A stretch of DNA of 48,969 bases from a virus. Both the position numbers and the translations under genes were made by a program. Numbering within the stretch: position 1 is the stretch's first letter; every line of letters begins with the position of its first letter. Shown piece by piece: positions 1-48,969 of this stretch. Where the stretch lies: positions 1 through 48,969 of IMG/VR virus record IMGVR_UViG_3300042894_002013; one strand, written 5' to 3'. The notes under the pieces were generated by a model, which saw only the letters and a program-made list of their open reading frames with translations, was not told where the DNA came from and searched no databases.

Positions 1-128
1 GTTTCTTCTGGTCTGAAGAACTCCGTAGCCTTTCTAACTATTTTTTCGTCAATAGTTTCTTCTGGTCTGGAGGAATCAGTAGCCTTTCTAACTATTTTTT
101 CGTCAATAGTTTCTTCTGGTTTCTTGAG
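1..128 (-). repeat. 54-bp (18-residue) tandem repeat at the C-terminal side of the muralytic protein
   Basis: Copies start at 1 and 55, with a partial third from 109. The unit encodes RPEETIDEKIVRKAT plus three variable residues, is highly charged and lies after both hydrolase domains. The array may continue beyond the left edge. Confidence 0.85.
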
Positions 129-2273
129 TTTCCTTAACCTAGAATTATCAAAACCTTCAACTCCAGCAAAAGTGAATCCTTCTCCTATAGCAGACAATCC
201 TTGATATAAACCCTCATCAACCACTGATTTAATATTTCCGGGTTTTGTAATATTTTCAAGAGTAGAACCAAAAGCGTCTTTTAGAGTATCGACCAAAGTT
301 TTTTCTTTTGGTTGTTCTTCTGTATCTGTTTGTTGTCCTTTTGGCTTTGCTGCATCTCCAGTACTTGGGGTTTCTTGAGCTAGTTCTGTTTCTGTAGAAC
401 CTATTGAATATTTTTTAAGAATTCCTTCTGCAGCGGAAATCCTTTGGGTCATATTTTCTTTCCCAGCTTTTTCGTATTCTTTCGTCCAAATTTCAGTTGC
501 TTCTTTTGCGGATTTTGCAGACTTTATGCCTTTATAAACATTTCCGTATTCTTTATGTTTTGTTTGTCCTGTTATTTCTTCGTAGATATATTCTAATTGT
601 CCATTAAGGGTGTTCCACTTATCACCTTTTCTAGCTTTCAATTCTTTAAATCTAGGACCATCAACAGACCATTGAGCGATACCTCTCCCTGGACCACCAC
701 CTTTTTGTTTTTGGTTGGGATTGAAGGTGGGGCTTTCTATTTTTAAACTTCCAGTAATACCTGCTGCTTGTTCTTTTGTAAACCCTTTACTAACGAAAAA
801 GTCAAAAACTTTCTTTTCGTTTGATTGTGTTGCTGTTTCTTTTGTTGCAGTTTCTTTTTTTAGCGAGGGGTCTTCTTGGACCTTTTCTGAAGTTTCTTCT
901 TGTTCTTCTTCCTCTTCTATTTCTGACGGTACATTTTGTTGTTGTGCTGTGACACCTTTCTTTTTGATATCATCTGCAAGTTTTGGCGTTTCATTTTGCT
1001 GTACTGGAGTTGTTTGGGGTGTTTGAGGTAAACTAGGTTCTTTATATGCAGACTCACTTTCTTTTTCTGTTGGTCTTCTTATAGCGACCAATTCGTGATT
1101 TTTCTTTTTGGTATTTCTTGTAGATCTTGTTACTCCGCCGCCACCTTTTGTACCTTGATTTCCTCCAATTATAGTAATCATGTTTCCGTCTAAAGAAACA
1201 ACAAAACCGACGTGCCCCTTATTTTTATCTGTACCTCTATTAAATACAGCTATGTCTCCGGGTTTCGCGTCATTTAAATTTACTGCTTCTCCATAAGTTA
1301 AGAAACTTTTTGCACTTTTTACTGATTTTGATTTTTTATATCCATTGGCAGATAAGACAGAATTAACGAATGTTGCGCACCAAGCTTCTGATATCCCAAA
1401 ACCAGAACCCAAATTTGTTTTAAAAAATGCTTCTAATTCTTTTTTGTTTGCCTTTTCTGTCATGCCCTCAAATTTTTCGGCAACTTGTACTAACCTTCCA
1501 GTAGGTGTTGTTCCTGCTCCTGGAGAAGTTTGTTGGGAGCGAGTTTCTGTTTGGGTCCCTGTTGTTGGGGTTGTACCTGTTCCGGTTTGTTCTGCGGTTC
1601 TTTGTTCCTGGTTTTCTCCCTCTTCTTCAAACTCTAAACCTAATGTATCTTTTGCGAATTTCTTCGCCTTTTCCCAAGGAGAGTTATTCATCTCTCTATC
1701 ATCCAACCAATCTATCGCTTTATAGATTCCAGCACCGGCAGCACCAAATAAAAACCCTTTTAGAAGTTTTGGTAATAATGACCCTAATAAACTTCCCAAA
1801 AATCCTTTACCAGTTCCGAACGTTCCTCCTATACCAACACCTTCGGACAATTTTAGAATTCCATTATTCATGGACTCAAAAATTTTATAGAATTTTTCTA
1901 GGTTTTCTTTTCCTATCCCAATCCCACCTGCGGTTTTAGTAACTTCAATGTCCTTTGCTTTTGATTCTAGAAGGTTTTGTGTTACTTGTTGACTCGTTGA
2001 TGTCGTTTCGATATAACGTAAAATGTTATTGTTTAAATCGAATAGAAGCCCTTTAATGTTTTCCAATGCCCTTACCATTGCTTCTCCAAAATAATTCGAA
2101 GAATTCTCTTTTGTTGCAGTAGCGTTGGAAGTAACGTTTTGATTGAGGTTTATGGCTCCATAATTTACTAATTGGAGTTTTCCCGATTGAACCAATGACG
2201 TTAATATTTGCGATTTATCGTCTAAGGATAAATTCCCAATAGCATTTTTGTTGTTTAGTGCTGGTAACGCCAT
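1..2273 (-). CDS. Large tail protein with CHAP-like and tail-lysozyme domains (partial, possible tape measure)
   Basis: This frame is open from an ATG at 2273 to the left edge, giving at least 757 codons with the C-terminus missing. From the N-terminus I see an Asn/Thr-rich helical region, then a glycine-rich hydrophobic stretch around residues 150-185 that could be a membrane-seeking helix. A Thr/Gln-rich linker follows. Residues about 275-405 match the TIGR02594/CHAP type of peptidoglycan amidase or endopeptidase, with Cys299 in AWCATFVN, His354 in GHVGFVV and Asn372 in GGNQG. After a Glu-rich linker, residues about 485-622 match phage tail lysozyme (PF18013 type), with likely catalytic Glu513 in KIESP and a GIAQW motif. 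The tail has 18-residue tandem repeats. It follows gp26 and a small ORF, where a tape measure is normally encoded, so it may set tail length and carry wall hydrolases. A hub-bound lysin is the alternative. The domain calls are firmer than the role. Confidence 0.8.
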   Translation of the reverse strand, partial: MALPALNNKNAIGNLSLDDKSQILTSLVQSGKLQLVNYGAINLNQNVTSNATATKENSSNYFGEAMVRALENIKGLLFDLNNNILRYIETTSTSQQVTQNLLESKAKDIEVTKTAGGIGIGKENLEKFYKIFESMNNGILKLSEGVGIGGTFGTGKGFLGSLLGSLLPKLLKGFLFGAAGAGIYKAIDWLDDREMNNSPWEKAKKFAKDTLGLEFEEEGENQEQRTAEQTGTGTTPTTGTQTETRSQQTSPGAGTTPTGRLVQVAEKFEGMTEKANKKELEAFFKTNLGSGFGISEAWCATFVNSVLSANGYKKSKSVKSAKSFLTYGEAVNLNDAKPGDIAVFNRGTDKNKGHVGFVVSLDGNMITIIGGNQGTKGGGGVTRSTRNTKKKNHELVAIRRPTEKESESAYKEPSLPQTPQTTPVQQNETPKLADDIKKKGVTAQQQNVPSEIEEEEEQEETSEKVQEDPSLKKETATKETATQSNEKKVFDFFVSKGFTKEQAAGITGSLKIESPTFNPNQKQKGGGPGRGIAQWSVDGPRFKELKARKGDKWNTLNGQLEYIYEEITGQTKHKEYGNVYKGIKSAKSAKEATEIWTKEYEKAGKENMTQRISAAEGILKKYSIGSTETELAQETPSTGDAAKPKGQQTDTEEQPKEKTLVDTLKDAFGSTLENITKPGNIKSVVDEGLYQGLSAIGEGFTFAGVEGFDNSRLRKLKKPEETIDEKIVRKATDSSRPEETIDEKIVRKATEFFRPEE

Positions 2274-2274
2274 T

Positions 2275-2406
2275 TTAGTTCCTATTTTGACTTAGTTTTT
2301 CGTTTTCTTCGTTAATATGTTGTAATAATAAATTCAAAAACACTTCTCTTTCCCACGGGATCATATTTTCTAGTTCAGATAAACTATATTTGTGATGTTG
2401 CATCAT
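2275..2406 (-). CDS. Small gp51/tail-chaperone-like ORF, probably expressed by -1 frameshift from gp26
   Basis: From the ATG at 2406 this ORF encodes 43 residues, starting MMQHHKYSLSELENMIPWER and ending in a Glu/Asn-rich helix. The same frame is open upstream through LSHDNLENYYKTNFA into the 3' end of gp26. No Shine-Dalgarno-like sequence precedes either in-frame ATG (2406, 2403) or the TTG at 2436, so independent initiation looks weak. The frame is -1 relative to gp26 and joins it at a slippery heptamer, giving a predicted 299-residue fusion. The PWERE segment with a charged helical tail resembles small tail-assembly proteins found after gp26 in marine T4-like phages. T4 also has gene 51 after 26, but T4 gp51 is about 249 residues, so I do not claim homology. 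The stop at 2275-2277 is 1 base from the next start codon. Confidence 0.7.
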   Translation of the reverse strand: MMQHHKYSLSELENMIPWEREVFLNLLLQHINEENEKLSQNRN

Positions 2407-2453
2407 TGCAAAATTTGTTTTATAATAGTTTTCCAAATTATCATGAGAAAGAG

Positions 2454-3173
2454 TTACCCTAAAAAATTATCAAGACCTACAATATCAATATCGTGTACAA
2501 ACCCACATTTAGAACATTTTACCGTTAGGGTTTCTTTTAATACTGGTAAATTGCTGAAAAATTCTTCTACCTTTTTAAATTGATCAATAGACATAGATTC
2601 TAAAAATTCTAATACCTCTGATTTTGGCGTTTCGTTTTTGTAATAGAAATTTTGTTCGTCGAATATGTAATCTAATGAGTTATAAATTACCTCTAATGTT
2701 AGGGTAACGGCGTCAGTAATTTCAGTATTCAATTTAGACAATTCTGCAATATCAGGATATTTCATTTTAAACCCAACACTATCCGTTAATCGAATTATGT
2801 CGTTATTTTCTTTTTTGTCTACAGAAACTTCTAATAGGTTTATAGAAACCGGCATTAAGTTCCCGCAAATATTTTCTTCTATTTTATTATTGCATCTATA
2901 TTTTGTTTCTACAATTTCTCCAATAGACCTTGCTCTAAGTTGTAGGAAAAAGTATTCTATGTCTATTTGATTGAGTTTGTTAACGTCAATATCTGAGGTA
3001 CAACAATTTTTTATTATTTGTTTAATATTATTTAAAGCGAATTCTGCGTCTTCAGATTGTTTTGCTAGTAATAGAATTTTTTGTTCTTTTACTAGGAAAG
3101 GTCTAAACATAACCGTTTGATTTGAAATTGGTAATGTCGTTTCATACAAAGGACTTTCGATTTTTGGTAACAT
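2454..3173 (-). CDS. gp26: Baseplate hub / tail assembly protein, T4 gp26 family
   Basis: This 239-residue protein resembles the T4 gp26 family (T4_baseplate, PF12322); T4 gp26 is 208 residues and is needed for baseplate hub assembly. The N-terminus MLPKIESPLYETTLP, a region around residues 10-60 on folding and capacity (FRPFLVKEQKILLLA) and the helical C-half are typical. Two cysteine pairs, CNN...C near residue 95 and CSKC near residue 220, suggest a small zinc-ribbon-like element; metal binding is inferred. It starts 14 bases after the gp54-like gene and its final codons contain the slippery heptamer, so it is probably made as both a short form and a frameshifted fusion, as seen with tail assembly chaperones. 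Confidence 0.82.
   Translation of the reverse strand: MLPKIESPLYETTLPISNQTVMFRPFLVKEQKILLLAKQSEDAEFALNNIKQIIKNCCTSDIDVNKLNQIDIEYFFLQLRARSIGEIVETKYRCNNKIEENICGNLMPVSINLLEVSVDKKENNDIIRLTDSVGFKMKYPDIAELSKLNTEITDAVTLTLEVIYNSLDYIFDEQNFYYKNETPKSEVLEFLESMSIDQFKKVEEFFSNLPVLKETLTVKCSKCGFVHDIDIVGLDNFLG
2457..2468 (-). promoter_or_regulatory. Predicted programmed -1 ribosomal frameshift site (T TTT TTA)
   Basis: Read on the minus strand in the gp26 frame, the codons are AAT TTT TTA GGG TAA. Bases 2466-2460 form T TTT TTA, a canonical X XXY YYZ heptamer, one sense codon before the gp26 stop. A tandem -1 slip gives AGG GTA ACT CTT and continues 61 codons to 2275 without a stop. An AGG about 13 bases upstream might act as a Shine-Dalgarno-like stimulator. 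I see no obvious downstream hairpin. Confidence 0.6.
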
Positions 3174-3187
3174 AATTTACTCCATGA

Positions 3188-3865
3188 TTAAAATACTGGG
3201 AATGGTATAGATCCACCTAAAGGAATTGCTGCGTTGTAGTATGTGTATGCAAAAGTTACTGTTAGTTTATGTATTGCGTTACCATTTTCCCAAGAAAGGG
3301 GCATTTCGTTTAAAGATATTGGAAATGCGTGAAACAAACCAACCCAATACGATGGGTCGTTTTTTACGTTATATTGCGTGATTAATATAAATGCTTCGTA
3401 TTGATTTTTATATTTAAAATCGTAGTTTACTACTGGACCGTCAGTAAATAGACCAACAACGTCTTCTATTCCTATTTGGAATGGGAAAAAAGACGCGTTT
3501 GAAATATAATTCATCCAATATTCAAAAATCCAACGTTCAATCATATTGTCTGAGCAAATAAAAGTTAGGTTTATTTTGTTATATGAATTTTGTATTGGGT
3601 GTAGGATTTCTGGACCGTATAACTTTTGCGTAACCGCAGAAAATGTCCTTGATGGTAATTCTGCCGCTTCGCAGTGAAATTTCATTTTTTTCCAAGCAGA
3701 AGCTGGGTCTTCTCCGTCAAGACCTGCAGCCGCCATCAAATCCAAAGCAAAAACCGGATTTGTTGGGGTGATCATAACGTCAAAGTTACAGGGTCTTGCT
3801 ACTTCCGTTTTAGAGAAAGTTTCAAGAAAATTTCTTATATCTGAGTTATATTTTATTTCGCTCAT
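3188..3865 (-). CDS. gp54: Tail-tube-fold protein, gp54-like baseplate tube initiator
   Basis: The 225-residue protein has the tube-protein fold signature of the T4 gp19/gp48/gp54 group: FDVMITP near residue 28, a CEAAELPSRTFSAVTQKLYG loop, FICSDNMIERWIFEYWMNYI, and a C-terminal strand series ending in FTYTYYN-like and PFPVF sequence. T4 gp54 (320 residues) polymerises under gp48 to start tube growth, and gp19 (163 residues) forms the tube. The position among baseplate genes and the intermediate length favour gp54, but a minor tube protein cannot be excluded. Its ATG overlaps the upstream stop as ATGA at 3862-3865, showing translational coupling with the gp2-like gene. Confidence 0.7.
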   Translation of the reverse strand: MSEIKYNSDIRNFLETFSKTEVARPCNFDVMITPTNPVFALDLMAAAGLDGEDPASAWKKMKFHCEAAELPSRTFSAVTQKLYGPEILHPIQNSYNKINLTFICSDNMIERWIFEYWMNYISNASFFPFQIGIEDVVGLFTDGPVVNYDFKYKNQYEAFILITQYNVKNDPSYWVGLFHAFPISLNEMPLSWENGNAIHKLTVTFAYTYYNAAIPLGGSIPFPVF

Positions 3866-4605
3866 CTTTTATATTTCTTCCAAACTTTTGAATTTGATTG
3901 TTTTTGCATATCTGCTACTGGTAGGTTTGCGGCAAATAACCATTCGTGCGCTTCTACTGGCAGTATCCTACTTTTAACATTAGATTTAAGATACAGTTTA
4001 ATACAATATTCTTTTAAATCTTTATAATTTTTAGACCTTTTAATGATCTCATAACTTATATTAGAAACTAACATATCGTTCTCTTTTATGTATTGAGATT
4101 TGCTTGCTATTTCTGCTATAATCAAAGATCTAACTTCATAGGGTAAATAGTGTATATTCACCCCAAGAAAATGCGAACCTTTATTTTCTAATAAAATTAT
4201 CAGGGGAAATTTATCCCAATAAGGCAATGTATCTTTATATTTTGCGTCATAAGAAAAGAAAAACATTCCTCCCGGATAAAAAACCTTTTTCTTTATTATT
4301 TTGTCCAGTTCTGGAGCGTTAGATTTTAAAGCCTTTACTTTTAAATTTAACCAACCCATCGATTGACTCGCTAGAGCAGATCTTTCTGCTGGAGAAGCGT
4401 TTTTAAACCTCTCATACATAGAAGGTAATTTTCTTTGTTTAAAGAACGCTTCATTTAATTCTTCTTGGTTTGTTGCATACCTTCCTGGAGAATTTGTAAA
4501 TGTTAATTCTGCCCAAGCGCCAACCCCCATAAAAAACGGGTTGAAAATATATTTTTTGCCTTTTAATTCAACAACATGCCATTCCGAATATTTTGTATTG
4601 TCCAT
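3862..4605 (-). CDS. gp2: Probable gp2-like DNA end protector / head completion protein
   Basis: This 247-residue protein has a family block around residues 110-155 (FFFSYDAKYKDTLPYWDKFP followed by FLGVNIHYLP) that I recognise from proteins annotated as T4 gp2-type DNA end protectors in T4-like phages. T4 gp2 is 274 residues; it caps packaged DNA ends and protects them from host RecBCD. The C-terminal half is helical and Lys-rich, ending in VWKKYKR. The neighbouring gp4 gene supports the call, since T4 has the order 3-2-4-53. The ATG at 4605 follows an AATAAATA-like stretch at about 4609-4617. The identification rests on motif memory and synteny. Confidence 0.62.
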   Translation of the reverse strand: MDNTKYSEWHVVELKGKKYIFNPFFMGVGAWAELTFTNSPGRYATNQEELNEAFFKQRKLPSMYERFKNASPAERSALASQSMGWLNLKVKALKSNAPELDKIIKKKVFYPGGMFFFSYDAKYKDTLPYWDKFPLIILLENKGSHFLGVNIHYLPYEVRSLIIAEIASKSQYIKENDMLVSNISYEIIKRSKNYKDLKEYCIKLYLKSNVKSRILPVEAHEWLFAANLPVADMQKQSNSKVWKKYKR

Positions 4606-4622
4606 GGACTATTTATTGAATA

Positions 4623-5060
4623 TTAAAAGATGTCTTTTTCTGTAAGAAGTTTAAACGTCCAACCCCTATGTCTGCAATATTCTTTTGCTGCCGCCCATTT
4701 AGCAGAATTTACTCCCCAAGTACAAACTTCGTTAATATACGTTTTGGTTACTCTTTTCTTTATTTTTGGTTCTATAGTTTGAGCATAAGGTTTTACTTCT
4801 ATGACATAAGTTTCTATAGAACCGTCTAATTTTTTAACTTTTGCTAATATATCTGGAAAGTATCTGTGTTGTCTGTTGTCTACTGGAGAAATATAATTTA
4901 TTACCAATTCTTCAGAACCCCAAGATAAAACGTTTTCGTTTTTATCCAACCACTTAAAAACTCTCAGCTCCCAGGAAGAGCGATAAATTACGTTATGAGG
5001 GTCTCCATGATATTTTTCTGGATTCTTTAATTTATAAATACCCTGTTTGTAATTAGACAT
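4623..5060 (-). CDS. gp4: Head completion nuclease gp4
   Basis: The 145-residue product matches the T4 gp4 (gp50/65) head completion family, which shares a TnsA-like PD-(D/E)xK nuclease fold. Visible elements are the GDPHNVIYRSSWE block near residues 19-31, Asp70 in YFPDI, and Glu88 and Lys90 in IEVKPY, which fit the PD...ExK active site. The C-terminus AKEYCRHRGWTFKLLTEKDI is typical. gp4 is thought to act on packaged DNA ends or the portal so that the tail can join. It is the first gene of the leftward unit, 50 bases from the divergent gp48 gene. Confidence 0.88.
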   Translation of the reverse strand: MSNYKQGIYKLKNPEKYHGDPHNVIYRSSWELRVFKWLDKNENVLSWGSEELVINYISPVDNRQHRYFPDILAKVKKLDGSIETYVIEVKPYAQTIEPKIKKRVTKTYINEVCTWGVNSAKWAAAKEYCRHRGWTFKLLTEKDIF

Positions 5061-5110
5061 CTAAAGTTCAATATAAATAATATTATTTAGTAGATTCGTA
5101 GGAATTTCTT
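5061..5110. promoter_or_regulatory. Divergent intergenic promoter region with T4-type late promoter
   Basis: This 50-base gap separates the leftward gp4 unit from the rightward gp48 unit. The plus strand holds an exact T4 late -10 octamer TATAAATA at 5072-5079, 32 bases before the gp48 ATG. On the minus strand CTAAATAATA at 5090-5081 is a weaker late-promoter-like sequence ahead of gp4. T4 late promoters are read by sigma factor gp55 with gp33 and the sliding clamp; use of that system here is inferred. Confidence 0.7.
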
Positions 5111-6136
5111 ATGGCAATGCCTTCATTTTTAGCTGCAAATCCTCTAGCTTCTTTAGACCCAGAAACTTTGATCCTAGAAGGTTTAGAAGCGTTTAGTCCT
5201 GGGGGTGTGTTTCCCAGTAGAAATGTTGGTATGTATGACTTTATATCGTTAAAATATCCAGAAGATATAGAACATTATTTTATGCATGGGCATTATATAA
5301 ATTTTTACGTGAACGCTCCAGTTTGGGGTAAATATTGGGAAAAAGACGGAAAAACAGGAATTTCTTCTTATTCTTATGAAGGTATGCCAGAAGTTGGTGG
5401 TTTACTTGGTTCTATCGGTATTACTTCGAACGGATATTCTATAAAGGAAGTTGAACGCGACGGGACTCCAATCAAAGACCCAACTTCTGCTGCTGGCGCT
5501 GTAAACCATATTAGAACCCAAAGGATATCCCAAGCGATTTCGCTTTATATTCCAGATACTATGTCGTATAGTTCGCAAATACAATACGAACACACTTCCG
5601 CTAGACAAATGGGCGCTTCTTTGTTAAATTCTTTGGATAAAACCCTTTCTGGTTATCTTAGTAAGGTAACTAACAGTAAATTGGTTCAAGGTATTTCTGG
5701 CGCTATGAACCTTTTGGAAAACCTTGGTAAAATTGGTGGAGTCACTGTAAACGATCAAATGTTGGTTCTTTTTAGGCAAGTTGGTTTGCGAGAATTCTCA
5801 TACGATTTTTTCTTCACCCCAAAAAGTCCAAAAGAAGCAGAGTCAGTACAGCAAATAATAAGAGCGTTTAGGTTTCATGCTCATCCGGAGGCAGTATTAG
5901 ATTATGGTTTATTTTATATTGCTCCTGGAACTTTTGATATAGAGTTTATGCACAGGGGTTCTAGAAACACTAAAATACATCAAGTTTCCACTTGCGTTCT
6001 TACTGGGTATGACGTGGATTACGCTCCAACGGGTTGGTCAACCCACGTAGATGGTATGCCCATACAAACAAGAATGTCTTTACATTTTACTGAGACTCAG
6101 GTTGTGACTAAGCAAGATATTGAAGCAGGTTACTAA
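5111..6136 (+). CDS. gp48: Baseplate tail tube cap gp48
   Basis: The 341-residue protein matches T4 gp48 (364 residues), the cap that binds the baseplate hub and nucleates the tube. The C-terminal two thirds has the tube-like fold: VLFRQVGLREFSYDFFFTPK near residue 219, a run on AFRFHAHPE, and HQVSTCVLTGYDVDYAPTG near residue 298, typical for gp48. The N-terminus has a long loop with NVGMYDFISLKYPED. It opens the rightward operon behind a TATAAATA promoter. The stop TAA at 6134-6136 abuts the gp53 ATG at 6137. Confidence 0.85.
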   Translation: MAMPSFLAANPLASLDPETLILEGLEAFSPGGVFPSRNVGMYDFISLKYPEDIEHYFMHGHYINFYVNAPVWGKYWEKDGKTGISSYSYEGMPEVGGLLGSIGITSNGYSIKEVERDGTPIKDPTSAAGAVNHIRTQRISQAISLYIPDTMSYSSQIQYEHTSARQMGASLLNSLDKTLSGYLSKVTNSKLVQGISGAMNLLENLGKIGGVTVNDQMLVLFRQVGLREFSYDFFFTPKSPKEAESVQQIIRAFRFHAHPEAVLDYGLFYIAPGTFDIEFMHRGSRNTKIHQVSTCVLTGYDVDYAPTGWSTHVDGMPIQTRMSLHFTETQVVTKQDIEAGY

Positions 6137-6979
6137 ATGTCAAATTTCTTTTATTTTTACCCTAGTATTGTTTACAATAAACAAATAGTTACAGACCTGC
6201 TTGTTAGAGCAAAGGTTAGGGAATCTTGGTTAAATGATCCAAGAATATATTACAATTATAAGTATAAGGATTCTGATAGACCAGAACACTTAGCGCACAA
6301 GTATTACGGAGAAGAAGAATTACACTGGGTTATTCTATTCACGAATAATATTTTTGATGCGAATTGGGATTTCCCAATAGATTATTATACTTTCAACAAA
6401 TATATTGAAGACAAATATAAAGAACAAGGGTCTATAGTTAACAAAACTGGATTGGCATACGCCCAAACAACCCCTGACCCGATATATAGATACCAAAAGA
6501 CAGTTACTATAACTACAAGCGAAGGGATATCTAAAAGAAATTATGTTATTGACGAAAAGTCGTACAGAGAACTAGAATTTACCAATACTTATTCTACTGG
6601 AACCCCTTATACAATTTATGCGGAATCGGAATTAAATTCTTACCAATTAACACTTAATGCTGGCTCCGTATTAAATGTTGGGGATATATTAATCGGTAAT
6701 GAGTTTATACCAAATTTTGCTAAAGTTGAATCTATTGATTCTGCGAACAGTTTATTTAATATAACTATACCAGCAAAAAGTAGTGAAACTAATGGGAAAA
6801 TATTTATCTATAATTCGCAATCTAATTATAGTATATATGAAGTTTCAAAAAAATACCCAGAAATAACTATCTATGATAGAGAAATGGAAATAAATGAATC
6901 TAAAAGAAACGTTAAAATTTTAGATAAAAATTACATACGAAAGGCTCAAGAAGAATTTCAACGATTGATTAAACAATAA
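6137..6979 (+). CDS. gp53: Baseplate wedge gp53, with an inserted beta module
   Basis: The 280-residue product has the gp53 (PF11246) N-terminus: YFYPSIVYN, RPEHLAHKYYGEEELHWVIL and NIFDANWDFPIDY within the first 85 residues. gp53 joins the wedge to the hub and carries a LysM-like end; here the C-terminus INESKRNVKILDKNYIRKAQ fits that end. T4 gp53 has 196 residues. The extra length lies at about nucleotides 6630-6815, where GDILIGNEFIPNFAKV matches a VGQ-V-G-IP-T-V type beta module also present in the gp7-, gp8- and gp10-like proteins of this window. The gene is 2 bases from the hub gene. Confidence 0.88.
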   Translation: MSNFFYFYPSIVYNKQIVTDLLVRAKVRESWLNDPRIYYNYKYKDSDRPEHLAHKYYGEEELHWVILFTNNIFDANWDFPIDYYTFNKYIEDKYKEQGSIVNKTGLAYAQTTPDPIYRYQKTVTITTSEGISKRNYVIDEKSYRELEFTNTYSTGTPYTIYAESELNSYQLTLNAGSVLNVGDILIGNEFIPNFAKVESIDSANSLFNITIPAKSSETNGKIFIYNSQSNYSIYEVSKKYPEITIYDREMEINESKRNVKILDKNYIRKAQEEFQRLIKQ

Positions 6980-6981
6980 TT

Positions 6982-8478
6982 ATGGCAGAAATTACAGATA
7001 ACGCAGTAACTCAACTTAATGGTTTAGAATTATATAAGTGTCAGATTTTATCTGCAGAAAATAAAATCATAGACTTAAAACCAACTTTGGTTGAAATTAA
7101 CTATTTTGAGGATATATTTTCTAACGCCACTTCTGGTAATATAGTTTTAAACGACTCTGGTGGTTTGCATAACGCTTATTCTTGGTGCGGCGACGAGTTT
7201 GTACTTTTGGAATTCGACAAACCCGGAAATTTAGATAAAAATAAACGGTTTCGTGGGATGTTTAGAATATTTAAAACTCAAGGAAGGCACTTAACTGGAA
7301 GAGAATTTAACGAAACCTTCGTATTACATTTTTGTTGCGAAGAAGAATTCCTTTCAAATCGGATGCAGTTAAATAAATCTTATAAACAAATGAGAATATC
7401 TGATATCGTAAAAGATATCGCTTTAAATGTTTTGAAAATTCCAAAAGATAAATTTCCAGACGCTAATATTGAACCCACTTTTGGTAAGTATGATATAGTA
7501 ATTCCGAATATGAGACCCCTTGAAGCTGTTGCTTGGTTATGTACTATGGCGATTGCTGATAATAGTTCTGGTTCTCATGGTGGTCCAGAAGGTGGTGCGA
7601 CATACCTATTTTATAAGAACAGGTATGGTTGGAATTTTAGATCCATACTATCAATATTTAATAATATCCCTAAATTTGAATATAAAAGCCCGTTCAAAAA
7701 AAGTAAAAACACTTCTGGGTATTGGTATGGTACTAAGAACCTTTCTCCAAAAGAAGATATGAATTTTGATTTCGACCCCTTTGAGCAGATTATATCATAT
7801 CAAATTGTAGATAATCACGACGCAATGGATATGATGCAAAGCGGGATGGTTTCAAATAAACTTATTGCTATTGATTATTTAAGAAGAACTCACGAAGAAA
7901 AGGTATTTGATTATGAAAAATACTTTAATAATCATTTGGCAAAAAAAGTTGAAATGTATAAGACCTATAATAAAAACCCTATTCTTAGTAACGCAGAAGA
8001 TAGATTTAAGAAAAAACATAACGAATATCAACCAGTAGTAAAAATTGCTCCATCAACGACAAACCAAAAAAATAATCCATATATAAAAGAAAGACAGCCA
8101 AATATACCTCAAAATTTTGTTGAGAATACCATCCCGTACAGATTTGCTCAATTGGGGTTGATAAATTTCAATAGGTTAAAATTGCTTATATCCGGAGACC
8201 CATATATTGCCGTTGGTAACATAATTTATGTACATTTTCCGCAAGCAAAAGAAGAAAAAGGTACAAAACCTTTGGATAGGTTTTTGAAGGGTAGGTATTT
8301 GGTTTCTGCAGTTAGACAAAGGTTTGATCAAGGTGTTTATGAAACGGTTTTAGAATGCGTAAAAGACGCTTATTGTGGACAAGTAGAAGCGAGAACTAAC
8401 GTTCAAGGATTAAAACCTTTTGACAATAGTAATAATGTTATAATACAGGTCCGTTCTGATAATTATAAATGGTGGTGA
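6982..8478 (+). CDS. gp27: Baseplate hub protein, gp27-like
   Basis: The 498-residue protein looks like the gp27-type hub that forms a trimeric ring between tube and spike. Support includes the N-terminal LYKCQILSAENKIIDLKPTL strand region, an EIDIVFEDIF-type tube-like domain in the first 120 residues, and the IPNMRPLEAVAWLCTMA segment near residue 175, frequent in hub domains. The C-terminal barrel includes GDPYIAVGNIIYVHFPQAK and FLKGRYLVSAVRQRFDQG, common in hub-like proteins. It precedes the gp5-like spike, the expected pairing. T4 gp27 is 391 residues; the extra length is in the middle and the C-terminal part. Confidence 0.82.
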   Translation: MAEITDNAVTQLNGLELYKCQILSAENKIIDLKPTLVEINYFEDIFSNATSGNIVLNDSGGLHNAYSWCGDEFVLLEFDKPGNLDKNKRFRGMFRIFKTQGRHLTGREFNETFVLHFCCEEEFLSNRMQLNKSYKQMRISDIVKDIALNVLKIPKDKFPDANIEPTFGKYDIVIPNMRPLEAVAWLCTMAIADNSSGSHGGPEGGATYLFYKNRYGWNFRSILSIFNNIPKFEYKSPFKKSKNTSGYWYGTKNLSPKEDMNFDFDPFEQIISYQIVDNHDAMDMMQSGMVSNKLIAIDYLRRTHEEKVFDYEKYFNNHLAKKVEMYKTYNKNPILSNAEDRFKKKHNEYQPVVKIAPSTTNQKNNPYIKERQPNIPQNFVENTIPYRFAQLGLINFNRLKLLISGDPYIAVGNIIYVHFPQAKEEKGTKPLDRFLKGRYLVSAVRQRFDQGVYETVLECVKDAYCGQVEARTNVQGLKPFDNSNNVIIQVRSDNYKWW

Positions 8479-8481
8479 TGC

Positions 8482-9249
8482 ATGGAAAAAACTAAAAATT
8501 TCCCTGGGATGGATGGGTTTATTTGGTGGACTGGTATAGTAGAAGACCGTAAAGACCCTTTGAAAGTTGGTAGGGTTAGGGTTAGAATTTTTGGTTGGCA
8601 TAAAGACGATAAATCAAACGTTCCTTCTGACGGTTTATTATGGGCGCAACCTGTTATGTCGGCAAACGCATACCAAATTTCTCACGTACCAAAGGAAGGA
8701 GAAGTTTTGTTTGGGTTTTTTATGGATGGAGAATACGCGCAAGTACCGTTTTATATGGGGGTAATTCCAAATATACCAGAAATAAGGTATCCTAAGGAAA
8801 AAGGTTTTGCAGACCCAGCAACAGAAGAAGAAATAAAACAAAGACCAAGAACATTGCATTCTGGACAAACGAGATATCCTGGAGACGGAGAATTAAATCA
8901 GCCAACAATTAGCAGGTCTGCTAGAAACGAAAATATGGATCAAACGCCATATGGTAAGTCTCATGGAGGGAAATATCCATATGTATTTTCAATACAAACT
9001 GAATCTGGGCATTATTTGGATTTAGACGATACTCCAAACGCGGAAAGGGTTACTTTAATTCATAGAACTGGAAGTTTTATTTCTATAGATTCTGGAGGAA
9101 ATATCACCATTTCGGGTAAAAATGTTAATATAATTGCGACTGGTTCCATAAATAATAAAGCTCCTGGCGGCATTAATGAAGATACTCCGAATCACAAAAC
9201 TACAGGTACTCACACAGATGCTATTGGTATACACTATAGCGGGGGCTAA
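8482..9249 (+). CDS. gp5: gp5-like baseplate spike, OB-fold without lysozyme
   Basis: The 255-residue protein begins with an OB-fold gp5 N-terminal domain: WWTGIVEDRKDPLKVGRVRV, then WAQPVMSA and FGFFMDGEYAQVPFYMGVIP through about residue 100. A linker leads to a beta-strand region (SGHYLDLDD, then ISIDSGGNITISGKNVNI) resembling the start of a triple-stranded beta-helix needle, ending in a Gly/His-rich tip. T4 gp5 (575 residues) has a lysozyme domain between these parts; no such domain is present here. Wall digestion is presumably done by the double-hydrolase protein at 1-2273. The C-terminal THTDAIGIHYSGG may bind a PAAR-type tip or metal (inference). Confidence 0.87.
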   Translation: MEKTKNFPGMDGFIWWTGIVEDRKDPLKVGRVRVRIFGWHKDDKSNVPSDGLLWAQPVMSANAYQISHVPKEGEVLFGFFMDGEYAQVPFYMGVIPNIPEIRYPKEKGFADPATEEEIKQRPRTLHSGQTRYPGDGELNQPTISRSARNENMDQTPYGKSHGGKYPYVFSIQTESGHYLDLDDTPNAERVTLIHRTGSFISIDSGGNITISGKNVNIIATGSINNKAPGGINEDTPNHKTTGTHTDAIGIHYSGG

Positions 9250-9259
9250 TAAATAATAC

Positions 9260-9652
9260 ATGCAAAATAAAGACATAATATACTCGGACTTAGACCTAAT
9301 GTTTAACATACATCCTGTTAAACAAGATTTGGTTATGAGTATAAACGAGAAGGCAGTAATTCGTTCTGTTAGAAATTTGGTTCTTACAAACCATTACGAA
9401 AGACCGTTTCAATCTGAAATAGGGTCAAACGTTAAGAAAATGTTGTTTGAACCAATTACTTCTCTTACAGAAAATTACATTCAGAGAGAAATTTATAATG
9501 TTGTAACAACTTTTGAACCCAGAGCAAAAAATGTTTTTGTTCAAGTTAAAGGTTATCCTGACGAAAACGCATTACGAGCAAATATTGTATTTTATATAGA
9601 AAATTCAACGACACCAGTTGTAGTAGATATGCTTTTAGAAAGATCAAGATAG
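9260..9652 (+). CDS. gp25: Baseplate wedge gp25
   Basis: At 130 residues the protein is the same size as T4 gp25 (132). It has the family HPVKQDLVMSINEKAVIRSV start, the HYERPFQSEIGSNVKKMLFE block near residues 46-64, and the EPR motif at residues 86-88, which interacts in the wedge core at the sheath initiation site. gp25 sits with gp6 and gp53 around the hub and primes sheath assembly. It starts 10 bases after gp5 and precedes gp6, as expected for wedge genes. Confidence 0.92.
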   Translation: MQNKDIIYSDLDLMFNIHPVKQDLVMSINEKAVIRSVRNLVLTNHYERPFQSEIGSNVKKMLFEPITSLTENYIQREIYNVVTTFEPRAKNVFVQVKGYPDENALRANIVFYIENSTTPVVVDMLLERSR

Positions 9653-9662
9653 GAAAAAATAA

Positions 9663-11750
9663 ATGGCAACCTCTAATTCTAATTTAACTCTTGTGGGGAC
9701 AGATTTTGATCAGATCAAAAGTAATTTATTAACTTTCCTTAGAGGTCAAGATGTTCTAAAAGACGCAGATTATACTGGTAGTGTTCTTCAAACTTTATTA
9801 GACGTTTTAGCGTACAATACCCATTATAATGCCTTCTATTTGAATATGGTTGCTAATGAAATGTTTTTGGATTCTGCCGTTAAAAGAGCTTCCGTAATAT
9901 CGCATTCGAAAATGTTAGGGTATTTTCCAAGATCTGTTGTTGCTCCTACTGCCACAATTAAATTAACCATTACTAATTATGAACTACCGTCTATAACTAT
10001 TCCTAAATTTACAAAATTTATATCAGAGTCTGTTGATGGTGTTAACTACGTTTTTATGACCGATAAAGAATACGTTGTTAATAACGATCCAAATAATAAC
10101 CCTAATACTGCTATAGTAATAGCAGACGTTATAGTAAAACAAGGAGAACCAGTACAGTATACATTCACGTATAATTTAAAAGAAAACCCAAAGGGTATAT
10201 ATAAAATACCAGACGCAAATATAGACCTAAGCACACTCCAAGTAATAGTCCAAAAGTCTCGGTTGGATTTTTCTTCTGTTTCTTTTTATACGGGTTCTAC
10301 TGAAACTTTGTCCATAACTCCTGAATCAGAAATTTATTTCGTTCAAGAATCTATGGATGGTTTTTATGAAATTTACTTTGGTGATGGAGTTCTTGGTAAA
10401 CAATTAGAAAACGGTAATGTTGTAATAGTTTCCTACATAACGTCTGATGGTAGTATTGCAAACGGAGCTAAAGAATTCACTATTGTGGGGGGTAACGAAC
10501 AGCTTGCTTCTGGCATCATAAGCGTTGAAACTACTAGTCCAGCCTTTGGAGGCAGAGAAAAAGAATCTATTGAGTCAATAAAATTTATTGCTCCAAAATC
10601 ATACTCGGCGCAAAATAGGGCAGTAACGAATCAAGATTATATGACCCTATTGAATAACAATAATTATGGGTTTATATTTGATTCTGTTAATGTTTGGGGT
10701 GGACAAGAAAATGATCCTCCTGTGTATGGTCAAGTTTTTGTTTCTCTAAAACCACAAGGAGGTTACGCTTTAACAACATCTCAAAAAGAAATTGTGAAAA
10801 CAAAGTTGATTAAACCTTTGAATGTAATTACTGTTGAGCCTACTATTATTGATCCAGACTACACATATATTAAATTAGAAATAGATGTAATATATGATTC
10901 CAGAAAAACTATACTGAGCGTTGGTGAACTTGAATCTAGAATAAGAACTTCCATACAAGAGTTTTCAAGAGAAACTTTAAACTCTTTTAATTCTACATTT
11001 AGTTACCCGGATTTAATGTTCGCAGTTCAGAACGCTGATAATTCTATCGTGACCAACGAAATAGACGTAACCCTTCAAAAGAAGTTCTTACCAAGTTTAG
11101 AAGTAGCCACAACATATGAATTAGAGTTTGGAAGCGTATTGGAGAGGGGTATATTATTTTCTGGTATAACTTCTTCTCCTTCTATGCAATATTATGATAG
11201 ACAAAATTCTTATGCCGTTATTGATGGGATATACCTTGAAGAATTGCCTTCATATTCTGGGGGTGTTGAATCAATCGATATTGTTAATCCCGGATTTGGA
11301 TATAAAACAAACCCTTCAATAAAAATAGTTGGTGATGGGTCTGGCGCTAATGCGTATTCTATAGTTGTTAATGGTTCTTTGAGCAAAATTGTTGTTGATA
11401 ACCCCGGAGCGAATTATTCTCAGGCAATTATTGAAATTGAGGGTGGTGGTGGAAATCTGGGTCAAGCAACAGCAACACTACAAGGTAGGTATGGTACTAT
11501 AAAATCTTATTATTACAATAAGAAAAATATAAAAACTTCTTTTGATGAAAATGTTGGCGTTGTTGATTATTATACTGGAAAAGTAACTCTAACAGATTTT
11601 AATCCTTTGAATGTGAATAACCCATTGGCACAATTAACTTTGACGGCAAAACCTCAATCTAACATTATAAGTTCCAGTAGAAATAGAATATTAACTATAG
11701 ACCAGTTTGACCCTTCAGCAATAGTGATAAACATCAAAGAGAAATCCTAA
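9663..11750 (+). CDS. gp6: Baseplate wedge gp6
   Basis: The 695-residue product matches gp6 (T4, 660 residues; J-like fold), which forms the hexagonal iris of the baseplate. The N-terminal GSVLQTLLDVLAYNTHYNAF and NEMFLDSAVKRASVISHSKM blocks (residues 35-80) are highly characteristic. The middle has the J-domain strands ending near SAQNRAVTNQDYMTLL around residue 320. Near residues 535-615 (nucleotides 11263-11500) it carries a GxGY-type beta module with two half-repeats, also present in gp8-like and larger proteins here. The stop TAA shares a base with the next ATG (TAATG at 11748-11752), so translation is coupled to the gp7-like gene. Confidence 0.9.
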   Translation: MATSNSNLTLVGTDFDQIKSNLLTFLRGQDVLKDADYTGSVLQTLLDVLAYNTHYNAFYLNMVANEMFLDSAVKRASVISHSKMLGYFPRSVVAPTATIKLTITNYELPSITIPKFTKFISESVDGVNYVFMTDKEYVVNNDPNNNPNTAIVIADVIVKQGEPVQYTFTYNLKENPKGIYKIPDANIDLSTLQVIVQKSRLDFSSVSFYTGSTETLSITPESEIYFVQESMDGFYEIYFGDGVLGKQLENGNVVIVSYITSDGSIANGAKEFTIVGGNEQLASGIISVETTSPAFGGREKESIESIKFIAPKSYSAQNRAVTNQDYMTLLNNNNYGFIFDSVNVWGGQENDPPVYGQVFVSLKPQGGYALTTSQKEIVKTKLIKPLNVITVEPTIIDPDYTYIKLEIDVIYDSRKTILSVGELESRIRTSIQEFSRETLNSFNSTFSYPDLMFAVQNADNSIVTNEIDVTLQKKFLPSLEVATTYELEFGSVLERGILFSGITSSPSMQYYDRQNSYAVIDGIYLEELPSYSGGVESIDIVNPGFGYKTNPSIKIVGDGSGANAYSIVVNGSLSKIVVDNPGANYSQAIIEIEGGGGNLGQATATLQGRYGTIKSYYYNKKNIKTSFDENVGVVDYYTGKVTLTDFNPLNVNNPLAQLTLTAKPQSNIISSSRNRILTIDQFDPSAIVINIKEKS

Positions 11751-14700
11751 TGATAAAAACTTCTCTATTAGTACAACAGCAATTACCTAGTTTCGTTAGG
11801 GAAGATGATAACTATCAGAATTTTGTTGCTTTTATAGAATCTTATTATGAATGGTTAGAACAAGATTCTAATGTATTAAGCGAATCTAAAAAAATACAAG
11901 AATATATTGATATTGATTCTACCGTTGAAAAATTCGTTGAATATTTTTATTCAACGTTTATGCCAGCATTTCCAAAAGATGTTATTACAGACAAAAGAAA
12001 ATTATTAAGGTTCTCAAAAGAACTTTATGAAAATAAAGGAAATAGAGCGGCTTATAAATTTCTATTTAGATGTTTATATAATGTTGATTCTGACGTATAT
12101 GAAACTAAAGAATATGTAGTAAAAGCGTCTGCAGGTAAATGGTTTTTACCTAAATCTGTTAAAATTAAATCCAATGATTCTAGGTGGATCAATGCTGAAA
12201 ATTTGTTTATTTTCGGTGATATTTCAAAGTCTTTGGCTAAAATCGAAAGGGCAAAGGTTGTAAACGATAGGGTAGAGATATTCATATCCGACATACAAAG
12301 GTTGTTCCAAACTGGAGAATTTGTAAAAGTAGTTGACGTAAACCTCCAAAACGTTTATTTTGATGTTGAAGGTAATATAGTAGAAGAAGGGGAAATATTA
12401 GAGGGAAAACTATTAGGAACTATATCTTCAGTTGACGTTAATCGAAATTATAGAGGTAATTATTATTTATCGGGCGACCCGGTCGTTTTTTACGAAGGAT
12501 TAGAAGAGGAAACTTCTGATATTGGTGCTGTTGCTGAAGTCGGGGAAGTTACTTTGGGTGCTATACAGCGCGTAAAAGTTGAAGAGGGATCTTATGGTTA
12601 TAGAGAACATCCCAACACATTTATTTTTGTAACTCCCGATTCCGGTAAACCTATATTAACGGTTGGTGCTATAAATCCAGCAAATACGTCAAACGTGACA
12701 ATGATGGTTGCGGATTCTTTGGAATTGAAAGAAAATATTCCACTAAATTGCAACGTTTTTACTGGGTTCCCAATAAGCAATACTCTTAATTATAATTTCT
12801 CAAGAACATTAGCAAATTCTTTAATATGTAATGCAAATACGGTTATGGCGAATGCATTTACGTTTAGAGAATTTTCGACGTATTCTATTGATACAGTTAT
12901 TGTTCAAAATGGTGGTGGTGGATTTAGAACAATTCCCACCATATCCGCCGAATCAATGTATGAAACGGATTTGCCGTTTGGAATGGGGGATGAATACGAC
13001 CCTAGATACACTCCAGCAGCAAATACGGTAACGTCTATCAAAAATTTTGGTATTCTAGGACCAATCCTTATCAGAACAGACTCTTCTGGTAATAGAAAAC
13101 GAGGAGTTGGCTACAAGGTAGGGGACGAAATACTATTTTCTGGTGGTCTTGGTGGAGGGGCTTTTGCAAACGTTACTTCAGTATTATCTGGAGGCGAAAT
13201 CAACACCGTTTCTTATTATACGTCCACAAACAACCCTGCCCCTTTAGGCGGGTTTGGATATTCCAACGGAGAATTGCCTTACGTTTACGTTAAACCAACG
13301 GAAACTTCTGCTAGTATTTCTAGCAATAATGTACTAAGGGTTTCTAGTTCTTTTGTTACTGGAAATGTTTTAGTGGGGCAAACTGTTTCTGGTAATGGTA
13401 TTCCTGTTACAACAACCGTTATAAATTCATATTCTAATGGTTGGGTAATATTATCTAATAGCGCGACAGGAACCTATGTATCCAACACTTATTCTTTTGT
13501 TGGAACCGGAGCAGACTTATACGTCAGTACTGTACTTGGCGATGGAGCAAAGCTGGTACCAATTACAGATAGAATTGGTTCAATAACAACAATAAAAATT
13601 ACCAATTTTGGTGAAGATTATATTTCTGCGCCAAAAGTTTCTCTAAAGGTTCAGGATATCGCTGTAAGTAACGTAAGTTTGTTATATGTACCTCAAAAGG
13701 GAGACATAGTATATCAAGGAGCCAATTCTACTAGTTTTACTTATAAGTCGTATGTTGATTCTATTAATAGAATCACGTTTGACGAAAATTCTGAAACATC
13801 TACTTATATACTAAGGGTTTATAATTATAATAAACTTCCAAACCCTAACGCAGAATTAACTCTACAAAAAACCAAAATAATAGAACCAAATACATATCCA
13901 ATAACTATAAAAACCGACTATGTTTTCCCTAGAAAATTTTTACCAGACGGAACTTCTCAGATAGTTGGTAAAGACGGTATATTAACTTATGGTGATGGTA
14001 CTGCTAAAGCAAATTCTAAATTCTTAAACGGACTGATACTTGGTTCTGGAAGATATATTGATGAATCGCACCAACCAAGTTCTTTTTCTGTTCTGGAAGA
14101 TGAAAACTACAATAATTTTACTTATGTCGTTTCTGTTGAAAAAGACATCTCAAAATATAGAGATATTCTATATGAAAGTATGCATCCTTCTGGAACCAAG
14201 GTAATTGGTCAAGCGGTAATAAAGAACGAAGCTAACTCTGAAATAGAATTAAAAGAATCAACTTATGTAAATTATATTGACGATTTTGAATATATATGGG
14301 CTGCGTTGGCTACTGAAGAAGTTGCCGAAAACGAGTTTAATTCTGAATTAATGCGATTCCCAGAATCAATTTCCAAATATGCAACGCTTGATTCTAATAA
14401 TTCCAATATGTTGCGGTTGTCTACATTCCCCAATATTTCTAAAGACCAAAACATATATGGTGCTGGAATTCTTTGGGACACTAAAATAAAATCTGTTAAT
14501 ATTGCAAACAGCAGCATAATTTTAACAGAAAACGCTACTGAAAACCAAAACAATACTTTATTGCTGGTTATGGATAATTGGTCTGGATCGGATAATAAGT
14601 ACATATTACCGCACCAATTGATTCTATGCAATACTTCTAGTAATAGTAATGTTGTGGTAATAAGAACTTCTTCTAGTAGCAATTTAACGTCTGATTTGAT

Positions 14701-15319
14701 TAAAAATCAGATCGTTGTTGGAAATACTACGACTATCTATGCTAACACTGTTAATAACAGTAACATGCTTAAAGAAGTTGAATCTGTCTCCAACGTTGTT
14801 GTTGGGCAATATATTACCGGAAACAATATACCCAACGGAACAAAGGTTGCTCAAATAATTTCTGGTAATAATACCATTGTTATGACCCATAATGCTTCTG
14901 CTAATGCTAACGGATACAGCTATAGCTACTTTGATAAACAGACCGAGACCACTGTTGGCGTATATAAATATAATTATATACAATTCCAGAGCGTTCCTTA
15001 CAATACTAGAATAAGTAGAATAATAACGTCGAACAATACTTTATTATTATCAAACAATTGTATAAAAACTTCTATCGATAATGTTTATTATTTCTTGGGT
15101 GATGGTACTAGTAATAGAGACTCTGAAATTCCATCCGAATTCGTAAGGGTAGAATCTGGTCAATTTACTGAAAAATACGGTTCTATTGGTGGTGCGAGAC
15201 AAAGACCAGAAGAAAACTATTTTGTATTCAATGACGATTTATTAAGCGAATCTGGAGAACCGCTACTAACAGAAAATAATGTTAACATATCAGCAACAAT
15301 TTACATAAGAATTAAATAG
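11750..15319 (+). CDS. gp7: Giant baseplate wedge protein, gp7-like
   Basis: The 1189-residue protein has a conserved N-terminal domain (VREDDNYQNFVAFIESYYEW near residue 16, then YSTFMPAFPKDVITDKRKLL and a NKGNRAAYKFLFRCLYNVD block to about residue 125). This domain is widespread in marine T4-like phages between gp6 and gp8 and occupies the gp7 position; T4 gp7 is 1032 residues and clamps the wedge. The remainder is beta-rich, with GxGY-type modules near nucleotides 12891-13300 and 13586-13650 and two VGQ-SG-IP modules near 13321-13500 and 14767-14930. The C-terminus SEFVRVESGQFTEKYG and ENYFVFNDD is distinctive. The call rests on the N-terminal family and synteny. Confidence 0.65.
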   Translation: MIKTSLLVQQQLPSFVREDDNYQNFVAFIESYYEWLEQDSNVLSESKKIQEYIDIDSTVEKFVEYFYSTFMPAFPKDVITDKRKLLRFSKELYENKGNRAAYKFLFRCLYNVDSDVYETKEYVVKASAGKWFLPKSVKIKSNDSRWINAENLFIFGDISKSLAKIERAKVVNDRVEIFISDIQRLFQTGEFVKVVDVNLQNVYFDVEGNIVEEGEILEGKLLGTISSVDVNRNYRGNYYLSGDPVVFYEGLEEETSDIGAVAEVGEVTLGAIQRVKVEEGSYGYREHPNTFIFVTPDSGKPILTVGAINPANTSNVTMMVADSLELKENIPLNCNVFTGFPISNTLNYNFSRTLANSLICNANTVMANAFTFREFSTYSIDTVIVQNGGGGFRTIPTISAESMYETDLPFGMGDEYDPRYTPAANTVTSIKNFGILGPILIRTDSSGNRKRGVGYKVGDEILFSGGLGGGAFANVTSVLSGGEINTVSYYTSTNNPAPLGGFGYSNGELPYVYVKPTETSASISSNNVLRVSSSFVTGNVLVGQTVSGNGIPVTTTVINSYSNGWVILSNSATGTYVSNTYSFVGTGADLYVSTVLGDGAKLVPITDRIGSITTIKITNFGEDYISAPKVSLKVQDIAVSNVSLLYVPQKGDIVYQGANSTSFTYKSYVDSINRITFDENSETSTYILRVYNYNKLPNPNAELTLQKTKIIEPNTYPITIKTDYVFPRKFLPDGTSQIVGKDGILTYGDGTAKANSKFLNGLILGSGRYIDESHQPSSFSVLEDENYNNFTYVVSVEKDISKYRDILYESMHPSGTKVIGQAVIKNEANSEIELKESTYVNYIDDFEYIWAALATEEVAENEFNSELMRFPESISKYATLDSNNSNMLRLSTFPNISKDQNIYGAGILWDTKIKSVNIANSSIILTENATENQNNTLLLVMDNWSGSDNKYILPHQLILCNTSSNSNVVVIRTSSSSNLTSDLIKNQIVVGNTTTIYANTVNNSNMLKEVESVSNVVVGQYITGNNIPNGTKVAQIISGNNTIVMTHNASANANGYSYSYFDKQTETTVGVYKYNYIQFQSVPYNTRISRIITSNNTLLLSNNCIKTSIDNVYYFLGDGTSNRDSEIPSEFVRVESGQFTEKYGSIGGARQRPEENYFVFNDDLLSESGEPLLTENNVNISATIYIRIK

Positions 15320-15326
15320 GTTTAAT

Positions 15327-16742
15327 ATGGGAATAATAACCAGCAGTTTACCAAATCTAGGTAATCCAACAAGTAATACATTATTAATAGGGGTAAACGT
15401 TATTAACGAAACCCCAAATAATAGCGTAAAAATAACCGCAGCAAACCTAAAATCGTTTATTGTTGCCGAAGCATTTTTAAAGGCGAATCAATCCTTTGTA
15501 AAAGCTAATGCTTCTTACGATGCATCAAATTCTGCTGCTAATTACGCCAATTCAGCGTTCGTTTATGCCAATTCAGCATATAATTGGGCTAATGCTTCTT
15601 ATAATTTCGCAAACACTACGGCAAACACACTCTCTAATACAGAAATAAAATTATCCTCTGTATATAGTTTCTCTAATTCTTTATATGATATCTCAAATAT
15701 AATTTTTGGCGTTGCTAATTCCGGGGTTTCTTTTTCCGCTAATGCGTTTATTCAAGCAAACGCCGCATTTATTCAAGCAAATTCTGCAAATTCTTATGCT
15801 ATAGGGGTAAACGCTAAATTACAACAAATATATGATACAGCAAATTCAGCTTCTATATCTGCACAATTTGCAAACACAAATTCAACTGTAGCTTACGATT
15901 TAGCGCAAACTGCAATAGGCGATTCTCAAAATGCAAACACAAACGCTTTTACAGCATTGAGTGTTGCAAACAATGCGTTATTTATTGCAGCAAATACTGA
16001 TATAAAATTATCTTCTGCGTATAGTTTGGCAAACAGCACACATGAATCTTTGGTTTCTGAATTAAATCTATATCCTATCGTTAACGCGAAAAGATTTAAT
16101 GTTGTTGGTGATGGTGTTACAGACGATACGGTAAATTTGCAAAACGTTATTAATTCTATTCCTTTTGGAACGATCTTTATCCCTTCTGGCTTTTATGGTG
16201 TTACCACTTTGAATATTAATCCTGGTATAAGCATTAAAGGCGACGGAAGTAACTCTTCGATATTTGTAACGTTAGCAAATAATTCTACTGTCCTTAAATA
16301 TACAAAATCCAACACCTCTCTAAGTCCCGATAATATTTCTATATCTAGTATTGGTTTTAGATCTAACGGTACTGTTAATTGTATTCCTATCGGAGTTTCC
16401 GGCAATAGTAGCTCTTTACTTTGTGTTAATGCGAAAATATCAGATATTAAGATTGATGCAGAATTTGGATATTCTTTTTCTAAAGGTGTTGAATTATCAA
16501 ATTGTAAAAATTATATAGTTTCTTCTGTCATTTCAAGTAACTGTAATAATGATGTAGTAATTTCTAATTCTTTTAAAGGGCAGATTGTTAATAGTATATT
16601 TGATAGCGATTTGGCTAATAATATCATAGAAACAGGAACAAGTGATAAAAACATTATCTCCAACAATATAACAAGAAAGAGAATAAATATTGTCGGTCCT
16701 AATACCTTGAAAGTTAATAATATAGAAAACGCCTCAGAATAA
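15327..16742 (+). CDS. Fibre/tailspike-like protein: ANSAY heptads and pectate-lyase-type beta-helix
   Basis: The 471-residue protein has an N-terminal anchor (about 40 residues). An alanine/asparagine-rich region of 7-residue repeats follows (YANSAFV, YANSAYN, WANASYN type), likely a trimeric coiled coil. From about residue 255 a pectate-lyase-3-like parallel beta-helix begins with RFNVVGDGVTDDTVNLQNVI, a typical tailspike entry motif, and runs to the C-terminus through rungs rich in Ile, Asn and Ser. Such helices often bind or cut surface polysaccharide. I see no clear catalytic residues, so enzyme activity is unproven. It lies between the gp7-like and gp8 genes, so it may be a short tailspike attached to the baseplate. 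Confidence 0.7.
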   Translation: MGIITSSLPNLGNPTSNTLLIGVNVINETPNNSVKITAANLKSFIVAEAFLKANQSFVKANASYDASNSAANYANSAFVYANSAYNWANASYNFANTTANTLSNTEIKLSSVYSFSNSLYDISNIIFGVANSGVSFSANAFIQANAAFIQANSANSYAIGVNAKLQQIYDTANSASISAQFANTNSTVAYDLAQTAIGDSQNANTNAFTALSVANNALFIAANTDIKLSSAYSLANSTHESLVSELNLYPIVNAKRFNVVGDGVTDDTVNLQNVINSIPFGTIFIPSGFYGVTTLNINPGISIKGDGSNSSIFVTLANNSTVLKYTKSNTSLSPDNISISSIGFRSNGTVNCIPIGVSGNSSSLLCVNAKISDIKIDAEFGYSFSKGVELSNCKNYIVSSVISSNCNNDVVISNSFKGQIVNSIFDSDLANNIIETGTSDKNIISNNITRKRINIVGPNTLKVNNIENASE

Positions 16743-16752
16743 AGGTAAATAA

Positions 16753-17805
16753 ATGTCTACACCTATCATAAGAATTTCTCAACTTCCGCCAGAAACAGAA
16801 AGAACTATGGCTGGCAATCCAAGTAATACTTGGTTCGCCATAGTTAATGTTAACGAGATGAAAACCAAAAGGCTTTCTCTAGACGCTTTATTAAAATATC
16901 TTTCAGAATATTTTGGAGATCCCCTACCTTTTCCATACCTTAAATTTCAAACTGAGGGTGGACTAAAAGCCAACGGGTCTTCTATAGCGACTGCTAATTT
17001 GGGTGATGTTCTTTTAATCAGCGATACAACAACATTTAATCACTCAAATGCTTCCTACAATACAGCTAATTCTGCTTCAATTTATGCAAACGGTGCGTTT
17101 TCTAGAGCAAATGTTGCCAGACAACACGCAAACGTTGCATATAATCACGCTAATTCTGCCTTTAATAAAGCAAATTCGGCTATTTCTTTGTTTTCATCTG
17201 GTGGAGTTTCTTTGCTATCTTCTAATCCAGATAACACCAAATTATCTTTGGGGCAAAGTTTATCGGTTTCTGTTTCGCCTATAGCATTGACGGCAACAAA
17301 CGGTATAACTATAGACGGCGGTCTTAATAAATCTTTATCCCTTGGCCAACCTTTGACTATAGGAGCCAACCCAATAACTATCAATACGTTAAATGGTATT
17401 ACTGGTGGAAAACAATTGAGGTTGGGAGAATCTATAACGCTTGACGGGGCTTTTATATATAATCACGCAAATTCTTCTTATAATTATGCAAATAATTGTA
17501 TAATAAAACCAGCAATTAATTATGTCACAAGCTCTCAAAATAATTTAGTAACCATTGCTAACAATAGATATATAATTTTAGGTGATGTCAATAGTAATAT
17601 TCACGTAAAACTTCCTGCTGGAGTTCCTAAAGAAAATACATTCATATACTTTACTAATATGTCTCCATCTAAGAATAATACCATTCAGTATAATGGTACG
17701 AGAATACACGGTCTTGCTCCAAACGAACATTTAAAAATAGACGTACCAAACGTTTCTATAACAATGTGTTATATAGATTCTACTAGAGGTTGGGTAATAG
17801 TATAA
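16753..17805 (+). CDS. Repeat-rich virion structural protein with ANSAF heptads
   Basis: This 350-residue protein has a distinct N-terminus (IIRISQLPPETERT, then NTWFAIVNVNEMKTKRLSLD), probably a docking domain, and a heptad region near residues 98-145 (HSNASYN, YANGAFS, HANSAFN repeats). The middle has three related LSLGQSL-like beta repeats, each with an ITxxNGI-like turn. The C-terminus has a small beta domain (NRYIILGDVNSNIHVKLPAG and a final RGWVIV). No T4 counterpart is recognisable; its place before gp8 suggests a baseplate accessory fibre. The stop TAA shares a base with the gp8 ATG. Confidence 0.6.
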   Translation: MSTPIIRISQLPPETERTMAGNPSNTWFAIVNVNEMKTKRLSLDALLKYLSEYFGDPLPFPYLKFQTEGGLKANGSSIATANLGDVLLISDTTTFNHSNASYNTANSASIYANGAFSRANVARQHANVAYNHANSAFNKANSAISLFSSGGVSLLSSNPDNTKLSLGQSLSVSVSPIALTATNGITIDGGLNKSLSLGQPLTIGANPITINTLNGITGGKQLRLGESITLDGAFIYNHANSSYNYANNCIIKPAINYVTSSQNNLVTIANNRYIILGDVNSNIHVKLPAGVPKENTFIYFTNMSPSKNNTIQYNGTRIHGLAPNEHLKIDVPNVSITMCYIDSTRGWVIV

Positions 17806-19667
17806 TGATAGCAAATAACAGCATATTAACTAATGATAGTAATAGTTACGAAATTACTCAATTTTTTTACGCTCCGCAGGTAATTTTACCTCCAGATAAC
17901 AAAAATTTGCAATCTTTGTACGGGTTCATTTCTTATAATGACCCTTGGAACGAAACTTCTTACTCAAGTAATGCAGCTGAAACGATTATTATTAGAGATG
18001 CTGCTATTATTGAAAATTCTAATAGTTTAATTATAGTAAACGAACCAACTCTGAATGATTTTTTTATTGGGCAAAAAGTTTCTCATGAAAACGTTCCAGC
18101 AAATACAGTAGTTGATCAAATAAATTATGAAGATTTTGTTTTAACGTTAAGTAAAAACGCAACGAAAACTTCAGTAGGTAAATTCACTTTTACTGGGTTT
18201 ATTCCTAATGATAATAAAATAACTTTGAATGATAATGGGGCTTTGTCTAATAAGGATAATTTTTATTCTGATTGTGCGGTTAAAATTGATATTTTAAACG
18301 ATCCTGGAGAATTAAATTATTATAGAAGCGTAGTTGGATATGACGCTTCAACTAAAACGATAACTCTAAACGAGCCTTTAATGGATTATCCTCCAATTAA
18401 TAGTTCTTCTACTGTTACTTTAGTTAATGATAACGATCACCCACCAAAACCAAAAGATACCATAAAATATAAAAAACAAATATTTAAAAATATGTTTTAT
18501 TTGAAGAAAATTACTTCAAATAATATTTCTCCGGTAGTAAGAAGAATAAATTGGTCTGAAGGGGAAGTATACGATTACTATAGAGATGATATTGATTTAT
18601 ATGAAAAAAATTCTGATGGAACTCCGGTATATAAATTCTATGTAATGAATCAATTTTATCAGGTATTTAAATGTCTTTGGAATAATAATGGTGGCGTTTC
18701 TACAGTAGAACCGTATTTCGTTGCTGGTAATTTTGATGATACTACTAATATTTTCTACGACCCAGACGATGGGTATAAATGGAAATATATGTTTACTATT
18801 TCTTATGGTAAACTTCAGCAGTTTATGGATGAAAATTGGATTCCTATTCCAATTTCAACACCACCAGAAGCGAAATTTTCTAACGAAAAGGCTGGTGGAA
18901 TAGAAGTAATAAATGTAACAAATGGTGGTTCTGGTTATGATTTATCATTAGCCCTTGTTGATGTTTCTATTATGGGAGACGGTTTGGGTGCTTCTGCCTA
19001 TGCGGAAGTAGATCAAACAACAAAAAAAATTCAAAATATTGTAGTAAGAAATCCAGGATATAATTATACCACCGCTAACGTCGTTATATCTTCAGCAACA
19101 GGAAATAATGCCTCTGCGATTGCTTCTATATCTCCAATAGGGGGAAATGGTGCAGATATTATGTCTGAGATGGGATGTGATCGAGTGATGGTCGCTTTCT
19201 TGTTTCAAGAATCTGAAGGTAATAAACTTCCAACAGACATGCAAATAAGACAAATAGGGTTACTTTCTAGTCCTACTGCTAATAGTACATATCCATACGT
19301 TGCTAACGCGGAAACTTATGCCACATCTACTGATATTATTGTTTCTAACGGTTTTGGTACGTTTCAGGATGGAGAAATAGTATATCAGACACCAAATAAT
19401 GCAAATTTTGCAAACTCTACGTTTACTGCAACTTGCGTAAATTTCGAGTCAGCCCCAAATAAACTTAGACTGATTAACTTAAATGGTACTTATGTTAATG
19501 GTTCTTCCATATATGGATTATCTTCTGGTACCGCCAGAACTTTGCTGCAAGTATTTGATCCAGATTTGATAAAGTATACAGGACACATAATCCATATAGA
19601 AAACCGCCAAGAAATCCAGAGGAGCAGCGACGGTTTGGAATTATTCAGATTAGTCATAAAATTTTAA
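17805..19667 (+). CDS. gp8: Baseplate wedge gp8, enlarged
   Basis: Starting at the ATG at 17805 (TAATG overlap with the previous stop at 17803-17805) the protein has 620 residues. An upstream in-frame TTG at 17790 is less likely. The gp8 signature lies in the middle: FYVMNQFYQVFKCLWNNNGG near residue 280, then VEPYF, and DDGYKWKYMFTISYGKLQQF with DENWIPIPI. T4 gp8 has 334 residues and binds gp7 and gp10. The additions are an N-terminal VGQ-type beta module near nucleotides 18022-18197 and a GxGY module at 18898-19150. The C-terminal ENRQEIQRSSDG is typical of marine gp8 forms. Confidence 0.83.
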   Translation: MIANNSILTNDSNSYEITQFFYAPQVILPPDNKNLQSLYGFISYNDPWNETSYSSNAAETIIIRDAAIIENSNSLIIVNEPTLNDFFIGQKVSHENVPANTVVDQINYEDFVLTLSKNATKTSVGKFTFTGFIPNDNKITLNDNGALSNKDNFYSDCAVKIDILNDPGELNYYRSVVGYDASTKTITLNEPLMDYPPINSSSTVTLVNDNDHPPKPKDTIKYKKQIFKNMFYLKKITSNNISPVVRRINWSEGEVYDYYRDDIDLYEKNSDGTPVYKFYVMNQFYQVFKCLWNNNGGVSTVEPYFVAGNFDDTTNIFYDPDDGYKWKYMFTISYGKLQQFMDENWIPIPISTPPEAKFSNEKAGGIEVINVTNGGSGYDLSLALVDVSIMGDGLGASAYAEVDQTTKKIQNIVVRNPGYNYTTANVVISSATGNNASAIASISPIGGNGADIMSEMGCDRVMVAFLFQESEGNKLPTDMQIRQIGLLSSPTANSTYPYVANAETYATSTDIIVSNGFGTFQDGEIVYQTPNNANFANSTFTATCVNFESAPNKLRLINLNGTYVNGSSIYGLSSGTARTLLQVFDPDLIKYTGHIIHIENRQEIQRSSDGLELFRLVIKF

Positions 19668-19669
19668 CA

Positions 19670-19677
19670 AATAAATA
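19670..19677 (+). promoter_or_regulatory. Late-promoter-like AATAAATA upstream of the 2255-residue gene
   Basis: The octamer AATAAATA differs by one base from the T4 late consensus. It lies 3 bases after the gp8 stop and 33 bases before the next ATG, spacing similar to the canonical sites in this window. Confidence 0.4.
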
Positions 19678-19709
19678 GTTAAAAACATCTTTACTGAAGG
19701 AAAAGTTAA

Positions 19710-22700
19710 ATGCTAAATTTTAATGTTGAGCCGTACAGAGACGATTTCGATCCTAATAAACATTTTCACAGAATTCTTTTCAAACCTGGAAAAGCGATTC
19801 AGGCAAGGGAATTGACTCAATCCCAAACGATTTTACAGGATCAAATTTCCAAATTTGCATTTCATATTTTTTCACAAAATACCCCAGTAACTGGAGGTAA
19901 TGTAACCATCAATACCGATTGTTATTATCTTCGACTATTACCAGAATATGAAGAAAATTCTATTGATGTAAATAATTTTCTCAATAGAATCATTAGGGAC
20001 GATACTGGAACTGTTATTGCTAGAGTTCTTGCAGTAGCAGAAGAAACTTTTGTTAACGAAGTTTCCGCAGAAGCCCCAACTTTAATTGTTTCTTATATTT
20101 CCGGACAACAATTTGATGCTGGAGATATAATTTATTCTGCTGACGATTCTAATTTTACTGCACAATTAACTTCAGCAAATCATTCTGGAAAATCTTCTGT
20201 CGCTCATATTGCAGAAGGGGTTTTCTTTGTCGTAAATGGATATAGTTACTCAAATATTCAAAATCCAGACGGAACTTATTCAAAATATACTATTGGTAAT
20301 TTTGTTGGAGTTCAACCGCAAATTGCAATTCTTGATAAGTATGGAAATAAACCAACATTAAGAGTGGGTTTAAATATAAACGAAACAGTTTATGATTATG
20401 TTGACGACCCTTCTTTATTAGATCCAGCTATTGGTGCATCCAATTATCAGGCTCCTGGCGCAGATAGATACGTCATTGAATTGGATTTAGAAACCAGACC
20501 TTTATCCATTGGTGACGACCAAAGCTTCATTGAATTGGTCAGAATGGAAGAAGGAGAAATAAAAAAGCAAGTAAACAATACTGTATATTCTGTTATTGAT
20601 GATTATTTCGCCAAAAGGACTTCAGAAACAAACGGAAACTATATTGTAAACGATTTCGCATTTACGCCAAAAATAAATCCAGCAGACGCAAATTCTTATA
20701 TTATGACTGTAGGAAAGGGTGTTGCTTATGTAAATGGGTATAGAGTAGAAAATCAATCTGATATTGGCATTCTTGGTCAAAGAGCAAGAACAACAGAATC
20801 TAGTAATAATGCGACTGTATATTTTGAGTATGGAAACTATTTCTATGTTGATAATTTAGAAGGGTTTTTCGAAATAACGAAATTACCAAAAGTAGATATT
20901 CATTGCGTACCTTATAATAATATAAATGTTTCTTCAACCACAGAATATAATAAAACTTTAGTCGGAACTTCTTATGTGAGGAACTTAGAACAATATTCTG
21001 GCGATATTTCTAATCCAGATTCTATCGTTTATAAAATGTTTGTTACCGATATACAAACAAGAAACATAAATGGGGCTGCGGCGAATACTGCACCAACATT
21101 TGACCGTTTATGGTTACAGTCTGGAACTTTTACTACTACTGCAAATGCTTATGTTGGAGTTACGGTTTCTATTACTTCTGGGTCTAGTGCCGGAGATACT
21201 AGAACAATCGTCGAATCTTACTCTAGCGGCATGATTGTAGTTAGCTCAAATTTTTCTGAAAGAATAGATTCCACTTCAAAATACACACTAAATTTTGGCA
21301 TAAAAGACGCAGAAAGTATTGTACTATCCACTTCTCCCGTGTCAAAAACGATAAGAAGTAATATAAATTCTCAACACGGTAAAGAAAGAGGGTTTTCTAC
21401 TGGTTATGCCAAATTGGTCGAGCCAAGCGATCCAGAAATGGTGTGGAACCTTGGACATTCTTATGTTAAACAATTAACAGATACCAGTTATCAGGGAACA
21501 TATCTATACGCAGACCAATCTTTACAATTCGCAAACGGTAAACTGGAATTATATTTAACGGCTCCAAATTCAACGACTTTCTCTGGTTCAGGTTCTTTAA
21601 GTGCAGATCAAATAAAATCGAATTTTATAGTGTCAAGAAGTGCTAATGGACAAATTTTGACCTTTGACACGATTTCAAGAAAAGTTATTGTAGAACCAAC
21701 TAACAGACAGTCTGCTAAATTAGAAATTTCTAATCTCGGTAATATTTCTTTTGATATTGATATTATTTCTAAATTAAACGTCAATAATGCCGACGCTACG
21801 AATATTTTAAGAACTAAAGAATTATACCAAGGCAATACTTCTTACTATTCAACAGGAACTTCTGTTGTCGATAAAGGTAATATTAGATTTAATTCGGCTT
21901 TAGGTCAAGTTTATATTCCCTTTGCAGAATTAGTACCAATAACACAAATACAAAGTTTATATGTTTGTGACGTAAAAAGGATTCTTAAAATATATGAAAC
22001 AGCAAATTCTTCAACAGCCCCGAATTCCACTTTAACTAATGTAACAGACGTTACGAAATATTACACTTTTAATAGTGGACAAAAAGATTCGTATTATGAT
22101 CACGCATATATTCAATTAAATTTTGGCGCTCCAATAAGAAAAGGTAATTTATTAGTAATATTCGATTACTATTCACATTCTGGTGATATAGGTTACTTTA
22201 GCGTAATGTCTTATTTTAAGGGTGTAAGAAAAGAAGAATATTCCGAAGTATTAAATTCTAATTATACCGCTAAAAATGGCGATGTATATAGTGCGTCTGA
22301 TAGTATTGACTTCAGACCAACCAGAAAAAATGGAGATGCAAATTTCGTTTTTGATAAAGATTACATTGTTCCAAATTACCTAACTGCATTTACTGGAGAT
22401 TATGAATACTATCTAGGTAGAAAGGACATTTTAATATTAACAAAAGATAGAACATTTGAAATCGTACAAGGAGTTCCTGCGCAATATCCAAAATTTCCAA
22501 CCATACCAGATGCTTCTATGGATATTGCCAAAATAAATTTAGACCCATATACAGCATATATAACTGGAGAAAATTCAAAAGTAACAAATATTGCAATTCA
22601 AAAAATAGCCCATAAAACATGGAAGATGAAGAACATTTCCGATTTGGAAAAGAGAGTTAATAATATTGAATATTATACTTCCCTAAGTTTATTAGAAAAG

Positions 22701-25700
22701 AACGCGGAATCTTTACAAATTCCAGACGAAAACGGATTAAATAGGTTTAAATATGGTATACTAGCAGATGATTTTACTGGATTCTCTGCTTCTGATACTG
22801 CAAATTACGACTTCAATAGCGCTGTATTAAAACTTGAAAGGTCTTTAACTGCTTCACATACAGTAGAAAATTGGAAGTTGCAGTGTTCTGCTCTTTCTAG
22901 AAATATGGGAGCGATTGATAATTCTCAATTAACAGATTTTGCAATAACAAGCAACAAAACAAATAAATTCTACACGTTACCATTTACAAAAAAACCAGTT
23001 ATTGAACAAAAACTAGCAAGCAGAACTATAAACGTCAACCCTGTTGCTGTTATTGATGTTGTTGGAGACTTGGATTTGTCCCCTCCAATGGATACTTATG
23101 TCGATAACTTAAAACTACCAAGTTTATTGATAGCCGACCCAGCGTTTAAATTCTATGAACCATCCGATCAAGTAAATCTTTTAAGTCAGTCTGATTGGAA
23201 ACTCGTTGCTGGAACTACTACAGAAAAATTGGTTGATACAACTAGAATAGTTGATTCTGCTGGTGGTACTACTATAACAAAAGAGTTCCTAAAAACTTGG
23301 CAAGAATCGAGGGATAGTTTATATGGATACTACAAAGATTTAAATACAAACTTTATAGAAACCAACGATTTCATTACAGATATTAATATAATGCCCTTTG
23401 TTCGAGCGCAAGAAATTGAGTTTAAAACTAAAGGTTTATTAATTAATACCCCGCTAAATTGTTATTTCGATAACGTAAACATTAACGAAAACGTCAGATT
23501 ACCAAATCTTCTAAAAGTTGCGGTTTCTGGTGGAGAATTTAAAGAAGGTGATGTTATTGGTTATTTATCTGCAGGGGTTTTCGTTCCTACAGGAAAAATA
23601 CTCGGGGTTGCATATGAACCAGTTTCTAGATTTCCTTCTGGTGCTCTAACGACTCTAAGACTAAGAATGCTTCACCAATACCTATATGTTGTTGGAGATA
23701 TTGGTATTACAAGATATGCGGCTCCAGACACCAATTCGATTAATGTTGGCGTATTTAATACAAACGGAAGTTTTTCTAGGACAACCGCTTCTGGCGTTTT
23801 AGTAGAAACGTTACATTCGTCTGGATTATTAGGGGCTGTTTCTGGAGGAACTGCGCAAACAGCAGATTTATACGAAGACGAAACCGGGAGAGACTATTCA
23901 GCAATAAGTAGAGCAGAATCTTTGGGTCAAAATAATAATACATATTTACCAAAAACCCTATTTAAGAGAACGGTTCGTAGGCAATTGGGAGTAACTTCAA
24001 TTACTTTATCGTCAATGGCTTCTTCTACTAATAATTTTTATAAAGATGCTATTGTTACTATTTTCAATCCAAATCCAATAAATGACGAATGGAGCAGTTC
24101 TGCAGTAATTTCTGCTTATAATGGGTCTACTAAAGTAGCAACATTATCCACAACAATAAATGTAGAAATTTCTTCTGCCACTATTTACTCTATAAGTAGA
24201 AATACTTCTATTTTCAAAACTTCTGCTTCTACACCATTAGCAACTTCAAGAAATAACCCAGTTAATTTCTCAGAACCAATGCCGTTTATGTCTTCTGTTA
24301 ATGGTATGTTTTGTGGTATATTTAAAGTTCCTGGTGGTAAGTTTTTCTCTGGAACTAAAGTTTTCAGAGTGGATAATGGTATTGATGGTAATGCAAATTC
24401 TGCTACAACATACGCAGAATCGTCCTTCTTTGCTTCAAACTTGGCGACGCAAAGTCAAAGTTTACAATTTGCGTCAAAAATACCTGGATGGACAGAAACG
24501 GATAAAATCAACAAGAGTTCTACTAGGAAGGAGCAAGAATATATTGCCCCACCTCCACCTCCTCCACCACCAGAAGACCCTTTGTGTCAATCTTTTATCG
24601 TCGAAGGAAATTTATATCCTAATGGGGTTTTCTTAAAATCTTTAAGTCTATTTTTTAGAACAAGGTCTATAGATCAACCAATTTATATTTATTTGGTTGA
24701 AACATTAAATGGGTATCCTACATCAAAGGTTCTTGAAAATTCTAAAGTCATCATAGACCCATTAGTTGTAAATACTTCCGAAAGACCTCATTACTTGGAT
24801 CAAAATTCAAAAACAACATTTGAATTTGATGTTCCAGTATACATCAAACCCGACATTTTGTACGCATTTGTTGTTAGATCTTCTTCTTTGGAGTATACTT
24901 GCTGGTTGGCTGCTCAAAACGATTTTGCGTTGGCGTCAACTTCAAAAAATCTTCCAACAGACCCAGACCCACAAACAACAGCTAAATTGAGTTCTAATCC
25001 ATATGTTGGAACGTTATTTGTATCTCAAAACGCAATAACTTGGAGCGCTGAACAAACAAAATCGTTAATGTTTACCATTGATGCTTGTGAATTCGACGTT
25101 TCCAAAACTCCGAATATTGATTTTGTCATCCCAAAAAGCGCCCCAAGATCTAAGCCAATAGATTTTGCTTCTGCGTATTTTAAAGATGATTTACAAGTTA
25201 TTGCTAATACAACATATTCTGTATTCTCGCAAAGAAATTCTATTGAATATGATAAGTTGAATCTATCAACTTCGGATTTCACTCCAACACAGACTAAAAT
25301 AAATTATTCTTATGATACAACACCAAAAAATACTTGGTTGTTAACAGGAACAAAAACTCCTATTAATCCTGGTAGGTATGGAACTCCTTCTGCTGATCAG
25401 TTTTTAACTGATGGTAGGGGTGCTAGAATTATTGCTGGAAATAGTAATAATTCTTTAGTTATGACTGCGCAATTAACATCTTCAAATAAATGGGTTAGCC
25501 CCATGATTTCTGATGATGGTGTTTCTTTATATACAACAAAATGGTTGATTAACGATCTAGGAGTATATGATTATAATATCAATATTGTTGATGGGGGTAA
25601 AAATTACTCCAACACGACTACTGGAGTAAGAATAGAAGCTGATGGTTATGGGGTTGGTGCACTTGCAGACGTTGTTGTTGATCCGTCTAATGGAAATTCT

Positions 25701-26477
25701 ATTTCTAAAATAGTATTTGCTAATAATGGACGTAATTATGCAGTAAGACCTAAATTATATCTTTCTACAATATCTACTGCAAATACTGTATCTGGTAATG
25801 ATAATATCATATTTAAAACAGAAAATGGGAGCATTGCTAATGGTTCTATTTGGTATGGTCAATCTATATCTAATGGTAATAGTTCGTTTGTTACAACAGT
25901 AGTTTCTGCAAACAATGCCAATGGTTGGGTTACGGTTTCTAATAATGTATTTGGAACTTCGACGAATCAAACTTTCTATATCGATGGAGAACCAAGATTT
26001 GAAAATGGAAAACCCGCGATTATTATAAATTGCGAAACTTGTACTAGAACAGGAAACGGTCTGGCAAAATATATTTCTAAACGGGTTGTTCTTGCTCCTG
26101 GAGATGAAGCCGGAGATCTAAGAGTTTATTATACTGCATATAAACCATTGAATACAGAAATATATGTTTATTATAAGATTCTTTCTGGAGAAGACGAACA
26201 AAAATTTGATGATGGAACTTGGCAAATAATGACTCCAATTTCTTCTACTAATAGGGTTTCCTCTACAAGAACAGATTTAATTGAATATGTTGCTGCTCCA
26301 GGTAAGGATAATATAGCTAATAATAATATTGTTTACACCAGTAGTTCTGGAGCAACATATTCAACATTTAACCAATTTGCTATTAAGGTGGTAATGACAA
26401 CTACAGATCCTACATATGTTCCTTTCTTAACTGATATTAGGGCAATTGCTCTTCCTGCTGGAACTGGAATGAGGTAA
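19710..26477 (+). CDS. Giant DUF4815-type structural protein in the gp10 position
   Basis: The 2255-residue protein starts with the DUF4815 signature (RDDFDPNKHFHRILFKPGKA, QARELTQSQTILQDQISKF), found in large baseplate/fibre proteins of marine T4-like phages and often annotated as gp10 or structural. DUF4815-type sequence probably covers roughly the first 950 residues (DSIDFRPTRKNG near residue 860). Around residue 1612 an eight-proline run precedes EDPLCQSFIVEGNLYPNGVF, a module that recurs in this family. Near nucleotides 25565-25765 there is a GxGY beta module and at 25790-25980 a VGQ-like module. T4 gp10 is 602 residues, so homology to gp10 is not claimed. It probably forms part of the baseplate periphery or a fibre base. 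Confidence 0.75.
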   Translation: MLNFNVEPYRDDFDPNKHFHRILFKPGKAIQARELTQSQTILQDQISKFAFHIFSQNTPVTGGNVTINTDCYYLRLLPEYEENSIDVNNFLNRIIRDDTGTVIARVLAVAEETFVNEVSAEAPTLIVSYISGQQFDAGDIIYSADDSNFTAQLTSANHSGKSSVAHIAEGVFFVVNGYSYSNIQNPDGTYSKYTIGNFVGVQPQIAILDKYGNKPTLRVGLNINETVYDYVDDPSLLDPAIGASNYQAPGADRYVIELDLETRPLSIGDDQSFIELVRMEEGEIKKQVNNTVYSVIDDYFAKRTSETNGNYIVNDFAFTPKINPADANSYIMTVGKGVAYVNGYRVENQSDIGILGQRARTTESSNNATVYFEYGNYFYVDNLEGFFEITKLPKVDIHCVPYNNINVSSTTEYNKTLVGTSYVRNLEQYSGDISNPDSIVYKMFVTDIQTRNINGAAANTAPTFDRLWLQSGTFTTTANAYVGVTVSITSGSSAGDTRTIVESYSSGMIVVSSNFSERIDSTSKYTLNFGIKDAESIVLSTSPVSKTIRSNINSQHGKERGFSTGYAKLVEPSDPEMVWNLGHSYVKQLTDTSYQGTYLYADQSLQFANGKLELYLTAPNSTTFSGSGSLSADQIKSNFIVSRSANGQILTFDTISRKVIVEPTNRQSAKLEISNLGNISFDIDIISKLNVNNADATNILRTKELYQGNTSYYSTGTSVVDKGNIRFNSALGQVYIPFAELVPITQIQSLYVCDVKRILKIYETANSSTAPNSTLTNVTDVTKYYTFNSGQKDSYYDHAYIQLNFGAPIRKGNLLVIFDYYSHSGDIGYFSVMSYFKGVRKEEYSEVLNSNYTAKNGDVYSASDSIDFRPTRKNGDANFVFDKDYIVPNYLTAFTGDYEYYLGRKDILILTKDRTFEIVQGVPAQYPKFPTIPDASMDIAKINLDPYTAYITGENSKVTNIAIQKIAHKTWKMKNISDLEKRVNNIEYYTSLSLLEKNAESLQIPDENGLNRFKYGILADDFTGFSASDTANYDFNSAVLKLERSLTASHTVENWKLQCSALSRNMGAIDNSQLTDFAITSNKTNKFYTLPFTKKPVIEQKLASRTINVNPVAVIDVVGDLDLSPPMDTYVDNLKLPSLLIADPAFKFYEPSDQVNLLSQSDWKLVAGTTTEKLVDTTRIVDSAGGTTITKEFLKTWQESRDSLYGYYKDLNTNFIETNDFITDINIMPFVRAQEIEFKTKGLLINTPLNCYFDNVNINENVRLPNLLKVAVSGGEFKEGDVIGYLSAGVFVPTGKILGVAYEPVSRFPSGALTTLRLRMLHQYLYVVGDIGITRYAAPDTNSINVGVFNTNGSFSRTTASGVLVETLHSSGLLGAVSGGTAQTADLYEDETGRDYSAISRAESLGQNNNTYLPKTLFKRTVRRQLGVTSITLSSMASSTNNFYKDAIVTIFNPNPINDEWSSSAVISAYNGSTKVATLSTTINVEISSATIYSISRNTSIFKTSASTPLATSRNNPVNFSEPMPFMSSVNGMFCGIFKVPGGKFFSGTKVFRVDNGIDGNANSATTYAESSFFASNLATQSQSLQFASKIPGWTETDKINKSSTRKEQEYIAPPPPPPPPEDPLCQSFIVEGNLYPNGVFLKSLSLFFRTRSIDQPIYIYLVETLNGYPTSKVLENSKVIIDPLVVNTSERPHYLDQNSKTTFEFDVPVYIKPDILYAFVVRSSSLEYTCWLAAQNDFALASTSKNLPTDPDPQTTAKLSSNPYVGTLFVSQNAITWSAEQTKSLMFTIDACEFDVSKTPNIDFVIPKSAPRSKPIDFASAYFKDDLQVIANTTYSVFSQRNSIEYDKLNLSTSDFTPTQTKINYSYDTTPKNTWLLTGTKTPINPGRYGTPSADQFLTDGRGARIIAGNSNNSLVMTAQLTSSNKWVSPMISDDGVSLYTTKWLINDLGVYDYNINIVDGGKNYSNTTTGVRIEADGYGVGALADVVVDPSNGNSISKIVFANNGRNYAVRPKLYLSTISTANTVSGNDNIIFKTENGSIANGSIWYGQSISNGNSSFVTTVVSANNANGWVTVSNNVFGTSTNQTFYIDGEPRFENGKPAIIINCETCTRTGNGLAKYISKRVVLAPGDEAGDLRVYYTAYKPLNTEIYVYYKILSGEDEQKFDDGTWQIMTPISSTNRVSSTRTDLIEYVAAPGKDNIANNNIVYTSSSGATYSTFNQFAIKVVMTTTDPTYVPFLTDIRAIALPAGTGMR

Positions 26478-26478
26478 T

Positions 26479-26709
26479 ATGTTAGTAAAAACTGAGGAAG
26501 GAAACTTTATTAGGGATACAGAATCTATGGCGCTTCTTAATACTGATAGAAGCGCCAGAGAAGAATATTTCATGAAAGCGAAAATGTTACATATACAAAA
26601 GACAGAAATTGCTAATATAAATAATGAGATAGATTCGTTAAAAAACGACATAGGTGATATTAAATCTATGCTAATTCAATTAATATCGGATAAAACTAAT
26701 GGCAAATAA
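26479..26709 (+). CDS. Small coiled-coil protein
   Basis: This 76-residue protein has a charged N-terminal segment (NFIRDTESMALLNTDRSARE) and a C-terminal helix with heptads (IANINNEIDSLKNDIGDIKS). It starts 1 base after the upstream stop and overlaps the following fibre ATG by 11 bases, so all three are probably translated together. Similar small proteins sit between baseplate and fibre genes in marine T4-like phages. The function is unknown; a fibre trimerisation or attachment helper is a guess. Confidence 0.6.
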   Translation: MLVKTEEGNFIRDTESMALLNTDRSAREEYFMKAKMLHIQKTEIANINNEIDSLKNDIGDIKSMLIQLISDKTNGK

Positions 26710-29700
26710 TATAACCAATATCTATTTCTCTAATACTTTCGGTGATTTAGTAAGAACCGCAAATAACCTAGTAAACGCTTGGCAATATTTGGGGTTTTAT
26801 GATTGGGATAAACCTTCTGGAACTTTTTCTATATCAAGTTCTGGAACTGGGTTTCTTTCCAATACGATATCAGTATTTTCTAGAGAAACTAGGGTAGAAG
26901 GTGTTGGCAGTAGTTTATACGTCCAAAATAATGCTGAAGTGGGGAAAACTCTATCTCTCACAGATAGAGCGAATAACGTAACGTTGTATTCGAACGGAAC
27001 TTCAATATTTTCTGGTGGATATCAAAATTATGCTTCTTACTTAACCGGAATTGGTTATGAAAATGTTAACAATAGTTACGGTATAGTTACTCTTGCTAAA
27101 TCTCTATTTGCCAATAGCGTAGATATTCTAGAAACAGCCAATGTAAATTTAATACAAGCAAACAATCAAATAATTTATTACAATTTATCTGGGAATACTG
27201 CACAATTTTCTGCGAACGTTACAGTTGGAAATTTGGTAAGTAATAATTTTATATATGCTGCAAATAATATTTCTACTAATAGAAATTTATTTGTGTCTGT
27301 AAATTCTCATGTTATAGGTTTATCTTATACCGATAGATTGCAGGCAAATACTTCTGCAAATACTAGATATCTTTCTGTAACTGATGACGCCTTTGTAGAT
27401 TACTTGCAAGCGAATACAAATTTACAAACAGGGGTTGCTGTTGCAAATACGAGAGTCGTTACTGGTATTGTTCAAGCGAATAATACTGTTATTGCTAATA
27501 CAGTTACTGCTAACTCAATAGTTACTTCGCCAACATTACATGGTAGTAGTAACGTATTCAGCGGATATGTACAAGCTAATACCAGAATCGTTACTGGTAT
27601 TGTTCAAGCAAATAATACCGTTATTGCTAATACCGTTTCCGCCAACTCTTTGGTTACTACTCCAACGTTGCATGGTAGCAGTAACGTATTCACCGATTAT
27701 GTTCAAGCTAATACGAGAGTTGTTACAGGTATAGTTCAAGCTAATACTAACATATTTACTGCAACAATCTCTGCTAATAGTTCTATAGTTACTCCTACAG
27801 TTCAAGCTTCTTCGAACGTTTATACAGGATTTCTTAAAGCAAATAATTTAATTGTTACTGATGTTATTGAATCTCAATCTAGAGTTATAACAGATACTGC
27901 TTTAGCTAATACTAGAATAATTACAGCGACTTTACAATCTAATAATTCTATACTATCAAACGACATTTTAGCTAACACTAGAGTAGTTACTGGTATTGTT
28001 CAAGCGAACACCCACATATATACCGACTACGCTCAAGCTAACACTAGAGTAGTTACTGGTATTGTTCAAGCTAATACTAACGTAATAACTAATGATGTTT
28101 TAGCAAATACTAGAGTTGTTGCAGGATTCGTTCAAGCAAACAATACCGTAATATCTAATACTATTTCTGCTAATACTGTTGTTACTTCTCCTACTTTACA
28201 TGGTAGTAGTAATGTATTTTCTGGATATGTTCAGGCTAATACTAGAGTTGTAACAGGTATTGTTCAGGCAAATAATATAGTTCATTCTAATACTGTTTCT
28301 GCTAATACTGTTGTTACTTCTCCTACTTTACATGGTAGTAGTAATGTATTCTCTGGATATATTCAGGCTAATACTAGAGTTGTCACTGAAACTGTTCAAT
28401 CTAATACTAATGTAATAACTAATGATGTTTTAGCAAATACTAGAGTTGTCACTGAAACTGTTCAATCTAATACTAATGTAATAACTAATGATGTTTTAGC
28501 AAATACTAGAGTTGTGACAGGTATTGTCCAAGCTAATACTAATGTAATAACTAATGATGTTTTAGCAAATACTAGAGTTGTGACAGGTATTGTCCAAGCT
28601 AATACTAGAGTTGTCACTGAAACTGTTCAATCTAATACTAATGTAATAACTAATACTGTTTCAGCTAATTCATTAGTTACTTCTCCTACTTTACACGGTA
28701 GTAGTAACGTATTTACTGCGATTTTGCAAGCAAATAGTGCAGCAAACACTCAAAACCTATCAGTAACTCAGAGAATATTTACAAATGATTTTATATCTAA
28801 TACTAACATTTTAGTAGTAAATAATGCAAATACTACCAATTTATACGCATCAAATCTAGTTCAAGCTAATAGTGTAGGATATCTAGATAACAGCCAAAAT
28901 CCATCTGTATATAATGTATATTCAAGAGAAGCACTATTCAATAATGCTTCGATAGTTTCAAACATGGTTGTTGGAGGAGACTTAAAAGTTTTAGGGGCTA
29001 CTCAGTATGATGGTAAATCAATAAGATTAAGTGCTAACAGCCCTTCTTGGTGGACCAACACCATTCCTGCAGAACTGATTGTTAATAGAAAATTAGATGA
29101 GGCAAATGGTATATGGTATTCTGCAAACTCTGACGCAGCAATATCTTGGTCCGATCTATCTTTAAGATGGAGAGCAGTCGATGTTCCTAATTCTACCGCC
29201 AACAGTAAAATTTATACTAATTTATTGCTAGAGTTAGATATTGCTGATAATCTAAATGAAACTAGTTCCGTAAGAGTTCCTTCTTCTAGAGTACATTCTC
29301 TAACAAGAACACACGCAAATTCTGCATTCTTAAATTCTAATTCTGCTTATACACATGCAAATTCTGTTTATACACACGCAAATTCAGCAATAACTATAGG
29401 GACAACGCCAGTATATTTAAATAGAACTAATACAGTTTTTGGTGGTATATCAACATTGTCGGTAACAGGAACAACATTATCTAACTTTGTTGTTGCAAAC
29501 ACTAATGTAATTTCTCCAATAGTTGTTTCAAACAGCTTACAAGCAAACAATTTTGCTAATACCCAAAATCTTTCTGTAACCCAAACAATATTTACTAGAG
29601 ATTTTCGAGCAAACAACGACGCTTTTATTGCTGAAGAAGCAAATGTTAATAATAAATTAGTGGTTTCGGGGTTAACTGGACAAATAGACCTAAAACCTTT

Positions 29701-32566
29701 ATCAACTAATGTTAGAATTTGGGACAACAATAATTCAAATTATCATGAAATTGTTACTGGAGATACAACAGCTAATTATTTGTTAAATCTTGCCGCTGGA
29801 AATACTACTCTAGTTCCCGGCACTATGGTTCCAACTTCTTTAACTATTACTGCTTCTGGAGGTATCGCAACCGACGCGACTACCAATTTAAGCGTTAATA
29901 GACAGTTCCAATTAACTGGACAAGCAAGGAGCTTACATGATTTAGCAACTACTGGTCTATTTACCAGAAACTCTGCCGGATCTATAATTTCAAGATCTAT
30001 CGCTGTTTCTGGAACAGGAATTTCTATTACTAATGCTGATGGATCTGCTGGAAATCCAACAATAACTTCTAATGCTACAAGTGCAAATACCGTTTCTACA
30101 ATTGTTGCTAGGGATGCTTCAGGTAATTTCTCTGCAGGAACAATTACCGCATCTTTAAGCGGTAATGCAACCAGCTCATCTAAAGTAAACAGCATTTTAA
30201 CCAGAGGTACATATTTAACAGGCAGCAATTTTGACGGATCTGCAGCAACCACTTGGACAGTAGATGCTACAACAACTAATACAGCAAACAAAATTGTTGC
30301 TAGAGATGGATCTGGTAATTTCTCTGCGGGAACAATTACCGCAGCTTTAAGCGGTAATGCTTCTACTGCAACTACTTTACAAACTGCAAGAAATATTAAT
30401 GGAGTGTCCTTTAATGGTTCTGCGAATATACTCGTTCCAAATCTTTTTGGAACCAACGGAACAACAACACTAAACACAGTAGGTGTTACTTCTGGTGTGA
30501 ATTATGCAACCATAACAAACGCTGCAAACGGATCTCCAGTGTTGATATCAACAGAGGGGCAGTTTGATAGTAATGTTGGTCTAACCATATCTACAAAAGG
30601 TACTGGGGCGATAACTCTAGATACCGGGGTTGGATTAGGAGCTATAGACCTAAAACCAGGAACTAGTACCGTAAGAATATGGGATACTAATAACACCAAT
30701 TATTGGGAATTCATTACTTCTGACGTAACGTCCAACTATTCTGTTACTCTTCCGGTTGGTAATGTTGTATTAACTGCGGGTACTATGGTTCCAACAAGCA
30801 GAACATTGACAATAGCGAATGGAACTGGTATTACTGGCGGCGGTTCTGCTACAGATTTATCTACAAATAGATCATGGACTATTGGTTTAACTGGACAAGC
30901 ATTAAACCTTCACGACATGACAACTACTGGATTATTTACTAGAACATCTTCTGGTACAATAACTGCTAGGTCTATCGCTGTTTCTGGAACAGGAATTTCT
31001 ATTACTAATGCCGATGGATCTGCTGGAAATCCAACAATAGCTTCTAATGCTACAAGTGCAAATACCGTTTCTACAATTGTTGCTAGAGATGGATCTGGTA
31101 ATTTCTCTGCAGGAACAATTACCTCATCTTATTTTAATTCTTCTGATAATTCAGTTACTACTGGTGTGACTGGAATTATATCGAAGACTTCTGATAATTT
31201 TTATAGAACTGCTAGTGCTGCTGCTGTCGCAAGTTTTATCAGCGGTCAGACAATGAACATCAACGGTACTGCTACTGGTATTGGTGGTGCTGGAACCGTT
31301 AGCGTATCGACAGGATCATTTAGTTCTACTTTATCAGTAACTGGACAATTCTCGTCTTCTACGAGAATACTTGCTACTGGTTCTCAAGCATCGTCTTCTT
31401 TAGGAACTTCAACAGGTTCTCTTGGTGGTATTGAAATCCAAGGACCAAACAGTTCTTCCGCAGCATTCATAGCATTTCATAGACCAGGAGCTTACGCTAC
31501 ATATTTTGGTCTAGGAACTAACAATAGACTGCAAGTCGGTGGTTGGTCTGCTGCAACATCATCGTGGAATATTCCGTATTCCACTCTTGGTATAGCATTT
31601 GACAACACCGATCAAGCAGGAACTCCGGCAAGGGTTTGGGGTGGTACAAACGACGCAACAACTTGGTACGAATACACTCCAGCAACATTAACTGTAGGAT
31701 CGTATTTAACTGGTTCTAATTATACTGGCTATAACGCAACCACTTGGGCAGTAGATGCTACAACAACTAATACAGCAAACAAAATTGTTGTTAGAGACGG
31801 TTCTGGTAATTTCTCTGCAGGAACAATTACAGCATCTTTATCTGGTAATGCGTCTACTGCAAGTAAAGTAAATAACATTTTAACCAGAGGAACATATTTA
31901 ACAGGCAGCAATTTTGACGGTTCTGCTGCAACCACTTGGGCAGTAGATGCTACAACAACTAATACAGCAAACAAAATTGTCGCTAGAGATGGTAACGGAC
32001 AAATTACTGCTACTACCGCAATAATTGGAACCTCCGAATTTAGTAGTGTTGGGACTATTGAACTGGGAAGACAAGGAACAGGCGATAGGGGAGCTTTAAT
32101 CGACTTTCATTCAGCAGGAACTCCTGGGCAATATGATTATCATGCTAGAATTATTAAAGATGTTGGTGCTAATGGTAATTTTTGGATGTCTAATATCGGT
32201 TCCGGTAATACTGGAATGTCTGCCGGAACTGGAACTGCAATTTTAAGTCCCTCAGGAGATTTCACTGCTTCTGGAAACGTTACTGCATATTCCGACAAAA
32301 CGCTGAAAAAAGATGTTATTACATTAGAAAATTCTTTAGATAAAGTTTTAAATCTAAGAGGTGTGTCTTTTACCAAGATTGACTCCAATAAGAAAGGAAT
32401 CGGTGTAATTGCTCAAGAGGTTCAAGAAGTTCTTCCAGAAGTTGTTGTAGAAAATTCCGATGGAATACTTTCAGTTGCTTATGGTAATATCGTAGGTGTT
32501 CTAATTGAGGCAATTAAAGAACAGCAAAAACAAATTGACGAACTAAAATCTAAAATAGGAAACTAA
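26699..32566 (+). CDS. Long repetitive tail fibre with C-terminal S74 chaperone
   Basis: This 1955-residue fibre has an N-terminal domain (INIYFSNTFGDLVRTANNLV-like start) around residues 1-130. An asparagine-rich region of 11-residue repeats (QANTRVVTGIV type) covers nucleotides about 27350-28700. ANSAY heptads lie near 29310-29395. The second half has repeated blocks around VARDGSGNFSAGTI and TLHDLATTGLF. The end is an intramolecular chaperone of the endosialidase type (Peptidase S74) with YSDKTLKKDV: Ser1865 and Lys1870 fit the self-cleaving Ser-Lys dyad. The last residues form a coiled coil ([14 protein letters not shown]). The S74 domain should fold the trimer and be cut off, which suggests a receptor-binding role. 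The gene starts within the preceding one. Confidence 0.85.
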   Translation: MANNITNIYFSNTFGDLVRTANNLVNAWQYLGFYDWDKPSGTFSISSSGTGFLSNTISVFSRETRVEGVGSSLYVQNNAEVGKTLSLTDRANNVTLYSNGTSIFSGGYQNYASYLTGIGYENVNNSYGIVTLAKSLFANSVDILETANVNLIQANNQIIYYNLSGNTAQFSANVTVGNLVSNNFIYAANNISTNRNLFVSVNSHVIGLSYTDRLQANTSANTRYLSVTDDAFVDYLQANTNLQTGVAVANTRVVTGIVQANNTVIANTVTANSIVTSPTLHGSSNVFSGYVQANTRIVTGIVQANNTVIANTVSANSLVTTPTLHGSSNVFTDYVQANTRVVTGIVQANTNIFTATISANSSIVTPTVQASSNVYTGFLKANNLIVTDVIESQSRVITDTALANTRIITATLQSNNSILSNDILANTRVVTGIVQANTHIYTDYAQANTRVVTGIVQANTNVITNDVLANTRVVAGFVQANNTVISNTISANTVVTSPTLHGSSNVFSGYVQANTRVVTGIVQANNIVHSNTVSANTVVTSPTLHGSSNVFSGYIQANTRVVTETVQSNTNVITNDVLANTRVVTETVQSNTNVITNDVLANTRVVTGIVQANTNVITNDVLANTRVVTGIVQANTRVVTETVQSNTNVITNTVSANSLVTSPTLHGSSNVFTAILQANSAANTQNLSVTQRIFTNDFISNTNILVVNNANTTNLYASNLVQANSVGYLDNSQNPSVYNVYSREALFNNASIVSNMVVGGDLKVLGATQYDGKSIRLSANSPSWWTNTIPAELIVNRKLDEANGIWYSANSDAAISWSDLSLRWRAVDVPNSTANSKIYTNLLLELDIADNLNETSSVRVPSSRVHSLTRTHANSAFLNSNSAYTHANSVYTHANSAITIGTTPVYLNRTNTVFGGISTLSVTGTTLSNFVVANTNVISPIVVSNSLQANNFANTQNLSVTQTIFTRDFRANNDAFIAEEANVNNKLVVSGLTGQIDLKPLSTNVRIWDNNNSNYHEIVTGDTTANYLLNLAAGNTTLVPGTMVPTSLTITASGGIATDATTNLSVNRQFQLTGQARSLHDLATTGLFTRNSAGSIISRSIAVSGTGISITNADGSAGNPTITSNATSANTVSTIVARDASGNFSAGTITASLSGNATSSSKVNSILTRGTYLTGSNFDGSAATTWTVDATTTNTANKIVARDGSGNFSAGTITAALSGNASTATTLQTARNINGVSFNGSANILVPNLFGTNGTTTLNTVGVTSGVNYATITNAANGSPVLISTEGQFDSNVGLTISTKGTGAITLDTGVGLGAIDLKPGTSTVRIWDTNNTNYWEFITSDVTSNYSVTLPVGNVVLTAGTMVPTSRTLTIANGTGITGGGSATDLSTNRSWTIGLTGQALNLHDMTTTGLFTRTSSGTITARSIAVSGTGISITNADGSAGNPTIASNATSANTVSTIVARDGSGNFSAGTITSSYFNSSDNSVTTGVTGIISKTSDNFYRTASAAAVASFISGQTMNINGTATGIGGAGTVSVSTGSFSSTLSVTGQFSSSTRILATGSQASSSLGTSTGSLGGIEIQGPNSSSAAFIAFHRPGAYATYFGLGTNNRLQVGGWSAATSSWNIPYSTLGIAFDNTDQAGTPARVWGGTNDATTWYEYTPATLTVGSYLTGSNYTGYNATTWAVDATTTNTANKIVVRDGSGNFSAGTITASLSGNASTASKVNNILTRGTYLTGSNFDGSAATTWAVDATTTNTANKIVARDGNGQITATTAIIGTSEFSSVGTIELGRQGTGDRGALIDFHSAGTPGQYDYHARIIKDVGANGNFWMSNIGSGNTGMSAGTGTAILSPSGDFTASGNVTAYSDKTLKKDVITLENSLDKVLNLRGVSFTKIDSNKKGIGVIAQEVQEVLPEVVVENSDGILSVAYGNIVGVLIEAIKEQQKQIDELKSKIGN
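27430..28700 (+). repeat. Tandem 33/66/132-bp repeats coding 11-residue beta repeats
   Basis: Copies of tagagtt occur at 28375, 28441, 28507 and 28573, exactly 66 bases apart, with a 33-base step to 28606. Larger 132-base units carry CATGGTAGTAGTAA at 27538/27670 and 28199/28331. The peptide unit is about QANTxVVTxxV with asparagine at a fixed place, as in stacked beta-helix ladders. Such arrays can change length by recombination. Confidence 0.85.
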
Positions 32567-32567
32567 T

Positions 32568-32915
32568 ATGTCAGCAGGATATTTAGAATTATTTTTGGAA
32601 CAAGGGGAAGATTATTCCGTTAATATCACATTAGACGGATTAAACGGTTATCCATATAATCTTACCAATTCTAACGTAAAATCTGATATAAGAAAATCTT
32701 ATTGGTCTGCGAACGTTGCTGCTTCTTTTTCTGCAAATGTTGCTAATACCCAATTAGGGATTATAAATTTATCACTATCTGCAAATACTACACAAAACAT
32801 TAAATCTGGAAGGTATGTTTATGACGTTTTTATAACAAATACATCAAACCCCACTAATAGATCAAAAGTTTTGGAAGGGATTATTCACGTAGAACCTAGT
32901 TCAACTAAAATATAA
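32568..32915 (+). CDS. Small structural protein, adaptor-like beta domain
   Basis: The 115-residue protein has the pattern LELFLEQGEDYSVNITLDG, then GYPYNLTNSNVKSDIRKSYW, which resembles small phage adaptor or upper-baseplate N-terminal domains (QGxD...DxxGxPxxLT). A beta pattern continues through SGRYVYDVFIT to the final HVEPSSTKI. It follows the long fibre by one base, so it is probably co-translated and may help fibre attachment. Function is inferred from resemblance only. Confidence 0.6.
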   Translation: MSAGYLELFLEQGEDYSVNITLDGLNGYPYNLTNSNVKSDIRKSYWSANVAASFSANVANTQLGIINLSLSANTTQNIKSGRYVYDVFITNTSNPTNRSKVLEGIIHVEPSSTKI

Positions 32916-32937
32916 GTTTGACATTTTTATAAATACT

Positions 32938-32945
32938 AATAAAAT
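32938..32945 (+). promoter_or_regulatory. T4-type late promoter TATAAATA
   Basis: Exact octamer in a 42-base gap, 13 bases before the ATG at 32958. An adjacent TTGACA at 32928-32933 is too close to act as a -35 box for it. Confidence 0.65.
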
Positions 32946-32957
32946 TAGGAAACTAAA

Positions 32958-33245
32958 ATGTCAATCAGAGCAGTATCAGTAAAAGTCAATGGGCAAAACC
33001 CAACTAGAGTTGGTAATGTGACTTATGATAATACTATTAATGTTAAAGTTGATAACCAACAAGATTATTCTGTAAAATCTATAAATTATGGAGCTAAAAA
33101 AATATCTCAGTTAGAAGACGTTTACTCTTTTAGTCCTGTGGACGGTAACGTGTTGGTATTTAATGCTGTAACAGGTAAATATGTATCCAAAAGGATAGAC
33201 TCTTCTTCTATTGACATAAACAATATTGATGGCGGATTATTTTAA
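32958..33245 (+). CDS. Small virion protein ending in DGGLF
   Basis: This 95-residue protein starts MSIRAVSVKVNGQNPTRVG, has a short beta region, then KKISQLEDVYSFSPVDGNVL and VFNAVTGKYVSKRID, and ends NNIDGGLF. The ISQLxDV...DGxxLxFNxxTGxYVxKxI pattern is common in marine phage fibre proteins. The DGGxF ending is shared with the next two genes and probably marks a common assembly role. It lies behind a TATAAATA site and 16 bases before the next gene. The function is unknown. Confidence 0.6.
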   Translation: MSIRAVSVKVNGQNPTRVGNVTYDNTINVKVDNQQDYSVKSINYGAKKISQLEDVYSFSPVDGNVLVFNAVTGKYVSKRIDSSSIDINNIDGGLF

Positions 33246-33261
33246 AAAATTAGGAAAATAA

Positions 33262-34767
33262 ATGGCAAATACAATCATCCAAATAAAACGCTCTCAAACC
33301 ACAGCGTTACCAACCACACTAAATTACGGTGAGTTAGCATATTCGTTCCAATCTGGTAAAATAGCAATTGGTGACGCTACTACTGGAGTTGTTGTTATAG
33401 GCGGCAATACCTATACACAAATGCTAGATGCCGCCACTTCTTCTAATACTGTTTCTACCATTGTTAAGAGAGATTCTGATGGAAGTTTTTCCGCCACTGT
33501 AGTTAATGCTAGTTTATGGGGCAACGCTAATACAGCAACAAAATGGCAAACCGCAAGAGACGTATTTGTTTTTGGTGATGCGTCTGGTTCTGCATCTATA
33601 GACGGAACTGCTAATGCCGGTATTGGATTAACTTTCGCAACAGTAAATAACAACGTTGGAACGTTTGGTGGCGTTTCTCAAATTCCAGTATTTACGGTAA
33701 ACGGTAAAGGTCTTGTTACTGCAGCAGCTAATGTTTCCATTGCAACAACACTTAATATAACTGGCGATACTGGTTCTGATGGCGTTTCTCTATTAACAGA
33801 GACTTTGAATTTCCAAGGTGGAGATGGAATTACCACCACAGTAACCGACGATAATATTTCTATATTCGTTGATAATACTGTTATTAGAACTTCTGGCGGA
33901 CAAACTGTTGGTGGCGATTTAACAGTTTCCGGCGATTTAACCGTACTTGGTAACACAGTAACAGTTAATACTTCTAGTTTGTTTGTAGAAGACTCTCTAA
34001 TTAAACTTGCAAACAATAATACTTCTGGCGATGGTTTAGATATCGGTTTCTATGGAACTTATAACGACTCTGGAGTTAAATTCTCTGGTTTAGCCAGAAC
34101 CATTTCGGATTCTAAACAATATTTCTTATTTAAAGGCTTGGATGACGACCCCACAGGAAATACGATTCCTTCTGCTTCCATTACTGTTGCTAATACCGCA
34201 ACATTAAGAGCTAATGTAACTGGTGGTGTAATATCTAATTTACATCAAGCAATCCAACCTTCAGATGGTGGTACTGGACTAAGAAGTTATACCGTCGGCG
34301 ATATAATTTTTGCTAATGGTTCTACTTCTCTAACAGTATTAAGCGACGTTTCTGTTGGTAGCGTTTTACTTTCTGGTGGTACTGGTGTAGCACCTTCTTA
34401 CGGAAAAGTTGGTCTAGCCACTCACGTAGCAGATATTCTACCTATCGCTCATGGCGGTACTAATGCTGCGGCAATTGGTTCTGCTGGTTCTGTTGCGTAT
34501 AGTAATGGTACATCGTATCTATTCAATACAGTTGGAACAACAGGACAAGCGTTTATATCTGGCGGTTCTGGCGCTCCTACTTTTGGAACATTAGATTTGC
34601 TTGGTGGTGGTCTTGGTTTCACCAATCCAAACGCAAACTCAGCAGTATTCTATTCCGGAAGTGGAAATGCTATGTCTTATACAAATTCTGCTTCTGACGG
34701 TCATGTATTACAATTTGCTGCGGCAACTGGAGTAAAATTCGGTCATCTTGATGGCGGATCTTTCTAA
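33262..34767 (+). CDS. Tail fibre with Mtd-N-type N-terminus, ending in DGGSF
   Basis: The 501-residue protein begins NTIIQIKRSQTTALPTTLNY then GELAYSFQSGKIAIGD, matching the N-terminal domain of phage tropism determinants (Mtd_N type). The rest is a string of glycine/threonine-rich beta modules, including GGDLTVSGDLTVLGNT then SLFVEDSLIKLANN, AIQPSDGGTGLRSYTVGDII and ILPIAHGGTNA, typical of trimeric fibre shafts. It ends HLDGGSF. No C-type lectin variable region or reverse transcriptase is present, so there is no sign of targeted diversification. It is followed by a late promoter and a hairpin. Confidence 0.75.
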   Translation: MANTIIQIKRSQTTALPTTLNYGELAYSFQSGKIAIGDATTGVVVIGGNTYTQMLDAATSSNTVSTIVKRDSDGSFSATVVNASLWGNANTATKWQTARDVFVFGDASGSASIDGTANAGIGLTFATVNNNVGTFGGVSQIPVFTVNGKGLVTAAANVSIATTLNITGDTGSDGVSLLTETLNFQGGDGITTTVTDDNISIFVDNTVIRTSGGQTVGGDLTVSGDLTVLGNTVTVNTSSLFVEDSLIKLANNNTSGDGLDIGFYGTYNDSGVKFSGLARTISDSKQYFLFKGLDDDPTGNTIPSASITVANTATLRANVTGGVISNLHQAIQPSDGGTGLRSYTVGDIIFANGSTSLTVLSDVSVGSVLLSGGTGVAPSYGKVGLATHVADILPIAHGGTNAAAIGSAGSVAYSNGTSYLFNTVGTTGQAFISGGSGAPTFGTLDLLGGGLGFTNPNANSAVFYSGSGNAMSYTNSASDGHVLQFAAATGVKFGHLDGGSF

Positions 34768-34788
34768 AAAAGATCTTTAGTAAAAACA

Positions 34789-34796
34789 TATAAATA
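34789..34796 (+). promoter_or_regulatory. T4-type late promoter TATAAATA
   Basis: Exact octamer in the 89-base gap between the Mtd-N fibre and the coiled-coil gene, 61 bases before the ATG at 34857. Transcription should start at or in the hairpin just downstream. Confidence 0.6.
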
Positions 34797-34798
34797 AT

Positions 34799-34839
34799 AA
34801 CCGTAGGAAGGAAAAATATATTCTTTTCTACGGTTTTTT
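34799..34839 (+). terminator. Rho-independent-type terminator hairpin
   Basis: CCGTAG at 34801-34806 pairs with CTACGG at 34828-34833, extended by AA/TT, followed by T6 at 34834-34839. The loop is A/T-rich and allows some further pairing. It would end transcripts from upstream fibres, although a late promoter sits 3 bases before it. Confidence 0.75.
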
Positions 34840-34856
34840 ATTAATAGGGGTGATAA

Positions 34857-35375
34857 ATGAATAATGAGAGATTTTTTAACGCTTATGTTGAATTGTTGAC
34901 GTCAACCTTTCATGACGCTTTGGGAAAAAATATAGTATTCCAAGCGCAAGCAAAAATCAATGCAGAAGATCAAGAAGAATTAAAAAAGAAGGTCGAAATT
35001 TTAGAAAATAAGTTACAAGAATTTAACGACATAGAAAAGAACATAGAAGAAAAGGACCACCAACTACTCGATAAAAATACAGAAATTGGTAGATTAAAAA
35101 ACGAATTCGAACAAATAAGAGCAGAAACAAACCACTTAAATACTTTTAAGAACGAGTTGATTTCTGCAAGACAAGAATTACAAAATAAAGAAAAAGAAAA
35201 AGAAAAACTCGCGTTAAGATACGAAAAGAAAATAGAAGAATTAAACTCTAAAATAGAATATCTACAAATGACGCCAGCACAAAGAAGAAAATTTGATGCT
35301 AAAAACGCTCCCGTAGTAACTAAAGAAATTAAAGAAGAAGTAGATTCCTATTCTAAAGACGGCGGAACATTTTAA
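34857..35375 (+). CDS. Coiled-coil structural protein ending in DGGTF
   Basis: This 172-residue protein has a short N-terminal domain (NNERFFNAYVELLTSTFHD, residues 1-30), then about 110 residues of almost continuous charged coiled coil (EELKKKVEILENKLQEFN and similar heptads), and a C-terminal tail with TPAQRRKFDAKN and SKDGGTF. The shared DGGxF ending groups it with its neighbours. It could be a rod or trimeric clamp linking fibres, which is inference. It is the first gene after the terminator. Confidence 0.65.
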   Translation: MNNERFFNAYVELLTSTFHDALGKNIVFQAQAKINAEDQEELKKKVEILENKLQEFNDIEKNIEEKDHQLLDKNTEIGRLKNEFEQIRAETNHLNTFKNELISARQELQNKEKEKEKLALRYEKKIEELNSKIEYLQMTPAQRRKFDAKNAPVVTKEIKEEVDSYSKDGGTF

Positions 35376-35385
35376 GAGATATTAA

Positions 35386-36390
35386 GTGGCGAACACAGTA
35401 ATTCAATTAAAGAAATCTATAGTACCTGGAAATGTTCCTAGTAGTTTAGAAAGCGGCGAAATAGCGATTAATACCGCTGACGGTATTTTATTCTATAAAG
35501 ATCCTTCTAATGTTATAAGAACCGTAAGAACAGATACCACAACAAACGCATATTCTGTTCTAAATGTAAATTCTTCATTATTAATTGCAACATCCAATTC
35601 TGATATTTTATCTATAGACTCTACGGGAGCAATAACATTAACTCCAGATTCTGTTAATGATAAATTTACTATTGGAGTAAAATCCGGAACAGTTTTTGAA
35701 GAGGGTGTTGTTCAATTATACGATGGAGTTGATTCGAATTCTATTGTGTTAGTAGCAACAGCAAACGCATTAAACGCTGTCTATAACTTAGCAAATTTAG
35801 CATTTAACAGTTCTGGATCTGGTCCTACATCAACAAACTTAGCGTATCAAGAATTCACAGCCGCAAATAATCAAACAGAATTTTCCATTACAAATGGATA
35901 TAATATAGGTAAAATTAAAGTATTTGTAAATGGTGTACTTTTAAATTCTTCCGACTATACGGCAACAAATGGAACATCTATAATATTATCGTCTCCAGCA
36001 CCTTTAGGTGACGACGTTTCAATACAAAAATGGTATAACGATGTAAATGTTGCAAATTCTTATAGTTTAATATATGGAAATATTGATTCGAATAATATAA
36101 TAACTACGACAAATAGCGCAAATCAAGTATTGGATTTATTTTCAACCGCGTTATATAGATCCGTGAAATATCAAATACAAGTCACAAGTTCGACAAGTTA
36201 TCAAATAAGTGAATTATTGTTGATTCATGATGGAACCACTTCTTATATTACAGAATATGGTTTAATTACAACAAATGGCGTATTAATGAGTTATGATACA
36301 GACGTTTCCGGAGGATCTGTGAGATTATTGATATCTCCTACCAACAATAGCAATAGTATTAAATTCACAAAAACCTCAATTGTAGTATAA
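35386..36390 (+). CDS. Fibre protein with Mtd-N-type N-terminus and shared C-terminal domain
   Basis: The gene starts with GTG at 35386 and encodes 334 residues. The N-terminus NTVIQLKKSIVPGNVPSSLE with SGEIAINTADGILFYKDP matches the Mtd_N-type domain seen at 33262. The middle has a small beta domain (EFTAANNQTEFSITNGYNIG) like phage fibre connector modules. The C-terminal 85 residues, RSVKYQIQVTSSTSYQISEL and onward, match the end of the 44319 gene. That domain is common in marine phage structural proteins. It probably forms a short fibre or tip protein. Confidence 0.65.
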   Translation: MANTVIQLKKSIVPGNVPSSLESGEIAINTADGILFYKDPSNVIRTVRTDTTTNAYSVLNVNSSLLIATSNSDILSIDSTGAITLTPDSVNDKFTIGVKSGTVFEEGVVQLYDGVDSNSIVLVATANALNAVYNLANLAFNSSGSGPTSTNLAYQEFTAANNQTEFSITNGYNIGKIKVFVNGVLLNSSDYTATNGTSIILSSPAPLGDDVSIQKWYNDVNVANSYSLIYGNIDSNNIITTTNSANQVLDLFSTALYRSVKYQIQVTSSTSYQISELLLIHDGTTSYITEYGLITTNGVLMSYDTDVSGGSVRLLISPTNNSNSIKFTKTSIVV

Positions 36391-36393
36391 TAT

Positions 36394-37131
36394 ATGTCGA
36401 ATTCAAGAGCAATTTCAAAAATACCCTCTGGTCAATTATTTTCAAAATATAATGGGGCTAATAGTGGCGCATTATTGATGTTATCTGGAAATAACACAAT
36501 CGGAGGAACAACATATTTCGATTTATTAAAAGCAACAAATATTGCTCCAGGAACAACCGATCCAAACAAAACGGTTCGTTTAAATAGTACAGGAAGCATC
36601 GAAATAATTGATAGCACCTATACTAATGTTATATTTACAATAACCAACAGCGGCAACATATCAAATAAAGGTACAATTACTCCGGGATCTTATACCGCAG
36701 GTCAAGTGATAAAAGATACTATGTTGGATAATAGTCAAGTTACTGTCGTTAGTACGACTATTGCAACGACAGGATCAACAGTGAATTTTATTACTTATAA
36801 TTATACTCCTGTTAGTTCATCGAGTTATTTGATCATTCACTATCATCTATCAAAATATCAACCACAAGGAACCACCGATGATAGTTGGTATTCGCAATTA
36901 TTAGTTGATAACACTGAAATTGCATACGCTTGGCAGATGGCTAATGATAATAATCAGGGTACAAGCGGTCGTTCGGGAGTATTATTCCCATTGACGGGTA
37001 GATACACAAATTCTAGCACATCAACAAAACAAATACAAGTTGGTGCTCGTAGAGACAGCGCCGATGATGGTATAATTATAGATAACTCTCCTACATCTAT
37101 GTGGTTGCGTATTACAGAGATTGCAAGATGA
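36394..37131 (+). CDS. Fibre tip-like protein with C-terminal jelly-roll domain
   Basis: This 245-residue protein has an N-terminal beta region (RAISKIPSGQLFSKYNGANS) with short repeats. After GTITPGSYTAGQVIKDTMLD, the C-terminal half (VNFITYNYTPVSSSSYLIIH to SPTSMWLRITEIAR) looks like a jelly-roll receptor-binding domain of the kind found at phage fibre ends. It begins 3 bases after the upstream stop. No enzyme motif is seen. The domain call is by pattern, so moderate. Confidence 0.55.
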   Translation: MSNSRAISKIPSGQLFSKYNGANSGALLMLSGNNTIGGTTYFDLLKATNIAPGTTDPNKTVRLNSTGSIEIIDSTYTNVIFTITNSGNISNKGTITPGSYTAGQVIKDTMLDNSQVTVVSTTIATTGSTVNFITYNYTPVSSSSYLIIHYHLSKYQPQGTTDDSWYSQLLVDNTEIAYAWQMANDNNQGTSGRSGVLFPLTGRYTNSSTSTKQIQVGARRDSADDGIIIDNSPTSMWLRITEIAR

Positions 37132-37162
37132 ATTTTCTTTGTTAATATTTTTTAAATCTTAG

Positions 37163-37170
37163 TATAAATA
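37163..37170 (+). promoter_or_regulatory. T4-type late promoter TATAAATA
   Basis: Exact octamer in a 70-base gap, 31 bases before the ATG at 37202, embedded in AGTAT-AA-ATACT (37161-37172). A second AT-rich CTAAATAA follows. GAGG at 37185-37188 may act as the ribosome binding site. Confidence 0.65.
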
Positions 37171-37201
37171 CTAAATAAACCTCCGAGGATAGGGAATCGG
37201 G

Positions 37202-40200
37202 ATGTCAACAAAAAAGTTTACCACTAGGCATGGTATAGATGCCAATTATCAAGATATTGTTTCTGCCAATAATGTATCAACCAATACATTAACAGCTCTT
37301 GTTTCTACGGGAACTCCACCTCTAACCGTCTCATCAACTACAAAAGTTGAAAATCTCAACGTAGATTTACTCGATGGTTATAATACTGCAACATCAAACG
37401 CTGCAAATACTGTAGTCGTAAGAGATGCAAATTCATTTATTTCTTTAAATGGATTGTATATGAACTCTTCCGAGGGATTGAAAAATATCTCGTGGAATAA
37501 TACATATTCAACATATGATATGGAACTACTAAATGGAGTTACATTACAAGTAGGACAAGAATCTCATATCTATGGTAGAGCAACAGAAACCATCCAAAAT
37601 GGTAAAATTGTTATGTTCGCTGGCGCTCAAGGAGATGGTCTTCTATTAAGATTAGCAAATACACAAGTTACTGGATTTGAACCTAGATGGATTGTTGGTG
37701 TTGCCACCCAAACTATTCCTCAAAATAATTGGGGATATGTAACTTGGTTTGGTAAGGTTAATGACGTTGACACGTACAATTATTCTCTTGGAGATATTTT
37801 ATATCTAGATAATAACAATCCTGGAGCATTTTCTAATACAAGACCTACTGCCCCAGATTATGCTATAACATTAGCAGCAGTTGTTAGAGTTTCTAATTCT
37901 CCATCTTCTAATAATGGCATTTTGATGGTTCGTCCAGATTTTGGATATGAATTATCAGAAGCACGTGACGTTAAGATTACTAATATTTCAGCAAACGATG
38001 TTATTATTTGGAGTGCGAATAATAGATGGGAGAATAAACCTCAATCGAATTTAGATGTTGGCAATTCCGATAAATTAGATGGCGAACATGGTAGTTATTA
38101 TACAGGGTATACAGATACTGCTAATACAAACAATTTAATTTACACCAATAATGTAATAAATTCTAATGTAACATTATTACAGGGAATTAATACTACCCAA
38201 AATACTAATATTAGCAATTTAACATCATGGTTAAGTTCTAATGTAAGTTTGATTGCTGGAGTTGATAATACCCAAAATACAAATATATTATCTATACAGG
38301 AAGTAGATAATACTCAGAATACAAGATTGACTGTTATTGAAGGTGTTGATGTTACTCAGAACACCAATATTAGCAATTTAACATCATGGTTAAGTTCTAA
38401 TGTAAGTTTGATTGCTGGAGTTGATAATACCCAAAATACAAGATTGACTGTTATTGAAGGTGTTGATGTTACTCAAAACACATTTACTCAAGCAGCATTT
38501 ACTCATGCTAATGCCGCATTCTTATCTTCTAATACTAAATTTAGTTCTTCTGGTGGGACAATCACAGGAGATGTTGTTATTACTGGTAATGTTGCGGTTC
38601 AAGGCACTACAACCACTCTTGATGTTGATACTATTGCTGTAGAAGACAAGAACATAACTTTAGCAAATGTTGCTTCTCCTACGAATATTACTGCTGATGG
38701 CGGTGGTATTACTGTTAGAGGAACAACAGATAAAACTTGGAATTGGATTAACGCAACTTCTTCGTGGACTTCTAGCGAAAATATTGACATTGCTTCTGGT
38801 AAAACCTATAAAATTAACGGAATAGATGTACTAACATCCACAACAATATCTAATATACAAGGAGTAGATAATACTCAAAATACAAGATTGACTGTCATTG
38901 AAGGAACTGATGTTACCCAGAACACAAATATTACTAATTTAACAAGTTGGTTAAGTTCTAATAATACTCTGCAAACAAATATAAACGCGACTCAGAATAC
39001 TTCTATTACTGCAGCATTTATCCAAGCAAACTCTGCTTATAACCAAGCAAATACCACAAACACAAACGCTTCTAATGCTTCGAATTTGACTACAGGAACA
39101 ATTCCGGGCGATAGAGGTGTTACCGCTGGTTCCACAACTCCATCGTTTATTGAATATAATGGAACTACGAAAACTGCTGGTCAGTTTGATGGTGGTTCAA
39201 CTGCACCAACAAATACTACTAGATTAAATTACGATGGTAATTTATATGCCACTACGTTCTATGGAGAAGGAACTGGTTTAACTGGAACTGCGTCAAATTT
39301 AACTGCCAATGTCGCTAATTTTGAAGTAATAACCAACGCTACTTCTGGAACATATTATCCACAATTGGTTTCTGCTACTTCCGGAACTCTTGCTGGATAT
39401 ACTAATAATGCGTTTGCGTTTGATGTTGCAAATGGTAGGTTTGGGATTGCGACAACAACACCAACAACAAAGTTACACATAACCGAAAGCGCCGGTGCTT
39501 GTGTACCAATTCTAACATTAGACAATTCTTCTGGTTGGGCTACTGGCATCAATTTTAAAGTCAATTATTCTGGTTATACGACTTCAAGAATAGTATACGA
39601 TTTTTATGGTTCAGAATTCGCCGGATTGTCTCACGGAATGAATTATGTTTCTGGTAGACCTTCAAATTCCAATCATTGGTTTAGAGACTCAGCAAATAAT
39701 ATCCAATTAGCAATTTTAAATTCGGGTAATGTAGTAATTGGTTCTAATACTACAAATTACAAATTTGAAGTTGTGGGGACTGCTAAAGCAAATACATTAA
39801 CTCTAACTGCCAATACTGCTTCCACCAATACAACAACAGGAACATTGGTTGTTACTGGCGGGATTGGTATTTCCGGAGCATTAAACGCTACTACGAAATC
39901 GTTCGATATCGTTCATCCTTCCGATCCAAATAAACGACTAAGATATGGTTCGTTGGAATCTCCATATCACGGAGTAAGATTAACAGGTAAAGGAAAAGTT
40001 ATTAACGGAAAAGGAGTAGTAACCTTACCATATTACTTTAGAGATTTGGTTCATGAAGAAGATGTTAATATTCAATTAACAAATATTAAACACGGTAAAG
40101 TATTATGGGTAGAAGACATTAACATTAAAGAAAATCGGTTTACAGTGGGTATTGACGAAACTACTAGCATTTTTACTAAAGAATACGAATTCTTTTGGGA

Positions 40201-40249
40201 TATAACGGCAGAAAGAAAAGATGTACCTTCATTAATAGTAGAGGAATAA
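37202..40249 (+). CDS. Long tail fibre with TQNT coiled coils and C-terminal fibre-chaperone-like domain
   Basis: The 1015-residue protein has an N-terminal beta module (FTTRHGIDANYQDIVSANNV, residues 3-45) and a globular region with YGRATETIQNGKIVMFAGAQ. Repeats of the form VDNTQNTRLTVIEGVDVTQN interleaved with ISNLTSWLSSNVSLIAG lie near nucleotides 38160-38480 and 38850-39010. These are likely trimeric coiled coils with polar Asn layers. A GDVVITGNVAVQGTTTTLDV beta module, an ANSAY stretch and further beta modules follow. The C-terminal 110 residues (HPSDPNKRLRYGSLESPYHG to FFWDITAERKDV) form a domain seen at the end of other phage fibres, different from the S74 type. A receptor-binding fibre is the likely role. 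Confidence 0.75.
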   Translation: MSTKKFTTRHGIDANYQDIVSANNVSTNTLTALVSTGTPPLTVSSTTKVENLNVDLLDGYNTATSNAANTVVVRDANSFISLNGLYMNSSEGLKNISWNNTYSTYDMELLNGVTLQVGQESHIYGRATETIQNGKIVMFAGAQGDGLLLRLANTQVTGFEPRWIVGVATQTIPQNNWGYVTWFGKVNDVDTYNYSLGDILYLDNNNPGAFSNTRPTAPDYAITLAAVVRVSNSPSSNNGILMVRPDFGYELSEARDVKITNISANDVIIWSANNRWENKPQSNLDVGNSDKLDGEHGSYYTGYTDTANTNNLIYTNNVINSNVTLLQGINTTQNTNISNLTSWLSSNVSLIAGVDNTQNTNILSIQEVDNTQNTRLTVIEGVDVTQNTNISNLTSWLSSNVSLIAGVDNTQNTRLTVIEGVDVTQNTFTQAAFTHANAAFLSSNTKFSSSGGTITGDVVITGNVAVQGTTTTLDVDTIAVEDKNITLANVASPTNITADGGGITVRGTTDKTWNWINATSSWTSSENIDIASGKTYKINGIDVLTSTTISNIQGVDNTQNTRLTVIEGTDVTQNTNITNLTSWLSSNNTLQTNINATQNTSITAAFIQANSAYNQANTTNTNASNASNLTTGTIPGDRGVTAGSTTPSFIEYNGTTKTAGQFDGGSTAPTNTTRLNYDGNLYATTFYGEGTGLTGTASNLTANVANFEVITNATSGTYYPQLVSATSGTLAGYTNNAFAFDVANGRFGIATTTPTTKLHITESAGACVPILTLDNSSGWATGINFKVNYSGYTTSRIVYDFYGSEFAGLSHGMNYVSGRPSNSNHWFRDSANNIQLAILNSGNVVIGSNTTNYKFEVVGTAKANTLTLTANTASTNTTTGTLVVTGGIGISGALNATTKSFDIVHPSDPNKRLRYGSLESPYHGVRLTGKGKVINGKGVVTLPYYFRDLVHEEDVNIQLTNIKHGKVLWVEDINIKENRFTVGIDETTSIFTKEYEFFWDITAERKDVPSLIVEE

Positions 40250-40253
40250 TATT

Positions 40254-42626
40254 ATGGCAACGGCATATAATAGTAAACTTGTTACTGATAATTTGGTATT
40301 ATGTTTAGATGCTGCTAATCCAAAAAGCTATCCAGGAACTGGAAATAATTGGTTTAATTTATTAAAAGGCAATCGTTCAGAAACTATATCCGGAGAAACC
40401 ACTACAAATTTAATGTATTCTTCCGGAACTTTTGTTGGGTCTATTGGAACATTAACGGGTTCTTTTTCAGTGACAACTGTAGAGGCAAATAGTAAATATC
40501 GCGTTCAGTGTAACACTAGTGGGCTAATTAGAATATCAATTCCTAATGGTTTGTTAGTAAACAACCAAACATATACATTATCATACAAATATAAAGTCAT
40601 TTCTGGATTAACCAACTTTTTAATAAACGATTTTTGTGATGTTAATGTTGGCGACAGATTAATTATAGATACAGGCGATTATATTTTTGCTTCAGCAACG
40701 GCGAAAAGAATTACTTATGATTCGACATTTAGATTTTTTGATACACCAACATTTCAAGTTGGTGATATTATAGATATTTGGGATATACAAGTAGAACAAA
40801 AACCGTATCCGACTGTTTTTGTAAATGGTATAAGATCCTCTGCAACATCAAATCAAATTTTAACTGGCGGAAATCAAAATTCAGATTTAATCAATGGTCC
40901 ATCATACCAATCTCAAGGGGTAATTGTGTTCGATGGCGTTGATGATTACGTTAAACAAAACCCTATGGCGTTTAAATCAGGAAGTGGGTGGACTCTATCG
41001 TGTTGGATAAGTCCTGTATTTAATTCCACTAAAATAGGAGCTTCTGTATTTTATGCTGTTGAAGGTAATTATCTAGGATACCCTTGTTCTGTCCCACTAA
41101 CAACTCAAACGGATACTACATATATAACACCTAAAAGCTCAATAGGTAGCACTTTTTATATTTGTTCTAACTATGTAACCAATTTTGTTGGTTCAGAAAG
41201 AATCCCTAAAATTTTTAAGATGGATTCTTTTTTCACAGCAGTTGATCAAGGATTTAATACAGGTTCTGTAGGATACCTATCCACTCCAGTTCACATAACA
41301 GCATCTACATATTATTCTGGGAAAATATATGTATGCGAAAACCTTAGCCAATATAGTAAATATGGAAGAATAGGATTCAAACGATATAATTCTGATGGAT
41401 CGTTAGATACTGGTTTCGGAACATCTACTTCTGGATTTAATTTTTCTACGGCATTTTCCGCAGAAGACAGTTCAGGAAATATTTATGTTGTTGGCTCCTT
41501 TACTTCTTATAACGGAACCGCAGCAAACCGAATTATTAAATTAAACACTGACGGTTCAATAGATACTTCTTTTGTTTATGGTACTGGGTTTAACGGTATA
41601 GTAACAGCAATTTACATAGATCCAATTAATGGAGGCATATATGTTATAGGAAATTTTACTTCTTATAACGGAACCGCAGCAAACCGAATTATTAAATTAA
41701 ACACTGACGGTTCAATAGATACTTCTTTTGTTTATGGTACTGGGTTTAATGGTCAAGTCCTTTGTATAGAGTTTGACGAAAACGGAGATTTATATGTTGG
41801 GGGAGGGTTCACTACATATAATGGAACGGCAGTAAATCGCATGGTTAAATTAACCTCTACTGGGTCGATAGATGCGTCTTTTGTTTATGGTACTGGGTTT
41901 AATGGTGCTGTTAGATCAATATCATACAGTTATGACTTTTCATGGTTATATGTTGGGGGAGCGTTTACTACATATAACGGAACCGCAGCAAACCGAATTA
42001 TTACATTAAACACTGACGGGTCAATAGAAACTTCTTTTGTTTATGGTACTGGGTTTGACGGTGCTGTGCTTTCTATATTAGCAGATAGCAGTTCCGGGTT
42101 TTTATATGTTGGTGGCTCATTCACTACATATCAAGGCAGTGCTGTAAGTAGCTTCGTAGGATTAGACATATATGATGGGACTTTTGTAACAGACATATTT
42201 GGTCTTACTTCTGATTTTGAATCTTGTGTAAATCTATCTACAAATTTTTATAATATCAGATATTTAGATGGGTTTGTATTTGCGTGGGTTAACAAAACAC
42301 CTGTAGACTTAACTATTATCGGAGCATCGCAAACAATTTTAACAGCCAATGAATTATATGACATTTTTGACGGGAATACCACTATAAATTTAGTGGAATC
42401 TATGGATACTAATTCTACCTATAAAGCATATTTAAACGGACAATTAGTATGTGAAATTCCAAATGTAGAAAATTCTGGTATTCTTTTATATAATTTGTTT
42501 AATGACATTTCAACGTCATCTAAATTTCAAGGGAAAGCTTCTAATATTTCTGTATACAGCAAAGCATTATCCGCCACAGAAATTCAACAAAATTTTAATG
42601 CTACAAGGAGCAGATATGGAATATAA
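40254..42626 (+). CDS. LamG adhesin with inserted carbohydrate-binding-like domain and delta-60 beta-propeller
   Basis: This 790-residue protein starts like the shorter LamG proteins downstream (NLVLCLDAANPKSYPGTG) and ends like them (LSATEIQQNFNATRSRYGI). Between these ends are two insertions. Residues about 45-205 resemble a CBM4/9-like jelly roll ending IWDIQVEQKPYPTVFVNGIR. After the VFDGVDDYV strand, residues about 300-650 contain delta-60 type repeats of about 52 residues (NGTAANRIIKLNTDGSIDTS, SFVYGTGFNG), predicted to form a beta-propeller. The LamG strands then resume with STYKAYLNGQLVCEI. It is probably a glycan-binding virion adhesin. The stop overlaps the next ATG. Confidence 0.75.
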   Translation: MATAYNSKLVTDNLVLCLDAANPKSYPGTGNNWFNLLKGNRSETISGETTTNLMYSSGTFVGSIGTLTGSFSVTTVEANSKYRVQCNTSGLIRISIPNGLLVNNQTYTLSYKYKVISGLTNFLINDFCDVNVGDRLIIDTGDYIFASATAKRITYDSTFRFFDTPTFQVGDIIDIWDIQVEQKPYPTVFVNGIRSSATSNQILTGGNQNSDLINGPSYQSQGVIVFDGVDDYVKQNPMAFKSGSGWTLSCWISPVFNSTKIGASVFYAVEGNYLGYPCSVPLTTQTDTTYITPKSSIGSTFYICSNYVTNFVGSERIPKIFKMDSFFTAVDQGFNTGSVGYLSTPVHITASTYYSGKIYVCENLSQYSKYGRIGFKRYNSDGSLDTGFGTSTSGFNFSTAFSAEDSSGNIYVVGSFTSYNGTAANRIIKLNTDGSIDTSFVYGTGFNGIVTAIYIDPINGGIYVIGNFTSYNGTAANRIIKLNTDGSIDTSFVYGTGFNGQVLCIEFDENGDLYVGGGFTTYNGTAVNRMVKLTSTGSIDASFVYGTGFNGAVRSISYSYDFSWLYVGGAFTTYNGTAANRIITLNTDGSIETSFVYGTGFDGAVLSILADSSSGFLYVGGSFTTYQGSAVSSFVGLDIYDGTFVTDIFGLTSDFESCVNLSTNFYNIRYLDGFVFAWVNKTPVDLTIIGASQTILTANELYDIFDGNTTINLVESMDTNSTYKAYLNGQLVCEIPNVENSGILLYNLFNDISTSSKFQGKASNISVYSKALSATEIQQNFNATRSRYGI
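41499..41749 (+). repeat. Near-identical 156-bp repeats in the delta-60 propeller
   Basis: Bases 41499-41593 and 41655-41749 are identical over 95 bases, with a 156-base (52-codon) period. Two more diverged copies follow near 41810 and 41960. Confidence 0.8.
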
Positions 42627-42870
42627 TGATAGAAATTTTATAATCTTTCCAACTTCGGAATTATCAAAAGTTGATTTTAATCAAGTATTAGAAACTTCTA
42701 CCGAAACGGTTAGACGTTCTGTGGATGGTTCAAAAACGTTTGTTAAATGGGATGGAGAACAACCAGAATTTGTTTCTACTTTGGAGAATACAGAAGGTCC
42801 ATATACATATGAAGAAATGCTTGAAATATTAGCAGGACCAGAATGGACTGCTCCAGTGGAGGAAATGTAA
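42616..42870 (+). CDS. Small conserved-looking acidic protein between LamG genes
   Basis: The ATG at 42616 is chosen because AAGGAG lies just upstream (42605-42610) and the product then reads MEYNDRNFIIFPTSELSKVD. Longer in-frame extensions overlap the LamG gene by more than 100 bases. The 84-residue product is acidic, has RRSVDGSKTFVKWDGEQPEF in the middle and YTYEEMLEILAGPEW near the end. Small proteins of this kind are found beside fibre genes in marine T4-like phages. Function unknown; a chaperone for the adhesins is possible. Confidence 0.65.
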   Translation: MEYNDRNFIIFPTSELSKVDFNQVLETSTETVRRSVDGSKTFVKWDGEQPEFVSTLENTEGPYTYEEMLEILAGPEWTAPVEEM

Positions 42871-42871
42871 A

Positions 42872-43576
42872 GTGAGTTTGGGTCACGGAGCAAGTATAGT
42901 TCGTGATGGACTTGTATTATGTTTAGATGCTGCTAATCCTAAAAGTTATCCCGGTTCTGGTACAGTTTGGAGCGATTTAAGCGGAAATAGCAATAATGGA
43001 ACATTAATCAACGGTCCAACTTATGATTCTGGAAATAGTGGAAGTTTAGTTTTTGATGGGGTTAATGATTATGGAAGAATAACATCCACTCCATTAAATG
43101 CAGGAACTTTTGCTTATACGAACATAACAGTAAATTTATGGTTTAAACCATTGTCGTCATATTCTGGGACAAATCAAATTAATAATTTAATTACTGTCGA
43201 AGAGTCTTTTGAAATTTCAGTAGGAGATATAGGTAACGGTTATTCTTCTTTACAATATGCTTCTAATCCTTGGGGGTGGTATGGTACATCAACTAATACG
43301 CTAGTTAATAATCAATGGAATATGGTAACTTTTGTACACGCAACAACTGGTAGGTGGTTGTATACTAATGGCGTTCAAGTTTTTTATCGAGGAGATGCGG
43401 GAAATGTCGCCGCAGGGAATGCAACATACCCTTATTTAACTTTAATGGCAAGAGCTTCAGGAAACAGTTCTTTAGCAGAAGGAAATCTTTCTTCTGTGCA
43501 ATTATATAATAGAGCATTATCCTCAACAGAAATTCAACAAAACTTCAACGCAACAAGATCAAGGTACGGAATATGA
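42872..43576 (+). CDS. LamG/concanavalin-like adhesin
   Basis: The gene starts with GTG at 42872 behind GGAGGAAA and encodes 234 residues. Landmarks are DGLVLCLDAANPKSYPG, then WSDLSGNSNNGTLINGPTYD, LVFDGVNDYGRI, an ITVNLWFKPLSS strand, NQWNMVTFVHATTGRWLYTN and the end LSSTEIQQNFNATRSRYGI. This is a single complete LamG jelly roll, likely binding surface carbohydrate. The stop overlaps the next ATG as ATGA. It is the undisturbed version of the scaffold in the 790-residue neighbour. Confidence 0.8.
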   Translation: MSLGHGASIVRDGLVLCLDAANPKSYPGSGTVWSDLSGNSNNGTLINGPTYDSGNSGSLVFDGVNDYGRITSTPLNAGTFAYTNITVNLWFKPLSSYSGTNQINNLITVEESFEISVGDIGNGYSSLQYASNPWGWYGTSTNTLVNNQWNMVTFVHATTGRWLYTNGVQVFYRGDAGNVAAGNATYPYLTLMARASGNSSLAEGNLSSVQLYNRALSSTEIQQNFNATRSRYGI

Positions 43577-44283
43577 GTTGTTTTGCAGGACCATATAATC
43601 GCGGAATAGTTACAAGCGGATTAGTTCTTTATTATGATGTAAACGAACCTGTTTGTTATTCTTCTGGTAGAACTGATATTCAAGATTTAAGTAGAAATGG
43701 AAATGTTGGAACCTTAGTTAATGGAGTTGGGTATTCTGCTAATAATGGCGGAAGTTTGGTGTTTGATGGAGTTAACGATTATGCTGATACAAACAAATAC
43801 TTTGATGCTGTCTTTACAGGAACTAATAGTTTTTCTATCGGTTGTTGGGTTAATCCTAGCAGTACACAAGTACAGTATGCTAATATTTTTGGAAATCACT
43901 CTTCTGCCACTCAACCAAATAGTGGTATAGTATTACAACAAAATTCAACAACAAATAATCAATATTTTTTTGCATACGGAACTGGAACAATATATAAAAT
44001 TTCTTCCAATTTTAACCTCACCGCAAGCGTATACAATTACCTAACTGTTACAAAAAATTCCACATATACTTCTGTATATGTTAACGGGACTAGAATTGTT
44101 TATAATAATTTTACAGAATCTGTTTCTCCGTCAACATCACTAACTTTTAAAATAGGTTTAGGGTTTACTTCAACTAGATATTGGAAAGGTAATATATCAT
44201 CTTTTAATATTTACAACAAAGAATTATCCGCATCAGAAATCCTACAAAACTTCAACGCACATAAAGATCGTTTTGGATTATAA
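43573..44283 (+). CDS. LamG/concanavalin-like adhesin
   Basis: The 236-residue protein is a paralogue of its upstream neighbour: GLVLYYDVNEPVCYSSG, LSRNGNVGTLVNGVGYSANN, LVFDGVNDYADTN, FSIGCWVNPSSTQ, YTSVYVNGTRIVYNNF and an ending LSASEILQNFNAHKDRFGL. It is one complete jelly roll. It overlaps the previous gene by ATGA at 43573-43576, so the LamG genes are made together, perhaps as alternative or combined tips. Confidence 0.8.
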   Translation: MSCFAGPYNRGIVTSGLVLYYDVNEPVCYSSGRTDIQDLSRNGNVGTLVNGVGYSANNGGSLVFDGVNDYADTNKYFDAVFTGTNSFSIGCWVNPSSTQVQYANIFGNHSSATQPNSGIVLQQNSTTNNQYFFAYGTGTIYKISSNFNLTASVYNYLTVTKNSTYTSVYVNGTRIVYNNFTESVSPSTSLTFKIGLGFTSTRYWKGNISSFNIYNKELSASEILQNFNAHKDRFGL

Positions 44284-44289
44284 ATAGTA

Positions 44290-44297
44290 TATAAATA
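44290..44297 (+). promoter_or_regulatory. T4-type late promoter TATAAATA
   Basis: Exact octamer in the 35-base gap after the LamG cluster, 21 bases before the ATG at 44319. It should drive the collagen-like fibre genes. Confidence 0.65.
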
Positions 44298-44318
44298 ACA
44301 TTCCACGGAATACCATCA

Positions 44319-44939
44319 ATGGCAGATATCGAAAAAAATATTTTAATTACTCCAAACGTTGGTGTTGCTAATACTGCACCAGAAATAGATTTTATTTCTG
44401 CAGACGCGTCATCTAATGCAAAAACTATTTCATTAAAAGTCTATCCAACTTCAAACGGAACACTTTCTTTTGAAGGTAACACCGGACAATTATTCTCTAT
44501 CACAGACTCAATGTCCGGAACAATATTCTCTGTTAATGATATCTCTGGTATACCTTCTATAGAAGTTCTTGATACTGGATTAGTAAAACTCGCTCAATAT
44601 GGTGGCGAGGTTCAAATCGGACCTTCAACAGTTTTAATTTCGGAAAATTATACTACCACAACCACAAATCAAATTACACTAGACAGCTTTCCCGCAGCAA
44701 CATATAGAACAGCAACTTATGAAGTGCAAATGACTTCATCTACAAATTATCATACAATAACACTAAAACTAATACATAACGGCACAACAGTTTATCTCGC
44801 TCAATATGGAGAAATATTCACAAATGCTTCTCTAGGAACATTTGATGCTACAATTACTTCCGGTAATATGAATTTATTATTTACTCCAACCAATGCTACT
44901 ACCGTAGTAAAATTAACAAGACAACTAATCTTGGTATAA
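44319..44939 (+). CDS. Structural protein with the shared C-terminal beta domain
   Basis: The 206-residue protein has an N-terminal half with ITPNVGVANTAPEIDFISAD and beta strands such as GTLSFEGNTGQLFSITDSMS, a common marine phage module. The C-terminal 85 residues (RTATYEVQMTSSTNYHTITL to LTRQLILV) are clearly related to the end of the 35386 protein. It lies 1 base before the first collagen-like fibre gene, so it may be part of the same fibre or its docking base. No enzymatic motif is seen. Confidence 0.65.
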   Translation: MADIEKNILITPNVGVANTAPEIDFISADASSNAKTISLKVYPTSNGTLSFEGNTGQLFSITDSMSGTIFSVNDISGIPSIEVLDTGLVKLAQYGGEVQIGPSTVLISENYTTTTTNQITLDSFPAATYRTATYEVQMTSSTNYHTITLKLIHNGTTVYLAQYGEIFTNASLGTFDATITSGNMNLLFTPTNATTVVKLTRQLILV

Positions 44940-44940
44940 A

Positions 44941-46629
44941 ATGGCAACAAATAAACCCTTTGAAATAAAAAACGGATTAATTGTTGGGGATACTCTTGTC
45001 GCAAATTCAACTGGTCATTGGGTAGGTCCATCAACAAATATAACCGGAGATCAAGGATTTCAAGGAAATATTGGGATAACTGGAAATGTTGGATTTACTG
45101 GAATAGCAGGATTCCAAGGTAGACAAGGAGTACAAGGTTCTACTGGTCCTCAAGGCGTACAAGGCGCTGTAGGTGCTACTGGTAATATTGGAGTTCAGGG
45201 CGCTATCGGAATAGCAGGATTTCAAGGTAGGCAGGGCGTTCAAGGTTCTACTGGTCCTCAAGGCGTACAAGGCGTGGTTGGTGCTACTGGAAATGCTGGA
45301 GTTCAGGGCGCTATCGGAATATCAGGATTTCAAGGTAGACAAGGAATACAAGGTTCTACTGGTCCTCAAGGCGTTCAGGGAGCAGTTGGTGCTACTGGAA
45401 ATAGTGGAATAGCAGGATTCCAAGGTAGACAAGGGTTTCAAGGCACACAAGGTCCACAGGGACCACAAGGAGTTCAGGGAGCAGTTGGTGCTACTGGTAA
45501 TGCTGGTGTGCAAGGTGCTATTGGAATAGCAGGATTTCAAGGTAGACAAGGAATACAAGGTCCACAGGGACCACAAGGAGTTCAGGGAGCAGTTGGTGCT
45601 ACTGGTAATATTGGAGTTCAGGGTGCTATCGGAATAGCAGGATTTCAAGGCAGACAAGGGTTTCAAGGTTCTACTGGTCCACAAGGAGCACAAGGCGCTG
45701 TAGGTGCTACTGGAAATGCTGGAATAGCAGGATTTCAAGGAAGACAAGGATTCCAAGGCGCACAAGGACCACAAGGACCACAAGGCGTTCAAGGCGCTGT
45801 TGGTGCTACTGGTAATACTGGAGTTCAGGGTGCTATTGGAATAGCAGGATTCCAAGGTAGACAAGGAGTCCAAGGTCCACAGGGACCACAAGGTGTACAA
45901 GGTGCTGTTGGCGCTACTGGACCGCAAGGAGTTCAAGGGACAGTTGGAATAGCAGGATTTCAAGGTAGACAAGGAGTCCAAGGTCCACAGGGACCACAAG
46001 GCGTACAGGGAGCAGTTGGCGCCACTGGTCCTCAAGGGGTTGCTGGAATAGCAGGATTCCAAGGCAGACAAGGATTCCAAGGCGCACAAGGTCCGCAAGG
46101 AGCACAAGGAGCACAAGGCGCTGTAGGGGCTACTGGTCCTCAAGGAGTTGCTGGAATAGCAGGATTCCAAGGCAGACAAGGATTCCAAGGAGCAAATTTA
46201 ATAATTCCTGCCAATAATCTTAGTACATTAGGAGTAAATGCTGCACTTGGCGGAACTGGAGAAATACGAGCATCTGGAAATATCATAGCAGCATACTCAG
46301 ATCAAAGATTAAAGAAAAATATAAACAAAATTGAAAATTGTTTAGAAAAAGTATTAAGTATAAGTGGAATTTATTTTACTCAAAATAAGTTAGCAGAAAA
46401 GTTTGGATATAACGATTATAGTAAAAAAATAGGATTGATAGCACAGCAAATAAAACCTTTTGCTCCTGAAATAGTTAAACCTGCTCCTTTTGATACGGAT
46501 TCCGATGGAAATAGCATTTCTGGGGAAAATTACATAACAGTACAATATGAAAAATTAATTCCAATAATAGTAGAAGCTATAAAAGAACAACAAAAGCAAA
46601 TTAAAGAACTTTTAACATTAAGAAACTAA
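44941..46629 (+). CDS. Collagen-like tail fibre with S74 chaperone (copy 1)
   Basis: The 562-residue fibre has three parts. An N-terminal anchor of about 35 residues ([13 protein letters not shown], then [10 protein letters not shown]) is shared with the next two genes. A collagen-like Gly-X-Y region follows at nucleotides 45046-46194 ([16 protein letters not shown] type), rich in Gln and poor in proline at the Y position. The C-terminal endosialidase-type chaperone has [10 protein letters not shown], with Ser453 and Lys458 as the likely self-cleavage dyad, and a final coiled coil. It should form a triple-helical fibre whose chaperone is cut after folding. Confidence 0.85.
45046..46194 (+). 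repeat. Collagen-like Gly-X-Y repeat region, copy 1
   Basis: Continuous triplets, with DNA units of 9 to about 100 bases such as GGATTTCAAGGTAGACAAGG that recur almost unchanged many times. Confidence 0.9.
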
Positions 46630-46633
46630 TCAG

Positions 46634-48343
46634 ATGGCAGAACAATCTAAACTAATAATAAAAAATGGATTAGTTGTTGGAAATACTTCAGTTATTTCCA
46701 ACAATTCTGTTTGGATTGCTTCTACAACGAACATAAAAGGTCCGCAAGGACCACAAGGATTTCAAGGCGTTCAAGGATTCCAAGGACCACAAGGAGCACA
46801 AGGACCACAAGGGTCTCAAGGAATTGCGGGAGTTACAGGACCACAAGGCATACAAGGGGTTGTTGGTAGACAAGGGTTCCAAGGTCCACAAGGATTTCAA
46901 GGAGCGCAAGGACCACAGGGAGCACAAGGTGCTGTCGGTGCTACTGGACCCCAAGGAGTTCAAGGTGCTGCAAGTTCTATTGCAGGGTTCCAAGGTCCAC
47001 AAGGGTTTCAAGGCGCTCAAGGTCCACAAGGTGCACAAGGAGCAGTTGGTATTACTGGACCACAAGGAGTTCAAGGAGCAATCGGCGTAACAGGAGTCCA
47101 AGGAGTCCAAGGTCCACAGGGACCACAAGGTGCACAAGGTGCAGTTGGTGCTACTGGAAACGCTGGAATTCAAGGAGCAGTTGGCATATCTGGATTCCAA
47201 GGTAGACAAGGAGTCCAAGGAGCGCAAGGACCACAGGGAGCACAAGGTGCTGTCGGTGCTACTGGACCCCAAGGAGTTCAAGGCGCTGCAAGTTCTATTG
47301 CAGGATTTCAAGGCAGACAAGGGTTTCAAGGCGCACAAGGTCCACAGGGCGCACAAGGAGCAGTTGGTATTACTGGTCCTCAAGGAGTTCAAGGAGCAAT
47401 CGGCGTAACAGGAGTCCAAGGAGTCCAAGGTCCACAGGGACCACAAGGTGCACAAGGTGCAGTTGGCGTTACTGGACCACAAGGAGTTCAAGGTGCTGCA
47501 AGTTCTATTGCAGGATTTCAAGGCAGACAAGGGTTTCAAGGCGCACAAGGTCCACAGGGCGCACAAGGAGCAGTTGGCGTTACTGGACCACAAGGAGTTC
47601 AAGGCGCTGCAAGTTCTATTGCAGGATTTCAAGGCAGACAAGGAGTCCAAGGTCCACGAGGTCCACAGGGCGCACAAGGAGCAGTTGGCGTTACTGGACC
47701 ACAAGGAGTTCAAGGTGCTGCAAGTTCTATTGCAGGATTTCAAGGCAGACAAGGAGTCCAAGGTCCACAGGGACCACAAGGTGCACAAGGTGCAGTTGGC
47801 GTTACTGGACCACAAGGAGTTCAAGGAGCAGTTGGAATAGCAGGATTCCAAGGTAGACAAGGAGTCCAAGGTCCACAAGGTCCGCAGGGCGTTCAAGGGA
47901 TATCTAATGTTTTGCAAACATCAGTAACTGCGTTAGGAGTTGGAACCCCAGCAGGACCAACAGGAGAAATAAGAGCAACCGGAAACATAACTTCGTATTA
48001 TTCTGACATAAGGTTAAAAGATAATATAGAATCTATAAAAAATGCTAGTGAAAAATTATATCAATTAAATGGAATTTTTTATAAACAAAATAAGTTTGCA
48101 GAAACCTTTGGATATAAAGATTATAGCAAACAAATAGGAGTTATAGCACAAGAAGTTCAAAAAATTATACCAGAAGCTGTTGCATTAGCACCATTTGATA
48201 TTGATGAAAATCACAATAGCATCACAGGTTTAAATTTATTAACGGTTAATTATGAAAAATTAATTCCATTAATAATAGAAACTATAAAAGAACAACAAAA
48301 AGAAATAGATTTATTAATAAAAGAAATAAAATATGGCAGCTAA
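46634..48343 (+). CDS. Collagen-like tail fibre with S74 chaperone (copy 2)
   Basis: This 569-residue paralogue has the same plan: an N-terminal anchor ([13 protein letters not shown], then [10 protein letters not shown]), Gly-X-Y triplets at about 46739-47902 with several ASSIAG interruptions, and an S74 chaperone with [10 protein letters not shown] (Ser457 and Lys462). The chaperone ends in [11 protein letters not shown]. The interruptions in the triplets probably make flexible hinges. It starts 4 bases after copy 1 and overlaps the start of copy 3 by 11 bases. Confidence 0.85.
46739..47902 (+). repeat. Collagen-like Gly-X-Y repeat region, copy 2
   Basis: Gly-X-Y triplets interrupted about every 30-60 residues by an ASSIAGFQG stretch. 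Blocks such as ACAAGGAGCAGTTGGCGT recur nearly identically. Confidence 0.9.
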
Positions 48344-48969
48344 TAATAATTTCGTTGTAAAAAATGGCATATCTATAAATCTAAATGAAATAATTTCATC
48401 AGAAGGCATTTGGACTGGTCCCGCTTCAAGCTATTCCGGATCACAAGGACCACAAGGAGCACAAGGACCACAAGGCGCTCAGGGTGCTGTGGGTGCTGCT
48501 GGTCCACAAGGAGTTCAAGGAGTAGAAGGATTCCAAGGTCCACAAGGATTTCAAGGCGCTCAAGGTCCACAAGGTCCACAGGGAGCACAAGGCGCAGTTG
48601 GTGCTGCTGGACCACAAGGAGTTCAAGGAGTAGCAGGATTCCAAGGTCCACAAGGATTTCAAGGCGCTCAAGGTCCACAAGGTCCACAGGGAGCACAAGG
48701 CGCAGTTGGTGCTACTGGACCACAAGGCATACAAGGGGTGGCAGGGTTCCAAGGTCCACAAGGATTTCAAGGCGCTCAAGGCGCTCAGGGTGCTGTCGGT
48801 GCTACTGGTCCTCAAGGAGTTCAAGGCGCTGCAAGTTCTATTGCAGGATTCCAAGGTCCACAAGGATTTCAAGGCGCTCAAGGTCCACAAGGTCCACAGG
48901 GAGCACAAGGCGCAGTTGGTGCTACTGGACCACAAGGCATACAAGGGGTGGCAGGGTTCCAAGGTCCAC
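48333..48969 (+). CDS. Collagen-like tail fibre (copy 3, 5' part only)
   Basis: An ATG at 48333 overlaps the end of copy 2 by 11 bases, and the frame stays open to the right edge (212 complete codons). The N-terminus [20 protein letters not shown], then [12 protein letters not shown], matches the anchor of copies 1 and 2. From 48438 it is Gly-X-Y repeat with [19 protein letters not shown]-type blocks and the ASSIAG interruption. The chaperone end, if present, lies outside the window. Confidence 0.85.

Follow-up and report, generated by a model that had tools for sequence, protein, structure and literature searches.

A conserved slippery heptamer at the end of gp26 points to a frameshifted tail assembly chaperone gene in an uncultured T4-like phage lineage

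In phage lambda, a slip near the 3' end of a gene in the tail block yields gpG, a short protein, and gpGT, the same protein with a -1 extension; neither product is present in the virion (PMC5009743). A -1 frameshift on a poly-T tract near the 3' end of the TAC-N gene has also been described for phage Adele (Vandenendeviridae), and the same source states that an extension of this type is routinely annotated as a hypothetical gene (PMC12846349). Among T4-like phages, T4 gp26 and gp51 are listed in a review as hub assembly chaperones (PMC3004832), and Vladimirov, Gautam and Davidson (2022, Virology 566:9-15) are credited with identifying T4-like chaperone genes. Papers that cite their work state that some T4-like phages have one short and one fused long chaperone gene (PMC10885494) and that the TAC-N genes of T4-like phages are known to contain poly-T slippery sequences (PMC12846349); on the basis of these statements in citing papers, we treat the frameshift principle in T4-like chaperones as known. 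Among the literature matches listed, which were searched by title and abstract opening and which mostly did not extend to subscription journals, none concerned a gp26 frameshift in cyanophages or in the lineage described below.

The locus studied here lies in a stretch of viral DNA of 48,969 nucleotides (IMG/VR record IMGVR_UViG_3300042894_002013), referred to as the window; all of the features discussed are on its minus strand. No near-identical DNA was found for positions 1 to 12000 of the window among the phages searched. The gp26-like gene (2454..3173) encodes 239 residues, which we regard as the short form (TAC-N), and matches PF12322 (T4_baseplate; 174 bits against a curated cutoff of 24.5, E = 4e-51) and phrog_150 (E = 5.5e-56). 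Its 3' end reads GAT AAT TTT TTA GGG TAA, in which the heptamer T TTT TTA (2460..2466) is in frame: the first T is at 2466, TTT at 2465-2463 and TTA at 2462-2460, and one sense codon, GGG (2459-2457), separates it from the TAA stop (2456-2454). From AGG (2460-2458), the -1 frame is open for 61 codons and closes with a stop whose last base is at 2275, so the extension occupies 2275..2463, stop included, and the predicted products have 239 residues and 238 plus 61, or 299, residues. The position of the heptamer and the sizes of both products, as called in the first-pass annotation, were reproduced from the sequence. The locus resembles lambda G/GT in gene plan; it differs from the lambda system in its T TTT TTN site, in the 239-residue length of gp26 and in belonging to a T4-type tail. 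Adele shares with it the poly-T tract near the TAC-N 3' end, but Adele is a member of another phage family and its motif is GTTTTT.

Relatives of the locus were collected by searches with gp26 as the query, from annotated phages, and in a separate, biased set with the -1 ORF as the query. Seven of the 214 loci lacked a complete gp26 stop and were excluded; 201 of the remaining 207 carry the heptamer, although the 207 include (by subtraction) 79 loci fetched with the -1 ORF. These 79 were left out of the 103 gp26 clusters that were formed at 90% identity. The gp26 scans retained the 80 best among at least 599 candidates, which biases the sample toward close relatives; 16 of the clusters are annotated records, nine of which were picked through hits in the -1 ORF search. 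With sites accepted up to 17 codons before the stop, an in-frame T TTT TTN was found near the end of gp26 in 98 of the 103 clusters, comprising 87 of the 87 formed by gp26-found loci plus the window and 11 of the 16 annotated records. In the remainder of the gp26 genes, the same in-frame motif occurs at only 17 of 22,238 codon positions, and Phe-TTN pairs there are slippery in 17 of 219 cases. At the end of the gene the picture is reversed: 99 clusters have a Phe-TTN pair at the last codons, and in 98 of them the pair begins with TTT preceded by T, the remaining one reading G TTC TTT, as in RB55. The A-site codon over the 98 clusters is TTC in 55, TTT in 37, TTA in 5 and TTG in 1. One contig found through the -1 ORF (L107) has AGT GTT TTC where its relatives have AGT TTT TTC.

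The five clusters without the heptamer are RB55 (T4 group), phiAS4, Thanatos-1 and two members of the Ackermannviridae; the first three have a separate full-length gp51. Later records, among them Ah1, LPCS28, X1, K567, Phi_10 and leB, fall outside the 103 clusters, and here gp26 carries T TTT TTC in Ah1, LPCS28, X1 and K567; the motif is absent in Ackermannvirus Phi_10. The combination of heptamer and -1 ORF was found in Kyanoviridae, in the Straboviridae nt-1, Ah1 and LPCS28, in Vibrio phage K567, and in phages of Stenotrophomonas, Xanthomonas, Ochrobactrum, Sinorhizobium and Rhizobium.

In all 98 clusters that have the heptamer, the -1 frame is open beyond it; it is closed by a stop in 93, with an ORF of 53 to 80 codons, and is cut by the contig end in 5. 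A continuation in the +1 frame was rejected, as that frame has a median length of 5 codons and a maximum of 29. A profile of the -1 peptide recognizes 96 of the 98 peptides, although it was built from 12 of the same peptides or their kin; the two that it misses are a distant relative (L048) and a peptide that is cut short (L180). Substitution in the -1 frame is coding-like from the slip point: over codons 1 to 17, the change at the first, second and third codon positions is 0.40, 0.32 and 0.57 (85 sequences), and over codons 1 to 13 of the 34 sequences that have no start codon there it is 0.45, 0.36 and 0.54, a modest third-position excess. These patterns suggest that reading of the -1 frame begins at the slip point. 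Comparison with relatives had been proposed in the first-pass annotation as a check on the frameshift, and the heptamer and the open -1 frame both proved to be conserved.

The homology of the two parts of the locus to T4 proteins indicates what they encode. T4 gp26 belongs to the same family (PF12322) as the gp26 of the window, and its end falls at approximately the same point as that of the short form. For the -1 peptide, the match is to phrog_634, "baseplate hub assembly catalyst" (gp51; E = 2.2e-27), and it starts at the first residue of the peptide, at the slip site; the matching region is the C terminus of T4 gp51, and a structure model of the peptide is helical (pLDDT 81). T4 gp51 matches PF12322 just as gp26 does, and it alone continues into the phrog_634 domain. 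It consists of a gp26-like protein to which the -1 domain is joined in frame, a composition that is supported by profile alignments (probabilities 74 and 76, E about 3e-5); unlike the arrangement in the window, the two T4 proteins are encoded by separate genes.

Structural modeling is consistent with a chaperone role for gp26. In the AlphaFold2 model (pLDDT 93.3), the N-terminal part (residues 1 to 86) gave as the top four of 663 aligned chains 3fgx (Z 8.1, 85 residues, 3.6 Å), the HK97 tail assembly chaperone 2ob9 (Z 7.2, 83 aligned of 107 residues, 3.8 Å), YqbN (3klu; Z 6.7, 84 residues, 3.7 Å) and 5ir0 (Z 5.5, 83 residues, 4.1 Å), after which the score drops to 4.2; Z values under 8 can be coincidental, according to the warning of the comparison tool. 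We take YqbN and 3fgx to be chaperone relatives. The superposition with the HK97 chaperone and YqbN is at 11% and 7% sequence identity, respectively, and gp26 differs from both in having some 150 further residues. A Foldseek search of the model against the PDB gave nothing significant (best E 0.65; 2ob9 at E 3.1), so the tail assembly chaperone fold of the N-terminal domain is suggestive rather than proven. Sequence searches of solved structures returned one hit for the gp26 profile (E 0.64) and none for T4 gp51, and the named top matches in a BFVD search with the gp26 model were baseplate hub or gp26 proteins.

The neighborhood is that of a tail gene block. Upstream of gp26 lies a gene resembling tail tube or baseplate tail tube initiator proteins (3188..3865; phrog_45, tail tube, E = 1.7e-28), followed in order by gp26, the -1 ORF and a gene with tail lysozyme domains. 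The last of these (1..2273) encodes CHAP and Phage_lysozyme2 domains and has 757 residues within the window and 884 in locus L003. It is possibly a tape measure protein with cell wall enzymes as cargo; its tape measure match (phrog_9570) covers the lysozyme part only, and among four downstream genes of relatives, one has a weak tape measure match. Repeats of EETIDEKIVRKAT occur near its end. The earlier suggestion that gp26 and its neighbor form the chaperone pair of this tail draws support from the T4 gp26/gp51 homology and the gene order and, less firmly, from the fold.

Upstream of the heptamer, the window contains a weak Shine-Dalgarno (SD)-like stretch, GTAGGTC (2474..2480), 8 to 14 nucleotides away, with an anti-SD pairing energy of -3.1 kcal/mol. 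Many relatives have a GGAGGG-like sequence at this position: 94 of the 98 loci have G at -11 and 92 have it at -10, the mean anti-SD energy at offsets -16 and -15 is approximately -6.6 kcal/mol (98 loci), and 64% of the loci reach -6 or lower, compared with 12% of 490 control positions. Part of this signal reflects an amino acid constraint (LEG). Codon choice goes beyond this constraint, since GAG is used for the Glu at -14 to -12 in 50 of 70 cases versus 475 of 2,227 elsewhere (P = 2e-18) and the pairing is stronger than that of synonymous shuffles (-7.0 versus -5.2; P = 3e-10), although the loci are related and these P values overstate their independence. The SD-like codon choice is under selection in the relatives and is weak in the window. 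Internal SD sequences of this kind stimulate -1 slipping in Escherichia coli dnaX. Downstream of the heptamer, the folding energy of the region from 5 to 65 nucleotides has a mean z of -1.5 (96 loci); in a positional scan, the deepest values are at 0 and +15 after the heptamer (-0.68 and -0.87), other offsets range from +0.11 to -0.42, and the hairpins differ between loci. The window has no stable downstream hairpin (z of +1.1 and -0.9 in two computations). Given its weak SD pairing and the lack of a hairpin, the slip rate in the window may be lower or may rest on the heptamer alone.

The conserved heptamer, the open -1 frame and the gp51-like extension support the -1 frameshift on the lambda G/GT plan that had been predicted from the window, and we consider it very probable that gp26 and its -1 extension form a tail assembly chaperone gene of this plan that is expressed by slipping. 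Most ribosomes would stop at the TAA at 2456-2454 and release the 239-residue short form. A minority would slip back by one base on T TTT TTA, with both tRNAs re-pairing in the -1 frame, and would thereby bypass the stop and add 61 residues to give the 299-residue long form (TAC-NC). In the relatives, slipping is probably made more frequent by the SD-like stretch approximately 10 nucleotides upstream and, in some, by a hairpin just downstream. The lambda system suggests by analogy that the tape measure protein would be coated by many copies of the short form and a few of the long form, which would bring tail tube subunits to it.

The alternative that survives best, although we regard it as improbable, treats the -1 ORF as an independent small gene (gp51), translated from its own start codon or by reinitiation after gp26. 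It is annotated in this way: of the 15 annotated records with the heptamer and the -1 ORF, 12 have a CDS for this ORF alone and three have no CDS there. A start codon overlaps the gp26 stop in 10 of the 98 clusters, and the Ackermannviridae loci L236 to L238 have the junction TAATG with no heptamer. Five loci (L043, L048, L050, L052 and L219) combine the heptamer with a start overlapping the stop (TAATG or TGATG) and may therefore yield the C-terminal part both in fused form and as a free protein. In the window, however, the -1 frame first offers a start at TTG 2436 and then at ATG 2406, neither of which has an anti-SD match within 20 nucleotides upstream (+0.6 and +1.6 kcal/mol, respectively), and independent initiation of the -1 ORF is disfavored there. 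For comparison, the corresponding energies are -5.9 kcal/mol for the gp26 start (ATG 3173) and -4.2 kcal/mol for the next gene (ATG 2273). Two other neighboring genes gave -3.3 (ATG 3865, with poor spacing) and +1.0 (ATG 4605); an SD is not universal among the genes of the window, and because the gene starting at ATG 4605 also has none, its absence from the -1 ORF is weak evidence. The earlier statement that the -1 ORF lacks a plausible ribosome binding site therefore holds as an observation but carries little force as an argument. Across the relatives, the first ATG is more than six codons past the slip point in 72 of the 98 clusters; 61 have some start codon (ATG, GTG or TTG) within the first 13 codons of the -1 frame and 37 have none, yet the peptide is conserved from the slip site. 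A separate gene would also leave the in-phase heptamer and the SD-like codon choice upstream of it unexplained.

Transcriptional slippage on the T run, producing a fusion mRNA directly, is a still weaker candidate. The window has a run of six T, and the relatives with T TTT TTT have seven; six is short for slippage by RNA polymerase. In addition, 98 of the 99 Phe-TTN junctions keep the preceding T in phase, and an upstream SD-like element would act on ribosomes. The idea that a recent frameshift mutation or a sequencing error has split one long gene can be dismissed, since the stretch from 3173 to 2275 is unchanged in four IMG/VR contigs and the junction is unchanged in two more that are cut at the end (six of the six contigs examined), which makes a sequencing slip unlikely, and the arrangement is common to 98 of the 103 clusters.

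Other members of the family obtain a short and a long protein differently. In RB55, gene 26 (208 residues) and gene 51 (249 residues) are divergent, on opposite strands; a two-sequence comparison of the proteins gives a match with E = 1e-5, both match PF12322, gp51 alone continues into the phrog_634 domain, and the end of gp26 has no T TTT TTN. In Cronobacter phage leB (L218, a Pseudotevenvirus), the long (gp51) and short (gp26) genes lie in tandem on one strand (1501-2794), an arrangement that could be an intermediate of duplication. Phages of the T4 group thus encode the long and the short form as two genes, where the lineage of the window would use one. In an unrooted tree with long branches, four gp51 copies group together (100/99) and four short copies do so weakly (79/10).

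The Ackermannviridae examined retain the -1 ORF without the classical heptamer; the link between the ORF and slipping is thus not universal. Their gp26/-1 ORF junction is TAATG in L236 to L238 and TAATT, which offers no normal start, in L221 to L235. Among four representatives, nucleotide identity is 0.56 to 0.74 up to 15 nucleotides before the stop, 0.80 over the last 15 nucleotides, and 0.82 to 0.97 from the stop to approximately 100 nucleotides beyond it. The C-terminal part may be made in these phages through a stop-start arrangement or an unrecognized signal.

What is described here is not a new mechanism. Our analysis adds the lineage of the window and the statistics on conservation, both of which may overlap with the 2022 paper of Vladimirov et al., as well as the upstream element and a likely explanation for the short gp51 of cyanophages. 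That cyanophage gp51 is short was reportedly noted by Sullivan et al. in 2010. The gp51 proteins of cyanophages and marine vibriophages are described as lacking the N-terminal ~200 residues that other T4-like gp51 proteins have, and cyanophage gp51 as having approximately 20% of the length of the others (PMC3037559). A gp26 that supplies the missing residues via the frameshift would explain this shortness. A joined CDS is marked in none of the 15 annotated records that have the heptamer and the -1 ORF, and their annotation could be corrected.

In conclusion, the window very probably encodes the chaperone pair of an uncultured T4-like phage lineage, and our data indicate that the protein called "gp51" in these phages is the C-terminal end of a frameshift product. 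On a broader reading, to which we give about an even chance, one chaperone family has arrived at three solutions to making a short and a long form: T TTT TTN slipping with an SD-like stimulator in the kin of the window, the Kyanoviridae and Straboviridae such as nt-1 and Ah1; duplication in the T4 group and leB; and a TAATG/TAATT split in the Ackermannviridae. The first two of these solutions may already be covered by the 2022 paper. If this reading is true, these phages would offer a natural set of variants with which to probe the function of the short-to-long chaperone ratio.
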